Positions 1 through 58,864 of a DNA stretch of 58,864 nucleotides are shown here, piece by piece. Numbering within the stretch: position 1 is the stretch's first letter; each line of letters begins with the position of its first letter. A program made the position numbers and the translations under genes. The stretch is from Treponema sp. (GTDB lineage: Bacteria; Spirochaetota; Spirochaetia; Treponematales; Breznakiellaceae), in NCBI GenBank assembly GCA_003245635.1, contig QKCO01000110.1, positions 1 to 58,864 on the forward strand, written 5' to 3'. The notes under the pieces are model-generated. The model ran no database searches and was not told the DNA's origin. It worked only from the letters and a program-made list of their open reading frames with translations.

Positions 1-291
1 CCCAGGACCGGCGATGCCGATGACCTTGAGGTTCGGCAGCCGCTCACGCACCTGGTCGACACGCTCAAGAGCCTCGTAGGGCGACAGGAGCGACGCGGTG
101 ACGCCCGGGCGGCTTTCGTTCACGCAGTCGAAGCTACGGTCGCAGAAACGGCACTGCACGTTGCAGCGCGGAGCCACCGGAAGATGGAGACGCGCCACGT
201 TCGCCTTGTGCGCCGGATCGTAGCAGGGATGCTCGATCGCCGCGAACTCAGCCCGCGGCCCGATTCGTTCAATAATAGGTGTAGCCGACAT
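1..291 (-). CDS. nifB: NifB, FeMo-cofactor biosynthesis radical SAM protein (N-terminal 97 residues only)
   Basis: NifB builds NifB-co, the iron-sulfur-carbide core of the nitrogenase cofactors, by radical SAM chemistry. The visible part carries the family's opening HPCY segment, the HLPVAPRCN stretch and the radical-SAM cysteine motif CNVQCRFC (Cys43, Cys47, Cys50), followed by DCVNESRPGV, which is nearly diagnostic of NifB. The ATG at 291 lies inside the end of nifN (23-base overlap), so translation is probably coupled. The gene runs off the left edge; whether it carries a C-terminal NifX-like domain cannot be seen. It is the last visible gene of the nif operon. Confidence 0.97.
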   Translation of the reverse strand, partial: MSATPIIERIGPRAEFAAIEHPCYDPAHKANVARLHLPVAPRCNVQCRFCDRSFDCVNESRPGVTASLLSPYEALERVDQVRERLPNLKVIGIAGPG

Positions 292-1699
292 GGTTGTCCT
301 CCTGCCTTCGTTCTATGAGCGCATTGACGATGCGGTCGAATAATTCCTGGGTTCCGCCGTAGCCGAGGGAGCGCATGCGCTGCCCTCCGAAACGGTCGTG
401 GACGGGAAAGCCGATCCGGACGAGGGGCACGTCGAGCTTGCCGGCCGTCTTGTAGCCCTTGCTGGAGCCGATGACGATATCCACTGGCTTTCCGTCCGCC
501 GCCGACTGCCGGGCGGCCGCTTCGGCCTGGAAGAAGTCCCGCCCCTCCCCTTCGGGGAACACCGGCTCGATGCCGATTTCCCGCAGGAAGAGCGCGAGGG
601 CTTCGACGAAATCCACGTCTCCGTACAGGAGCGCGCGCTTGCCGAACACGTACTTGTGTCCGTCCACGTAGGAGTCGAGCAGGCGGGCCCGCTCGGCGGC
701 GATGGATCGGGGCATCGGCTTGCCGGAAACGGCTTCGAGCGATGCCAGGAAGGCGTCGGTCGCCTCGACGCCGATCGGAAGTCCGCAGGACTTGCGCGGA
801 ACGCCGTGGGCGGTCTCGAGGTAGAGCGCGGCGGACAGTTCGGGGGACAGACCCGCGCCCATCTCGACCGAAGCCGCGGCGCCCTTCATCCGCGAAAGGG
901 AGGCGACCGGCGTGCCGCCTTCTGGCAGCAGGCGGTGGGCCTTCCAAGGACCGCCGTCGAGGGTGTCCGAGTAGTCGGTCGCGAAGATCGGGTCGAGGCC
1001 GTAGGCTTCGAAGATCGCCTTCAGGGACCTGATGTCCGCGGGCGAGATCATCGCGGGGAAGACCGCGACGGTCGAAGGGAAAGGCGCGGAACGGGTTTCG
1101 GCGGAAAAGGAGGAGAAATCCGCCTTGCCCGTTTCCGCGCCTGTTGTTGCGTTGGCGTTCTTCGGGTTCGTGGCTTCCGCCAGCGCGCGGAGCGCGGCGC
1201 GGAAGCCGTCCCGGTGGCTGCCCCGGTAGCTCGGCGTGGAGACGGCGACGACCAGAGGCGCATCCGCGTCCGCGGACTTCGCGAATCCGTCCGCGCCGAG
1301 GCCGAGCGCGCCGCGCACGGAAGCGGCGTCCTCGCCGATGGTCTCGGCCAAGCAGGTGGTCGCGACGCCGACGAGCGCGGGCTTGTATTCCTTGACGACG
1401 TTCGCCAGCGCGATCCGCAGGTTGTTCGCGCCGCCGAAGACGGCGGATTCCTCGGTGAAGCTCGAGCTCGCCACATCCAGCGGCTCGCGGAAATGGGAGA
1501 TCGTATAGCGCCGGATGTAGGTGGCGCAGCCCTGGGAGCCGTGCAGCAGCGTCATGCCGCGCTCGACGCCGGCGAAGACGATGGTCGCGCCCAGCGGCGA
1601 GCAGACGATGCAGGCGTTGCGCGTGACTTCCCAGCGTTCGGCGTCCGCGGCCGCGGAAACGGGTGCGCGGCGTTCGGCGGTTCTGGTTTCGATGCTCAT
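269..1699 (-). CDS. nifN: NifN, nitrogenase cofactor scaffold subunit
   Basis: NifN pairs with NifE to form the NifEN scaffold on which the FeMo-cofactor precursor matures before transfer to NifDK. The 476-residue protein is a NifK-like paralogue: it keeps the cluster-ligand region NACIVCSPLGA near the N-terminus, HGSQGCATYIRRY, SSSFTEE and TTCLAETIGED. The SPLGA and FAGVERG wording separates NifN from NifK. Its ATG overlaps the nifE stop by four bases (ATGA), so the two partners are translationally coupled and can be made in equal amounts. It lies directly upstream of nifB in the operon. Length is normal for the family. Confidence 0.96.
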   Translation of the reverse strand: MSIETRTAERRAPVSAAADAERWEVTRNACIVCSPLGATIVFAGVERGMTLLHGSQGCATYIRRYTISHFREPLDVASSSFTEESAVFGGANNLRIALANVVKEYKPALVGVATTCLAETIGEDAASVRGALGLGADGFAKSADADAPLVVAVSTPSYRGSHRDGFRAALRALAEATNPKNANATTGAETGKADFSSFSAETRSAPFPSTVAVFPAMISPADIRSLKAIFEAYGLDPIFATDYSDTLDGGPWKAHRLLPEGGTPVASLSRMKGAAASVEMGAGLSPELSAALYLETAHGVPRKSCGLPIGVEATDAFLASLEAVSGKPMPRSIAAERARLLDSYVDGHKYVFGKRALLYGDVDFVEALALFLREIGIEPVFPEGEGRDFFQAEAAARQSAADGKPVDIVIGSSKGYKTAGKLDVPLVRIGFPVHDRFGGQRMRSLGYGGTQELFDRIVNALIERRQEDNHVGYTYY

Positions 1700-3093
1700 T
1701 TCGCGTCCTCCCGTACCCGCTCGCGTTCGATCAATCTCCAGATGGGGCTCGTCGCCGAAGCGTGCACTTCCCGCGCGAAATTGATCATCCCCTCGAAACC
1801 CGCGAGCGGAATCTTCCGCTCGTGGTTGTGGTCGCAGAAGCCGATGCCCAGCTTGAAGGCGATCGGCCGCTCCTTGACGCCTCCGATGAACACGTTCGCG
1901 CCTTTAAGCAGAAGGAAGCGCGAAAGCTCCGCCGGATTCGAATCGTCCACTATGATGGTCCCCGGGTCGCACAGACCGCTCAGGTCCTTGTAGTCGTCTT
2001 TATTGCCCGTCTGAGAACCGACGAGCACGGTGCTCACGCCGATGAGGCGCAGCGCCTTCACCAGGGAGCGGGCCTTGAAGGCGCCGCCCACGTAGATGGC
2101 CGCCTTCTTGCCTTCCAGGTCCTTGCGGAACGCCTGGAGAGCGGGCAGCGTCTTGCCGATTTCCTCCGTAACCAGCCGCTCGGCGCGCTTGGCGATGAGG
2201 GGCTCCTCGGGGAAGGCGGCGGCCACCGAGTACAGGGCTTCCGCCATGTCGTCGATGCCGAAATAGGAAACCTGGACGAAGGGGATGCCCCACTTCTCCT
2301 TCATTTCCTTGGCCAGGTAGGTCATGGACCCGGAACACTGGACCACGTTGAGGCGAGCGCGGTGCGCGCCCCGGATTTCGTCCACCCGGCCGTCGCCGGT
2401 CATGATGGACAGCACCCGGATTCCCATGCGCTCGTAGTAGCGCCGGATGATCCAGGCTTCACCGGCGAGGTTGAACTCGCCCAGGATATTGATGGCGAAC
2501 GGGCTGTCCGCCACCGAGGGATCTCCCCGATACGCCAGGGGATCGGGCTCCGCCGTGCCGATGAGGGACGCGAGCGCGTCGCAGGCGGCGCGGTAGCCGT
2601 CCTTCTTGGTGCCCTTGAAGCCCTCGGAGTGGACGGGGAGAACGGGGATGCCGCGCTCGGCGGACACCTTGCGGCAGACCGCGGCGACGTCGTCGCCGAT
2701 GAGCCCGACGATGCAGGTCGAATAGACGAAGGCCGCGCGGGGCTTATGCTCTTCGATCAGAGCGGAAAGGGCCGCGTAGAGGCGCTTCTCGCCGCCGAAC
2801 ACGACGTCGGTCTCGCGCAGATCGGTAGAGAAAGAAAGGCGGTGGAGCTGGGGCCCCGAAGACACGGCGCCCCGGATGTCCCAGGTGTAGGCGGCGCAGC
2901 CGACCGGTCCGTGGACCAGATGGACGGCGTCCGCTATCGGATAGAGCACGACCCGGGAACCGCAGAACACGCAAGCCCGCTGGCTCACGCTTCCCGCGAG
3001 GCTCGGCTTGTTGCACGCCAGATCGGGAGATCCCTCTCCCGCGGCCGCTACCTGTCCGCGCCTTCCTTCGAGTACCGCAAAAGTTCCATCCAT
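1696..3093 (-). CDS. nifE: NifE, nitrogenase cofactor scaffold subunit
   Basis: NifE is the NifD-like half of the NifEN scaffold. The 465-residue protein shows the family signature CNKP near residue 27, QRACVFCGSRVVLYPIADA (Cys41, Cys44) and HGPVGCAAYTWDIRGA (Cys66), then STDLRETDVVFGGEKRL and the CIVGLIGDD loop. The first 40 residues form a short low-complexity extension before CNKP, common in NifE. It is separated from nifK by a 159-base gap with two strong hairpins, the main interruption in an otherwise tightly packed stretch, and overlaps nifN by four bases. Confidence 0.96.
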   Translation of the reverse strand: MDGTFAVLEGRRGQVAAAGEGSPDLACNKPSLAGSVSQRACVFCGSRVVLYPIADAVHLVHGPVGCAAYTWDIRGAVSSGPQLHRLSFSTDLRETDVVFGGEKRLYAALSALIEEHKPRAAFVYSTCIVGLIGDDVAAVCRKVSAERGIPVLPVHSEGFKGTKKDGYRAACDALASLIGTAEPDPLAYRGDPSVADSPFAINILGEFNLAGEAWIIRRYYERMGIRVLSIMTGDGRVDEIRGAHRARLNVVQCSGSMTYLAKEMKEKWGIPFVQVSYFGIDDMAEALYSVAAAFPEEPLIAKRAERLVTEEIGKTLPALQAFRKDLEGKKAAIYVGGAFKARSLVKALRLIGVSTVLVGSQTGNKDDYKDLSGLCDPGTIIVDDSNPAELSRFLLLKGANVFIGGVKERPIAFKLGIGFCDHNHERKIPLAGFEGMINFAREVHASATSPIWRLIERERVREDAK

Positions 3094-3169
3094 AACCGGA
3101 CCTCCCTATCGCCCAACGCCCATGCAGAAACGCCGCATTCCAACTTGCCGCTTTGCGGAAAGTCCCGCA

Positions 3170-3245
3170 GGGGCGGGCTCTACCCGACCCGCCCCCTTGA
3201 AACCCAAATACAGGAATCGAGAACGCGGGGCGTCGCTCGATTCCT
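3170..3245 (-). other. Two intercistronic hairpins between nifK and nifE
   Basis: The 159 bases between the nifK stop and the nifE start hold no gene but two inverted repeats. The first in mRNA order has perfect 10-base arms at 3212-3221 and 3236-3245 (AGGAATCGAG with CTCGATTCCT). The second has perfect 8-base arms at 3170-3177 and 3188-3195 (GGGGCGGG with CCCGCCCC). Neither is followed by a T-run on the minus strand, so neither looks like a full intrinsic terminator. The likely role, by inference, is to protect the 3' end of a processed nifHDK message or to reduce read-through into nifENB. Confidence 0.7.
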
Positions 3246-3252
3246 ACTTTGC

Positions 3253-4641
3253 TTACATGACCAGTTCGAAGCGCTCGTTCGGAGCGTCCCGGTCCTGGCG
3301 GTCCATCAGCGCGTTCAGGATCTTCTCCATGATGCGCAGGGCGCCGCGGTAACCCACGTAGGGGAAGTCCGCGTGACCGACGCGATCCAGGATCGGGAAC
3401 CCGAAGCGGACGAACGGCACATCCTCGTCACGGGCGATGTACTTGCCGTAGGTGTTGGCGATCAGGAGATCGACCGGAGCCTGCTTCATCTTCTGGTGCA
3501 GGGCGAACAGGTCCCCCGGCGCGCCGCGCCAGTCGCCTTCTTCCGCCTCGCCGATCAGCTCGGTCAGCCGCGCCTCGTAAGCCTTTCCGGGGGTGCCGGT
3601 GACCACGTACTTCACCTTCATGTCCAAGTCCTTGAGGAACTCGGCCAGGGAGCACAGCTGGTCGGGGTCGCCGGCCAGGGCCACGGTCTTGCCGTAGGTG
3701 TACTGGTGCATGTCGGCCATCATATCCAGGAGGCGTCCGCGCTCCTTGATGATCTGGTCGCTCACCGCGACGCCGGCGACGCGGCGGAGCGTGTCGATGA
3801 AGCGGTCGGTGGCCGCGAGGCCTATCGGCAGATCGAGGATCTCGGTGGGCACCCGGCACTTCGTGTCCAGGAGCTTCGCCGCGGGACCGGAGCAGTAGGA
3901 GCCCAGGCCGATGGCGCCCTTGGCGTCGCCAAGCCGGCGGATGTCGTCGAGCTTGGTGCCGCCCTCGGGATACATCTCGTAGGTGCCGGACATCGGAGTG
4001 TCCAGGACGCCCGAGGTATCGGGGAGCAGGGTGTACGGCACGCCCATCGCCTCGAGCATGCGCTTGATCTCGGCCATGTCGGACGGTTCCACCCAACCGG
4101 GGAAAACGGCCACCTTATCGGTGGACTTCCCCGTCTTCTCGGCGAAGTAGTCGATGAAAGCCTTGGTCATGTTGGCGAAGCCGGTGACGTGGCTGCCGAC
4201 ATAGCTGGGGGTGCTGGCGTGGAGCACGAAGCGCCCCGCCGGAATCTTGCCCTCGGCCACGGCCTTGCCGATGATCTGCGGGATATCGTCGCCGATCGTT
4301 TCCGAAAGGCAGGTGGTATGCACCGCGATGATCTGCGGGTCGTACAGGCTGAAGATCGTGTTGAACGCCTGCAGCAGGTTGGCCTGTCCGCCGAAGACCG
4401 ACGCGCCTTCGGTGAAGGACGAGGTCGCCGCCATGACCGGCTCCTTGTAGTGCCGGGTCAGGGCGCTCCGGTGGTAGGAGCAGCAGCCCTGGGAGCCGTG
4501 GCTGTGCGGCAGGCAGTTGTGCACGCCGAGCGCCGCGTACATGGCGCCGATCGGCTGGCAGGTCTTGGCCGGGTTGACCGTCAGCGCGGAGCGCGGAACC
4601 GATTCAGCCTCGGTGTGCTTAAGGTACAGTTCAGTAGCCAT
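3253..4641 (-). CDS. nifK: NifK, molybdenum-iron nitrogenase beta subunit
   Basis: NifK is the beta chain of the MoFe protein and shares the P-cluster with NifD. The three P-cluster cysteines are Cys28 (KTCQPIGA), Cys53 (GSQGC) and Cys111 (TTCLSE). Their spacing of 25 and 58 residues is the same as in the Azotobacter beta subunit (70, 95, 153). At 462 residues it lacks the roughly 40-residue N-terminal extension of proteobacterial NifK and so belongs to the short, clostridial-type form. It begins four bases after the nifD stop and is followed by the hairpin-bearing gap before nifE. Confidence 0.98.
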   Translation of the reverse strand: MATELYLKHTEAESVPRSALTVNPAKTCQPIGAMYAALGVHNCLPHSHGSQGCCSYHRSALTRHYKEPVMAATSSFTEGASVFGGQANLLQAFNTIFSLYDPQIIAVHTTCLSETIGDDIPQIIGKAVAEGKIPAGRFVLHASTPSYVGSHVTGFANMTKAFIDYFAEKTGKSTDKVAVFPGWVEPSDMAEIKRMLEAMGVPYTLLPDTSGVLDTPMSGTYEMYPEGGTKLDDIRRLGDAKGAIGLGSYCSGPAAKLLDTKCRVPTEILDLPIGLAATDRFIDTLRRVAGVAVSDQIIKERGRLLDMMADMHQYTYGKTVALAGDPDQLCSLAEFLKDLDMKVKYVVTGTPGKAYEARLTELIGEAEEGDWRGAPGDLFALHQKMKQAPVDLLIANTYGKYIARDEDVPFVRFGFPILDRVGHADFPYVGYRGALRIMEKILNALMDRQDRDAPNERFELVM

Positions 4642-4644
4642 CTC

Positions 4645-6330
4645 TTACTCCTTCCATACGTAGGCGCCGGAAAGCACCGGTTCCTTGTCCCACGGAGCCT
4701 TGAGCTTGCCCCAAACGCTGCCGTTCACCAGCCGGTCGATCTCCTTGTAGAAGTTCGCCGCGCCGCGGAAGCCCGCGTAGGGTCCGCCGTAGTCGTAGCT
4801 GTGCAGCTGCTTGAGCGGGATGCCGTGCTTCTGGACGACATACTTTTCCTTGATGCCGGCGCAGAGGAGATCGGGCTTCACCAGCTCGATGAGCTTTTCG
4901 GTCTCGTAGTGGCTGACGTCGTCGATGATGAGGCTGCCGTCGGACATCTCGCCCATCATGCCTTCGTAGTCGTCCATCGGCAGACCCTTCGCCTTGAGGG
5001 CCTCGATCTCGGCCGCGCTCTTGCGGGCCTCGTACCGGGCTTCGTCCTTCTCGACGTGGATCTCTTCGATGTTCCGGCTGTCGGCATCGATCTTGATGTT
5101 CGGGAGCACCTTGCGGCCCTCGTAGTCGTCCCGGTGGGCGAACTCGTAGCCCGCGGAGATGACCTTCATGCCCAGTTCCTTGAACAGGTCCTGGTAATGG
5201 TGGGCGCGGCTGCCGCCGACGTACATGAGGACGCTCTTGCCCTCCAGGCGCGGCCTGACTTCCGCCAGGACCTTCTTGACCTCGGCCATCTCGGCTTCGA
5301 CCAGGGCGTCGATCTTCGCGCTGAGCTCAGCGTCGCCGAAGTATTCGCCCAGGTGCTTGAGGCTCTTGGCGGTCGGACCGGCTCCGATGAAGTTGACCTT
5401 GAACCAGGGCACGCCGTATTTGGTCTCCATCATCTCGGCCATGTAGTTGATGGACCGGTGGCACATGACGAGGTTCACGTCCGCGAAGGGCGCCTGGCCC
5501 ATGGACACGAAGGTCGAGTTGCCGGAGAAGGTGGTGACCAGGGTCACGCCGAGGTTGCCCAGGATGCGCTCGAGCTCGAACGCGTCGCCGCCGATGTTGT
5601 ACTCGCCGAGCATGTTCACCTTGAACTTGCCTTCGGGAGCGACGGGGTTCTTGCCGACGACGTGCGTGAACACGGCGTTGTTGGCGATATGGTGGCCGGC
5701 GGACTGGGAAACGCCCTTGTAGCCTTCGCAGCTCATGCCGAACACGGTGATCCCGAGCTCTTCGGTCATGTCGCGGGCAACGGCGTGGACGTCGTCGCCG
5801 ATGAGGCCGACCGGGCAGGTGGAGAAGATCGCGATCGCCTTCGGATGGAAGGTATCGAACGCTTCCTTCACCGCAACGCGGAGCTTCTTCTCGCCGCCGA
5901 ATACGATGTCGTTGTCCTGAAGGTCGGTGGACAGCGCATAGGGCATGAAGTTCTGCTCGTCGGGCGACTCGGTGCGCGTCTGGTTGCGCCGGGTCAGCCA
6001 GCTGTAGAAACCGCAGCCGATCGGGCCGTGGGTGATCTGAAGGATGTCGCGGGTCGGACCGACGACGACGCCCTTGCAGCCGGCGTAGGTGCAGCCGCGC
6101 TGGGTGATGACGCCGGGGAGGGTCCGGGTATTCGCCTGGATCTCCGGGTAGGCGCCGCTGTCGCCCTTCTTGTTGATGATGATCTGCTTCTCGCGCTTGC
6201 GGGCGAGCTTCGCCGGGTACGCGGCGAGCAGTTCCTTCTTTATATCCGAGGCTTCAGCCTCGGTCATGACCGGAGCCCCGACCGCCCCAACCTGGGACAG
6301 ATCCAAAGCAGCCGCAACGGTTTCGCTCAT
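4645..6330 (-). CDS. nifD: NifD, molybdenum-iron nitrogenase alpha subunit
   Basis: NifD holds the FeMo-cofactor where N2 is reduced. P-cluster ligands are Cys80, Cys106 and Cys172, spaced 26 and 66 residues apart exactly as in Azotobacter (62, 88, 154). The cofactor ligands are Cys290 (VMCHRSINY) and His510 (LKQLHSYDYGGP). Presence of both supports a functional Mo enzyme. At 561 residues it is longer than proteobacterial NifD because of an inserted stretch around residues 400-470, rich in charged residues, which is typical of clostridial and other anaerobe (group III-like) NifD. It sits 10 bases after nifI2. Confidence 0.98.
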   Translation of the reverse strand: MSETVAAALDLSQVGAVGAPVMTEAEASDIKKELLAAYPAKLARKREKQIIINKKGDSGAYPEIQANTRTLPGVITQRGCTYAGCKGVVVGPTRDILQITHGPIGCGFYSWLTRRNQTRTESPDEQNFMPYALSTDLQDNDIVFGGEKKLRVAVKEAFDTFHPKAIAIFSTCPVGLIGDDVHAVARDMTEELGITVFGMSCEGYKGVSQSAGHHIANNAVFTHVVGKNPVAPEGKFKVNMLGEYNIGGDAFELERILGNLGVTLVTTFSGNSTFVSMGQAPFADVNLVMCHRSINYMAEMMETKYGVPWFKVNFIGAGPTAKSLKHLGEYFGDAELSAKIDALVEAEMAEVKKVLAEVRPRLEGKSVLMYVGGSRAHHYQDLFKELGMKVISAGYEFAHRDDYEGRKVLPNIKIDADSRNIEEIHVEKDEARYEARKSAAEIEALKAKGLPMDDYEGMMGEMSDGSLIIDDVSHYETEKLIELVKPDLLCAGIKEKYVVQKHGIPLKQLHSYDYGGPYAGFRGAANFYKEIDRLVNGSVWGKLKAPWDKEPVLSGAYVWKE

Positions 6331-6340
6331 CGTTCAGCTC

Positions 6341-6721
6341 CTACACTTCATCGAGGACGCGGTCGCCGGATTCTCCGGTCCGCACCCGGTAAGCTTCGGA
6401 AACCGGGAGCACGAAGATCTTTCCGTCGCCCGCTTTCCCCGTTTTGTTCGTCGCGATGATCGTATCCACGGTCTTCTTGACCAGCTTGTCCGGCACCACG
6501 ATCGTCAGCCAGCGCTTCGGGATGAGGCGCTGCGTCTGCCCGAGCTGGGCGATCGCTTCCTCGTAGCCTTTCTCGGCGCCCTTGAGGACGCTGAAATCGA
6601 CCATTCCCTTTCCGCGGCCCAAGCATTCGCGCGCCATGAAGCTCGGTATGCCCGCATCGGACAGCGCTTGCTTGGTCTTATTGATCATGTTCATCCGAAC
6701 GATCGCCATGATCTCTTTCAT
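6341..6721 (-). CDS. nifI2: NifI2, PII-family regulator of nitrogenase
   Basis: A GlnB-type (PII) protein of 126 residues encoded between nifH and nifD. In methanogens NifI1 and NifI2 form a complex that binds the MoFe protein and shuts off N2 fixation when ammonium appears, and is released by 2-oxoglutarate and ATP. The sequence shows the PII fold markers: an N-terminal MIVR-type strand, the T-loop region after ARECLGRGKGMVDF, and the C-terminal KTGKAGDGKIFVLPV segment. The FSVLKGAEKGYEEA stretch is of NifI2 type. It starts two bases after nifI1. Confidence 0.95.
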   Translation of the reverse strand: MKEIMAIVRMNMINKTKQALSDAGIPSFMARECLGRGKGMVDFSVLKGAEKGYEEAIAQLGQTQRLIPKRWLTIVVPDKLVKKTVDTIIATNKTGKAGDGKIFVLPVSEAYRVRTGESGDRVLDEV

Positions 6722-6723
6722 CG

Positions 6724-7083
6724 TTAGGCCTCCACCGCGGCGGACGCTACCTCGTCGGCTTCTTCCTTGATCCCGCTGGAAACCGTGTAGACTTCCTCGA
6801 CCGGACTCACGAAAATCTTTCCGTCGCCGTAGCTTCCCTTGTCTCCGGTGCGCGCCGCGGCCATGATCGTCTTGACGACGTAATCCTTGTCCTTGGACTT
6901 CACGACCGTGATGAGGAGCTCTTTCGGCAGCTCGTCGTAGGTGATCCCGCCGATCTTGATGCCGCGCTGCTTACCGCGGCCGACGACGTTCACCTTGGTC
7001 ACGGCGGGGAATCCCGCCTCCATCAGCGCTTCCATGACCGCGTCCACTTTCTCCGGCCTCACGACCGCCCTGACCATAACCAT
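6724..7083 (-). CDS. nifI1: NifI1, PII-family regulator of nitrogenase
   Basis: The second PII paralogue, 119 residues, partner of NifI2 in post-translational switch-off of nitrogenase. The body VVGRGKQRGIKIGGITYDELPKE and the end TGDKGSYGDGKIFV match NifI1. There is no Tyr51-type uridylylation tyrosine context as in GlnB, consistent with control by direct 2-oxoglutarate sensing rather than by GlnD. The last 15 residues are an acidic tail. A ribosome-binding site GGAGGG lies just before the ATG at 7083. A long hairpin-filled leader of about 160 bases separates it from nifH. Confidence 0.95.
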   Translation of the reverse strand: MVMVRAVVRPEKVDAVMEALMEAGFPAVTKVNVVGRGKQRGIKIGGITYDELPKELLITVVKSKDKDYVVKTIMAAARTGDKGSYGDGKIFVSPVEEVYTVSSGIKEEADEVASAAVEA

Positions 7084-7110
7084 ATCGTCCCTCCGTAATC
7101 GTTTAGTTCA

Positions 7111-8136
<1,026 letters not shown>

Positions 8137-8137
8137 C

Positions 8138-8151
8138 TAGAAATATTTCTA
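8138..8151. repeat. Perfect 14-base palindrome upstream of the nif promoter
   Basis: TAGAAATATTTCTA reads the same on both strands. It lies in an AT-rich stretch (8121-8180) just upstream of the nif sigma-54 promoter, about 17 bases from the -24 element. It could be a repressor site or an IHF-like bend region; nothing in the sequence decides between them. Confidence 0.4.
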
Positions 8152-8252
8152 AAAGTTTCTATTTTATTATACTGAAACGCTTTGAAGGATCGAAGCAGGA
8201 ACAACGCCGAAAAAAGACCCCGAACGTCCCGATCCGAACGCTCGAAGGGGAA

Positions 8253-8295
8253 CCACCGAACGGTGGGAAACCGACGCGGACCACCGTTCGGTGGG
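8253..8295. repeat. Paired inverted repeats in the nif/BKACE divergent region
   Basis: Two 14-base near-palindromes, CCACCGAACGGTGG (8253-8266) and CCACCGTTCGGTGG (8281-8294), are exact reverse complements of each other and start 28 bases apart. They lie about 150-170 bases upstream of both sigma-54 promoters, a normal distance for enhancer sites. They are good candidates for the binding sites of a sigma-54 activator, perhaps the one encoded at 11726-13207. They are not NifA-type TGT-N10-ACA sites. Confidence 0.55.
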
Positions 8296-8307
8296 AATGC
8301 GGGGCAC

Positions 8308-8353
8308 TGATGCGATGCCGTTCCGCATCACCAATCGATGCAGAACGGCATCG
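8308..8353. repeat. Nested inverted repeats in the divergent region
   Basis: CGATGCCGTT (8313-8322) is repeated inverted as AACGGCATCG (8344-8353), and TGATGCG (8308-8314) as CGCATCA (8324-8330). The two pairs overlap, so only one pairing can form at a time. They sit between the CCACCG repeats and the BKACE promoter. The rest of 8071-8492 shows no coding potential. Confidence 0.4.
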
Positions 8354-8442
8354 ATTTTGCTTTTGCCAGTCGTCTCCCACGCAACTTCGTCGCGGCGGCT
8401 GCCGTACTTCGACATTCGCCGCGTTTTTCCGCATCACAATTC

Positions 8443-8460
8443 CTGGCATGCTTACTGCTT
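8443..8460 (+). promoter_or_regulatory. Sigma-54 promoter of the BKACE operon
   Basis: The plus strand reads CCTGGCATGCTTACTGCTT. GG (8445-8446) and GC (8457-8458) are ten bases apart and TGGCATG matches the -24 box; the -12 box is CTGCT. The predicted start is near 8470, 23 bases before the ATG at 8493. The element diverges from the nif sigma-54 promoter about 330 bases away. Confidence 0.8.
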
Positions 8461-8492
8461 ATTAGTCTTCACTTTTACGCAAGGGTGGTACC

Positions 8493-9335
8493 ATGAGCGA
8501 TCTGAGCAATAAAACGATCATCACCGTTGCCCCGACCGGGGCCTGGCCGACAAAAGAGAACAATCCGAATATCCCACTCGATCCGCCGGAGATCGCGGAC
8601 GATGTCGTCGCCTGCTGGAAGGCCGGCGCCGCGGTCGCGCATCTGCACATGCGCGACGAGCAGGGCAAGGGAACCATGAACAAGGAGCGGTTCAAGGAGA
8701 CCGTCGCGCGGATCAAGGACCGCTGCGACATCGTCCTCAATCTGACGACTTCAGGCGATCTCAACGCGACCGAGGAAACCCGCATGGCGCACCTGATCGA
8801 GCTGAAGCCCGAGATGGCCTCCTACGACTGCGGTTCCATGAACTGGATGCACTCGGGGCTTTTCCTCAACCCTCCCGCCTTCCTCGAAAAGCTCGGCGGC
8901 GTCATGAAGGAAAACGGCGTCAAACCCGAGATCGAGGTCTTCGACGCCGGCATGCTCTACAACGCGCTCTATTACCTGAAGAAGGGCGTCCTCGATGCGC
9001 CGCTCCACTTCCAGTTCGTGCTCGGCGCCGCCGGCGGCACTGCCGCGACGGTCGAGAACCTCGTCTACCTCAAGAGCCTCCTTCCGCCGGGCGCCACCTG
9101 GTCCGCCCTGGGCATCGGCAAGGGACATATCCCGATCGTCCTGACCACGATCGCGCTCGGCGGCCACGTCCGGGTCGGCATGGAGGACAACGTCCTGTAT
9201 TCCAAGAACCGCCTGGCGGCCTCGAACGCGGAATTCGTCGAGCGAACGGTCCGCATGGTCGTGGAAGCGGACAAGAGCCCCGCCACCCCCGCCGAAGCGC
9301 GGCAGATCCTGTCGCTCAAAGGCAGCGCCCGATGA
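8493..9335 (+). CDS. Beta-keto acid cleavage enzyme (BKACE, formerly DUF849; Kce-like)
   Basis: BKACE enzymes are Zn-dependent TIM barrels that react a beta-keto acid with acetyl-CoA to give acetoacetate and a new CoA ester. The first characterised member is 3-keto-5-aminohexanoate cleavage enzyme of lysine fermentation. The 280-residue protein carries the metal ligands His50 and His52 (AHLHMRD) and Glu231, and the catalytic Arg227/Asp232 pair in HVRVGMEDN. The APTGAWPTKENNPN opening marks a subgroup whose substrate I cannot assign. No other lysine-fermentation genes lie nearby, so Kce itself is unlikely. It overlaps the next gene by four bases. Confidence 0.93.
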   Translation: MSDLSNKTIITVAPTGAWPTKENNPNIPLDPPEIADDVVACWKAGAAVAHLHMRDEQGKGTMNKERFKETVARIKDRCDIVLNLTTSGDLNATEETRMAHLIELKPEMASYDCGSMNWMHSGLFLNPPAFLEKLGGVMKENGVKPEIEVFDAGMLYNALYYLKKGVLDAPLHFQFVLGAAGGTAATVENLVYLKSLLPPGATWSALGIGKGHIPIVLTTIALGGHVRVGMEDNVLYSKNRLAASNAEFVERTVRMVVEADKSPATPAEARQILSLKGSAR

Positions 9336-10276
9336 TCAACAGAATCGGCGTCGTCGGCGCGGGCCTGATGGGCCACGGGATCGCGGAAGCCTTCGCGATC
9401 GGCGGCAAGGATGTCGCGATCTACGAGACCGACGTCGGCAGGCGCGCCGGCGTGAAGGACGTCATCGCCGAGGAACTGAAGCTCCTCGAACGCGAGGGAA
9501 TGATCCCGAAAGGCTCCATCCCGGAGATCGTCGCCCGCCTCCACGTCTACGACGATCTGAAGAAGGCCATGGCCGACCGGGAATACGTCATCGAAGCCGC
9601 ACCGGAGATCATCGACCTCAAGCGGAAGATCCTGGCGGACCTGGACGCCGCCTGTCCGAAGGACGCTATCCTGGCGAGCAACACCTCGAGCCTAGCCCTC
9701 TCCGAAATGGCCCGGGACCTTCCCGTCGAACGAAAGAAACGGACCATCGTCAACCATTGGTACAACCCCGCGCACATCATGCCCCTGGTGGAGATTTCCT
9801 TCTTCGGGGACACGAGCGCCGAGACCTTCGAAGCGGCGAAGGCGCTCTACCTGGGAATCGGCAAGCAGCCGGCGAAGGTGCTGAAGGACATCCCCGGCCT
9901 GCTCGCCAACCGCATACAGCAGGGAGTGGCGCGGGAAGTGTTCTCCTTGATCGAGATGGGGGCGGCCGAACCGGAAGATATCGACCGGGCGCTCAAATTC
10001 GGTCCCGCCTTCCGCTACGCGACTACTGGACAGCTCGAGATCGCCGATTTCGGCGGCCTCGATATCTGGAGCACCGTCGGAGGGAACCTCCTGGCGGTAA
10101 TGGACAATTCGCGCGACGCGAATCGGCTGCTCAAAGAAAAAGTGAAGGAGGGTAAACTGGGCGTGAAGACCGGAGAGGGATTCTTCAAGTATCCCCCGGC
10201 GGAGAAGGCCGCGATCACCGAACGGTTCATGGTGAAGCTGATCCGGCAGCTGAAAGCTTCGAAAGACTACGTTTAA
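9332..10276 (+). CDS. 3-hydroxyacyl-CoA dehydrogenase family protein (hydroxy acid dehydrogenase)
   Basis: A 314-residue NAD-dependent dehydrogenase of the 3-hydroxyacyl-CoA dehydrogenase family. The Rossmann motif GAGLMG begins at residue 9 after a short beta strand. The catalytic His142, in HWYNP, and Glu154, in PLVEI, match the family's His-Glu pair, and the SNTSS stretch lies at 116-120. Members of this family such as carnitine dehydrogenase act on free 3-hydroxy acids. Four-base overlap with the BKACE gene suggests it makes the beta-keto acid that BKACE cleaves. The substrate is unknown; plain 3-hydroxybutyryl-CoA dehydrogenase is the alternative. Confidence 0.85.
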   Translation: MINRIGVVGAGLMGHGIAEAFAIGGKDVAIYETDVGRRAGVKDVIAEELKLLEREGMIPKGSIPEIVARLHVYDDLKKAMADREYVIEAAPEIIDLKRKILADLDAACPKDAILASNTSSLALSEMARDLPVERKKRTIVNHWYNPAHIMPLVEISFFGDTSAETFEAAKALYLGIGKQPAKVLKDIPGLLANRIQQGVAREVFSLIEMGAAEPEDIDRALKFGPAFRYATTGQLEIADFGGLDIWSTVGGNLLAVMDNSRDANRLLKEKVKEGKLGVKTGEGFFKYPPAEKAAITERFMVKLIRQLKASKDYV

Positions 10277-10291
10277 TATAAGGAGGCATCA

Positions 10292-11659
10292 ATGACGACA
10301 AGCGCCGCACCCAGAAAATCCAGCGCACTTTGGCGGTTTTCGAAAAATTTCCAATTCGCAGCCGATCGGATCATTCCCGATTCCTACGTATTCTGCGTCA
10401 TCCTGACGTTCATAACCTTCATCCTCGGCCTGATCTTCACCCAGGCGGGCCCGCTGAAGATGGTCAAATTCTGGTACGACGGCCTGTGGACGCAGATCGC
10501 CTTCGCCTTCCAGATGACCCTGATGGTCACCGTCGCGAGCGCGGCCGCAAAGTCGCCGCAGATAGAGAAGGGACTCTCGAAGCTGGCGCAGCTTCCCAAG
10601 ACGCCGGGAGTCGCCTACTTCCTGTTCATCGTCATCATCAGCTTCGCCAGCTGGCTCAACTGGGCTTTCGGCACCATCCTGTCGCCCATCCTCGCCATGT
10701 ATCTGTCGAAGAACGTGAAGAAGCTGCACTTCCCGCTCCTGATCACCGTCGGCTACGCGTGCATGGTCATGATACAGCCCATCTGCCCGAGCATCTCCGC
10801 CGTCGCGCTCCTGGCGACCAAGGGGCACTTCCTCGAAAAGAAGATCGGCGTGCTGCCCATCACGACGACGGCCTTCAACCCGACCGGCGTCGCCATGGTG
10901 GCCATCCTGTTCGTCGTAACGGTCGTCGTTACGCTCCTGACCCGGCCCGCCGACAACGAGATCATCGAATTCGACGGCGACATCCAGCCGAAGGGCAACG
11001 GGGACGAAAAAGTCGCCGATCCGACCCCCGCCGACCGGATGAACCAGAGCCGCATCCTCATGTGGCTGGTGGGACTCGCGAGCGTGGTCTACATCGTGTA
11101 CCACTTCGCCACCAAGGGCATGGACCTGAACCTGAACTTCATCATCTTCATCTTCCTGACCCTGGACTTCTTCCTCTACGGCACGCCGCTGAAATTCGTG
11201 AAGGCCGTCAAGGAAAACGTCGTCCACGCCGCGGCGATCCTTATCCAGTTCCCCTTCTACGGCGGCATCATGGGCATGATGGCCAGCTCGGGCCTGACGC
11301 TGGTGCTCTCCAACGCGCTTATCCATATCGCCACAAAGGACACCTTCTACGCGCTCTCCTACATCTCCGCGTCCATCGTCAACCTCTTCGTCCCCTCTCA
11401 GGGCGGACAGTGGATGGTCCAGGGACCGGTTCTCGTCGACGCGGCCCAGGCGCTCGGCGCCCATATCCCGACCGTGGTCACCGGCTTCATGCTCGGAGAC
11501 GAGGCGACCAACCTCATCCAGCCGCTCTACATCATCCCGGCGCTCGCGCTGGTCGATATGAAGCTGAAGGACGCGTGGGGACTCATGGCGTTCATCTGGT
11601 TCATGTGGTTCGTGGTTACGGTCATCGGACTCATCGCGCTGCCGATGATCCTGCTCTAG
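10292..11659 (+). CDS. atoE: AtoE-type short-chain fatty acid transporter
   Basis: A 455-residue integral membrane protein of the AtoE short-chain fatty acid transporter family, with about eleven hydrophobic segments. The N-terminal block FADRIIPDSYVFCVILT and the SWLNWAFGTILSPILA and PSQGGQWMVQGPV segments are typical. E. coli AtoE takes up acetoacetate and butyrate. It follows the dehydrogenase gene by 15 bases with a GGAGG site and is the last gene of the operon, so it either imports the hydroxy acid substrate or moves the acetoacetate product. Confidence 0.88.
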   Translation: MTTSAAPRKSSALWRFSKNFQFAADRIIPDSYVFCVILTFITFILGLIFTQAGPLKMVKFWYDGLWTQIAFAFQMTLMVTVASAAAKSPQIEKGLSKLAQLPKTPGVAYFLFIVIISFASWLNWAFGTILSPILAMYLSKNVKKLHFPLLITVGYACMVMIQPICPSISAVALLATKGHFLEKKIGVLPITTTAFNPTGVAMVAILFVVTVVVTLLTRPADNEIIEFDGDIQPKGNGDEKVADPTPADRMNQSRILMWLVGLASVVYIVYHFATKGMDLNLNFIIFIFLTLDFFLYGTPLKFVKAVKENVVHAAAILIQFPFYGGIMGMMASSGLTLVLSNALIHIATKDTFYALSYISASIVNLFVPSQGGQWMVQGPVLVDAAQALGAHIPTVVTGFMLGDEATNLIQPLYIIPALALVDMKLKDAWGLMAFIWFMWFVVTVIGLIALPMILL

Positions 11660-11684
11660 AAAGAACGGCCGGCCCTTTCTCCCG

Positions 11685-11726
11685 GGCGTCCCCGCCGCCG
11701 ATTTTCGGCACGGGGGCGCCTTTTTT
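11685..11726 (+). terminator. Rho-independent terminator after the BKACE operon
   Basis: GGCGTCCCCGCCGCCGA (from 11685) pairs with TCGGCACGGGGGCGCC (to 11720) around a TT loop, followed by six T residues (11721-11726). The T-run touches the stop codon of the convergent activator gene. Confidence 0.85.
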
Positions 11727-13207
11727 CACCAGGAATCGATGCCGTACTTCTTGGCCTTCCTGACGACGGTCGACTGGGCGACGCCGAGCAGGCGGGCGGC
11801 CTTGTGCGAGCTGCCCGTCTCCGCGAGAGCCGCGGCGATGGCCCGCTTCTCTTCCTTCGATTTGAGCTCGCTCAGGGAACTTTCGAAGCGGGAGACGTCC
11901 GCGCATTCCTTGCCGATCACCGCGCGGACGTCGCACTCGCGGATCGTCGGCCCGGCGCCGATGACAAGGAGCCGTTCGACGACGTTGGCGAGTTCCCGCA
12001 CGTTGCCGGGCCAGGAATAGCGGCAGAGCGCGCTCAAAGCTTCGGGCTCGATGCTCTTCCCGGCGCCGTACGCCGCGTTGAAGCGGCGCACGAAATGGAG
12101 CGCCATGGCCGGAATATCCTCTACGCGGTCGCGGAGCGGGGGAATCTCGAGCGGCACGACGCTGAGCCGATAGAAGAGATCCTTGCGGAAAGCTCCCCGG
12201 GCGACTTCCGCGGCGAGGTCGCGGTTGGTAGTCGCGAGGACGCGCACGTCGCACTTCACCGGTTCGCCGCCGCCGACCCTGATGAACTCGTGCTCCTGCA
12301 GCACGCGCAGCAGCTTCGCCTGCAGCTCGAGCGGAAATTCGCCGATCTCGTCCAGGAGCAGCGTCCCGCCGTTGGCCGTCTCGAAGAACCCGGGCTTGCG
12401 CTGCCCCGCAGCGCCGGTGAAGGCTCCCTTCTCGTAGCCGAACAGCTCGCTCTCGATCAGGGAAGCCGGAATCGCGGCGCAGTTGACCTTGATGTACGGA
12501 TTTTTGCGGCGCCGGCTCCGCTGATGGATCTCCCGCGCGATCACTTCCTTGCCGACGCCGGTTTCCCCGGTGATCAGGACCGTCGAGTCGACCGCGGCCA
12601 CCTGCGCGATCGCCGTCTTTATTCCGTCCATGGACGGGCTCTCGCAGATGAAGTCGCAGGCGTCCTGTTCCATTGAACGGTAGTAGCTCAGCTCGTTCCA
12701 ATAGAGTTCCGTTTTCTCGATGCTGCTCTGCAGCTGTTCCTGCATGCGCACGAGCTCGGTGATGTCGCGCAGTACCGAGATGACCTCCTGAGCGTTCCCC
12801 TCGGCGTCGAGCACGGGGATGGCGGTCACCAGCAGGTCCCGGTTGGTGCGCTTGGATCGGCCGATACCGGTGGCGATCTTCTTGTTCGTCAGCGCTATCT
12901 CGGCGACCGAATAATTGTTGTAGAAGTACTTCTCGACGACCGCGGCCAGGGGCTTGCCTATGTACTCGTGCTCCCAAAGCCCCGTAATCTCGGAGTACGC
13001 ATGGTTGGATGCGGTGATGATCCGGTCCTTGTCGACCACATAGATGCCGTTCATGAGCGCGTCGCCCAGCACGAATATGTCGATGGCGTGCGACTCGATG
13101 GAGCTGATCTTCGTTTTCGTATCGATGATGCCGCGCGCGAATCCTTCGAGCCTGCGGGTCATCTCGGCGGAGAGAAAATCCGCATCGGCGGCTGCGGCGC
13201 TGAACAT
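11726..13207 (-). CDS. PAS-domain sigma-54-dependent transcriptional activator
   Basis: A 493-residue enhancer-binding protein. Order: N-terminal PAS domain (about 50-150), AAA+ domain with Walker A GETGVGKE (214-221), the sigma-54 contact loop GAFTGA (261-266) and Walker B LLLDEIGE (283-290), and a C-terminal helix-turn-helix (about 466-487) of the TyrR/RocR kind. There is no receiver domain, so the signal is probably a small molecule. The ATG at 13207 is chosen because GGAGAAG stands five bases before it; longer reads to 13291 have no such site. It is convergent with the sigma-54-driven BKACE operon and is its most likely activator (inference). Confidence 0.93.
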
Positions 13208-13313
13208 AGGGTCTTCTCCAGAAGTCTGCATTTCGGAACGATAATGTAGAGAACGGCTTTCAGAGTAGCGCCGCGAAACCGGCTTCGTCAAGAAAATCGT
13301 TTCAGCCCGGCGT

Positions 13314-14075
13314 CTATCCGCGCAGGCTCATGAGGCGGCGGAACTCGTCCAGCCGCGTCCTGCCGATTTCTATGCGGGCGCCCGAGGGGAATTCGGCGGC
13401 CAGCCGGCCGCGGCCGAGCTGGGCCACCGCTGAAATCCGGTCCAGATTGACGACCGCGTTCCGGTGCGCGCGGAAGAAGCGCGCGGGATCGAGCCTATCG
13501 GTCAAAGCACCGAGCGACCCGTCGACCAGATGCGACCGCTCGCCGCTCACCCAGAACACGAGCCCGTTCTCGGCCTTGAAGAACTCCGCCTCGTCGACGG
13601 GCAGTATCCTGAAGGACCGGCCCGACCGCGCGCTGACCCGCGTCAGGTACGGCCGATCCCTGCCGACATCCTCGAGAAGCGCGGACAGTTCCGCCCCCTC
13701 GCTCCGCCGCCCGCGATCGAGCGACTCCAGGGCGCGGTCGACCGCTTGCCGCAGCCGTTCCCGGCCGTAGGGCTTCAAAAGGTAATCGACGGCGTGCACC
13801 TCGAAGGCGCGCACGGCGTATTCGTCGTATGCGGTCGTGAATACGACGGCCGGCGGAACGTCGACGCAGCGGAGCACCTCGAACCCGTCCATGATAGGCA
13901 TCTGCACGTCGAGGAACACGAGGCTCGGCTTCAGCTCCCGTATCAGCGCGGCGGCCTGCTCGCCGTTGACCGCCTCGCCCACCACTTCGATCTCGGGGAA
14001 GCCGAGCAGCGCGAGACGGAGCCGTTCACGTGCCGGCTTCTCGTCTTCCGCTATGAGCGTCCGTACGGGCCTCAT
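13314..14075 (-). CDS. LytTR-family response regulator
   Basis: A 253-residue two-component regulator with an N-terminal receiver (phospho-acceptor Asp56 in FLDVQMP, acidic pair AEDE at 9-12, Lys of LLKPYG) and a C-terminal LytTR DNA-binding domain, recognisable by [15 protein letters not shown] and the preceding [10 protein letters not shown] segment. It overlaps the sensor kinase gene by four bases and must be its partner. LytTR regulators usually bind direct repeats upstream of their targets; I did not find a convincing site here, so the regulon is unknown. Confidence 0.94.
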
Positions 14076-16108
14076 GCGTCCCCCCTCGGAATCCTGACAC
14101 CGACGACGAGCCCGCTCGGCGTATTGCGGCGGAAATACAATTTCCTGCCGTACATCGTGACCGAACGCTGGTTCACGTTCCGCAATCCCGTGCCGTGGCC
14201 CTCGAGGAGAGATGCCGGATCGACCTCCTTCGCGCCGCGGTCGGCCACTTCGAGCACCATGTCCTCGCCCCGGAGCTCCCCGGATACGGTTACGCTCACG
14301 AGCCCCTGCCCGTCGGCGCCGTAGCGGACCGCGTTCTCGACCAGGGGCTGGAGCAGCATCGGGGGGACCGGCAGACCGGACAGCGATTCGGGCACGTCGA
14401 ACTGCGTACGGAGCGCCTCCCCGTAGCGGAGCGACTCGATCTCGAGGAAGAGCCGGACGTGGCGCAGCTCCTCCCCGAGGGGCACCAAGTCCCGCTTGGT
14501 GGACGACAAGGTATAGCGGAACAGGCCCGCGAGCCGCTCGACCGTTTCGACCGCAGCCTCGCCGTTCGTCTCGATCAGGTGGGCGATCGTGTTGAGCGTG
14601 TTGAAGAAGAAATGCGGGTTTATCTGCGCCCGGAGGGCCCGAAGCTCTGCCAAGGCTGCCTGGCTGCGCAGCTTGTCCCGTTCGCGCTCGGCCCGCGCGC
14701 GCCAGGATTCGTCGGAGATGAAGTACATCCGGCGCCTGAGGCCGTCTCCCGATTCCGGCAGATCGCGCGCGACGACGCGCGCGGGAATCTCGCTTCCGTC
14801 GGCCCCGCGGAGACTGGGAAAGGCGTCCGGGGCGGGGGCGGCATCAGCGGCCGAGACGAGGGAAGCGGAGAAGGGCCCGGAGAGGAACGCCGACCAGCCC
14901 TCGTCGGCCGCGCTGCCGCCGAACAGCTCGCGGAGCCGGGCATTCGCCTCGACGACGGTCCCGCGCTCGTCGAGCACGAGCACCGCCTCTTCGACCGATT
15001 CGAACATGCCGCGCAGCGTCTCGATCTTTTCCTTTATGACCGACGACATGATGTTGAAGTTGCGGGTGATGACGTCGCGGTCCGAACGTTCCCGGATCTG
15101 CAGGCCGTATTCCCCGTCCTTTATCCAGGCGCTCGTCCGCGCCAGTTCGCGAAGATAGAGGGAAATCTCCTCGAGCGACCGGCCGACGATGCCGCCGCTC
15201 GGGAACGACGCCTCCTCCGGAACCTCGCCGCGGGCGAGGAGTCCGGCCCGGAACGCGAGGTCCGTGTAGTGGGCTATCAGATCCTCGACCGTGCCGGACA
15301 GGAGCGAAAGCTCGTCACGGGCGCGCTCGTCCTTGGGCCGGACGATCGACGCGCCGGAAAGGCCGGCGAAATCATTCAGGCGGCGCGCCGTCGACACGAT
15401 GGGCGCGGACAATTCGTCCGAAAAGCGCTTGGCGAGCAGCAGGCACGCGGCGAGAAACGCGACGAAGAACAGCGCCCGCACGACCGCTTCGATGGCCGCG
15501 ATCGCCCCCTCGTAGGTCTCCATCCGGGATACCAGCACGGTGAAGACATTGTCGGCCGTATCGCCGTAGATCGGAAAGAACTCCACCTCGGCGATCAGCT
15601 GACGAAGCAGCTGGGCGGCCGCCCGCGAGCGGGACGAAGCGTCCGCATCCAGCTCGTCCAGCAGCGGCTCGAGGCGCTGGAGCCCGGGCCGCCGCGCGGC
15701 GGCTTCCTCCACATACCGGAAGCCCAGGTCTTCGACGACGGCGGAAACCCGATCCAGGTGTTCGTCGGCCAAGGACCAGATTTCGGCGAGCCCCGACAGG
15801 AGACTGCTGAACTCTGCCGAATACCACGGCCGCCGGGCAGATTCCGCGAGCATTCCCGCGAGCTTGCCGCCGAAGCGCGCGCGCGAAGCGTCGAAGGAAC
15901 GGTACGCCGCGCCGTTGTCCCAATTGACGACCATAGCCCCGAGCCCGATGCGGATTCCGTTCCACTCGTTCCGCAATTCGAGCAGGGAAACCATATCCGA
16001 TTCGGCGCGCAACCTCCCCGCGCGCGCCAGGGAGGAAAGCGCGAAATAGGCGACGATGATGGCGATGAGCACCAGGTAGGTCGAGAAGATGCGGCGCCTG
16101 ATGCTCAC
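14072..16108 (-). CDS. Sensor histidine kinase of the LytS/YesM type
   Basis: A 678-residue membrane kinase that should phosphorylate the LytTR regulator downstream. Order: membrane segment (about 8-28), extracytoplasmic helical region (30-205), second membrane segment (207-227), HAMP-like linker, PAS-like region (370-460), His_kinase domain with phospho-acceptor His499 in INPHFFFNTLN, and an ATP-binding domain with PLVENAVRYG and GHGTGLRNV. The GTG at 16108 is the start because it overlaps the preceding stop as GTGA; the frame is open upstream only because the region is GC-rich. Translational coupling to the binding protein implies a joint signalling unit. Confidence 0.93.
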   Translation of the reverse strand: MSIRRRIFSTYLVLIAIIVAYFALSSLARAGRLRAESDMVSLLELRNEWNGIRIGLGAMVVNWDNGAAYRSFDASRARFGGKLAGMLAESARRPWYSAEFSSLLSGLAEIWSLADEHLDRVSAVVEDLGFRYVEEAAARRPGLQRLEPLLDELDADASSRSRAAAQLLRQLIAEVEFFPIYGDTADNVFTVLVSRMETYEGAIAAIEAVVRALFFVAFLAACLLLAKRFSDELSAPIVSTARRLNDFAGLSGASIVRPKDERARDELSLLSGTVEDLIAHYTDLAFRAGLLARGEVPEEASFPSGGIVGRSLEEISLYLRELARTSAWIKDGEYGLQIRERSDRDVITRNFNIMSSVIKEKIETLRGMFESVEEAVLVLDERGTVVEANARLRELFGGSAADEGWSAFLSGPFSASLVSAADAAPAPDAFPSLRGADGSEIPARVVARDLPESGDGLRRRMYFISDESWRARAERERDKLRSQAALAELRALRAQINPHFFFNTLNTIAHLIETNGEAAVETVERLAGLFRYTLSSTKRDLVPLGEELRHVRLFLEIESLRYGEALRTQFDVPESLSGLPVPPMLLQPLVENAVRYGADGQGLVSVTVSGELRGEDMVLEVADRGAKEVDPASLLEGHGTGLRNVNQRSVTMYGRKLYFRRNTPSGLVVGVRIPRGDA

Positions 16109-17448
16109 GGCCGCCGCCTTTCGCGCGCGATCAGGGCGTCGAGCTCCGCGGCGGCCTCGTGCGAGGCGAAGGCTGCGTCGCGGCCGACGATCGCCGCCTC
16201 GATGGAGCGGCCGACGATCGCCCGGGCCTCGTCGACGCCGATGACCGGCGGATTCCAGCGGAAGTCGGCGATGGCGTAGCTCTCCGTCGAGGCTGCCGTC
16301 CATTCGGGCGCGGGGTCCCGGTCTCGGAACGCGGGGTCGTCCCACACGCTTCTGCGCGCGCAGGGGATGCCCTCGAGCTGGGCCGCGAGCGCCCGTTCGC
16401 GGGAAGTCGCCCACAGGATGAAGCGCCAGGCGGCTTCCGCGTGCGGCGATCCCGCATGGATGGCCAAGCCCCAATGGGAGATATGGGGAACGGAGCCCGC
16501 CGGGCCGGCCGGGAGCGGCGCGTAGCCGACCCTCCCGGCGACCAGCGACTGCGCCGGATCTTCGTAATGGGAGCGGAAGACGTTCGCGTCGTAGATCATC
16601 GCGGCCTCGCCGCGCATGAAGACGGATACGCTTTCGTACCAGCCGTTGCGGATCGCGTCCCGCGGTCCGTACTCGCGCAGAAGCCGTCCGTAGAATTCCA
16701 GGGCGGCGAGCGAGCCCGGGCCGGAGATCGCCGCGTTCCCGTCGGGATCGGCCCAGGAACCGCCGAAGGAATGCATGAAGTCCGACCACTGGCTCGTCGC
16801 CGCCGCGCCCCTGCCCCGCAACGTTATGCCCGCGATGCGGCCACCCGACCGCCGATAGACCGTCCGCGCGGCGATCTCCAGCTCATCGAAGGTTTTCGGA
16901 GGACGCAGCCCGTATTCGGCGAAGAGCCGCTTGTCGTAGGCGAGGATGGAGGTCTCGAGCAGGATAGGGATGGTGTAGTGGCTGCCCCCGCGGACGCCCG
17001 CGGCCAGCGCGCTCGGATAAAAGTCGTCGAAATCGGGTTCGAGAGAAGCGAAGCGGGCATCCGCCATGTACGCGTCAAGCGGAAGCACCCAGCCCCGGGT
17101 CCAGTACTCTGACAGGCTGTTGCCCGGCATGATCATGAACGCGTCCACGTCGCTGATGCCCGACAGCATCTCGACCGTCCGCTTCGCCCTGAACTGCTCC
17201 TCGGGATAGACGCGTATTTCGACCGGAATTCCGGTATCCGCGGTGAACCGGGGAAGTTCGCGGGAAATGAATCTTACCCACGGATGATCGTTCGCCAGGA
17301 CCTTGAGGGTCGTCCCCGCAGGCGAACCGCCGCCGGGGGATCGGCCCGGGGCGACGCCGCCGCGGTCTCCGCCGCAGGAGGCGAGCGCGGCGGCGCAGAC
17401 GAGAAAAATGAAAAGCGGGATCGCGCGGGAAGCTGCGGGCCGGGACAT
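16105..17448 (-). CDS. Extracellular solute-binding lipoprotein (family 1), probable sensor accessory
   Basis: A 447-residue ABC-type substrate-binding protein with a lipoprotein signal peptide ending in the lipobox ALASC. The mature part has the two-lobed sugar-binding-type features, such as DVDAFMIMPGN, the PKTFDELEIAARTV segment and WRFILWATS near the C-terminus. The ATG at 17448 gives a clean signal peptide; an upstream TTG would add 12 residues. No permease or ATPase gene is nearby. Instead it is coupled by overlap to a sensor kinase and regulator, so it probably presents a ligand to the kinase. The ligand, perhaps a sugar or oligosaccharide, is not determined. Confidence 0.88.
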   Translation of the reverse strand: MSRPAASRAIPLFIFLVCAAALASCGGDRGGVAPGRSPGGGSPAGTTLKVLANDHPWVRFISRELPRFTADTGIPVEIRVYPEEQFRAKRTVEMLSGISDVDAFMIMPGNSLSEYWTRGWVLPLDAYMADARFASLEPDFDDFYPSALAAGVRGGSHYTIPILLETSILAYDKRLFAEYGLRPPKTFDELEIAARTVYRRSGGRIAGITLRGRGAAATSQWSDFMHSFGGSWADPDGNAAISGPGSLAALEFYGRLLREYGPRDAIRNGWYESVSVFMRGEAAMIYDANVFRSHYEDPAQSLVAGRVGYAPLPAGPAGSVPHISHWGLAIHAGSPHAEAAWRFILWATSRERALAAQLEGIPCARRSVWDDPAFRDRDPAPEWTAASTESYAIADFRWNPPVIGVDEARAIVGRSIEAAIVGRDAAFASHEAAAELDALIARERRRP

Positions 17449-17497
17449 CGGAAAAGAGTAAACCGGACTCCGAGCTCCGCGCAAGGTAATTAGGAGG

Positions 17498-18055
17498 TCA
17501 GGCAGCCCCTAGAACCCGCAGCAGCTCGTCCAGAGCTTCGAGCGCGTCCGAACCGCCGGGACCGCCGGGAGGGCCGTCCCTCAGACCGTCCGCAGGCTGG
17601 CCTCCCCGGCCGGGACCGCCGCTCATCCGGTCTCTCGGGGGTTCAGGCCGATACGCCTTCTGCTTTTCGGTAAGCAGCGCCGCGATCTTCTTCGCGTAGA
17701 CGTCGGCCTTCGCCTTCGTCTTCGCAGAAAGCTCCGATCGCCATTCGGAGAGGATCGGCAGGATCGCCGATACCTGGGTGTCTGACAATGCGAGTTCCGG
17801 CTCCGATTCGGCAGCGGCGACCAGCGACCGCAGCTGCATGAGCGCCATCGAAGCTTCGCTCGCCGCGCCGGCGGGTCCGGCCATGGAAGCGCCGCGTTCT
17901 TCCCTGCCGCCGGGACCGCCCGGCCCCCCCGGTCCTCCGTGACCGCCTGGGCCGCCGAGCCCGGCATCAATCCCCCGCCGTTCGCTGACGCAGGCGCCTA
18001 TGAGCACAGCCGCGCACGCCGCGGCGCACATGAGCAGGATCGTTTTCTTTTCCAC
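17498..18055 (-). CDS. Gly-Pro-rich lipoprotein with a Spy/CpxP-like segment
   Basis: A 185-residue protein beginning with GTG at 18055, preceded at seven bases by GGAGG. It has a lipoprotein signal peptide (lipobox IGAC), then a repeated GGPGGHGGPGG tract, then a helical region, LALSDTQVSAILPILSEW followed by ALLTEKQKAY. Paired LT-x-x-Q-like motifs of this kind occur in Spy/CpxP periplasmic chaperones, and this is the basis of the name; similarity is weak and I do not assign a function. The C-terminal third is again Gly/Pro-rich. It stands alone between the binding-protein gene and tetR, all on the same strand. Confidence 0.7.
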   Translation of the reverse strand: MEKKTILLMCAAACAAVLIGACVSERRGIDAGLGGPGGHGGPGGPGGPGGREERGASMAGPAGAASEASMALMQLRSLVAAAESEPELALSDTQVSAILPILSEWRSELSAKTKAKADVYAKKIAALLTEKQKAYRPEPPRDRMSGGPGRGGQPADGLRDGPPGGPGGSDALEALDELLRVLGAA

Positions 18056-18186
18056 TATTTTGCCTCCGCGCACAATAAAACCGCGAAATCCGATTAAATT
18101 GGCAAAGGGGGCGTTAAGGAGAGTTAAATCGGACATCCCCGTTCGCAACGCCGGATGCGGAAACGCGACGCGATGGCGCTCGGCAG

Positions 18187-18762
18187 CTACTTGCAGGGAA
18201 CCTGATCCCGCATCCCGCGCCACAGGACGGCCGTCAGGTCCTCCACGAAGTCCGCGACGAAGCGGTCGCCCTTGAAATGCGTCAGGTGCAGGACCGTCCC
18301 CATGAGCGAGATGACGAAGACGCGGGCGAGCCGCGCGGGATCGTCGCTCCAATCCGCGATCGGAGCGATGCGCGAGAAATACGCTGACACCAGGGACACG
18401 AGGACCTCCGGCTGGGCCTTGAGTTCCGCGTTTATCTCCGGAAAGGCATCGATATCCTTTATGCTCATGTGCACGATCTTCGTGTTGCCGGAGAAGAGCG
18501 CCGCGATCGCGCGGGCGATCGAAAAGACGTCGGAACGGGGATCGCCGGTCACGCCGGAAAGGATTGATTCTTCGCTCGCAACCATGGCGAAGCGCCTGTA
18601 CACGGCGATGTACAGTTCCCGTTTGGACCCGAACAGCCGGAACAGCGTCACTTCGTTCACTCCGGCCCGTTCGGCGATTTCCCTCGTCCGCGCCGCCGCG
18701 TATCCCTTTACGGAAAACAGATCGAGCGCGGCCTCCAATATCCTGTCCCTCGTTTCGTCCAA
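18187..18762 (-). CDS. TetR-family transcriptional repressor
   Basis: A 191-residue TetR regulator. The N-terminal helix-turn-helix is clear: RILEAALDLFSVKGYAAARTREIAE then VNEVTLFRLFGSKRELY. The C-terminal part is a helical ligand-binding domain. A TTG at 18762, with GGAG seven bases upstream, is the preferred start; a GTG at 18783 is possible. It is divergent from the MATE efflux gene with only 88 bases between the starts, and an inverted repeat overlaps the MATE promoter there, so it most likely represses the pump and responds to a pump substrate. Confidence 0.92.
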   Translation of the reverse strand: MDETRDRILEAALDLFSVKGYAAARTREIAERAGVNEVTLFRLFGSKRELYIAVYRRFAMVASEESILSGVTGDPRSDVFSIARAIAALFSGNTKIVHMSIKDIDAFPEINAELKAQPEVLVSLVSAYFSRIAPIADWSDDPARLARVFVISLMGTVLHLTHFKGDRFVADFVEDLTAVLWRGMRDQVPCK

Positions 18763-18807
18763 AAGCGAACTCCCGGGCGGCACTATAGCACGGCGGGAAT
18801 CATGTAA

Positions 18808-18844
18808 GCAAGTGCTTGCATTTGCACGCTTTCTTCTGTATATT
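18808..18844 (+). promoter_or_regulatory. Promoter of the MATE gene with overlapping TetR-type operator
   Basis: TTGCAT (18816-18821) and TATATT (18839-18844) are 17 bases apart and form a good sigma-70 promoter. The inverted repeat GCAAG-TG-CTTGC (18808-18819) overlaps the -35 box. The predicted start of transcription is about seven bases after the -10 box, at or next to the A of the ATG at 18851, so the message would have no leader. Confidence 0.65.
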
Positions 18845-18850
18845 CGCGCC

Positions 18851-20230
18851 ATGAACGCGAACCACAAAACGGCCTTCCTCGGAACGGACCGCATTTTTCC
18901 CCTGCTCCTGAAACTCGGCATCCCCGCGGCGGTCGGCATGATCGTCAACGCCCTCTACAACATCGTCGACACCATCTTCGTCGGGCAGGGCGTCGGCCAT
19001 CTGGCCATCGCCGCCCTCTCCATCGTCTTCCCGCTGCAGATGATCGTCTCCTCGCTCGCGCAGGCGATCGGCGTCGGCGCATCCTCGATCGTCTCTCGCA
19101 AGCTCGGCGAAAAGCGCCCGGAAATCGCGGCGAAAACGATCGGTACGGCCTACGCGGCGGTCGCCGCCGTCACGGCCGTCCTGGTCGTCCTGGTCATGGT
19201 CTTCACCCGGCCGATCCTGGGCTTCTTCGGAGCGACCGAAACGATCATGCCCTACGCCCTCGAATACACCTCGGTCGTGGCCCCCGGCTTCTTCTTCTTC
19301 GCCCTTTCCATGACCGCGAGCAACCTGGTCCGCGCCGAAGGAAACGCGCGCGCGTCGATGATAGGCATGATGATCGGCGCGCTCACGAACTGCGCGCTGG
19401 ATCCCCTGTTCATCTTCGGCTTCCGCATGGGCGTAGCCGGCGCGGCGCTGGCCACCGTCGCCAGCCAGGCGATCGCCTGCGCCTACTTCCTGTTCCTGTA
19501 CCGCTCCGGCAGGACCCACGTGAAGCTCGAACGCGCGGACTTCGCCGTCCGAGCGGACATCCTCGCCGAAAGCGCCCTGCTCGGCGCTCCGGCTTTCATG
19601 CAGGCCGCCGGCATGAGCATTCTGGCGCTGATCATCAACAATTCGCTCGGCTTCTACGGCGGCGACGAGGCGATCGCGATCTACGGCATGAACCAGCGCG
19701 TCGTCATGCTCGTCATCTTCCCGATACTCGGCATCGTGCAGGGCTTCCAGCCCATCGTCGGCTACAACTACGGCGCCCGCAGCTACGGCCGCGTCCGCTC
19801 GGCGCTCAAGACGGGCCTGGCGACGGCCGGGGCGATCGCCCTTTTCCTGTACGCCATCCTCATGCTGTTCCCCGCCGCCTGCGTCTCGATGTTCATAAAC
19901 GATGAACGATTGATCGCGGCGACCGCGTCCGTGCTCCGCGTCATGGTGCTCTTCATCCCGTTCGCGGCCGTCCAGATCCTGAGCGCCAACTATTTCCAGG
20001 CCGTCGGCAAGAAGACACCCTCGCTCATCCTCGGCCTTTCGCGGCAGTTCCTGCTGCTCATTCCCCTGGTGGCCGTGCTGCCCCGATTCTTCGGGACCAT
20101 GGGAATCTGGGCCGCGTTCCCGACGGCGGACTTCCTGTCCACCATCCTGACCGTCGCGCTGCTGATCAAGGAAGTCAGACACCTTGGGGAGCGCCACGAG
20201 CGCGAACAGGTCGAAAAAGCCGCGATCTAG
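18851..20230 (+). CDS. MATE-family multidrug efflux transporter
   Basis: A 459-residue membrane protein of the MATE family, an H+ or Na+ antiporter that expels drugs and other cationic compounds. About twelve hydrophobic segments are visible, with the family blocks GIPAAVGMIVNALYNIVDTIF near the start, RAEGNARASMIGMMIGA in the middle and FQPIVGYNYGAR in the second half. The ATG at 18851 follows the promoter so closely that no ribosome-binding site exists; this supports leaderless translation. The tetR gene diverges from it. Confidence 0.93.
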   Translation: MNANHKTAFLGTDRIFPLLLKLGIPAAVGMIVNALYNIVDTIFVGQGVGHLAIAALSIVFPLQMIVSSLAQAIGVGASSIVSRKLGEKRPEIAAKTIGTAYAAVAAVTAVLVVLVMVFTRPILGFFGATETIMPYALEYTSVVAPGFFFFALSMTASNLVRAEGNARASMIGMMIGALTNCALDPLFIFGFRMGVAGAALATVASQAIACAYFLFLYRSGRTHVKLERADFAVRADILAESALLGAPAFMQAAGMSILALIINNSLGFYGGDEAIAIYGMNQRVVMLVIFPILGIVQGFQPIVGYNYGARSYGRVRSALKTGLATAGAIALFLYAILMLFPAACVSMFINDERLIAATASVLRVMVLFIPFAAVQILSANYFQAVGKKTPSLILGLSRQFLLLIPLVAVLPRFFGTMGIWAAFPTADFLSTILTVALLIKEVRHLGERHEREQVEKAAI

Positions 20231-20235
20231 ACTTC

Positions 20236-21120
20236 CTACTGCTTGGCCGGTTCCGTGCGGCTCCATTCGGCCAGGAAGGCCAGCGCGTACTGCTGGATTC
20301 CACCGAAATAGCGCTCGATGAACGCCGCGGGGCCAGTTCCGACGTAGCGGTAATGCCAGCTTTCCCAGCGGTAGCCGGTAACTTCCTCGTAGCCGTTCGG
20401 AAACGAAAGGGACCAGCCGAAACGGCCGGCGTTAGCCTCGAGCCAGCGCGAGGCGGCCGTCTCGGCGAACGCGTCGGTGATCGATCCGAAGTCCACCGCC
20501 GTCCCCAATTGATGCTGGCTCGTGAGCGGCCGCGCGGATTCGCGGTCCGCGGCTTCCTGCCCGAGCTCGCGCACGATGCGCTCGTAGACAGTCTTCTGGT
20601 AAGACTCGGAACGGTAGCCCGAGGACGCCATCAGGTTCACCCCGTCCTTCAGCGCCGCCGCGGCCATGCGGTCGAGCGCCGCCGCGGCCGCCGCGCGCAG
20701 CTGGTGGCCCGGCCGATTCACCGCGAACGAAGCTTTCTGGCCGTCCGCGCCGCGGTAGCCGTCCAGCGCGACCAGATCGACGGGTTCGTACCCTTCCGGC
20801 AGCGGATGCTTCTTGTCGACGAGCAGAACTCGATAGGCATCGCCTTCCCGCCCCGGCCGCAGCGCCTCGTCCAGGGAGGCTTCGAAGCCGGCACGCTCGT
20901 CGCGGGCGGCGGCGGCGAGCGACGAAACGACGGAGGCGGGGATTCCGGCCGCTTCGGCCGACGCGGACACCCGCGCAACGAAAGCCGCGCTTTCGGCCGC
21001 GGCAGCCGCGAATGCCGCGGCGGCGGCCCGGTCGGCGCGCGAACGGGAATCGCAGGCGGAAAACATCGCCAATGAAAGCAGAAAGAACGAAACGGTGCGG
21101 ACGCGGCGGAGATCGGTCAT
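20236..21120 (-). CDS. VanY-family D-alanyl-D-alanine carboxypeptidase lipoprotein
   Basis: A 294-residue peptidase of the VanY (M15B) family, which removes terminal D-alanine from peptidoglycan stems. It has a lipoprotein signal peptide ending in the lipobox FSAC (Cys23), an alanine-rich linker that probably spans the periplasm, and the catalytic domain with SGYRS, the zinc motif SQHQLGTAVDF and the final WHYRY. The ATG at 21120 is chosen because it gives a normal signal peptide. It is convergent with the MATE gene, the stops being five bases apart, and no vancomycin-resistance genes are nearby, so a housekeeping cell-wall role is likely. Confidence 0.9.
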   Translation of the reverse strand: MTDLRRVRTVSFFLLSLAMFSACDSRSRADRAAAAAFAAAAAESAAFVARVSASAEAAGIPASVVSSLAAAARDERAGFEASLDEALRPGREGDAYRVLLVDKKHPLPEGYEPVDLVALDGYRGADGQKASFAVNRPGHQLRAAAAAALDRMAAAALKDGVNLMASSGYRSESYQKTVYERIVRELGQEAADRESARPLTSQHQLGTAVDFGSITDAFAETAASRWLEANAGRFGWSLSFPNGYEEVTGYRWESWHYRYVGTGPAAFIERYFGGIQQYALAFLAEWSRTEPAKQ

Positions 21121-21177
21121 GGACCCATCATACGACGGAAGAGTCCCCCGCATCCAGCGACGGCGACGCGGCCGTCC

Positions 21178-21792
21178 CTACGCGCGGACAGTCTCCCGTA
21201 TGAAGGAGAGCAGCACAGACAGCGCGTTCTCGTTGTGGCCGCCCTCGGGGATGATGATGTCGGCGTAGGCCTTGGTAGGCTCGATGAACTCGAAATGGCC
21301 GGGCCGGACAACGTTGAGGTACTGCTCGATGACCGAATCGACCGTGCGGCCGCGCTCCTTGATGTCGCGGGAAAGCCGCCGGATGAAGCGGATGTCGTCG
21401 GGAGTATCGACGTAGATCTTGAGATCGATGAGGTCCCGCACCCGTTTGTCTGCGTAGATCATGATTCCTTCGAAGATGATGAGCTTCTTCGGCTCGACGC
21501 GGACGGTCTGGTCTTCGCGGCGATGGTGCACGAAGTCGTAGCGGGGCATCTCGATCGGCTCGCCCCGCTTGAGGCCGGAAAGGTGCTCGATCAGCAGCTC
21601 GTTGTCGAAGGCTTGGGGATGATCCCAGTTGAAGGCGGTGATGTTCGTGTTGGAGATGTAGGAAGCTGACTTGTAGTAGTTGTCCTGCGGCAGGAACACG
21701 AAATCGGAAATCAGCTCCGAAATCTTGCGGACGATGGTCGTCTTGCCCGACCCCGACCCGCCGCAAATGCCGATGATCTTCGCGTCGCCCAT
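21178..21792 (-). CDS. udk: Uridine kinase
   Basis: A 204-residue nucleoside kinase that phosphorylates uridine and cytidine with ATP or GTP. It shows the P-loop GGSGSGKTT at about residues 10-18, then LPQDNYYK, the [10 protein letters not shown] substrate motif, [11 protein letters not shown], and the LID-like [13 protein letters not shown]. This is a nearly complete set of Udk signatures. The start at 21792 gives [12 protein letters not shown], the normal beginning of the family; the frame stays open 30 codons further without similarity. It diverges from the glycerophosphodiesterase gene. Confidence 0.95.
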
Positions 21793-21926
21793 TGAGTACC
21801 CCGCTTCGAGTATACGGTCCCGCGCGGATTTTGTCGCGCGGAAGCGTCTCAGATTTCCCGGATCGCCCCAGCCCCGCGCCATTTCGGCTATGCGGGTGTA
21901 TCATGGCGGCATAGGGAGAACAGGAT

Positions 21927-22793
21927 ATGAACGAAGCGATAGCCACCCGGATACCGGCCGCCGAGGAGCGCGTCCTCGTATACGCCCACCGCGGCGCGAT
22001 GGCCTACGCGCCGCAGAACACCATGAAGGCCTTCGAGCTCGCCTGGAAGATGGGAGCCGACGGCATAGAGCTCGACGTGCAGGCGACTTCCGACGGAGTC
22101 CCCATCGTTTTCCACGACGACGTCCTCGATGAGCTGACCGACGGGAAGGGTCCGGTTCGCAGCTACGATCTGGCCGGCATACGGAAGCTGGACGCCGGCT
22201 CCCATTTCGGGTCCGAATTCGCGGGAGAGCGCATCCCGAAGCTCGAGCAGGTCCTGCGCGCGATGCCGGCGGGAAGCTTCATCAACATAGAGATAAAGAC
22301 GGACATGCCCTCGGATTCGAGCTGGCTCGGGACGCGCCTGCGCTACGTCTTCGGCTCGCCCGCCCTCAAGCGGAACCCCGCCGATCCGCGGGAAATCGAA
22401 GGGCGGCGCGTGGTCGCCGCGACGATCGGCTGCATACGCCGGGTCGCCGAGGACATTCCCGACCTCCCCGAACGGGTGCTGATTTCCAGCTTCGACCCCA
22501 TAGCCCTCGAAGCCTTCGGCCAAGCGATGCCCGGCGTTCCCCTCGGCTTTCTCTACGCTCCGTCGGTCAAGCTCGATACGAGGCCGCTCATGGAGGAGAT
22601 CGCCCATCAGGCCTGGCACCCTCATTTCCGGCTGGTCGACGCGAAGAGCCTCGCTTCCGCTCGCAAGACCGCCGGCAGGGTGAACGTCTGGACCGTAAAC
22701 GACGAAGCGGAGGCCAGCAGGCTCATCGCGCTCGGCGTCGACGGCCTGATCACGAACAAGCCGGATGCCATGCTGAAGCTGACCCGGCGCTGA
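21927..22793 (+). CDS. Glycerophosphodiester phosphodiesterase family protein
   Basis: A 288-residue cytoplasmic-type enzyme (no signal peptide) that hydrolyses glycerophosphodiesters to glycerol 3-phosphate and an alcohol. The active-site blocks are AHRGAMAYAPQNT (catalytic His and Arg), GIELDVQATSDGVPIVFHDD (metal-binding Glu/Asp and second His) and INIEIKTD, and the barrel closes with VWTVNDEAE and GVDGLITNKPD. All key residues are present. It is transcribed alone, convergent with dnaJ. Confidence 0.94.
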   Translation: MNEAIATRIPAAEERVLVYAHRGAMAYAPQNTMKAFELAWKMGADGIELDVQATSDGVPIVFHDDVLDELTDGKGPVRSYDLAGIRKLDAGSHFGSEFAGERIPKLEQVLRAMPAGSFINIEIKTDMPSDSSWLGTRLRYVFGSPALKRNPADPREIEGRRVVAATIGCIRRVAEDIPDLPERVLISSFDPIALEAFGQAMPGVPLGFLYAPSVKLDTRPLMEEIAHQAWHPHFRLVDAKSLASARKTAGRVNVWTVNDEAEASRLIALGVDGLITNKPDAMLKLTRR

Positions 22794-22806
22794 ACGAGCC
22801 GGAACG

Positions 22807-22842
22807 AAAAAGCCCCCGAAAGCGGAAAGCTTCCGGGGGCTT
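22807..22842 (-). terminator. Rho-independent terminator after dnaJ
   Basis: AAGCCCCCGAAAGC pairs with GCTTCCGGGGGCTT (14 bases, one mismatch, GGAAA loop) and, on the minus strand, runs into five T residues (22811-22807). It can stop the grpE-dnaK-dnaJ transcript; read from the other side it lacks a T-run. Confidence 0.85.
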
Positions 22843-22865
22843 CGCTTGCGCTCGAGAAAAATCCG

Positions 22866-23984
22866 TCAGTTCCGGGCCAGCTCCGCCAGCGGAATCGGCT
22901 GCGGCGAGCTTTCCTCGCCTTCGGCCTTGGACAGCTCTTCGAGCAGTTCCTTGCCGCGGCGGGAGAGCTTGGCGGGAACTTTGACGATGATCTTGATGTA
23001 GAGGTCGCCCCGATGGCTCCCCGAAGGGATGCCCTCGTCGCGCACGCGGAGCATCTTTCCGCTCTGCATGCCCGAGGGAATCTTCACCTTTATCTTCTTG
23101 CCGTCGAGCGTCGTCACGAACAACTCCGCGCCGAGGGCGGCTTGGGTAATCGAGATCGGCACCGCGCAGTACAGATCCAGCCCATCGCGCTCGAAATGCT
23201 CGTGTCCCTTGACGTGGATGAACACGTAGAGGTCGCCGGAGGGGCCGCCGTTGGAGCCGGCGTCGCCCTGGCCGGGGATCGCGACGCGCTTGCCGTCCTC
23301 CACTCCCGGGGGAATGGTGACCGCGATCTTGCGCCGCTTCTTCTGCACGCCGGAGCCGCCGCAGTCTTTGCAGGGATTCTCGATGATGAAGCCTTCGCCG
23401 CCGCAGGCGTGGCAGGGGGACGCCACCGAAAAGAAACCCTGGCTGCGCCGCACCTGGCCGGAGCCGGCGCAGGTCGGGCACACCTTGCGGCCCGAGCCGC
23501 CGGTCGCGCCGGAGCCGCGGCAGGTGCCGCAAGCTTCGTTGTGAGCGAACTGGATCTCCACCTTCGTGCCGAAGACGGCGTCCTTGAAGGGAATCTCCAG
23601 GTCGTAGCGCAGATTGGCACCGGGCGGCGGACCGCTACGGCTCTGCCTGCGCGCTCCGCCCCCGAAGAAGGAATCGAAAATGCCCGAAAAATCCCCGAAG
23701 AGGTCCTCGAAGTCGTGGAAGGCGTGCGAATAGCCTTGGCCGCCGCCGCCCCCCATTCCTTCCACGCCGGCGAAGCCGAACTGATCGTAGGCCGCCTTCT
23801 TCTGTTCGTCGGAAAGGACCTCGTACGCCTCGGTCGCTTCCTTGAACTTCTCCTCGGATTCCTTGTTGCCCGGATTCTTGTCCGGGTGGTGCTGGACCGC
23901 GAGTTTCCGGTACGCCTTCTTGATGTCGTCCTTCGAGGCTCCCTTCTGGATGCCGAGGACCTCATAGTAATCGCGCTTCGCCAC
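22866..23984 (-). CDS. dnaJ: DnaJ (Hsp40) co-chaperone
   Basis: DnaJ delivers unfolded clients to DnaK and stimulates its ATPase. The 372-residue protein is a full type I member: J domain with the HPD motif (QHHPDKN), Gly/Phe-rich region, four CxxCxGxG zinc repeats ([32 protein letters not shown]) and the C-terminal client-binding domain. The start codon is GTG at 23984, preceded by AAGGA. It lies third in grpE-dnaK-dnaJ, after a gap packed with hairpins. Confidence 0.98.
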
Positions 23985-24002
23985 GAATTTTCCTTATTTT
24001 CA

Positions 24003-24110
24003 ACTTCAGGAAACCTCAGTTTCCTGAAGTCAGGATAAGCGTGCAGAAAACCCCGATTCCCTGAATCAGGGTTTTCTGCGGGGAACTCCAAGGAACCCGA
24101 CCGGGGTTCC
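24003..24110 (-). other. Three tandem hairpins between dnaK and dnaJ
   Basis: The 136-base gap holds, in mRNA order, a 7-base stem GGAACCC/GGGTTCC (24092-24110), a 17-base stem with one mismatch (24043-24059 with 24063-24079) and a perfect 12-base stem ACTTCAGGAAAC/GTTTCCTGAAGT (24003-24030). No T-run follows on the minus strand. The arrangement resembles that after nifH and would be expected to lower dnaJ relative to dnaK. Confidence 0.75.
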
Positions 24111-24120
24111 GAGGCGTTCC

Positions 24121-26064
<1,944 letters not shown>

Positions 26065-26093
26065 TGCTGGACTCCTTGTACGATTGCAATATA

Positions 26094-26780
26094 CTAATTT
26101 TGCCCGTCGTTCGTCATCGACGCGTCATCATCGACGCCGTCCGCTTCGTCCGAAGCGGGCGCTTCGCCTGAAACGCCGGACTCTTCCGTGGGCATGAGCA
26201 CTTTCACCTTGGCGGAACGGACGACGCGGTCCTTCAGCGTGTATCCGCGCATGAAGTCCTCGGCGACGGTGGCTTCGTCGACCTCGGGGGACTTCTCCAT
26301 CATGATCGCCTCGTGGCGGTTGGGATCGAAGGCGTTCCCCTGTGATTCGTAGCGGACGAGCCCCCACTTCGATTCGAGCTGGGAAACCAGCCGCTTCTCG
26401 ATGAGCGCTATGCCTTCATGGAGGGAATCGAAGTCGCGTCCGGCTTCGGAAGACTTGATCGCCCGCTCGAAATCGTCGAGGACGGGAATGAGGTCGAGCA
26501 GAAGACCCTGATTCGCGAAGTCGATCGCGTCCTGCTTGTCCTTGTTCATCCTCTTGCGGAAATTTTCGAATTCCGCGGCCTTCCTGAGATACTGGTCTTT
26601 AAGGTTTGAATTTTCCGCCTCGAGCGAAGCGATGCGCGCTTTCAGCTCTATGGTCTCGTCGGCCGCCTTTTCCGCTCCGCCCGCGGCGCCGGCTTCGGCG
26701 GCGGGATTCGATTCATCCGGAACCGGCGCGGCGGCCTGGGCGGTTTCCGAATGCTGTTTCTTCTCGTGCTGCTTGGACAT
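26094..26780 (-). CDS. grpE: GrpE nucleotide exchange factor
   Basis: GrpE releases ADP from DnaK. The 228-residue protein has an acidic, low-complexity N-terminus (to about residue 45), a long coiled-coil segment, and the family core [33 protein letters not shown] and the beta-domain around [12 protein letters not shown] and [14 protein letters not shown]. An acidic tail of about 30 residues after that is longer than usual. It is the first gene of the operon; hrcA is not in front of it as it is in many bacteria. Confidence 0.97.
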
Positions 26781-26809
26781 CGATACATCCTGGGGATTGG
26801 TTGTTTAAG

Positions 26810-26838
26810 AAATTACTTATCCGGGAAAAGAACGTCAA
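26810..26838 (-). promoter_or_regulatory. Proximal grpE promoter
   Basis: On the minus strand TTGACG (26838-26833) is followed after 17 bases by TAATTT (26815-26810), a plausible sigma-70 promoter about 25 bases before the grpE start. No CIRCE inverted repeat (TTAGCACTC-N9-GAGTGCTAA) is present. Confidence 0.5.
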
Positions 26839-26881
26839 GGTTTTTGAATTCGGACCGGGTCGAAAGCGCTGGACAATGCAT

Positions 26882-26910
26882 ATATTATTCGATACTATTC
26901 GAAATATCAA
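26882..26910 (-). promoter_or_regulatory. Distal grpE promoter
   Basis: On the minus strand TTGATA (26910-26905) and TAATAT (26887-26882) are 17 bases apart in an AT-rich patch. This would give a second start about 100 bases upstream of grpE. Confidence 0.5.
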
Positions 26911-26991
26911 AATACGCCATTTTCAGCCAAGATGCGCCGGAAGGCGTATACTTCAATGAATAGAGACCGCTGAAGATGCCGGAGGAAGAAA

Positions 26992-27705
26992 GTGACCATC
27001 ATAGAGCTGTCGGACGTGAAGAAAACCTACCCGTTGGGGAAGGTGCAGGTCGAAGCCGTCAAGGGAGTCAGCTTCCGGATCGAGAAGGGCGACTTCATAT
27101 CGATCGCCGGACCTTCGGGGTCCGGGAAATCGACCATCCTCAACATGATCGGGCTCATCGACGTTCCGACCGCCGGAGAGGTCAAGATCGAGGACCGCGT
27201 CGTCTCCGGACTCAAGGACAAGGAGCTGACCCGACTCCGGCACGATACGATCGGCTTCATCTTTCAGTCCTTCAATCTCGTTCCGGTGCTCAACGTGTAC
27301 GAAAACATCGAATTCCCCCTGCTGCTCGGGAAGCAGACCATGGGGAAGGCCGAGAAAAAGGACTGGATCGATTTCCTCATCAAGGAAGTGGGGCTCGAGC
27401 AATGGCGCAAGCATCGGTCGAACGAGCTTTCCGGCGGCCAGCGGCAGCGGGTGGCCATCGCGCGGGCGCTGGTGTGCAAGCCGGCCATCGTGCTCGCCGA
27501 CGAGCCGACCGCGAACCTGGATTCGGCGACCGGCGAGCAGATCATCGAGCTGATGAAGAAGATGAACCGCGAAATGGACACCACCTTCGTGTTCTCCACG
27601 CACGACGCGAAGATCGTGGACATCGCCGACCACGTCATTCGCCTCAAGGACGGCCTGGTCGCCGAGAACTACCGCAAGGACGCAGCCAAGGAAGCCGGGG
27701 CCTGA
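26992..27705 (+). CDS. LolD/MacB-type ABC transporter ATPase
   Basis: A 237-residue ATPase of the lipoprotein-release/MacB branch. It shows Walker A GPSGSGKST, the Q-loop in GFIFQSFNLVPVL, the signature LSGGQRQRVAIARAL, Walker B IVLADEPTANLDS and the switch histidine in FSTHD. The GFIFQSFNL and ADEPTANLD wording is typical of LolD and MacB. It starts at GTG 26992, six bases after a GGAGGAAGAA site, and is followed two bases later by the first permease. The partner permeases lack fused ATPases, as in LolCDE. Confidence 0.93.
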   Translation: MTIIELSDVKKTYPLGKVQVEAVKGVSFRIEKGDFISIAGPSGSGKSTILNMIGLIDVPTAGEVKIEDRVVSGLKDKELTRLRHDTIGFIFQSFNLVPVLNVYENIEFPLLLGKQTMGKAEKKDWIDFLIKEVGLEQWRKHRSNELSGGQRQRVAIARALVCKPAIVLADEPTANLDSATGEQIIELMKKMNREMDTTFVFSTHDAKIVDIADHVIRLKDGLVAENYRKDAAKEAGA

Positions 27706-27707
27706 GC

Positions 27708-29234
27708 ATGGCCGCCGCCACCTTGCCCGTCCTGGTGCGGATCGCGCTGCGGAATATGCGCGAGCACAAGGCCAAGAGCGCGATCATCGGCATCCTCGTG
27801 GCGCTCGGGGTCATCGTCATCGTCCTGGGGAACGCCCTGATGGATTCCGCCGCGGCCGGAACCCGCGCCGCGTTTATAGAAAGCTTCACCGGGGACATCA
27901 TGATACACGGCCCGTCGGAGAGCGCGGTGACGGTCTTCGGCGTCCAGTCGATATCCATGGACGCCGACACCGAAACGCCGACGGTTCCCGCGCGCGACCG
28001 GATCGCGGCGCGGCTGAAGGCCGACCCGCGGGTCGAGCGGGCGACGAGCATGGCCGTGGCCTACGGCCTCCTGGCGATGGACGCGGACGAGACGATCGAG
28101 GATTCGCGCGGCGAAGACCAGGAGAACGTCTCCTTCGCGATCGTGTTCGGCGTCGACGCCGACACCTACTTCGCCATGTTCCCTTCCGTCGAAGTCCTGG
28201 AGGGGCGGACGGTCAGGAACGGCGAGAGCGCCGCGATGCTCACCCGCGGCCAGCTTGAGCGGCTCGGAAAGAAATACGGGCGGCCCTTCGCCGTCGGGGA
28301 CAAGCTGCTGATAACCGGATTCGGCACGGCGGGGATGCGCATACGGGAAGTCGAGATCGTCGGCGTATTCGAAAGGAAGGGCGGCGGGACCAGTCCGGCG
28401 CCCTTCATGTTCGCCGACATCGACACGGTGCGGGTGCTCGCCGGCCTCACGCTCGGCACCGGCGAGGATCTCGTGCTGGACGAAAAGCAGACCGCGCTCC
28501 TATCGGCCGGCGAAGACGACCTGTTCGCGGACGCCGCGGGAATGGTGGCCGCAGCGGCGCCGCCAGAAGCGAAGCCGGCATCCTTCGAAAGCGCCGCGGC
28601 CCTGCTCGGGGACACGACCAAGCGGGACCTGCTCAACCAGGCCGATTCGGGGGCCTGGCATTTCGTGTTGGTGCGCCTCAAGAATTCGGGGGACGCCGAT
28701 CGGGAGATCGCGGACCTGACCGGCTGGTTCAAGGACGAAGGCATCGACGCGAGGGCCGTCGGCTGGAAGGCCGCCGCCGGCTCCTTCGCCCAATTCGCGG
28801 ACATCGTGCGCATCGTCTTCAACGCGGCGCTCGTCGTCATCTCGATCGTCGCGGTCATCATCATGATGAACACCCTGGTCGTGTCGGTCATCGAGCGCAC
28901 AGCCGAGATCGGCACCATGCGCGCGCTCGGCGCGCCGCGGAACTTCATCCGCCGGATGTTCCTGACCGAAACGCTGACGCTGACGGTCGTCTTCGGCGCG
29001 ATCGGCTCCCTGGTCGCCCTCGCGGTGGTCATCGGCCTGAACGCGCTCGGCATCAAGGCGTCCGGAGACCTGCAGGCGATGCTGTACGGCGGCGAAATCC
29101 TCCGCCTGGCGCCGAACGCCGCTTCCTTCGCGGGAACCCTGGTCATGGTGTTCGCCGTCGGCTGGCTCGCACACCTGTACCCGGTTTCGGTCGCCCTCAA
29201 GATACCGCCGGTCAAGGCCATGCAGGCCGAATAG
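27708..29234 (+). CDS. FtsX/MacB-type ABC permease, LolC/LolE-like (first)
   Basis: A 508-residue permease. One membrane segment near the N-terminus (AIIGILVALGVIVIVLG) is followed by a large periplasmic MacB-type domain of about 340 residues and then three membrane segments with the FtsX core ERTAEIGTMRALGAPRNFIRRMF. That topology (1+3) is shared by LolC, LolE and MacB. The periplasmic part is larger than in LolC. It forms a likely heterodimer with the next gene, ten bases downstream. Confidence 0.92.
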   Translation: MAAATLPVLVRIALRNMREHKAKSAIIGILVALGVIVIVLGNALMDSAAAGTRAAFIESFTGDIMIHGPSESAVTVFGVQSISMDADTETPTVPARDRIAARLKADPRVERATSMAVAYGLLAMDADETIEDSRGEDQENVSFAIVFGVDADTYFAMFPSVEVLEGRTVRNGESAAMLTRGQLERLGKKYGRPFAVGDKLLITGFGTAGMRIREVEIVGVFERKGGGTSPAPFMFADIDTVRVLAGLTLGTGEDLVLDEKQTALLSAGEDDLFADAAGMVAAAAPPEAKPASFESAAALLGDTTKRDLLNQADSGAWHFVLVRLKNSGDADREIADLTGWFKDEGIDARAVGWKAAAGSFAQFADIVRIVFNAALVVISIVAVIIMMNTLVVSVIERTAEIGTMRALGAPRNFIRRMFLTETLTLTVVFGAIGSLVALAVVIGLNALGIKASGDLQAMLYGGEILRLAPNAASFAGTLVMVFAVGWLAHLYPVSVALKIPPVKAMQAE

Positions 29235-29243
29235 GAGACGACG

Positions 29244-30575
29244 ATGCTTACTACCCTCAAGATCGCGTTCCGGAACCTCAGCAGGCAGCGCCGGCGGACG
29301 TTCCTCCTCATCGGGGCGATCGCGTTCGGCATACTCGTCGTGACCGTCATCAACGGCTTCGCGGGCGCTTTCCAGCGGAACGTGGGGGCCAACATGGCGC
29401 AGCTCTTCGCCGGCCACGTCTTCGTCGAGGGCGCCGAGAAGACGCCGAAAGGGAAAACAGTCGATATCATAAGAGACGACTCGGCCATCCAGGCCGCGGC
29501 GCGCGAAGCGGGCCTGGACGCCGCATCGGCAGCCAAACGCTCCTCCGCGCAGGTGACGCTCGTGTTCGCCGGAAAGAAGGCCATGCAGCGGATCTACGGC
29601 GCGGACATGGAGCACGAGCGCTACCTGCGGGAACGGCTGGCGTTCAAGAAGGGCGGCTGGGAGAATATGGCCGATCCGCGCGCGCTCGTGCTGAGCGAAG
29701 GGGTGGCGCGCCGGCTCAAAGCCGAAATCGGCGACCGCGTGCTGGTCCAGCTCAAGACCCTCACCGGGCAGAACAACGTCGGCGAATTCGTGCTGGCGGG
29801 CATCAGCCAGGACATGGGCCTGTTCAGCGGCATGCTCGCCTACGCGCACCGGGCCTACCTCAACGAACTTCTGGACATCGGCCCCGAGGACTACCAGCTG
29901 TTCGGCGTCCTGGCCGACGACCTCGGAAAGGCCGAGGCGGTATCGGTCCGCCTGCGCGCCGCGCTGGCCGACCGCGCGCCCGTCTTCGTCCTGCCCCCGC
30001 AGACCGCGGCCGAGAGCGGAAACCTGGCGCAGTCGCGCTACCAGAAGCTGCTCAAGCTCGCGAAGGACGAAAGCTGGAAAGGCACCAAATACCGCGTCTT
30101 CACCATCAACGACATGCTGTCCCAGATCGAGCAGTTCGCGGCGATCCTCAATCTGGTCGCTCTGCAGATTCTGGTGGTGCTATTCGTCATCATCATGGTC
30201 GGCATCACCAACACCTTCCGGATGATCATGTACGAACGGGTCAGGGAGATCGGCACGATGCGCGCGCTCGGCTTCAGGCGGTCGGGCATCCGGTCGCTCT
30301 TCCTGTTCGAGGCGGGGCTCCTGGCGACCGCGGGAGCGCTCGCCGGCTGGGCGGCCGCGGCGGCCGTCATGGGCGTCCTCTCGCTCTTCGATTTCGGTAC
30401 AGACACCGTGTTCGCGCTCCTGATGAAGAACGGGCACCTTTCATTCAGCGTCCAGGCGCCCCAGGCGGCGGCCGGCTACGCGATCGTCCTCGTCCTTACC
30501 CTGCTGGCGGCCTTCATGCCCGCCCGGAAAGCCGCGCGGCTCGATCCCGCGGCGGCGCTGCGGACGGCGAATTGA
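29244..30575 (+). CDS. FtsX/MacB-type ABC permease, LolC/LolE-like (second)
   Basis: A 443-residue permease with the same 1+3 topology: an N-terminal segment (TFLLIGAIAFGILVVTVING), a periplasmic domain of roughly 270 residues, and three C-terminal segments with VREIGTMRALGFRRSGIRSLF. It overlaps or abuts the LolA-like gene, and is distinct enough from the first permease to suggest a heterodimer rather than a recent duplication. Confidence 0.92.
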   Translation: MLTTLKIAFRNLSRQRRRTFLLIGAIAFGILVVTVINGFAGAFQRNVGANMAQLFAGHVFVEGAEKTPKGKTVDIIRDDSAIQAAAREAGLDAASAAKRSSAQVTLVFAGKKAMQRIYGADMEHERYLRERLAFKKGGWENMADPRALVLSEGVARRLKAEIGDRVLVQLKTLTGQNNVGEFVLAGISQDMGLFSGMLAYAHRAYLNELLDIGPEDYQLFGVLADDLGKAEAVSVRLRAALADRAPVFVLPPQTAAESGNLAQSRYQKLLKLAKDESWKGTKYRVFTINDMLSQIEQFAAILNLVALQILVVLFVIIMVGITNTFRMIMYERVREIGTMRALGFRRSGIRSLFLFEAGLLATAGALAGWAAAAAVMGVLSLFDFGTDTVFALLMKNGHLSFSVQAPQAAAGYAIVLVLTLLAAFMPARKAARLDPAAALRTAN

Positions 30576-30601
30576 AACGGTCCGCATCGATCGGAGGAAC
30601 C

Positions 30602-31357
30602 ATGCGCAAGACGATGCTCGCGGCGGCCCTGGCGCTGGCCGCGCTCTTTTCGGCGGCCGGACAAAGCGCCGCCCCGGACTTCAAGGCGATGCTCGCCGAG
30701 CTCGACCGCATCAACGACTTTTCCGGCAGGGACTTCACCGGGGTGTTCACCATCGTCGCCGAGAAGCCGGGAGAGAAGCAGGCGGTGACCCAGGTCCGCA
30801 TGTTCCGCCGCGACTCGAAGGACCAATTCCTGATGCTCCTGCAGCTGCCGGAAGCTAACAAGGGACAGGGCTATCTCAAGGAAGGGGACAACGTCTGGTT
30901 CTACGACCCGACCAGCCGCAAATTCAACCATTCAAGCCTCAAGGAATCGATCAACGATTCGGAAGCGCGCGGCAACGACTTCAGGCGGCGGAACATCCTC
31001 GAGGACTACGATATCGCCTCGACCGCCGAAGGAACCGTCGGCAGGATTCCCGTCTGGACGATCGAGCTGAAGGCGAGGAACGCGGAAGTCAGCTACGACC
31101 TGGTGCGCCTCTACGTCCGCAAAGACCGCCCGCTCGTGCTCAAGCAGGAGGACCTGAGCGTCTCCGGACGCCTCATGAGGACCTCTCTCTACCCGAAATA
31201 CGCGGACGTCGGCGGAGGGAAGCTGTTCCCCTCGCAGATGCTGTTCATCGACGAGATCAACAAGGGCGAGAAGAGCCAGATCACGCTGACCGAGCTTTCC
31301 ACCGCGCCGCTACCGGACAAGGTGTTCACGAAGGCCTTCCTAGAGGCCGTCAACTGA
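30602..31357 (+). CDS. LolA-like outer-membrane lipoprotein-sorting family protein
   Basis: A 251-residue secreted protein. The ATG at 30602 has a GGAGG site four bases upstream and gives a signal peptide (AAALALAALFSAAGQSAA). The mature part fits the LolA-like family (outer membrane lipoprotein-sorting protein): MFRRDSKDQFLMLLQLPEANKGQGYLKEGDNVWFYDPTSRKF is its typical core, and such proteins carry lipids or acylated proteins across the periplasm. In many bacteria relatives are paired with RND pumps; here it is paired with a LolCDE-like transporter. Its last base is the first of the next start codon. Confidence 0.85.
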   Translation: MRKTMLAAALALAALFSAAGQSAAPDFKAMLAELDRINDFSGRDFTGVFTIVAEKPGEKQAVTQVRMFRRDSKDQFLMLLQLPEANKGQGYLKEGDNVWFYDPTSRKFNHSSLKESINDSEARGNDFRRRNILEDYDIASTAEGTVGRIPVWTIELKARNAEVSYDLVRLYVRKDRPLVLKQEDLSVSGRLMRTSLYPKYADVGGGKLFPSQMLFIDEINKGEKSQITLTELSTAPLPDKVFTKAFLEAVN

Positions 31358-32742
31358 TGCGCTCCGCTTTTCGGCGCGCGGCTCTTCAAAACGCGGCCAC
31401 GCTCCGCGCGGTGCTCCTGCTCTGCGCGCTCGCCGCGTTCGCCGTCCCGGCCGCACGCGCGGAAGACGCGCCGATCGTCGTCGACGAGGACGCGCTCTTC
31501 GGCGACGCGGATTCGGGCGTGGAAACCGTAAAGGAGGAGGAGACCGGCGCCGCGGTGAAGACCTTCCTCAAGACGGACACGGTCAGAATCGGCGGTGCGT
31601 ACGCGGGGACGCTCGACGCTTCCTGGACCTGGATCGATCCGTGGAACGACGGACTCGGCGCCCCGGACCGCCGCGCGCTGACGCCGGAGGCGGACGCCAA
31701 AGTGTTCTTCGACGGACGCCCGAACGAACAGACGCGCTTCTACGGCGCGGCGAAGATCCATTGGCCCTACGCCGACGATTCCGACTTCAGCGTCTTCGAG
31801 CTCTTCGCCGACTTCAGCTGGAACGACGCGCTCTACTTCCGCTTCGGCAAGCACACGGTCAAATGGGGCGTCGGCTACTTCTGGAGCCCCGCCGACGTGC
31901 TCAACGTCGGAGCTATCGACGTGGCCGACCCGACCGCGCAGCGCGAAGGCCCGGTGAGCCTGCGCCTCCATATTCCCGTGTCGAACACGCAGAACAACTT
32001 CTGGGCCTACGCGATCGTCCCCCAGGCCGCCGACGCTGCATCCGCGGCGGCGCTCGAGCCGGAAGACCTGGCGCTCGCCGCCAAATACGAGTTCGTCCTG
32101 GGCGGCTGGGAAATCGGCGCCGGCGGCTTCTACCGGCGCGATCTCGCGCCGAAGGCCATGGTCACCGCCACCGGATCGCTTTCGCGCTTCAACCTGTTCG
32201 GAGAGGCTGTCGCCGCGTGGGGCAGCGACAAAGAGTGGTATACGGATATCGCCGACGATACTTACGAAATACGCACCGCCGGGCTTTATTTCTCCGGTAC
32301 ATTCGGGTTTTCCTATCTTGACTCGACGAACAACTTCAGCGCCTACGTACAGTATTTTTACAACGGAAACGGATACGATTATGCCGAACGGAATAGCCTC
32401 ATTGAGACGGCTTCCGCAGCGGATCTCCTGACCTTGTACAAAATTGTGCCGGGATCAGGCCAGCATTACGCGGGGATCGCCCTCTCTAAAGCCGAAGCCG
32501 GCTTCGAGCGGCTCACGCTCTCGGTCCTGGCTATCGCCAACCTCTCCGACCTTTCCGGCTTCGTCCGGCCGACGGCGAGCTGGCGCTTCTTCGACGGCTG
32601 CTCGCTCATGCTGAGCCCGACCTTCGTCTGGGCGACCGACCTGCTCTGGGGCTCGGGCGGCGACGGCGAGTACGCGCTCATGGCCGGCGGCGCCTCGGTC
32701 ACGATCAGCATCGTGGCGACACTCGGCAGCGGAAGCTTCTAG
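31357..32742 (+). CDS. Predicted outer-membrane beta-barrel protein
   Basis: A 461-residue protein with a signal peptide ending near AARAED and a body of alternating aromatic and polar strands (for example LYFRFGKHTVKWGVGYFWSP and LFGEAVAAWGSDKEW) that looks like a barrel of the DUF1302/porin-like kind. The family is not certain. It starts on the last base of the LolA-like gene (TGATG), so it is translationally coupled and probably the outer-membrane end of the same pathway. The stop overlaps that of the convergent ABC exporter gene (shared CTAG). A stretch near 32230-32470 is less GC-rich than the rest. Confidence 0.8.
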   Translation: MRSAFRRAALQNAATLRAVLLLCALAAFAVPAARAEDAPIVVDEDALFGDADSGVETVKEEETGAAVKTFLKTDTVRIGGAYAGTLDASWTWIDPWNDGLGAPDRRALTPEADAKVFFDGRPNEQTRFYGAAKIHWPYADDSDFSVFELFADFSWNDALYFRFGKHTVKWGVGYFWSPADVLNVGAIDVADPTAQREGPVSLRLHIPVSNTQNNFWAYAIVPQAADAASAAALEPEDLALAAKYEFVLGGWEIGAGGFYRRDLAPKAMVTATGSLSRFNLFGEAVAAWGSDKEWYTDIADDTYEIRTAGLYFSGTFGFSYLDSTNNFSAYVQYFYNGNGYDYAERNSLIETASAADLLTLYKIVPGSGQHYAGIALSKAEAGFERLTLSVLAIANLSDLSGFVRPTASWRFFDGCSLMLSPTFVWATDLLWGSGGDGEYALMAGGASVTISIVATLGSGSF

Positions 32743-34637
32743 ACCGACCCCACTGCCTCCGAGGCGCCCGCGAACTGGCTCGCGTACAGTTCGGCGTAGG
32801 CGCCGCCGGATGCCAGAAGATCCGCGTGCGTGCCCTTCTCCACAATGGCGCCGTTCTCCATGAAGAGGATCAGCGACGCCTCGCGGATCGTGGAAAGGCG
32901 GTGCGCGATGACGAAGCTCGTGCGGTCTGCCATGAGGCTGCGCATCGCCCGCTGGATGTGCAGCTCGGTCCGCGTATCGACGCTGCTTGTGGCCTCATCC
33001 AGGATGAGCACCAGCGGATCGGCCAGCACCGCCCGCGCGATGGTCAACAGCTGCTTCTGGCCCTGCGAAAGATTCGAGGCTTCCTCGTTGAGGACCGTAT
33101 CGTAGCCGTCGGGCAGGGTTCTGATGAAATGGTCGGCCTGGGCCGAGCGCGCGGCCTCCAGGATATCCTCCTCGGTCGCCCCGAGCTTCCCGTACGCGAT
33201 GTTGTCTCGGATCGTGCCGTTGAATAGCCAGGTATCCTGCAGCACCATGCCGAAGCGCGAGCGGTGGGCGCCGCGCGGCAGCTCCCTGATATCGCGGCCG
33301 TCGACGCTGATCCGGCCCGAGCCGATTTCGTAGAAGCGCATCAGCAGGTTCACCAGCGTCGTCTTTCCCGCGCCCGTATGCCCGACGACGGCGACGAGCT
33401 TTCCCGGCTCCACGTCGATGCTCAGGTCGTCGATCAGCGGCGCGTCGTTCTTGTACCGGAACGACACCCGCTCGAAGCGGACCTCTCCGCGGCCGCCGTT
33501 GGTCTTCGGGTGAATCGCGCCGTCGGGAAGCGACGCGTCCGGGACTTCCTCGGCCTCGTCGAGCAGGAAGAACACGCGTTCGGCGGCGGCGATGGTCGAC
33601 TGGATGACGTTGGCGATGGAAGCCGTCTGCACGATGGGCATGGTGAAGTGGCGGAGGTACTGAAGGAAAGCCTGGATGTCGCCGATCTCGAGCGAGCGCC
33701 GCGCGGCCATGAGGCCGCCGACGATGCAGACCAGCACATAGCCCGAGTTGTTGATCAGCTGCATCAGGGGCATGATGAGCCCCGACGCGAACTGCGCGCG
33801 CACGCCCGAACGGTACAGCCGCTCGTTCGCCTCGGCGAAATCCTCCATCGATTGCCGTTCGCGGCCGTACGCCTTCACCGCCACGTGGCCGGCATAGGAC
33901 TCCTCGACGTGCCCCGTAAGCTCGCCGAGCGCCCGCTGCTGCGCCTTGAAGTACCCGCGGGAACGCTTTGCCACCGTCTTGGTGATCAGAACGGCGGCCG
34001 GAAGGCTCGCCAGCGCGATGAGCGTCAGCAGGGGGCTGATGGACAGCATGACCGCGAGCGTTCCGGCGATCGTCACGAGCGATGTCAGGAGCTGCGCGAG
34101 CGACTGCTGGAGCGTCGTGCTGATCGAGTCGATATCGTTGGTCATCCGGCTCATCACGTCTCCGTGCGGCCTGCCGTCGAAGAACGACAGCGGCAGCCGG
34201 TCGAGCTTCGCCTGGACGTCGCGCCGCAGCGAGAATACGAGCCGCTGGGAAATTCCGGCCAGCAGGTACTGCTGCAGGTAGGCGAACGCCGAGCTGAAGG
34301 CGTAGAGGGCGCAGAGGATCAGCAGGATGCGCCCGATGGACGCGAAATCGACCCCGAGGGGCTTGGCCGAGAGGCCCTTGAACAGGATGGTCGTCGCGTT
34401 GCCGAGCAGCTTCGGACCGGCCACGGAAAACGCAGTGGAGACGACCGCGGCCGACAGGGCGGCGCCGAGCGCGAAGCGGGACTGCCTCAGGTACGGCGCC
34501 AGCCGCCGCAGCGTGCCCTTCACGTCCTTCGCCTTCTCTGCGGGCGCACCGAGCCCGTGCATGGCGCGCATGCCCGGCCGCATCTCGAAACCGTGCCCCC
34601 CCGCCGGGCGGCTTTCTTCCCTGCGGGCGTCGCTCAT
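32739..34637 (-). CDS. ABC exporter half-transporter (catalytically complete subunit)
   Basis: A 632-residue fusion of a six-helix membrane domain and an ATPase domain. Walker A is GHTGAGKTT, the signature is the variant LSQGQKQ, Walker B ends in LILDEATSSVD with the catalytic glutamate, and the H-loop is VIAHRL. The N-terminal 45 residues are a Gly/Met-rich extension. It pairs with the overlapping upstream gene (ATGA). Heterodimers of this sort (LmrCD, BmrCD, TmrAB) export drugs or lipids; the substrate here is not evident. Confidence 0.94.
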   Translation of the reverse strand: MSDARREESRPAGGHGFEMRPGMRAMHGLGAPAEKAKDVKGTLRRLAPYLRQSRFALGAALSAAVVSTAFSVAGPKLLGNATTILFKGLSAKPLGVDFASIGRILLILCALYAFSSAFAYLQQYLLAGISQRLVFSLRRDVQAKLDRLPLSFFDGRPHGDVMSRMTNDIDSISTTLQQSLAQLLTSLVTIAGTLAVMLSISPLLTLIALASLPAAVLITKTVAKRSRGYFKAQQRALGELTGHVEESYAGHVAVKAYGRERQSMEDFAEANERLYRSGVRAQFASGLIMPLMQLINNSGYVLVCIVGGLMAARRSLEIGDIQAFLQYLRHFTMPIVQTASIANVIQSTIAAAERVFFLLDEAEEVPDASLPDGAIHPKTNGGRGEVRFERVSFRYKNDAPLIDDLSIDVEPGKLVAVVGHTGAGKTTLVNLLMRFYEIGSGRISVDGRDIRELPRGAHRSRFGMVLQDTWLFNGTIRDNIAYGKLGATEEDILEAARSAQADHFIRTLPDGYDTVLNEEASNLSQGQKQLLTIARAVLADPLVLILDEATSSVDTRTELHIQRAMRSLMADRTSFVIAHRLSTIREASLILFMENGAIVEKGTHADLLASGGAYAELYASQFAGASEAVGSV

Positions 34638-36364
34638 ACGGCCTCCCCCTCGGAGAACTGCGACTCGACGATCTCCCGGTACACAGCGCAGGAAGCCAGG
34701 AGCTCGGCGTGCGTTCCGACTCCCGCGACCCGGCCCTCGTCCAGGACGACGATGCGGTCGGCGTCCCTGATCGTGCCGACGCGCTGGGCCACGATGAGGA
34801 CGGTTGCGCCCGCGGCCTTCCGCTTGAGCGCCGAGCGCAGCCGCGCGTCGGTCTTGAAGTCGAGCGCGGAGAAGCTGTCGTCGAACAGGTAGATCTCCGG
34901 CCCGCGCGCGAGCGCGCGGGCGATGGAAAGCCGCTGCTTCTGTCCGCCGGAGAAGTTGACGCCCCCCTGGGCCACCCGCGCGCCGATGCCTTCCGGGATG
35001 GCGGAAACGAAGTCGGCGGCTTGGGCGGTCTCGGCCGCCGCGAGAACCTCTTCGTCGGACGCGCCGGGCTTACCGTACCGGATGTTGTCCGCGACGGATC
35101 CGCTGAACAGGACCGCCTTCTGCGGCACCAGGCCCAATTTCGCGCGCAGCTCCGCCTGCGGATAGTCGCGCACGTCCGCCCCGTCGACAAGGACGGCCCC
35201 CGCGTCGACATCGTAGAAGCGCGGAACCAGCGCGAGCAGCGTCGATTTTCCCGAGCCGGTGCCGCCGATTATCGCCGTGGTCTTGCCCTCCTCGGCAACG
35301 AAGGAGACGCCGCGGAGCGCCCTCTCTTCGGCTCCCGGGTACGAGAAAGAGACGTCCCGGAATTCGATGCGGCCCCGCGGGCCCCGCGGAACGGCAGACG
35401 CATGATCGGGATCGCGTATCGAGGGTACGGCGTCGAGCACCGCGTTCACGCGCTCCGCCGACACCTGAGCGCGCGGCAGCATCACGAACAGGTTCGACAG
35501 GATCATGAGCGAAAAAAGGATATGCATCGCGTATTGGAGGAAGGCCATCAGGGAGCCGATGCGGATCGATCCCTCGACGGCCTGGAAAGAACCGAACCAG
35601 ACGACGGCGATGCTCGTCAGATTCATGACGAGCATCAGGACCGGGGACAGGAGCGCCATGGTCCGCTGCGCCGACAGCGACGCGCCGGTCAGATCGCCGT
35701 TCGCCCGGTCGAACCGGTCCCGCTCGGCTTCCTCCCGATTGAAGGCGCGGACGACGCGGACCCCGGTCAGCCCCTCGCGCAGCACGCGGTTGAGCGCGTC
35801 GGTCTTCCGCTGCACCATTTTGAACAAGGGCACTCCCTTCCGCGCGACGAGCGCTATCGATCCGAGCAGGAAGGGAAGAGCTCCGAGCAGGATGAGGGAA
35901 AGCCGCGCGTCGGTGGAGAGCGCGAGCGCGAGGCTCCCGAAGGCCATCAGCGGCGCGCGGACCAGCATGTGCATGCCCGTGTGGACGATGTTCTGGATCT
36001 GGGTGACGTCGTTGGTCGTGCGCGTGATGAGGGTGGAGGTCCCGAAGGACTGGAATTCGGCCAGCGAGAAACCGGTCACCCGCTCGTGCACTTTCGCGCG
36101 CAGATCGCGGCCGAAGCCGAGCGCGCTCCGCGCCGCGAAGTACGAGGCGGAGACGGCCGACGCCGAGCCGCAGACCGCGACGGCGAGCATCGCGGCGCCG
36201 ACGCGGAAGATGACGCCGGCATCGCCCCCGACCACGCCTTCATCGACGATCCTGGCCATCAGCCGGGGCAGGAGCAGATCGGCGAACGTCTGAGCGAGCA
36301 CGAGAACCACCGCCGCGGAGGCCGTGAATCGGTAGGGATATAAGAATGAAAGCAGCTTCCTCAA
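34634..36364 (-). CDS. ABC exporter half-transporter (degenerate-site subunit)
   Basis: A 576-residue half-transporter starting at TTG 36364, which follows GGGAGG by seven bases. Walker A is GGTGSGKST and the signature is the canonical FSGGQKQRL, but Walker B reads YLFDDSFSALD: aspartate replaces the catalytic glutamate, and the H-loop position is VAQRVG, without histidine. These losses are characteristic of the non-catalytic site of heterodimeric exporters. It precedes and overlaps its partner by four bases. Confidence 0.94.
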   Translation of the reverse strand: MRKLLSFLYPYRFTASAAVVLVLAQTFADLLLPRLMARIVDEGVVGGDAGVIFRVGAAMLAVAVCGSASAVSASYFAARSALGFGRDLRAKVHERVTGFSLAEFQSFGTSTLITRTTNDVTQIQNIVHTGMHMLVRAPLMAFGSLALALSTDARLSLILLGALPFLLGSIALVARKGVPLFKMVQRKTDALNRVLREGLTGVRVVRAFNREEAERDRFDRANGDLTGASLSAQRTMALLSPVLMLVMNLTSIAVVWFGSFQAVEGSIRIGSLMAFLQYAMHILFSLMILSNLFVMLPRAQVSAERVNAVLDAVPSIRDPDHASAVPRGPRGRIEFRDVSFSYPGAEERALRGVSFVAEEGKTTAIIGGTGSGKSTLLALVPRFYDVDAGAVLVDGADVRDYPQAELRAKLGLVPQKAVLFSGSVADNIRYGKPGASDEEVLAAAETAQAADFVSAIPEGIGARVAQGGVNFSGGQKQRLSIARALARGPEIYLFDDSFSALDFKTDARLRSALKRKAAGATVLIVAQRVGTIRDADRIVVLDEGRVAGVGTHAELLASCAVYREIVESQFSEGEAV

Positions 36365-36508
36365 GTGCGGACCTCCCGGAACTATAGGCGGCCCGGCCGC
36401 CGGAGCGCAAGCGGCGCGGCCGAAAACCGAAACGCGCGGTTCTCCGTTGAAAACCTGATTTCCTCCGGCTATGATTCAATACGCAGGAATTCGGATCAGG
36501 AGCCTCGA

Positions 36509-38821
36509 TTGAACTTCCGCGCGGCGCGAAGCCTTGGCATATTTCCTCGACTGCTCGTCGCGATAGCCCCGGCGGCGCTCGTGCCGCTCGTCGCCGTCAT
36601 CGTGGTCTCGAGCGTCTGGAGCTACCGTTTGGTCCTGGATTCGTCCCTGAAATACGCGCGGTCCACCGCCGAAGCCCGCGCGGCCGAAATCAGCGCCGAC
36701 CTCGGAGAGAAATCCGCGGCCGTCCGCGCGCTCGCCTACCTGTTCGGCGACTACGAAACCCTGCCGAAAGAGGATCGGCGGACGATTCTCGCGAACAGCC
36801 TCAGGTCGGTGCTCAGGACCCAGCAGGAGGTGGTGGCGGCCTGGACGCTCTGGGCTCCCGGCGCGCTCGAGGACGATCCGGCGCGATACGCGGGTTCGCC
36901 GCTGAGCACGCCCAACGGAGGCTTCAACGCGACCTGGGTGCGAACCGAGCGGGGTACCGTTCTCATGCCCGTCGAGGATTCGGTCTACGACGGAGACTAT
37001 TACCGGATTCCGAAGGAGCGGCTCGTTCCCGCCCTCATCCCGCCGTATAAGTGGTCCTATACGGGAAAAGATGCAGACGCCGTCTACGAAACCACGGTAA
37101 GCGCACCGATCATCTACGGCGGCGTGTTCAAGGGCGTCGTCGGCTTCGACGTGAACGTGTCGACCTATCAGCGCATCGTCAATTCGATCCGCATCTTCGA
37201 CACCGGCTACGCGGCGCTGGTGACGGATACGGGCATCCGGATTTCTTCCCCCTCCGCCAGGCTCGTAGGCACCATGGTTGGAGGCGACCTTCCTCCGGCC
37301 GAACGGGCCGAATACTTGCGGCTAATCGGTTCCGACCAGTTCTTCACCTTCCGAAAGAAAGCGATGGTGACGGGGGTGGACGCCATCGGGTTCGGCGTGC
37401 CGGTCAGCGCGGGAATGGCGACACCCCACTGGATGCTGATGCTCGTCGTCCCGCTGGCCGAGGTGACCCGCGACGCGGTGGCTTCGGCCCTGACGCTCGC
37501 GTTCTTCGGCATCGCCGCGGCGATGGTGGTCGTCCTCGCCATCTCGCTGGTCGCGCGGAGCCTGTCGAAGCCGCTCGAGGCGCTGACCGGGAAGATCGAA
37601 CTCATGACCGAAGGCGGCCTGCCCGGCACGCTCGAAGCCGGAGGAACGGACGAGATCGCGCGCCTCGCTTCTTCCTTCAACAAGCTTTCCGGACGCCTCG
37701 GCGAGACGATGAACCAGCTCCACACGGCCAACAGCGACCTCGCGGGCATGAACGCGGCGCTCGAGGAAAAGGTTCGCGATCGGACGGCAGACCTCGAGCG
37801 CACGCTCTCGGAACTACGCGACTCCCAGGATCGCATGATGAGGTCGGAGAAATTCGCCGTCCTCGGGCACCTTTCGGCCGAGGTCGCCCACGAACTCAAC
37901 ACGCCGCTGGCCGCCGTCCGCTCGTCGGCCGACTTCATCGGCAGGACCGGTACCGATTTCTGGTTCGCCCTGATGCGATTCGCCGCCGAGGCTACCCCGG
38001 AAGAGCTCGCCGGCTTCGAGGCTCTAGTAACGCGGGGACTCGCCGCGGCGAAGGAATCCGCGCCGGAACGGACCAGCCGGGCCGCGAAGAAGGCATTCGG
38101 GGCGACCCTGCGGGAGGAATGCGTCGAATGCGACAATTCGCTGATCGACGACGCCGACGCGCTCGGCGCGATTCCCGCCGACGACGCCCTCCTCGCCCTG
38201 CTGCGGGGGGGCAAGCGCGACGCCGTCAAGATCGCGGCGGAGATAGCGCAGCTCGCCCGGGCGGGCAGCATGGTGCGCTTCTCGGCGGACAAGGCGGCCG
38301 CCACAGTTTCGGCGCTCGTCAGCTACGCCCGGACCGAAACGCACGGGTCCTTCGAGCCGGTCGACGTCGTCAAGGAACTCGAGGAACTGCTCGTCCTCTA
38401 CTACGGAGCGACCAAGCGGAGCATCAAGATCGTCCGCGACTACCGCTGCCGGGAACCGGTCCGCGGACTGCGCGATAAGCTCAATCAAGTGTGGGTGAAC
38501 CTGGTCAACAACGCCATCCAAGCGATGGACGGCTCGGGCGAACTCGTGGTGCGGACCGAACGCTTCGGAGACCGGATCGCGGTGTCGGTGACCGATTCGG
38601 GACACGGCATTCCCGACGCCATCAAGGACAAGATTTTCCAACCGCTGTTCACGACCAAGAGGCAGGGCGAAGGGACCGGCCTCGGGCTCGACATCTGCAA
38701 AAAAATCGTCGAAAAGCACAACGGCGAAATCAGCTTCGAGAGCGTTCCCGGGCGGACGGTCTTCACGGTGACGCTTCCGATCGCGACCGAGCTCGACGGC
38801 GGAGGCCGGTCCGCGGCATAG
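36509..38821 (+). CDS. dCache-domain sensor histidine kinase with an enlarged dimerisation domain
   Basis: A 770-residue kinase. TTG at 36509 is the start because AGGAG lies six bases before it. Order: membrane segment (18-38), dCache ligand domain (45-320), second segment (328-350), HAMP (350-402), coiled coil, HisKA with His461 in VAHELNTPLAAV, then ATP-binding domain with NLVNNAIQAM (N box, about 664-673), DSGHGIP and GTGLGL. Between the H-box and the second dimerisation helix (SALVSYAR, about 601) there are about 145 residues instead of around 60, with a CVEC motif near 538-541. No regulator gene is adjacent. Confidence 0.92.
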   Translation: MNFRAARSLGIFPRLLVAIAPAALVPLVAVIVVSSVWSYRLVLDSSLKYARSTAEARAAEISADLGEKSAAVRALAYLFGDYETLPKEDRRTILANSLRSVLRTQQEVVAAWTLWAPGALEDDPARYAGSPLSTPNGGFNATWVRTERGTVLMPVEDSVYDGDYYRIPKERLVPALIPPYKWSYTGKDADAVYETTVSAPIIYGGVFKGVVGFDVNVSTYQRIVNSIRIFDTGYAALVTDTGIRISSPSARLVGTMVGGDLPPAERAEYLRLIGSDQFFTFRKKAMVTGVDAIGFGVPVSAGMATPHWMLMLVVPLAEVTRDAVASALTLAFFGIAAAMVVVLAISLVARSLSKPLEALTGKIELMTEGGLPGTLEAGGTDEIARLASSFNKLSGRLGETMNQLHTANSDLAGMNAALEEKVRDRTADLERTLSELRDSQDRMMRSEKFAVLGHLSAEVAHELNTPLAAVRSSADFIGRTGTDFWFALMRFAAEATPEELAGFEALVTRGLAAAKESAPERTSRAAKKAFGATLREECVECDNSLIDDADALGAIPADDALLALLRGGKRDAVKIAAEIAQLARAGSMVRFSADKAAATVSALVSYARTETHGSFEPVDVVKELEELLVLYYGATKRSIKIVRDYRCREPVRGLRDKLNQVWVNLVNNAIQAMDGSGELVVRTERFGDRIAVSVTDSGHGIPDAIKDKIFQPLFTTKRQGEGTGLGLDICKKIVEKHNGEISFESVPGRTVFTVTLPIATELDGGGRSAA

Positions 38822-38902
38822 ATTGAACAAAGCCCCGCTCTCCCGCTATTATTTGCCGATCCGCGCAAGCGATACGCACCAGAGAGCAAGGAGCCTTACG
38901 CC

Positions 38903-41338
38903 ATGGCCAAATACCCCTTCGACACCATCGAGCCGAAATGGCAGAAATATTGGGACGAACACGCGACCTTCCGCGCCGTCGAGGACGCCTCCGTCCCCAA
39001 GGACAAGCGCCGCTACGTCCTGGACATGTTCCCCTACCCCTCCGGCGCCGGTCTCCACGTCGGACACCCCGAAGGATACACCGCCACCGACATCTACTGC
39101 CGCTACCTCCGCATGAACGGGTATAACGTGCTCCACCCGATGGGCTTCGACGCCTTCGGCCTCCCCGCGGAGAACTACGCCATCAAGACGGGCACGCACC
39201 CGGCGACCACCACCAACGCGAACATCGCCAAATTCCGCGAGCAGATCAAGGCTCTCGGCTTCTCCTACGACTGGGAACGCGAGGTCTCCACCTGCGAAGC
39301 CGACTACTACAAGTGGACCCAGTGGATCTTCCTCAAGCTCTTCGAGAAGGGACTGGCCTATGAATCGGACACCCCGATCAACTGGTGCCCCTCCTGCAAG
39401 ACCGGACTCGCGAACGAGGAGGTCAAGGACGGCGAGTGCGACCGCTGCGGCACCAAGGTGACCCGCCGCCGCATCCGCCAGTGGATACTCAAGATCACCG
39501 CCTACGCCGAGCGGCTCCTCGAAGACCTGGACGGCCTCGACTGGCCGGAGCCGGTCAAGCTCATGCAGCGCAACTGGATCGGCAAGTCCGAGGGCGCCAA
39601 CGTGACGTTCAAGATCGACGGCTTCGACGACGCGCTCGAAATCTACACGACCCGTCCGGACACGCTTTTCGGCGCGACCTACATGGTCCTGGCCCCGGAG
39701 CATGCCCTGGTCGAAAAGATCACCACGGCGGCCCAGAAGGACGCGGTCACGGCGTACATCGACGCCGCGGCCAAGAAGAGCGACCTCGAGCGCACCGACC
39801 TCGCGAAGGAAAAGACCGGCGTCTTCACCGGCGCCTACGCGGTGAACCCCGTCAACGGCGCCAAGATCCCGATCTGGGTCGCCGACTATGTCCTCATTTC
39901 CTACGGCACCGGCGCCATCATGGCCGTCCCGGCCCACGACGAGCGCGACTGGGACTTCGCCAAGGCCTTCGATCTCCCCATTATCCAGGTCGTCGCCTCG
40001 GAGCCGCCCGCCTCCGGCGCCGATTATTCGTCCGCGCCCGCCGAGTGCACCGCCGCGGACGGCTGGTCGGTCAATTCAGGCGAGTTCACCGGCACCCCTT
40101 CGGCGGAGCTCAAGCCCAAGATCACCGCCTGGCTCGAAACGAAGGGCATCGGCAAGAAGGCCATCAACTACAAGCTGCGCGACTGGATCTTCAGCCGCCA
40201 GCGCTACTGGGGAGAGCCGATCCCCGTCGTCCACTGCAAGAAGTGCGGCATCGTCGCCGTTCCCGAAAGCGAGCTGCCCCTGCGCCTCCCCGACGTGAAA
40301 AGCTACGTCCCCACAGGCACCGGCGAGTCGCCCTTGGCCGGCATCGACGCCTGGGTGAACACGACCTGCCCGAAATGCGGCGGCGAAGCCAAGCGCGAAA
40401 CCAACACCATGCCCCAATGGGCCGGCTCCTGCTGGTACTTCCTGCGATACCTCGACCCCAAGAACGGGAATGCCTTCGCGTCCAAGGACGCGGTCGAGTA
40501 CTGGATGCCCGTCGACCTCTACGTCGGCGGCACCGAGCACGCGGTCCTGCACCTGCTGTACAGCCGCTTCTGGCACAAATTCCTCTATGACATAGGCGTC
40601 GTTAACTCGAAGGAACCCTTCCAGCGCCTGGTGAACCAGGGCATGATCCTGGGCGAGGACAACCAGAAGATGAGCAAGAGCCGGGGCAACGTCATCAACC
40701 CCGACGACATCATCAAGGAATACGGCGCCGACTCCATGCGCGTCTACGAGATGTTCATGGGGCCGCTGGAAGTCTCCAAGCCCTGGGCCACGGCCGGCCT
40801 GGTCGGCGTATCCCGCTTCCTCGAACGCCTGTGGGCCATCGGCGAGAAACCCATCGCGGACATCGAGCCCACGGCCGAACAGCTGAAGCTCCTCCATAAG
40901 ACGATCAAGAAGGTCGGCGACGACACGAACAGCCTCGCCTTCAACACCGCCATCAGCGTGATGATGGTGCTTTCCACGGAGATCGCCAAATGCGACCCGG
41001 TCCCCCGCTCGCTCTGGGAACCTCTAGTGAAGATGGTCGGCCCCTACGCCCCCCATCTCGCGGAGGATCTCTGGGAAAAGCTCGGCTACGCCGAATCGAT
41101 CTCCAAAGCGCCCTGGCCCGTCTACGACGCGTCCCTAGCGGCCGACGACGAGTCGACCATCGTCGTCCAGGTCAACGGCAAGCTCCGCGACAAGTTCACG
41201 GTGCCCGTCGGCACCTCCAAGGACGAAATCCAGAAGATCGCCATGGGCCTGCCCAAGACCAAGGAATGGACCGACGGCAAGGACATAGTGAAGATCGTCG
41301 TCGTGCCGGGCAAGCTGGTGAACGTGGTGGTGAAGTAG
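38903..41338 (+). CDS. leuS: Leucyl-tRNA synthetase
   Basis: Charges tRNA-Leu with leucine. The 811-residue protein has the HIGH-type motif HVGHPEGY near residue 52, a zinc-type CxxC segment (CPSCKTG, CDRCG), the CP1 editing domain with [14 protein letters not shown], the KMSKS motif (QKMSKSRGN, about residue 590), an anticodon-binding domain, and the C-terminal extension [13 protein letters not shown]. Length is typical for bacterial LeuRS. AAGGAG precedes the ATG. It follows the sensor kinase by 81 bases and ends at a strong hairpin. Confidence 0.99.
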
Positions 41339-41352
41339 CAGCCTCCAGCCGC

Positions 41353-41390
41353 AAGGAAGAAGCCGCCGGGCGGCCAGCGGCTTCTTCCTT
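41353..41390 (+). terminator. Hairpin terminator after leuS
   Basis: AAGGAAGAAGCCGC and GCGGCTTCTTCCTT are perfectly paired (14 bases, 10-base loop). There is no separate T-run, but the pyrimidine-rich right arm ends CTTCTTCCTT, so termination is likely though not certain. Confidence 0.65.
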
Positions 41391-41568
41391 AAATCGGTCA
41401 TAGCCGGGAGCCTGTTTCTCTTTCCGGAATCGTTTCCCCCGATTTCTCGATCGGGGAATTTCGATTATCGTTGCATTGCGCGTATGCCATTATGGTCATA
41501 CAGTTATACCAGATTCTGATTTTCTTGATTTTTCTCAGATTCGCTTCGACACCCAAAGGAGCCGCCCG

Positions 41569-43011
41569 ATGAGCACAACGAATACGCCTTTACTCTTATT
41601 GGTAGAAGACGAAGCGATAATCGCCATGCAGGAAGCCCAGGAGCTGACTCGAGCGGGCTTTGAGGTGATTCATGCCGTCAGCGGGGAAGAAGCGCTGGGC
41701 ATTATTTCCGGCGGCGGCCGCAAGATCGATCTCGTATTGATGGATATCAATTTAGGCGAAGGCCCCAACGGCATCGCCACCGCGCACGAGATACTGTCGA
41801 GAATCGACATACCCATACTGTTCCTTTCTTCCCACTTCCCCGAGGACTTCTGCCGAAAGACCGAAGCTATCCTGCATTACGGGTGCATCCAGAAATCTTC
41901 GTCCGCTGAAATCCTGACCGCATCGATCAAGGCCGCAATCAACATATCCGCCTCGCGAATTCCGCTGAAGGATGCGGAATCCCGGCTGAATCTGGAAAAG
42001 GAACTGGCCGAGAAGAACAGCTTGCTCGACTCGATCATCGAAAGCTGCCCCGACGTCATCGTCTTTGCGCTCGACAAGAATTATCGTTACATTGCATTCA
42101 ATACGAACCATCGGAATACGATGAAGCATATTTGGGGAAAAGACATCGCCGCCGGCCAAAATATGCTCGACGCGATCGGCAGCGATTCGGATCGAATGCG
42201 GGCGAAGGAAAATTTCGACAAAGCGCTCTCCGGAAAGCACTTTGTCCTCGAAGAAGAATACGGAGACGAGAAGCTCGCACGGCTTTTTTGGCTGGACTAC
42301 TACTCTCCGCTCATAGCTCCGGACGGCTCGATCATCGGATTATCCTGTTTCGTGATAAATCATACGAAGCAGAGGCAAGCCGAGCTGCAAGTCGAGAATC
42401 TATTGAGCGAAAAAGAGCTTCTGCTTCGAGAAGTCCATCATCGGATTAAAAACAATATGACGATCGTCTTCTCCCTTCTGCGGCTCCAGTCTTCGAAACA
42501 ACATAATGAAGACGCGCGAAGCGCAATAAACGATGCGGCGAATAGAATCCAGAGCATGATGGTTCTTTATGAAAAGCTATACCGTTCGGAGTCGTTGAAT
42601 TGCCTTTCGCTCAAACTGTATCTAGAGACGCTGATAAACGAGATCGGAGCCAGCTATATAAAATCGTCGAATATCGAAATCAACTCGACGATCGAAGATG
42701 TCAGCCTGAGCGCAAGCGAATTGTCGCATATAGGGATAGTTCTCAACGAGCTGTTCACCAACTCGATCAAGCACGCGTTCAGCGGAAGAGAGAAGGGGAC
42801 CATTTCGATTCTTGCCAGGAAAGAAGACCATACGCTCTTTCTTGAATATCGAGATGACGGCATCGGAATGAAGCCGACGCCTGATGCTGAGGCGGACAGC
42901 GATGGAATGGGGATGCAGCTGATTAAGATACTTGCGGCTCAGATGAAGGCGGGATTGACCATCGCGGCCGAGAATGGATTCAAGGCTTCATTGTCGATGC
43001 CGTTAGCGTAG
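41569..43011 (+). CDS. Response regulator-PAS-histidine kinase (HisKA_2 type)
   Basis: A 480-residue cytoplasmic signalling protein: receiver domain (1-125, phospho-acceptor Asp in VLMDINLGEGPNG), PAS domain (about 155-290), and a HisKA_2-type kinase with the phospho-acceptor His in LLREVHHRIKNNM, followed by an ATP-binding domain with VLNELFTNSIKHAF and DDGIGM. The ATG at 41569 follows AAAGGAG. GC content is clearly lower than in neighbours: 47% in 41581-41640 and 45% in 42601-42660 by direct count. No partner or output gene is adjacent. Recent transfer or relaxed codon selection could explain the composition. Confidence 0.92.
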   Translation: MSTTNTPLLLLVEDEAIIAMQEAQELTRAGFEVIHAVSGEEALGIISGGGRKIDLVLMDINLGEGPNGIATAHEILSRIDIPILFLSSHFPEDFCRKTEAILHYGCIQKSSSAEILTASIKAAINISASRIPLKDAESRLNLEKELAEKNSLLDSIIESCPDVIVFALDKNYRYIAFNTNHRNTMKHIWGKDIAAGQNMLDAIGSDSDRMRAKENFDKALSGKHFVLEEEYGDEKLARLFWLDYYSPLIAPDGSIIGLSCFVINHTKQRQAELQVENLLSEKELLLREVHHRIKNNMTIVFSLLRLQSSKQHNEDARSAINDAANRIQSMMVLYEKLYRSESLNCLSLKLYLETLINEIGASYIKSSNIEINSTIEDVSLSASELSHIGIVLNELFTNSIKHAFSGREKGTISILARKEDHTLFLEYRDDGIGMKPTPDAEADSDGMGMQLIKILAAQMKAGLTIAAENGFKASLSMPLA

Positions 43012-43035
43012 CTGTCGCCTTCGAGCCCTGCGGCA

Positions 43036-43827
43036 TCATACGCGCGCGTACTGAACGATATTGAACGAACTGACCCCGATGATGACGACCATTAGCGCGA
43101 TGAACAGCCGTTCGACGGCCCTGCGGTCGATCCGTTTATATACAATGCGCCCGACGATGCCGCCGGCGATCCCCCCCGCTATCATGGTCGCCAGCACGGC
43201 GGGCTCGAATGCGGGAACGGAATGGGAAATGAAAGCGGTCGATATATTCGTCGTTTGGCTGATTAGTATCACGAATAGAGAATTCTGCGCGGCCGCCTTC
43301 GTCTCCATGGAAAACAGATAGAAGAAAAAGACGAGATAGATCGGCCCGCCTCCTATGCCGAGGAAACTCGAGATCGATCCGAGCGCGATCCCTATAAGAA
43401 AGCAGGCGGCCGGATTCCGCAGACGGTGGGTTTTTGCCCGGTGCTTCAGCAAGGTATACGCGAGCGTCGCGGCGATGAGCAGCGTCATGCAGATCGATTG
43501 GACGGCGCCGACCCGGTCCCCGCTGCCGAAAAAAGCCTTCACCAGATGGAAAAGCCTTTGTCCGGCGGCACCGCCTAAGGACGCTCCGAGCGCCAGCGGC
43601 GCCGTCGTGGCGAACCGCAGATGGCTGTCGCCCGAAAGCATCGCCCTCGACACCGCGTAGCCGGACATGGCCAGGACGGTGCAGCTCGAAAGGAAGCTGA
43701 TCGTCGAAACGTCCGCGAGCTTGAAAAAATCGAGAGCCGGCTTGATGACGACTCCTCCGCCGATGCCGCAGATGGAGCTGACCACGGATGCGATGAAGCT
43801 TATCGCCAGGAAAAGAAGAACCGGCAT
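43036..43827 (-). CDS. TauE/SafE (TSUP) family membrane permease
   Basis: A 263-residue membrane protein with about eight hydrophobic segments and two copies of the family motif: SSICGIGGGVVIKPAL in the first half and SSFLGIGGGPIYLVFF in the second. Members export or import sulfite, sulfoacetate, thiosulfate or other small anions. The ATG at 43827 starts directly at the first membrane segment; an ATG 20 codons upstream would add a charged, unrelated stretch. The direct neighbours give no clue to substrate. Confidence 0.9.
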   Translation of the reverse strand: MPVLLFLAISFIASVVSSICGIGGGVVIKPALDFFKLADVSTISFLSSCTVLAMSGYAVSRAMLSGDSHLRFATTAPLALGASLGGAAGQRLFHLVKAFFGSGDRVGAVQSICMTLLIAATLAYTLLKHRAKTHRLRNPAACFLIGIALGSISSFLGIGGGPIYLVFFFYLFSMETKAAAQNSLFVILISQTTNISTAFISHSVPAFEPAVLATMIAGGIAGGIVGRIVYKRIDRRAVERLFIALMVVIIGVSSFNIVQYARV

Positions 43828-43922
43828 GGGATCATAGTTCCCTCGATCGCCTTCTCCGTCAACCCTGCGCCCTGCCTTCATTTCCATTGCCCGCCCCGCG
43901 CCGAGGCGTTATTTTCTTAAAC

Positions 43923-44807
43923 ATGAGCGATATTCTCAGAGTCGAACAGCTCGCCAAGAATTACGGCGCCGTGCGCGCCGTCGACGGGGTCGATTTCGGT
44001 ATCCCGGAGGGCATCTGCTTCGGCCTGCTCGGACCGAACGGCGCGGGCAAGACGACGACGATCGAGATGATGGAAGGAATCACGGCGCCGACTTCGGGCC
44101 GCGTCCTGTTCAGGGAACGGCCTATCGGGCACGACTTCAAGAAGAAGGTCGGCATTCAATTCCAATCGACCGCCCTGCCGGAATTCATCACCGTCCGGGA
44201 GACCATCGCGCTCTTTTCCGCCTTCTACCCCGATCCGCGCCCCCTGGACGAAGTGATCGCCCTCTGTTCGCTCGAGGACATACTCGAGCGCGACAACCAG
44301 AAGCTGTCCGGCGGCCAGAGGCAGCGGCTCCTCCTCGCGCTGGCCATCATCCCGAAGCCGGAGATGGTCTTCCTCGACGAGCCGACGACGGGGCTAGATC
44401 CCCAGGCGCGGCGGAATTTCTGGGAGCTGATCGGCCGGATCAAGGCCGAGAAGACGACGATACTGCTCACGACCCACTATATGGACGAAGCGGAAGTGCT
44501 CTGCGACCGGATAGCGATCATGGACCACGGCAAGATCCTCGAAATCGACACGCCGGACGCCCTCCTCGCGAAGCACTTCGATGGGGTGCTCATCCGCATC
44601 CCCTACGACGACTGCTGCTCGGACAAGCTTTCGGGCTTTCCGGGATTGACCATCCGCGACGATACGCTCGAGCTCCAGACGAACAAGCTGGACAGAAGCC
44701 TCAAGGATCTATTGGCAGCCCAGGTCAATCTGGAAGGTCTTTCCATCCATAAACCGGACCTGGAAGACCTCTTCATCAAACTCACCGGCGGCTCGCTGCG
44801 CGCCTGA
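43923..44807 (+). CDS. ABC-2 type transporter ATPase
   Basis: A 294-residue ATPase of the DrrA/CcmA branch: Walker A GPNGAGKTTT, Q-loop VGIQFQSTALPE, signature LSGGQRQRLLLALAI, Walker B VFLDEPTTGLDPQAR, switch LTTHYMDEAE, and a C-terminal regulatory extension of about 80 residues. The ATG at 43923 begins the conserved domain; the frame is open 12 codons upstream. It is followed 14 bases later by its permease and probably exports a drug, lipid or polymer. Confidence 0.94.
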   Translation: MSDILRVEQLAKNYGAVRAVDGVDFGIPEGICFGLLGPNGAGKTTTIEMMEGITAPTSGRVLFRERPIGHDFKKKVGIQFQSTALPEFITVRETIALFSAFYPDPRPLDEVIALCSLEDILERDNQKLSGGQRQRLLLALAIIPKPEMVFLDEPTTGLDPQARRNFWELIGRIKAEKTTILLTTHYMDEAEVLCDRIAIMDHGKILEIDTPDALLAKHFDGVLIRIPYDDCCSDKLSGFPGLTIRDDTLELQTNKLDRSLKDLLAAQVNLEGLSIHKPDLEDLFIKLTGGSLRA

Positions 44808-44821
44808 ATGGAGACAACGCC

Positions 44822-45847
44822 ATGGTATTCAAGCAATTCGCCGCCATGTTCAAGGCCCGGACCATGGAGTTCGTGCGCGACCGGGGCACCTTCTTCTGGA
44901 ATCTGCTGTTCCCCTTCTTCCTCGTATTCGGCCTCGCTTTCGCGTTTTCGGGCGGGGAAGAGAAAATCTTCAAGATCGGCGTCGTCGGAACGGCGCCGTC
45001 GAACCTGCCGATCATGAGCCTCGAGCAGGCGTCCTTCATCCCCTACGCCGGAACGGGGGAAGCGATCCGAAAACTCGAACGGCATCAGATCGACCTGGTG
45101 CTCGATTTCGGCACGGGCGAATTCGCCGTCAACGCGGAATCGTCGAAAGGGAGGCTCGCCAAGACGATCCTCCTCGCGCAGCTCGCGGCTGACACGTCCG
45201 CCGGCCTTCCGGCGCCCGCGCTCACCGAACGCACGGTCACCGGAAGGGCCACGCGCTACGTCGACTGGCTCGTACCGGGCGTCATCGGCATGAACATGAT
45301 GATGTCGAGCCTTTTCGGCGTCGGGTACGTGATCGTCCGCTACCGGAAAAACGGCGTGCTCAAGCGCTTCAAGGCGACTCCGGTCAGCGCCCTCAACTTC
45401 GTGAGCGCGCAGGCGGCCAGCCGCCTTCTGATCGTCCTGCTCACCGCGATTGCGGTCTTCGGCGGCACCAACCTCTTCCTCCATTTCGTGATGCGCGGAA
45501 GTTACCTGAACCTGCTGCTGCTCACGACGCTCGGCATCCTGTGCATGATCTCGCTCGGACTCGTGTTCGCCTCGCGCATGCGCAGCGAAGAGATGGCGGG
45601 CGGGCTGCTCAACCTGGTCACCTTTCCGATGCTCGCGCTTTCGGGCGTATTTTTTTCGCTCGAGGGCAGTCCGCCCATTCTCCGCACGATATCCTGGGCC
45701 TTCCCGCTGACGCATTTCACCGAAGGCGCGCGGAAGATCATGATCGACGGAGCGGGGCTGCTCCAGATCGCGCCTCACCTGCTCGTCCTCGGGGGGCTCA
45801 CCGTCGTATTCCTCGCGGTCGCGTCGGCGCTGTTCAAATGGGAATAG
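44822..45847 (+). CDS. ABC-2 type transporter permease
   Basis: A 341-residue permease with an N-terminal membrane segment (NLLFPFFLVFGLAFAFSG), an extracytoplasmic domain of about 120 residues, and five further segments. The core VPGVIGMNMMMSSLFGVGYVIVRYRKNGVLKRFKATPVS is the ABC-2 signature, and the end has the typical FPLTHFTEGARKIM block. It works with the ATPase just upstream. No substrate clue is visible. Confidence 0.93.
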   Translation: MVFKQFAAMFKARTMEFVRDRGTFFWNLLFPFFLVFGLAFAFSGGEEKIFKIGVVGTAPSNLPIMSLEQASFIPYAGTGEAIRKLERHQIDLVLDFGTGEFAVNAESSKGRLAKTILLAQLAADTSAGLPAPALTERTVTGRATRYVDWLVPGVIGMNMMMSSLFGVGYVIVRYRKNGVLKRFKATPVSALNFVSAQAASRLLIVLLTAIAVFGGTNLFLHFVMRGSYLNLLLLTTLGILCMISLGLVFASRMRSEEMAGGLLNLVTFPMLALSGVFFSLEGSPPILRTISWAFPLTHFTEGARKIMIDGAGLLQIAPHLLVLGGLTVVFLAVASALFKWE

Positions 45848-45909
45848 GCGGATTTCCCGCACCCGCCGCGGGCAGCGCGAATCGGCCGGCCGCGTCTTGC
45901 TTTGCGCGA

Positions 45910-45915
45910 TATAAT
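45910..45915 (+). promoter_or_regulatory. Possible -10 box for the corA leader transcript
   Basis: A perfect TATAAT at 45910-45915 lies in the intergenic region, 40 bases before the leader ORF. No good -35 box stands 16-18 bases upstream, so the call is weak. Confidence 0.35.
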
Positions 45916-45954
45916 AGGGTATAAGGTATGCATCCCATCACAAGGAGGAACGCC

Positions 45955-46059
45955 ATGTCTGACGCAGAAGGCGGGAGTAGTACGCTTCCCTGTCATTTAT
46001 GTAGCCTGAGCGCAGTAAGCCCGCGGCGTTCGTCCCCCTTAAACCGCTTAGAAGCCTGA
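45955..46059 (+). CDS. Putative 34-residue leader peptide upstream of corA
   Basis: A 34-codon frame from ATG 45955 to TGA 46057-46059 with an excellent ribosome-binding site, AAGGAGG (45942-45948), six bases before the ATG. The peptide holds a CHLC motif and a PRRSSP stretch and matches nothing I know. It uses three TTA codons and paired AGT codons, rare in this GC-rich region. It ends nine bases before a hairpin that masks the corA ribosome-binding site. In Salmonella a leader peptide, CorL, controls corA; this may be an independent analogue. The alternative is a structured non-coding RNA with a chance frame. Confidence 0.5.
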   Translation: MSDAEGGSSTLPCHLCSLSAVSPRRSSPLNRLEA

Positions 46060-46067
46060 TTTCTATT

Positions 46068-46107
46068 CGGTTCCTCCGGGCGATCGCCTCAAACGATGGA
46101 GGAACCG
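46068..46107 (+). promoter_or_regulatory. Hairpin sequestering the corA ribosome-binding site
   Basis: CGGTTCCTCC (46068-46077) pairs perfectly with GGAGGAACCG (46098-46107), which contains the corA ribosome-binding site just before the ATG at 46110. The loop contains the palindrome GGCGATCGCC. The left arm can also pair with the leader ORF's own site, which has the same GGAGGAAC sequence (45944-45951), so two exclusive structures are possible. Confidence 0.75.
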
Positions 46108-46109
46108 TT

Positions 46110-47081
46110 ATGATAACCATCCGCACCCACGGCGAAATCGGCCTAGTCGAAGCGGCGGAGCTGGAGAAGCACTGCTGGGTCGACGCGCGCGACGTCACCA
46201 AGGAAGATCTCGAGCGCCTCGAGAAAGAATTCGGCATCCAAGGCGAGCTGCTCGCCGACATCATGGACGCCGACGAGCAGGCGCGCATCGAGAAGGAGGA
46301 CGAGTATACGGCGCTCATCGTCCGTCTGCCCGTCTTCGATGAACGCTTCGAAGTTTCCTACTTCACCGTTCCGCTCGGCATCATCCTGTTCGCCGACAAG
46401 ATCGTCACCATCTGCCAGCGCTCGAGCGAGGTTCTCGCCGACATAGTCCGAAACCGCATCCGCGACTTCACCCTCACCAACAAGAGCGCCTTCGTGCTCA
46501 ACCTGCTGGGCAGGGCGGCGATCGTGTACCTGCGCGCGCTCAAGGACCTAAACAAGCGGACGACCGTCATCGAGCGGGAGCTTCAGATGTCGGTGAAGAA
46601 TTACGAGCTCATCCAGCTGCTTTCGATCCAAAAGTCGCTGGTGTACTTCACCACGAGCCTCAAGACCAACGAGCTGCTTCTCGAGAAGCTGCAGAAATCC
46701 CCCCTCATCCGCTTCAAGGAAGACGAGAAGGAGCTGCTCGAGGACGTGCTGACCGAGAACAAGCAGGCGATCGAGATGTCGAACATCTACTCGTCGATAC
46801 TCACCGGCACCATGGACGCGTTCGCGAGCGTCATTTCGAACAACCTCAACATGGTGATGAAGCGCCTGACGATCGTCTCGATCGTGCTCATGATCCCGAC
46901 CTTGATCGTCAGCTTCTACGGCATGAACGTGGACCTGCCGTTCCAGCACGCGCCGCTCGCCTTCGCGGGCATCGTCGGCGCGTGCCTGATCTCGGGAACC
47001 TTCGGAGCGCTCCTGCTGCAGGACCGCAAGAAGCGCAAGAAGATCGCGACCCTGGCGCTCCCCTATTCGCACGTGAGCTGA
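46110..47081 (+). CDS. corA: CorA-family magnesium transporter
   Basis: A 323-residue divalent-cation channel of the CorA family. The N-terminal cytoplasmic funnel domain and long helix (about 140-250) precede two C-terminal membrane segments; the selectivity motif is FYGMNVDLP at about residue 270, and the basic tail (DRKKRKK) follows the second segment. It imports Mg2+, and related proteins carry Co2+ or Ni2+. The leader with a mini-ORF and a masking hairpin implies translational control, probably by Mg2+ status (inference). Confidence 0.95.
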   Translation: MITIRTHGEIGLVEAAELEKHCWVDARDVTKEDLERLEKEFGIQGELLADIMDADEQARIEKEDEYTALIVRLPVFDERFEVSYFTVPLGIILFADKIVTICQRSSEVLADIVRNRIRDFTLTNKSAFVLNLLGRAAIVYLRALKDLNKRTTVIERELQMSVKNYELIQLLSIQKSLVYFTTSLKTNELLLEKLQKSPLIRFKEDEKELLEDVLTENKQAIEMSNIYSSILTGTMDAFASVISNNLNMVMKRLTIVSIVLMIPTLIVSFYGMNVDLPFQHAPLAFAGIVGACLISGTFGALLLQDRKKRKKIATLALPYSHVS

Positions 47082-47111
47082 AAGCTGAAAGGGCGCGGCA
47101 GGATCACCGCG

Positions 47112-47915
47112 CTACGCCTCCACCGCGACATCCTTCGGCTTGGCCGCCAGCGCCGTATCGACCTCGGCGGCCAGATTTTCGGCGGCGATCTTCAGCTCGG
47201 ATGGTATCCTTGACCAGCTGAGCGCTCCCGACTGCGCCAGCTCCTTGCGCCAGGCGAAGCGGGCCAAGAGCGGCAATCCGAGCTGGTTGGCCGAATCGGC
47301 CGAAAGGGACTGGGAGAAAAGGCTGAACTCTTTTCCGCACTCGGGACAGATCATGGCGCCCATATTCTCGACGAAGCCGAGCACCGGCGTGTTCGTCTGC
47401 ACGGCCATCTTCACGGACTTGCGTACGATCATCGACACGAAATCCTGGGGAGTCGCGACGATGACGACTCCGTCGACGTGCAGCTGCTGGAATGCGGTCA
47501 GCACCACGTCCGCGGTTCCCGGAGGGAAGTCGACGAGTAGATAGTCGAGTTCGCCCCAGTCCGCGTCGGAATAGAACTGAGTGAGAGCACCGGCCAGCAG
47601 AGGGCCGCGCCAGATGACCGGATCGTCCTCTTCCTTCATGAACATGTTGATGGAAATCGCTTTGATGCCCTGCTCGTCCTGGAGCGGCAGCAGCTTGTCG
47701 CCGTCACCCTCTCCGGCGATGCCTTCGACGCCGAGCAGCCGGGGAATGGACGGACCGGTGATATCCGCGTCCAGAATGCCGACGGTAGCCCCGCGTGCGG
47801 CGAGCGCCCGCGCGAGCAGGACGGTCGTGGTGGATTTGCCGACGCCGCCCTTGCCGCTGGCGACTCCGATGATGCGCTTGATGCCGTTCTTCGGCAGCTT
47901 TTCGATTGCGTGCAT
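47112..47915 (-). CDS. mrp: Mrp/ApbC (NBP35-type) iron-sulfur carrier ATPase
   Basis: A 267-residue P-loop ATPase of the Mrp family, which binds and transfers [4Fe-4S] clusters. It has the deviant Walker A SGKGGVGKST near residues 20-29, LDADITGPSIPRLLG, the LLVDFPPGTAD block, and the cluster-binding CPEC pair (MICPECGKEF). It lacks the N-terminal DUF59 domain found in some members. In Desulfovibrio vulgaris an Mrp-family protein is part of the orange-protein (ORP) complex; here it closes the minus-strand cluster 51111-47112. Confidence 0.93.
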   Translation of the reverse strand: MHAIEKLPKNGIKRIIGVASGKGGVGKSTTTVLLARALAARGATVGILDADITGPSIPRLLGVEGIAGEGDGDKLLPLQDEQGIKAISINMFMKEEDDPVIWRGPLLAGALTQFYSDADWGELDYLLVDFPPGTADVVLTAFQQLHVDGVVIVATPQDFVSMIVRKSVKMAVQTNTPVLGFVENMGAMICPECGKEFSLFSQSLSADSANQLGLPLLARFAWRKELAQSGALSWSRIPSELKIAAENLAAEVDTALAAKPKDVAVEA

Positions 47916-47927
47916 ACTTCCTATCTC

Positions 47928-48275
47928 CTAATGCGAACAGCCGTTGTCCCCGGTCTGCAGAGTCCCCGACAGGTACCGGTCCACGAGTTCCTCGGGCTCC
48001 AAGCAGGGAGCCCCGGTAACCACCTCGATGCCCCGCTGGGTGAACAGATCCTGGGCCTTGCCGCCCATGCCGCCGGCGATGATGAGCTGAACTTTGCGCT
48101 CGCCGAGCCAGCGCGGCAGCAGCCCCGGCTCGTGCGGCGGCGGCACTACTTCTTCTTTGCTGACGATGCTCCTATCAGCCTTGTTTGCCACGAGCAGAGC
48201 GAACGATGCGCAGTGCCCGAAATGAGTGGTCAGGCGGCCTTCGGCTAAAGGTACGGCGACTTTCAACGTTTCCAT
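47928..48275 (-). CDS. NifX/NifB-like cofactor-binding domain protein (third of three)
   Basis: A 115-residue protein of the dinitrogenase iron-molybdenum cofactor-binding family. The core features are VAVPLAEGRLTTHFGHCASFALL, LIIAGGMGGKAQDLFTQRGIEVVTGA, and a C-terminal tail with NGCSH. A GGAGG site stands four bases before the ATG at 48275. The ACA and HFGHC wording is of the type found beside MinD-ferredoxin ATPases, not in nif operons, so it is more likely an ORP-type partner than a nitrogenase cofactor chaperone. It overlaps the upstream MinD gene by 13 bases. Confidence 0.88.
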   Translation of the reverse strand: METLKVAVPLAEGRLTTHFGHCASFALLVANKADRSIVSKEEVVPPPHEPGLLPRWLGERKVQLIIAGGMGGKAQDLFTQRGIEVVTGAPCLEPEELVDRYLSGTLQTGDNGCSH

Positions 48276-49147
48276 GTTTCCTCCGAAATACGCTTCCAAA
48301 TTTCCCGCAGGCTCTCGGACACAGCCGAGCGCTCTTCGTATTCGATTATGCTTTTCCCGACGACCTGCGCCGCCGTCACCGACGTGTCGTAGGAGACGGA
48401 ACCGAGGACCGGAACTCCGGACGCAAGGCATAGTCCTTCGATCTCCCGCGTCAAGCCGGGGTTGATATCCGCCTTGTTCACGGCCACCAGGAGAAGCGAC
48501 TTGAAATGCTTGGCCAGGGCCATGACACGCTCCAGGTCGTGCTTTCCTGAAAGGCTCGGCTCGACGACCGCCAGCACAACATCCGCGCCGGTGACCGACG
48601 CGATGACCGGGCAGCCGATACCGGGAGCCCCGTCGACGATAATCCAGTCGGCGCCCATCTCTTCGGCGCGCGAGCGCGCTTCCCGGCGCACCAGGCTCAC
48701 GAGCTTCCCCGAATTCTCGGCTTCCGCGTCGAGCCGGGCATGCACGAGCGTGCCGAAGCGCGTATCCGACACATACCATTCTCCGCAGCGGCGCAGCGGG
48801 AAGGAGATGGCGCCGGCAGGACAGTAAGAGACGCAGACGCCGCAGCCTTCGCAGCCGGAAACGCGGTACACGTCGTCGGCGTCTCGCCGGACGGCATCGA
48901 AGCGGCACAGCGCGGCGCACTTCCCGCAGGAAACGCACTTCGCCTCGTCGATGACCGCCTCGCTACCGCTCACGAAGAATTCCCGGCTTCGGATGTCCGG
49001 GGAAAAAATCAGGTGCAGATCGGCGGCGTCGACATCGCAATCGGCGAAAACAGCTTTCGCGGATCGGGACGCGAGCGTCGCCAAAGCCGCCGTGAAGCTG
49101 GTCTTTCCCGTGCCGCCCTTTCCGCTGATGATTACCAGTTCCTTCAC
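48263..49147 (-). CDS. MinD-family ATPase with inserted 2[4Fe-4S] ferredoxin domain (second)
   Basis: A 294-residue protein starting at GTG 49147, after GGGGAGG. The MinD/ParA P-loop SGKGGTGKTS is at 8-17. Residues 62-115 are an inserted bacterial ferredoxin with cysteines 71, 74, 77, 81 and 99, 102, 105, 109, and then the ATPase fold resumes (WIIVDGAPGIGCPV). Such hybrids are the MinD-like partners of the ORP complex of Desulfovibrio, linked there to cell division. The start overlaps the stop of its paralogue as GTGA. Confidence 0.92.
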   Translation of the reverse strand: MKELVIISGKGGTGKTSFTAALATLASRSAKAVFADCDVDAADLHLIFSPDIRSREFFVSGSEAVIDEAKCVSCGKCAALCRFDAVRRDADDVYRVSGCEGCGVCVSYCPAGAISFPLRRCGEWYVSDTRFGTLVHARLDAEAENSGKLVSLVRREARSRAEEMGADWIIVDGAPGIGCPVIASVTGADVVLAVVEPSLSGKHDLERVMALAKHFKSLLLVAVNKADINPGLTREIEGLCLASGVPVLGSVSYDTSVTAAQVVGKSIIEYEERSAVSESLREIWKRISEETWKR

Positions 49148-50058
49148 CGGGAGCCTCCCCGGGAGACGCAGGCTTCGATCTTCCCGCGCAGATCTTCGAT
49201 CATGCGGCGGTACTCGACCGAAACGCCCGCTATTGTTCCGCCCCACGAAGAAGCTTCCGCCACACGGCGGTCGTTCGGGATTTGGGCCAGGACCGGAATG
49301 CGTTCTTCGGTGCAGTAGCGGAGCACGCGTTCGTCCCCGACATCGCAGCGGTTGATCGCCACGCCGAAGGGGAGGCCCATCCTGCGAATTGTTTCTACAG
49401 CGAGCGTCAGATCGTGCAGGCCGAAGGGGGTCGGCTCGGTCACCAGGAGGGCGAAGTCGGCGCCCCGGGCCGCCGTGACCATCGGACAGGAAGTGCCCGG
49501 AGGGCAGTCCAGGATGACGAGTCCCTTTTCGCCGCGCTCGACTCCAACGGCTGCGGCCCGCTTCTTGACCGCTCGGATAACCGGCGGAGACATCGATCGC
49601 CCGACCTCCATCTCGCCCTGCAGGAAACGGAGAGAGCCGCTCTCCCATTCCCGAATGGTGCCGATGCGCATGGGCTCATCGGCAATAGCCCTCTCGGGGC
49701 AAGCGAGAACGCAAGCGCCGCAGCTGTGGCACAAATCCGGGAAGATCGTCACGTCCTTCTTGATTACGATGATCGCATTGAAGCGGCACGCGCGCGCGCA
49801 CGCTCCGCATCCGACGCATTTGGATTCGTCCAATACCGGAACAGGGACCGTTACCTGCGTCTCCACTACGGAAACGCCGGCAGAAGCGCCGGAAAGGAAG
49901 AGTTCGGCGTTCGGCTCCTCCACGTCGCAGTCGAGCAGCGCGGCGGAGCCGGGGGCCGAAAGCGCGAGCGCCACCGAGAGCGTCGTCTTGCCGGTGCCGC
50001 CCTTACCGCTGGCGACAGCCAGCGCGAGCGGCCGCTCAGAGCCAGTGGCTTTCGACAT
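49144..50058 (-). CDS. MinD-family ATPase with inserted 2[4Fe-4S] ferredoxin domain (first)
   Basis: A 304-residue paralogue of the next gene. P-loop SGKGGTGKTT is at 17-26; ferredoxin cysteines are 82, 85, 88, 92 and 111, 114, 117, 121; the switch region is LVILDCPPGTSCPM. Its cytoplasmic ATPase could couple cluster redox state to dimerisation or partner binding. It overlaps the upstream NifX-like gene by 23 bases and the downstream paralogue by four, so the pair is co-translated. Confidence 0.93.
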   Translation of the reverse strand: MSKATGSERPLALAVASGKGGTGKTTLSVALALSAPGSAALLDCDVEEPNAELFLSGASAGVSVVETQVTVPVPVLDESKCVGCGACARACRFNAIIVIKKDVTIFPDLCHSCGACVLACPERAIADEPMRIGTIREWESGSLRFLQGEMEVGRSMSPPVIRAVKKRAAAVGVERGEKGLVILDCPPGTSCPMVTAARGADFALLVTEPTPFGLHDLTLAVETIRRMGLPFGVAINRCDVGDERVLRYCTEERIPVLAQIPNDRRVAEASSWGGTIAGVSVEYRRMIEDLRGKIEACVSRGGSR

Positions 50059-50398
50059 CAGCGATACCGGCCTTCGCGAGTTTTCCGTTCATGAAGCTGT
50101 CGATTACGGCCTTCACCGGCCGTATTTCGCTATAGTAGATGGCAATATCCGCATTTTGCAGCACGCTGAAGGCCTTCGGTCCTGTATGGCCGGTTATGAG
50201 CGCATCCGCCCCTGCGGCCGCGACGTTCTGGGCGGATTGGATTCCTGCCCCCTGCGCCGCATTGAGATTCTGCGTATTGTCCAAGATCTTGAACGAACCG
50301 TTCTCGGTATCGTAAAGCATGAACCGGGCGGCGCGCCCGAATCGGCTGTCGAGCTTCGCATCGAGAGAGAATCCGTCGATCGTTATCGCTATCTTCAT
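50036..50398 (-). CDS. NifX/NifB-like cofactor-binding domain protein (second of three)
   Basis: A 120-residue single-domain member of the dinitrogenase iron-molybdenum cofactor-binding family: MKIAITIDG start, LDSRFGRAARFMLYD, and ADALITGHTGPKAFSVLQNADIAIYY. In the ORP system a protein of this family binds a Mo-Cu-S cofactor. No cysteine occurs in this copy, so any cofactor would be held without Cys ligands, as in ORP. It sits directly upstream of the MinD pair. Confidence 0.88.
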   Translation of the reverse strand: MKIAITIDGFSLDAKLDSRFGRAARFMLYDTENGSFKILDNTQNLNAAQGAGIQSAQNVAAAGADALITGHTGPKAFSVLQNADIAIYYSEIRPVKAVIDSFMNGKLAKAGIADVESHWL

Positions 50399-50413
50399 AT
50401 GAGCTCCCGATAA

Positions 50414-50680
50414 TTAAAAACGACCGCTCCGCAGGTGGTAAGCCTCGGCGCGAAACGGCCGCGCCTCGCTTTCTTTACTTGGATTCGGACGGCATCCCCG
50501 GCCGAGTCCCAAACCTCTGCCGCCCCTGAAGCCCGCCCCGAAGCCGCGGCCCCGTCCGCAACGACCGAATCCGGCTTGCGTATACGCGAACCCCGGTGCG
50601 CCGAACCCCGCGCAGCATCCGACCTTTCGGCCAGTCATCGGTCCCGCGCCATCGGGCCCCGTTCCATTTCCTTTAGGCAT
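50414..50680 (-). CDS. DUF5320-like small Gly/Arg-rich protein
   Basis: An 88-residue protein starting at ATG 50680, after a GAGGAG site. It opens with MPKGNGTGPDGAGPMTGR, the hallmark of the DUF5320 family, followed by GCCAGFG and a Gly/Arg-rich region with GRGLGLGRGC. Its function is unknown. Relatives regularly accompany NifX-like and MinD-ferredoxin genes in anaerobes, which is the case here. Confidence 0.85.
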   Translation of the reverse strand: MPKGNGTGPDGAGPMTGRKVGCCAGFGAPGFAYTQAGFGRCGRGRGFGAGFRGGRGLGLGRGCRPNPSKESEARPFRAEAYHLRSGRF

Positions 50681-50694
50681 TCCGCTTCTCCTCT

Positions 50695-51111
50695 TCATGC
50701 GCCGTCCCATCGAAAAGGGGCTCGATTCGGCGATCCCCGGCACCGACCGCGGCGGAGGCCGCGCCCGCGATTGATGCAAGCGCAACCAGGCAGGGAAAAC
50801 GCATCGGCGTTCAATCCGTCGCTAAGCCAAGCGCTCACGACATCGGGAACTTCGCCGGCGACGAAAGCGTGGACGCCGATATTCCTTTCGCGGAGCGCCC
50901 GCTGCGCCTCGCTGGAAGCCGCGCCGCAGATCAGCTCGTTGACGCCGACGCTCTGCAGAAAGGCAGCGCGCTGGTCGATATTCGATGTTTTCAGCGAGAT
51001 CGTCGATTCATCCACAACGACATCGTCATGGATATCCAGCAGCAAAGCCGTTCCAGCACTGTCGAATACAGGCGCGACGCGATTGTTCCAAACAGTTACG
51101 GCAAGCTTCAT
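50695..51111 (-). CDS. NifX/NifB-like cofactor-binding domain protein (first of three)
   Basis: A 138-residue protein; MKLAVTVWNNRVAPVFDSA is the standard opening of a well-defined group within the family. The C-terminal tail CACINRGRGLRRGRC is Cys/Arg-rich and resembles the DUF5320 tails. The ATG at 51111 falls on the predicted start of transcription of the sigma-54 promoter at 51122-51139, so the mRNA appears leaderless. It is the first gene of the cluster. Confidence 0.9.
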   Translation of the reverse strand: MKLAVTVWNNRVAPVFDSAGTALLLDIHDDVVVDESTISLKTSNIDQRAAFLQSVGVNELICGAASSEAQRALRERNIGVHAFVAGEVPDVVSAWLSDGLNADAFSLPGCACINRGRGLRRGRCRGSPNRAPFRWDGA

Positions 51112-51121
51112 AATCAGATCT

Positions 51122-51139
51122 AAGCAACTTTCATGCCAG
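51122..51139 (-). promoter_or_regulatory. Sigma-54 promoter of the ORP-type cluster
   Basis: On the minus strand the sequence is CTGGCATGAAAGTTGCTT. TGGCATG and TTGC match the consensus at all conserved positions, with GG and GC exactly ten bases apart (51137 to 51124). The predicted start is 51112 or 51111. In Desulfovibrio the two orp operons are also sigma-54 dependent. Confidence 0.93.
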
Positions 51140-51213
51140 TCCATCTATTTTGATATATTTTATTGTTACGGAAATATTTACATACAAATACCACACTACG
51201 GCTCACCAATATA

Positions 51214-51262
51214 GTCGCATCTACGCGACGCATAGTCGCATATTTTGTCGCATCTTCGCGAC
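51214..51262. promoter_or_regulatory. Paired upstream activator sites for the ORP sigma-54 promoter
   Basis: GTCGCATCTACGCGAC (51214-51229) and GTCGCATCTTCGCGAC (51247-51262) are inverted repeats with arms GTCGC/GCGAC, 33 bases apart, about three helical turns. A half-site GTCGCAT lies between at 51235. They are about 95-150 bases upstream of the promoter, the usual distance for enhancer sites, and the intergenic region (51112-51378) holds nothing else. Confidence 0.8.
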
Positions 51263-51378
51263 TTTTAAAATTCGATGAAAGTCTTGCTGCTCATGCGTCT
51301 GATCGGATAGCGGATGAAAGCAGAAAAAACGGATTCTTAAAGGGCCGACAGTCGCACGGCTATAGGAAGGAGCGCTTT

Positions 51379-52725
51379 TCAGCGTCCGCGCAGCGCATCG
51401 AGCTCAATTCCGAATGCTTTTATTTTGCGATACAGCGTAGCCTTGTCGATTCCCAACTCAGCCGCCGCCTGGGTACAGCGCCCGCCTGATCGCTCGAGCG
51501 CAGCGAGGAGGGCAATTCTCTCCGCCGTCCGCTTATAGGCGCGAATATCCGCCGCGGCTTCGGCTACCTCCCGGAATCCCCGCGCTGACGACTGCGCGTT
51601 CAATTCGGGAGGAAGAAGCGGGAGATCGATCGCCCTTCCTCGGCAGAGAACCACCGCTCGCTCGACTACGTTCTCGAGTTCTCGTATGTTGCCCGGCCAG
51701 TAATACGCGGAAAACACGTCGTAAGCGTCCGCGGAAAAACCGTGTATTTCCTTATGATAACGGGCTGAATAGAGGCGCAGAAAATGGTCCGCCAACGCGG
51801 GAATATCTTCGGCCCGGTCCCGGAGCGCGGGCAACGGCAGTTCAATTACCTTGATTCGATAGTATAGGTCTTGGCGAAATTGTCCCTGGGCGACGAGTTC
51901 CTTGAGATCGCGATTGGTCGCGCACACGATGCGGGCGTTCGTTTTCTCCGAAGAGGTCGCGCCGAGGGCTTCGTATTCCCGTTCCTGAAGTACGCGCAGC
52001 AGCTTCACTTGAAGAGCCGCCGAGACATCTCCGATCTCGTCGAGGAAGAGCGTACCATTTTCGGCCAGCTGGAAACGGCCAGCCTTATCCTTATCAGCGC
52101 CGGTGAAGGCTCCTTTCCGATAGCCGAAGAGCTCCGACTCCAACAGCGGATCCGGAAGCGCTCCGCAGTTGACCGCGACGAAAGAGCCTTTTCCGGCAGG
52201 ACTTAAACGGTGAAGCTCACGAGCGAGCACTTCTTTTCCGGTTCCGGTCTCTCCCCGGATGAGAACAGTCGCTTCGCTGTCGGCGATGGTCGGCAGAAGA
52301 TCAAGGAGCCGGCCCATGGCGAGATTTCGACTTGAAAGGTCTGCGCCGGAGGCCATTTCGACAAGCTTTTCCTTGAGCTCTTCGATTTCGCGCAGATCGC
52401 GGAAGGTTTCCGCACCGCCTACCGTCAGGCCATTCCCGTCTACAAACAGGGCAGTCGAGACGCTGATAGGCACCCTCTCGCCTTTCGGCGTGAGGCACCA
52501 GCCTTTCCGATCGACGATGCGCCGTCCGGTACGCATGGTCCGACGGAGCGGGCACTCGCCTTCGCACATGTTGGACTTGAAAACTTCGTGGCAAAGCTTA
52601 CCGACGGCAACGGATCGGCCGATGCCGGTAATGCGTTCGGCGGCCTTGTTGAAGAAAGTGATCCGCCATTCGGCGTCTACGGTAAAAACGCCGTCGGAGA
52701 TGCTTTCGAGAATCGCCTCGGTCAT
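51379..52725 (-). CDS. PAS-domain sigma-54 activator of the ORP-type cluster
   Basis: A 448-residue enhancer-binding protein: PAS domain (1-115), AAA+ domain with GETGTGKE (158-165), GAFTGA (205-210) and LFLDEIGD (226-233), and a Fis-type helix-turn-helix at the end (TQAAAELGIDKATLYRKIKAF). The PAS domain has a cysteine group, Cys45, Cys54 and Cys58 (LCHEVFKSNMCEGEC), suggesting redox or Fe-S sensing. It lies just upstream of the paired sites and sigma-54 promoter, in the same direction, matching the regulator of the D. vulgaris orp operons (DVU2106-like). Confidence 0.93.
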   Translation of the reverse strand: MTEAILESISDGVFTVDAEWRITFFNKAAERITGIGRSVAVGKLCHEVFKSNMCEGECPLRRTMRTGRRIVDRKGWCLTPKGERVPISVSTALFVDGNGLTVGGAETFRDLREIEELKEKLVEMASGADLSSRNLAMGRLLDLLPTIADSEATVLIRGETGTGKEVLARELHRLSPAGKGSFVAVNCGALPDPLLESELFGYRKGAFTGADKDKAGRFQLAENGTLFLDEIGDVSAALQVKLLRVLQEREYEALGATSSEKTNARIVCATNRDLKELVAQGQFRQDLYYRIKVIELPLPALRDRAEDIPALADHFLRLYSARYHKEIHGFSADAYDVFSAYYWPGNIRELENVVERAVVLCRGRAIDLPLLPPELNAQSSARGFREVAEAAADIRAYKRTAERIALLAALERSGGRCTQAAAELGIDKATLYRKIKAFGIELDALRGR

Positions 52726-52807
52726 GCAGCTATGTTAATAGTTCTCCGAAGCTTGTGTAAAGGAAAGCAAACGGAACTACCTCAATTGCCATGCATGGGG
52801 CAGAAGC

Positions 52808-53032
52808 TCAGACCTGAACGACTTCGGTCACACCCGGAACGGCTTCCTTCAGCTTTTTCTCGACGGTCCACTTCAAAGTCATCGTGGACATGGGGCAGGA
52901 GCCGCAGGCGCCGGTAAGGGATACGGTCACGACGCCGCCGTCGGAAACGGAAACCAATTCGATATCGCCGCCGTCCGCCCGCAGCATCGGGCGGATGGAT
53001 TCAAGGGCGGTCTTTACTTCATCCTCGATCAT
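52808..53032 (-). CDS. Nfu-type iron-sulfur scaffold (NifU C-terminal domain)
   Basis: A 74-residue stand-alone NifU C-terminal domain. It has RPMLRADGGDIELV and the cluster-binding CGSCPMS motif, which holds a [4Fe-4S] cluster at a dimer interface for transfer to target proteins. No NifS or NifU N-terminal gene is here. It probably supplies clusters for the MinD-ferredoxin, nitrogenase or hydrogenase proteins encoded nearby (inference). Confidence 0.93.
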   Translation of the reverse strand: MIEDEVKTALESIRPMLRADGGDIELVSVSDGGVVTVSLTGACGSCPMSTMTLKWTVEKKLKEAVPGVTEVVQV

Positions 53033-53064
53033 GGGAAGTACTTACGCCGAACGGAGGGATCTCG

Positions 53065-53289
53065 TCAAGCTTTCGATGCGGAGATCAGCATCTGGGCCTT
53101 TTCGACTTGGCCCGGAAATAAGTCCGAAGGCACCGCCGGCGAACCGAGCGCCTTGAAGACTTGGTGACGGGCGCAGCCGGTGCTATCGCCTAGGCAAAAC
53201 TGATTCTTCAACAAGGAAGCCGTCGCCGGCTTGTTCGCCATGCGATCATGAAAAAATGGGCACCGAGGAAGGCATTCACAGTCTGCCAT
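53065..53289 (-). CDS. Small cysteine-rich protein
   Basis: A 74-residue protein with cysteines in CECLPRC and then FCLGDSTGCARHQVF. AAAGGAG precedes the ATG. Small proteins with the pattern CxCLPxCPFF and CLGDxxxC are common in anaerobes, often near Fe-S genes, but no function is known to me. The pattern suggests metal or Fe-S binding. It lies between nfu and the metallo-beta-lactamase-fold gene on the same strand. Confidence 0.8.
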   Translation of the reverse strand: MADCECLPRCPFFHDRMANKPATASLLKNQFCLGDSTGCARHQVFKALGSPAVPSDLFPGQVEKAQMLISASKA

Positions 53290-53363
53290 AAGATGTCGCT
53301 CCTTTTTGATTGAGTTATCAACAGTTTATACCATCTTTCCCGATCTCACTATTGAAAAAATAT

Positions 53364-54233
53364 TTATTTAACGAATATATCAACAACGTTACATTTCAGC
53401 TCGAACGCGGCGCCCGTCGACAAGGGACGGTACGCGGGGAGCCGGGCCAAGAGCGCGGTCGTCCCCGCGTCCCCGGTGCAGTGGCCGAGCGCGCAGAGCG
53501 AAACGGTCCGCGCGGATAGGCACGCGATCGTTTCGTCGATGCGCGCGCCGTCGGCTTCAACCAGGTGCGATCCGCCGAAGACGGCGCGGACCGGAAGGTC
53601 GAAGCAGGCTGAGACGGCATCGATCATATTCAGCAACCCCGGATGCGCGCAGCCGGAGACGAGCGCGATCCCGTCGTCGAGGCGAATTGCAAGGCAGACC
53701 TCATCGGCGAAATCGTCGAGAATGCGGGAGCCTCCTCGGTCGACCGCGAAACGGGGATTGGCGGCCTCGCACGAATGGACACGAGGGAAACCGTTGACGA
53801 CATAGATGCCGGGAACGACCTGAACGCCGATGGTCTTGCCATCCGGGGCGGCAACCGTACGCCATTCGATACCGAGCCCGTCCAGATAGGCAGCGTCGAA
53901 ATCCAAGCCGGTGCAGCGGGGCCCGGCGGCGTCCAGCGCCCACTTCCAGTCGAAAACGCCGCCGCCGCTCCAGAAAGCTCCGCGGAACGCGGTACGCTCG
54001 TACAGGGCACGCACGCCGCCGCCGTGGTCATAATGTCCGTGGCTCAACACGAGCGCCGCCGCCCGGCCCGGGTCGATGCCCAGAATCCTCGCGTTGTCCA
54101 GAAAGGCGCCGGTCTTTCCCGTGTCGAACAGCACGGCATGCCCTTCCCGTTCGATCCAGAACGAAAGACCGTGCTCGGCTACCGTGCCCGTCGAGCCGGC
54201 CGTATTGTCCATGAGGGTACGTATACTAACCAT
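53364..54233 (-). CDS. Metallo-beta-lactamase-fold hydrolase (MJ0301-like)
   Basis: A 289-residue metallo-hydrolase with the HxHxDH motif at His65, His67, Asp69, His70 (SHGHYDHGGG) and further ligands in VSGCAHPG and CALGHCTG. This subgroup includes proteins annotated as dihydropterin-linked ribofuranosylaminobenzene phosphate synthase (methanopterin pathway), a name probably wrong outside archaea. Members often accompany NifX-like/MinD-ferredoxin clusters. Function is not defined; a hydrolase acting on a small phosphate or thioester is possible. Confidence 0.88.
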   Translation of the reverse strand: MVSIRTLMDNTAGSTGTVAEHGLSFWIEREGHAVLFDTGKTGAFLDNARILGIDPGRAAALVLSHGHYDHGGGVRALYERTAFRGAFWSGGGVFDWKWALDAAGPRCTGLDFDAAYLDGLGIEWRTVAAPDGKTIGVQVVPGIYVVNGFPRVHSCEAANPRFAVDRGGSRILDDFADEVCLAIRLDDGIALVSGCAHPGLLNMIDAVSACFDLPVRAVFGGSHLVEADGARIDETIACLSARTVSLCALGHCTGDAGTTALLARLPAYRPLSTGAAFELKCNVVDIFVK

Positions 54234-54276
54234 AATCGAATGTTATGAGCAAAGGCTCAAAATATCAAGAACTCGA

Positions 54277-54657
54277 CTATAGCTTCTCCATGAATTTCTT
54301 GACGTCGATCACGAAACGTTCGTGGCGGCCGCGGCCGATCTCTCCCTTCTCGTCGGAGGCCACGACCTCGAACACCAGCCGGCGTCGGTCGACCTCCGCC
54401 AGAGTCGACTCGCAGACGACCTTCATGCCCACCGGCGTCGCCTTCGAGTGTGCCACATCGACCAGGGTTCCCACCGTGCCGAAGCCGTCGGGAAGACAGG
54501 AAAGCACCGATACGAGGCAGGTCTTCTCCATAAGCGCGATCATGGCCGGCGTTGCGAATACTTCGACCAGACCGCTGCCGTAGTTCGCCGCGGTATCCTC
54601 GAAAGCGACCGTCAATTCTTGTTTTCCCTTGAGTCCGACAGGTATCTGCAGTTCCAT
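54277..54657 (-). CDS. FlK-like hotdog thioesterase
   Basis: A 126-residue hotdog-fold acyl-CoA thioesterase. Thr36, Glu44 and His70 keep exactly the 8- and 26-residue spacing of the catalytic triad of fluoroacetyl-CoA thioesterase FlK (Thr42, Glu50, His76), in FATPAMIALME and VAHSKATPVG. The ATG at 54657 follows GAGGAG by eight bases; a GTG one codon earlier is the alternative. Substrate is unknown; in most relatives it is not fluoroacetyl-CoA. It precedes the metallo-hydrolase by 43 bases. Confidence 0.87.
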   Translation of the reverse strand: MELQIPVGLKGKQELTVAFEDTAANYGSGLVEVFATPAMIALMEKTCLVSVLSCLPDGFGTVGTLVDVAHSKATPVGMKVVCESTLAEVDRRRLVFEVVASDEKGEIGRGRHERFVIDVKKFMEKL

Positions 54658-54825
54658 CACGTATTCTCCTCGGACGACAGCATAGCCTATTTTTAGCCCT
54701 TATCCTGCTTTTTAGCACGGCCGATATAGAAAAGCTGAACCCCGCAAACTAGACTTCGAAGAAAGGAAAGTCGTTTCCTCATTCTTGATCCGCAATGTAA
54801 ATTCGATTCGAAGGAGTTCCGCCCG

Positions 54826-56232
54826 ATGAACACCTATCTGTTTTTCTCGGTCGCCGCGGCGCTCGTCGTTCCCGTATTCGTCGTCCTCGTGAACCTGTAT
54901 TTCAAGAAATCGATCATGGGAACGATTTTATCCTATTTTATAGCGTATACGCTGCTCATCATACTGCTCGGCATCATAGTCGGCGATAAGGGACCGCTGA
55001 TGTTCTTGTGGACCGCGCCGACGTGCCTGGTGCTCGCTTTGGGATTCGTTTTGGTGATTACCCGCAAGATCAGCGCGCCGATCAGAAATACGTCGAAGAT
55101 ATCTTTTGACCTGGCGCAAGGCGCGGGCGACCTGACGATGCGGCTGGAGGCGAAAAGCCGGGACGAGATCGGGGAGCTCGGAGCCAATTTCAATGTGTTT
55201 CTGGATAAACTTACGGGAATCATCCACGGCATCCGCGCGGCGGTCCGTGATACCGACGCGGGGGGCCGGGAACTGAGCGACGCCATGCGCTCGGCGGCGG
55301 CCGCAGCCGACGCTATCGACGAAATCGCCGCGAGAGTGCGGCAAGTCATCGAGGATCAGGTCGGCGCCGTTTCGGCGATTTCATCCGCCGTCGAAGAGAT
55401 GGCGCGGACGATGAAGAGCCAGGACGGCAAGATCATCTCCCAAGCGAGCAACGTCGCCGAAAGCTCGTCAGCCATCGAGCAGATGATGGCGAATATACGT
55501 TCGATAGCGGCCAACCTCCAGAACAGCACGCAGGAATTCGAGACCTTGCGCACGGCGATGGCGCAAGGAAAGATCGCCGTCTCCGGACTGAAGGAAACGG
55601 TGGTCGAGCTGCAGGCTCAATCGGACAGCGTGTACCAGGCAAACAACATCATCAAGACCATCGCGGGCAGCACGAATCTCCTGGCGATGAACGCCGCGAT
55701 AGAAGCAGCCCATGCCGGCGAAGCGGGAAAGGGCTTCGCGGTCGTCGCCGACGAGATCCGGGGACTCGCGGAAATGTCGAACAAGCAGTCGAAAGTCATT
55801 ACGGACAACCTGAAGACGCTGAGGAAAACGATAGAGGCCGCGGTCGGTTCGGTCGAGTCGACCGAAGTCTCCTTCGAGACCGTTTACAAATCCGTCGACA
55901 CGGTGTCCAGAGTCGAAGAGGAAATCCAACACGCCATCGACGAGCAATCATCCGGCAGCACCCAAATTCTCGAAGCGATTGTTGATATCCGGCGCATAAC
56001 CGAAGAGGTCCACGCGGGTTCCGCCGAAATGATCGTCGGCAGCGAAGCGGTGAACGAGGGAATGGCTCAACTTCGCGGAGTCACTGAAGAGGTTCGAAAC
56101 GCCGCCGAAGAGGTGGCCGAAAAAGCGAAGGATGTCGGAAAGGTCGTCTCTCGATCATCCGAACTTCTCAATCGCAACGTAGATAATCTTCGGGACGTGG
56201 AGCGCCGGGTTTCCATATTCAAGCTGGAATAG
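54826..56232 (+). CDS. Methyl-accepting chemotaxis protein without periplasmic domain
   Basis: A 468-residue chemoreceptor. Three hydrophobic segments within the first 85 residues are joined by short loops, so there is no periplasmic ligand-binding domain. A HAMP domain follows (about 80-135), then the signalling helices with the highly conserved hairpin [30 protein letters not shown]-type region (around 280-310) that binds CheA and CheW. No C-terminal CheR/CheB pentapeptide is present. The AAGGAG site is good. It may sense energy or membrane state rather than a ligand. Confidence 0.93.
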
Positions 56233-56247
56233 AAGAACAGCGTCAAC

Positions 56248-56285
56248 AAAAAGAACGCCCCGGAAACCTTGCGGCCCCGGGGCGT
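56248..56285 (-). terminator. Terminator for the hyd operon
   Basis: ACGCCCCGG (56255-56263) pairs with CCGGGGCGT (56277-56285). On the minus strand it runs into five T residues (complement of 56252-56248). Confidence 0.75.
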
Positions 56286-56305
56286 ATCGCCACTTTTCAA
56301 TAGCG

Positions 56306-56350
56306 GGCCTGCCGGAAACATTCGCTTCCGAGCAGGCCTTTCTCTTATTT
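56306..56350 (+). terminator. Terminator for the chemoreceptor gene
   Basis: GGCCTGC (56306-56312) with GCAGGCC (56332-56338), extended by GGAA/TTCC inside, then TTTCTCTTATTT. It overlaps the stop of the convergent hydA. Confidence 0.75.
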
Positions 56351-58090
56351 CATATACAGCGGGCGGGGCACGTAGTGCGTGTGCAGGAGCTCGTGCGCCT
56401 TATGGCTGTTGGGCTCCCCGAGGAATTCCGCGTACACCTGCTTGATGTAGGGATTCTGGTGCGAGCAGCGGTACTCGGACTCCACGTCGTCCACGTACAG
56501 GCCGGCCATGCGCTTGGCCCGGATCTCGTCGGTGGCGCCGTAGGGCTGGCCGCCGCCGGAGATGCAGCCGCCGCGGCAGGCCATCACCTCGACGAAGTGG
56601 TAGGGGACTTCCTTGCCCTCGGCTTTCGCAGCCCGGATCTTGTCCAGAACCGCCGCGATGTTGCCCATCTGATGGGCGACGGCGATGCGGATCTTGGTGC
56701 CGTTGATGTCGACTTCCGCTTCCTTGACGCCTTCGAGACCGCGGACGGGCATGAAGTTGACGTCCCCGAGTTCCTTTTTCGTCACCAGATGGTACGCGGT
56801 GCGGACCGCCGCCTCCATGACGCCGCCGGTGGCGCCGAAGATGGTGCCGGCGCCGGTGTACGGGCCGAGGGGATTGTCCGCCGGCTCTTCCTGCAGGTTC
56901 AGGATGTCGATGCCGGCCTGCTTGATCATGCGGGCCAGCTCGCGGGTGGTGATGGACACGTCGACGTCCTTGAAACCCGAGGACTTCATATCGTCGTTGC
57001 GGCCGGTCTCCCACTTCTTGGCGGTGCAGGGCATGACGGAGACGGAGAAGACCTTCGCCGGATCGACCCCGGACTTCTCGGCCCAGTAGGTCTTGATCAT
57101 GGCGCCCATCATCTGCTGCGGGCTCTTGGCGGTTGAGAAGTTCGGGATCATGTCCGCGTAGTACTTCTCCATGTAGTCGACCCAAGCGGGGCAGCAGCTG
57201 GTGATGAGGGGGATTTCGCCCTTCCCTTCGGTGAGCCGCTTCACGAGCTCCGTGCCTTCCTCCATGATGGTGAGGTCGGCGGAGAAGTTCGTGTCGAAGA
57301 CGGTCTTGAAGCCGAGGCGCCGCAGAGCCGCGTAGATCTTCCCGGTGACGAGCTCGCCGGGTTCGAGGCCGAACTCCTCGCCGAGCGCGACGCGGACCGC
57401 GGGAGCGATCTGCACGACTGCGTGCATTCCTTCCTTCTGGAGCCCGTTCCATACGGTGACCGTGTCGTCGTGCTCGTAGATGGCGCCGACCGGGCAGTGG
57501 GCGGCGCACTGGCCGCACTTGATGCAGGGGCTTTCGCCGAGCGCGACGTCGGCGGCGGGGGCGATGCGGCCCTTCTCGCCGCGGCCGAGGAACTCGATGG
57601 CCCAGACGTTCTGCATTTCCTGGCAGACCTTGACGCAGCGTCCGCAGCGCACGCATTTCTGCGGGTTGAGGATGATCGACGGATTGGTGTCGTCGATCGG
57701 CAGATCCTTGAGGAAGTGCTCGAAGGGAACTTCCCGGATGCCGAACTCTGCGGCCAGGGTCTGGAGCTCGCAGCTGCCGTTGCGCGGGCACTGGAGGCAG
57801 TCGTTCGGGTGGTTGGAGAGGATCAGCTCGATCACCGTGCGCCGCACCGCGACGATCTCGGGGTCATGGGTGATCACGCTCATGTTCTCCGCCACCGGGG
57901 TGGTGCAGGCGCGCACCATCTTGGGGGAACCTTCCATGCGGACGATGCAGATGCCGCAGGCCGCCCACGGCGGCAGATCCGGGTTGTAGCAGAGGGTCGG
58001 GATCTTGATATTGACTTTCTTCGCCGCGTCGAGGATCGAGGTGCCCGCCTCCACCTGCACAGGCTTTCCGTTTATCTTTAAGTTAACCAT
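56345..58090 (-). CDS. hydA: HydA, [FeFe] hydrogenase catalytic subunit
   Basis: A 581-residue hydrogenase. Order: N-terminal 2Fe-2S domain (to about residue 80), His-ligated cluster region (HPNDCLQCPRNGSC), 2[4Fe-4S] ferredoxin domain (CVRCGRCVKVC, CIKCGQCAAHC), then the H-cluster domain with TSCCPAW, MPCTAKK and MACRGGCISGGGQP (the four cluster cysteines). All are intact. The ATG is at 58090. Together with hydB this is the HydABC-type, NAD-linked, electron-bifurcating form. It evolves H2 from NADH plus ferredoxin or the reverse. HydC would lie beyond the window. Confidence 0.97.
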   Translation of the reverse strand: MVNLKINGKPVQVEAGTSILDAAKKVNIKIPTLCYNPDLPPWAACGICIVRMEGSPKMVRACTTPVAENMSVITHDPEIVAVRRTVIELILSNHPNDCLQCPRNGSCELQTLAAEFGIREVPFEHFLKDLPIDDTNPSIILNPQKCVRCGRCVKVCQEMQNVWAIEFLGRGEKGRIAPAADVALGESPCIKCGQCAAHCPVGAIYEHDDTVTVWNGLQKEGMHAVVQIAPAVRVALGEEFGLEPGELVTGKIYAALRRLGFKTVFDTNFSADLTIMEEGTELVKRLTEGKGEIPLITSCCPAWVDYMEKYYADMIPNFSTAKSPQQMMGAMIKTYWAEKSGVDPAKVFSVSVMPCTAKKWETGRNDDMKSSGFKDVDVSITTRELARMIKQAGIDILNLQEEPADNPLGPYTGAGTIFGATGGVMEAAVRTAYHLVTKKELGDVNFMPVRGLEGVKEAEVDINGTKIRIAVAHQMGNIAAVLDKIRAAKAEGKEVPYHFVEVMACRGGCISGGGQPYGATDEIRAKRMAGLYVDDVESEYRCSHQNPYIKQVYAEFLGEPNSHKAHELLHTHYVPRPLYMK

Positions 58091-58101
58091 TCTCAAGCTC
58101 C

Positions 58102-58864
58102 TTATTTCTTCAGGACGGCGCCGAATTTGCAGGTCTTGAAGCACTCGCCGCATTTGATGCACTTGGCCAGGTCGATGACGTGCGGCTGACGCTTCTCGCC
58201 GGAGATGCAGTTGACCGGGCACTTGCGCGCGCAAAGCCCGCAGCCGATGCACTTGGCGGGATCGATCTCGAAGCGGACCAGATGCTTGCACTTGCCGGAG
58301 CGGCACTTGCGCTGCTCGATGTGCTCCAGGTATTCCTCGCGGAAATTGCGGAGGGTGGAGAGCGTCGGGTTGGCGGCGGAGCCGCCGAGCATGCAGAGGG
58401 AAGCCTTGGTCATCGCCTTGCCGATCTGCTCGAGCTTGTCCAGGTCCGCCAGATCGCCTTTCCCGTGGGCGATCTTGTCCAGGATCGCGTGGATCTGGTG
58501 CGTGCCGATGCGGCAGGGAGAGCACTTTCCGCAGGACTCGTCGACGCAGAACTCCATATAGAAGCGGGAGACGTCGACGACGCAGTCGTCCTCGTCCATG
58601 ACGATCAGTCCGCCGGAGCCCATCATCGATCCGAGCGACATCAGGCTCTCGTAGTCGATCGGGGTGTCCAGGTTCTTTTCGGTCAGGATGCCGCCGGAGG
58701 GACCGCCGGTCTGGGCGCCCTTGAACTTCTTGCCGCCCTTGATGCCGCCGCCGATGTCGAAGATGATCTCGCGGAGCGTGGTGCCCATGGGAACTTCGAC
58801 GAGCCCGGAGTTGTTGACCTTTCCGGTGAGCGCGAAGACCTTGGTGCCCTTGGACTTCTCGGTG
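58102..58864 (-). CDS. hydB: HydB, NuoF-like flavin/iron-sulfur subunit of [FeFe] hydrogenase (C-terminal part)
   Basis: The last 253 codons of a HydB/NuoF homologue, open to the right edge. Visible are the end of the NADH/FMN domain (GGKKFKGAQTGGPSGG), the NuoF cluster motif ESCGKCSPCRIGTHQ with its later cysteine in LCMLGGSA, and a C-terminal 2[4Fe-4S] ferredoxin (CIGCGLCARKC, CIKCGECFKTC), an arrangement typical of HydB. An ATG at 58788 is internal, since the upstream translation VNNSGLVEVPMGT is also NuoF-like. It is 11 bases before hydA. Confidence 0.95.
   Translation of the reverse strand, partial: TEKSKGTKVFALTGKVNNSGLVEVPMGTTLREIIFDIGGGIKGGKKFKGAQTGGPSGGILTEKNLDTPIDYESLMSLGSMMGSGGLIVMDEDDCVVDVSRFYMEFCVDESCGKCSPCRIGTHQIHAILDKIAHGKGDLADLDKLEQIGKAMTKASLCMLGGSAANPTLSTLRNFREEYLEHIEQRKCRSGKCKHLVRFEIDPAKCIGCGLCARKCPVNCISGEKRQPHVIDLAKCIKCGECFKTCKFGAVLKK

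Follow-up and report, generated by a model that had tools for sequence, protein, structure and literature searches.

The window analyzed here, a 58.9-kb stretch of a Treponema genome, raises the question of which compound is handled by an operon that joins a BKACE enzyme, a dehydrogenase of the 3-hydroxyacyl-CoA dehydrogenase (3HCDH) family and an AtoE-family transporter. The source assembly comprises 2.5 Mb in 182 contigs, is 82% complete and contains the window as contig 158; a search for viral contigs found none. The enzyme families, the operon structure and the predicted promoter were read directly from the sequence, with the following features.

8253-8266, dyad CCACCGAACGGTGG, candidate upstream activator site 1 (14 bp)
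8281-8294, dyad CCACCGTTCGGTGG, candidate upstream activator site 2 (14 bp, 28 bp from site 1)
8444-8459, + strand, predicted sigma-54 -24/-12 promoter TGGCATGCTTACTGCT (10 of 12 defined bases)
8493-9335, + strand, BKACE (PF05853 full-length, 353 bits over 1-274/274)
9332-10276, + strand, 3HCDH-family dehydrogenase (PF02737 and PF00725)
10292-11659, + strand, AtoE-family transporter (PF02667, SCFA_trans/AtoE, 333 bits)
11685-11726, + strand, probable terminator, an imperfect GC-rich hairpin followed by T6 (recognized by eye and not listed by the terminator scan)
11726-13291, - strand, activator with PAS, Sigma54_activat and HTH_50 domains, convergent to the operon (start codon uncertain)

The original prediction had described the three genes as coupled, under a sigma-54 promoter and with a convergent PAS activator, and both points were borne out by the domain matches, the promoter site and the spacing. 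The BKACE and dehydrogenase genes share 4 bases at the BKACE stop and the AtoE gene starts 15 bases past the dehydrogenase; the three make up a tight operon on the + strand. A divergent nif cluster lies upstream, in which nifH occupies 7246-8085; after it come two short genes, judged by eye to be PII-like and of nifI type, and then nifD, nifK and nifE.

The predicted promoter has its GG and GC elements at the correct spacing, and only three sites of this quality were present on both strands of the window (117.7 kb scanned), one of the other two being the divergent nifH promoter at 8121 on the - strand. With an rpoN gene elsewhere in the genome, a -24/-12 promoter, an AAA+ activator and RpoN are thus all represented. 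Among the relatives with a BKACE-AtoE arrangement, 11 of 11 have a sigma-54 site with 10-12 of 12 bases, 46-136 bp before the first gene, and activator homologues at 36-44% identity adjoin the BKACE gene in 10 of 11. The convergent PAS/AAA+ activator is therefore predicted to be the regulator of the operon, and we infer its ligand and targets. The dyad sequence, CCACCG(AA/TT)CGGTGG, has only two copies in the 2.5-Mb assembly, and because the dyads are absent elsewhere they look like candidate activator sites. A genome-wide search for the activator regulon through this motif gave no further copies and no new members. The dyads sit about midway between the operon promoter and the nifH promoter and, lying between two divergent sigma-54 promoters, could serve either one; a single 400-bp intergenic region (window 8086-8492) carries both promoters together with the dyads. 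A second PAS/sigma-54 activator gene is present in the window at 51379-52725, not far from a tandem pair or series of ATPase genes (48263-50058) whose products carry 4Fe-4S ferredoxin-like motifs.

The BKACE has the hallmarks of its family. In an alignment to Kce of lysine fermentation (PDB 2y7d-g), residues H50, H52, R227, E231, D232 and E148 correspond to Kce H46, H48, R226, E230, D231 and E143, i.e., to the Zn ligands (H50, H52, E231) and the catalytic Arg, Asp and Glu. An AlphaFold model made with 4 sequences gave a TIM barrel (pTM 0.85; pLDDT 78 on average but under 50 in some loops) whose best PDB match was Kce 2y7e. The two enzymes share the fold, Zn ligands and catalytic residues, but identity is about 40% and the BKACE has no lysine pathway neighbours. 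In Kce, Glu14 binds the 5-amino group. In the window BKACE this position is occupied by Trp18 (alignment to Kce 2y7d), which corresponds to Trp16 of CsTAL, and the remaining pocket is conserved. CsTAL has been assayed as the triacetate acetoacetate-lyase of the phloroglucinol pathway; its Trp16 replaces Kce Glu14, and the role of this Trp was drawn from homology modelling, not from mutants (PMC10470551). On these residues, the window BKACE is predicted to be a triacetate (3,5-dioxohexanoate) acetoacetate-lyase of the TAL type. BKACE relatives at 56-69% identity sit in complete clusters for degrading the plant phenol phloroglucinol, which encode the ring reductase PGR (phloroglucinol reductase), the ring-opening hydrolase DPGC (dihydrophloroglucinol cyclohydrolase), TfD ((S)-3-hydroxy-5-oxohexanoate dehydrogenase) and TAL; among them are those of an order-level and a family-level relative of the window organism (L022 and L024). 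Four other spirochaete BKACEs (L025, L026, L068, L076) form a separate clade with Val or Leu at the specificity position, and are encoded near thiolase genes and in some cases also near a CoA-transferase gene.

The dehydrogenase points in the same direction. The catalytic Ser117, His138 and Asn188 (HBD numbering) are kept, as in TfD, while HBD Lys56 and Asn221 are replaced by Met and Ala, so that the CoA contacts are gone. CsTfD likewise does not have HBD Lys56 and Asn221 as CoA contacts (PMC10470551). Given the missing CoA contacts, we argue that the enzyme oxidizes a free 3-hydroxy acid, and predict from its residues that it is an (S)-3-hydroxy-5-oxohexanoate dehydrogenase in the TfD role. 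On the absence of these residues, a 3-hydroxybutyryl-CoA dehydrogenase acting on the CoA ester was also rejected. A 3HCDH fold with a non-CoA substrate is seen in the second-best solved relative, 5-formyl-3-hydroxy-2-methylpyridine 4-carboxylate 5-dehydrogenase (4om8), which differs in its substrate; the window enzyme reached 191 bits, where the cut-off is 500. Identity to the TfDs of L022 and L024 was only 31-35%, compared with 53-56% to the sole local 3HCDH in the full clusters L067 and L096, and close homologues of the window dehydrogenase serve in the complete clusters of Emergencia and Konateibacter. Two TfD-like types exist, both without HBD Lys56 and Asn221 and each found both in full clusters and in loci that have AtoE instead (AtoE-type loci): the type of the window in L032, L034, L036 and L037 (AtoE-type) and in L067 and L096 (full), and the other in L049, L054, L058, L061 and L077 (AtoE-type) and in many full clusters. 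No close homologue of the dehydrogenase was found in 198 related genomes, and one has to go to other phyla for the nearest operons; both findings suggest that the operon was acquired horizontally.

Taken together, the two enzymes are quite probably a TAL and a TfD-type dehydrogenase. The logic originally proposed, from a 3-hydroxy acid to a beta-keto acid and on to cleavage with acetyl-CoA, matches the TAL plus TfD lower route (PMC10470551). The closest described system is the anaerobic phloroglucinol cluster of Clostridium scatologenes, made up of PGR-DPGC-TfD-TAL (PMC10470551). Both systems have a TAL-type BKACE in which Trp takes the place of Kce Glu14, a 3HCDH without HBD Lys56/Asn221 and the same two-step lower route. 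They differ in that the window operon comes with no PGR, no DPGC and no local CoA-transferase or thiolase; it has an AtoE-like transporter instead, whereas C. scatologenes has a major-facilitator transporter. The suggestion that the pathway may be undescribed thus stands only in part: the pairing of a BKACE with a 3HCDH-type enzyme is already described, as the lower half of anaerobic phloroglucinol degradation, and what is new is AtoE in place of PGR and DPGC, with no new chemistry. The relationship that, in the original prediction, would count against an undescribed pathway, namely close BKACE relatives whose context is known and whose neighbours match, is largely there, and the specificity residue and the synteny agree with the described pair. 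Apart from PMC10470551, literature searches on the arrangement turned up nothing.

A homologue scan of 84,980 species gave 80 loci, in which the BKACE recurs in two settings. In full clusters its neighbours are a TfD-type dehydrogenase together with PGR and DPGC (e.g., L022, L024, L043, L047, L067, L096). Eleven loci are AtoE-type (L032, L034, L036, L037, L049, L053, L054, L058, L061, L070, L077), from organisms that include Propionivibrio, Fusibacter, Geosporobacter and gut Clostridia; a dehydrogenase is present in 9/11, a PAS/sigma-54 activator in 10/11 and PGR/DPGC in 0/11. L053 and L070 pair BKACE and AtoE with no local dehydrogenase. Across 32 loci, 11 had AtoE without ring genes, 21 had PGR/DPGC without AtoE and none had both (Fisher p 0.012, with relatedness ignored). 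The operons of Geosporobacter ferrireducens (L037), Fusibacter bizertensis (L034), F. ferrireducens (L036) and Propionivibrio dicarboxylicus (L032) share with the window the PAS/sigma-54 activator, the -24/-12 site and the gene order, with identities of 70-75% for BKACE, 54-63% for the dehydrogenase and 33-53% for AtoE. Their activator gene lies upstream on the same strand, whereas that of the window is convergent, and in P. dicarboxylicus, moreover, Phe takes the place of the Trp and the AtoE is canonical-like. In the BKACE tree, made by a quick method with SH-aLRT support only, AtoE-type and full-cluster sequences were interspersed, with 6 state changes. Their pocket tables are near identical, and none of the compared positions separated 12 AtoE-type from 25 full-cluster BKACEs at the overlap threshold used. 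The most economical interpretation is that the BKACEs of both settings act on a single substrate, triacetate.

The ring-attacking half was sought separately. No match to the DPGC family PF04199 was found in the 82% complete assembly, with positive controls, and the best hit to PGR there was an SDR at 31% identity; at this completeness, absence in this organism alone is not proof. Across the 11 AtoE-type genomes, the main DPGC matches did not exceed 42% and the best PGR matches did not exceed 36%, compared with 70-85% for DPGC and 55-79% for PGR when full-cluster genomes were searched in the same way. The Geosporobacter ferrireducens chromosome is complete, and the missing close homologues there are therefore not an assembly gap. 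The genomes of Fusibacter ferrireducens and L058 hold other DPGC-like clusters (40-42%). Like the specificity and CoA-contacting residues, the absence of DPGC from the assembly and the recurrence of the operon across phyla are direct observations on sequences, from which we infer the actual substrates and the direction of transport.

Several other loci combine related parts. In Entomohabitans teleogrylli and Enterococcus crotali (L033 5936-11342; L065 3301-8831), the neighbours of a TAL-clade BKACE are a short cyclase of family PF04199, an MFS or GntP-like transporter, a thiolase and a CoA-transferase, but neither PGR nor a dehydrogenase, and the set possibly forms a direct hydrolytic route to triacetate. 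In five loci (L128 5629-11662, L090, L091, L094, L095) the Trp of the BKACE is replaced by Val and a DPGC-like cyclase (37-42%) accompanies it; PGR is absent, and a 3HCDH and a PAS/sigma-54 activator are usually present. These loci likely encode a further way of opening a ring, with a different cyclic dione as substrate. In a gut Clostridiales locus (L129 1501-10220), a cyclase, a 3HCDH, a thiolase and a TRAP transporter are found with a protein that by eye resembles 4-hydroxybutyryl-CoA dehydratase, perhaps a further dione-degradation cluster.

The AtoE family classically carries acetoacetate and short-chain acids. Nine operon AtoEs, including that of the window, form their own clade (support 100/100) apart from canonical AtoE; those of L032 and L053 are canonical-like and fall outside it. 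The genome has a second AtoE, of the canonical type, which adjoins a CoA-transferase fragment on contig 18. The operon AtoE is predicted to import the linear substrate, which we prefer over export of acetoacetate. On balance we favour, with some reserve, the reading that the operon is the lower half of anaerobic phloroglucinol catabolism without the ring-attacking half, importing a ring-opened intermediate. AtoE would import a linear C6 acid, the likeliest candidates being (S)-3-hydroxy-5-oxohexanoate and/or triacetate; the 3HCDH-family enzyme would use NAD(P)+ to oxidize the 3-hydroxy acid, in its free form, to triacetate, and the Zn-dependent BKACE would convert triacetate and acetyl-CoA to acetoacetate and acetoacetyl-CoA. 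CoA-transferase and thiolase genes occur elsewhere in the genome and could in principle be enough for these two products, ato-type CoA-transferase and thiolase carrying them to acetyl-CoA, while the PAS activator would turn the operon on via sigma-54.

Two alternatives, both unlikely in our estimate and neither ahead of the other, deserve weight. The enzymes and substrate could be the same but the intermediate made inside the cell, by genes in the missing 18% or by unrelated enzymes, with AtoE exporting acetoacetate or a short acid. The fragmented, incomplete assembly would allow this, export would suit the classical cargo of the family, and some AtoE-type genomes carry other cyclase/dehydrogenase clusters; since L053 and L070 have no dehydrogenase, triacetate import and acetoacetate export fit them equally. 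Internal production is opposed by the absence of ring genes from 11 genomes, including the complete G. ferrireducens and three other isolates, by full clusters that never contained AtoE, and by the canonical AtoE that the genome already has. The other alternative is that the BKACE acts on a different hydrophobic or uncharged beta-keto acid (e.g., 3-oxopentanoate, 3-oxohexanoate or another C5-C7 acid) and that the operon catabolizes an (S)-3-hydroxy fatty acid, which corresponds to the undescribed pathway of the original prediction. BKACEs are promiscuous, one published group being listed in a secondary table as taking hydrophobic and uncharged substrates, the operon has no ring-opening genes, and an AtoE-family carrier would suit a short-chain hydroxy acid; however, the pocket equals that of phloroglucinol-cluster TALs at the tabulated positions, both dehydrogenase types are common to phloroglucinol clusters, and the BKACEs of the two settings interchange on the tree. 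A lysine-fermentation Kce or carnitine-type BKACE operon is highly improbable, as the original prediction had judged from the neighbourhood: Kce is the closest solved fold and Lys_ferment_KCE the best NCBIfam model, but its 313.7 bits fall below the cut-off of 382, Glu14 is replaced by Trp18, and carnitine-dehydrogenase models scored far below their cut-offs.

If the operon does import the ring-opened intermediate, it may be a phylum-crossing scavenger operon, by which organisms that do not open the ring import, through the AtoE clade, 3-hydroxy-5-oxohexanoate or triacetate leaked by other degraders; we put this forward tentatively, as a proposal with somewhat less than an even chance. No description of cross-feeding of a ring-opened intermediate in anaerobic polyphenol degradation was found in the literature. 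Surveys of polyphenol degradation in gut and peat depend on PGR and ring-opening genes. If the operon handles a ring-opened intermediate, phenolic carbon would partly pass through organisms that such surveys miss, including a nif-bearing spirochaete. A testable function would also follow for the AtoE-like clade, as well as for genes that their family names, BKACE and 3-hydroxyacyl-CoA dehydrogenase, would link to other substrates.
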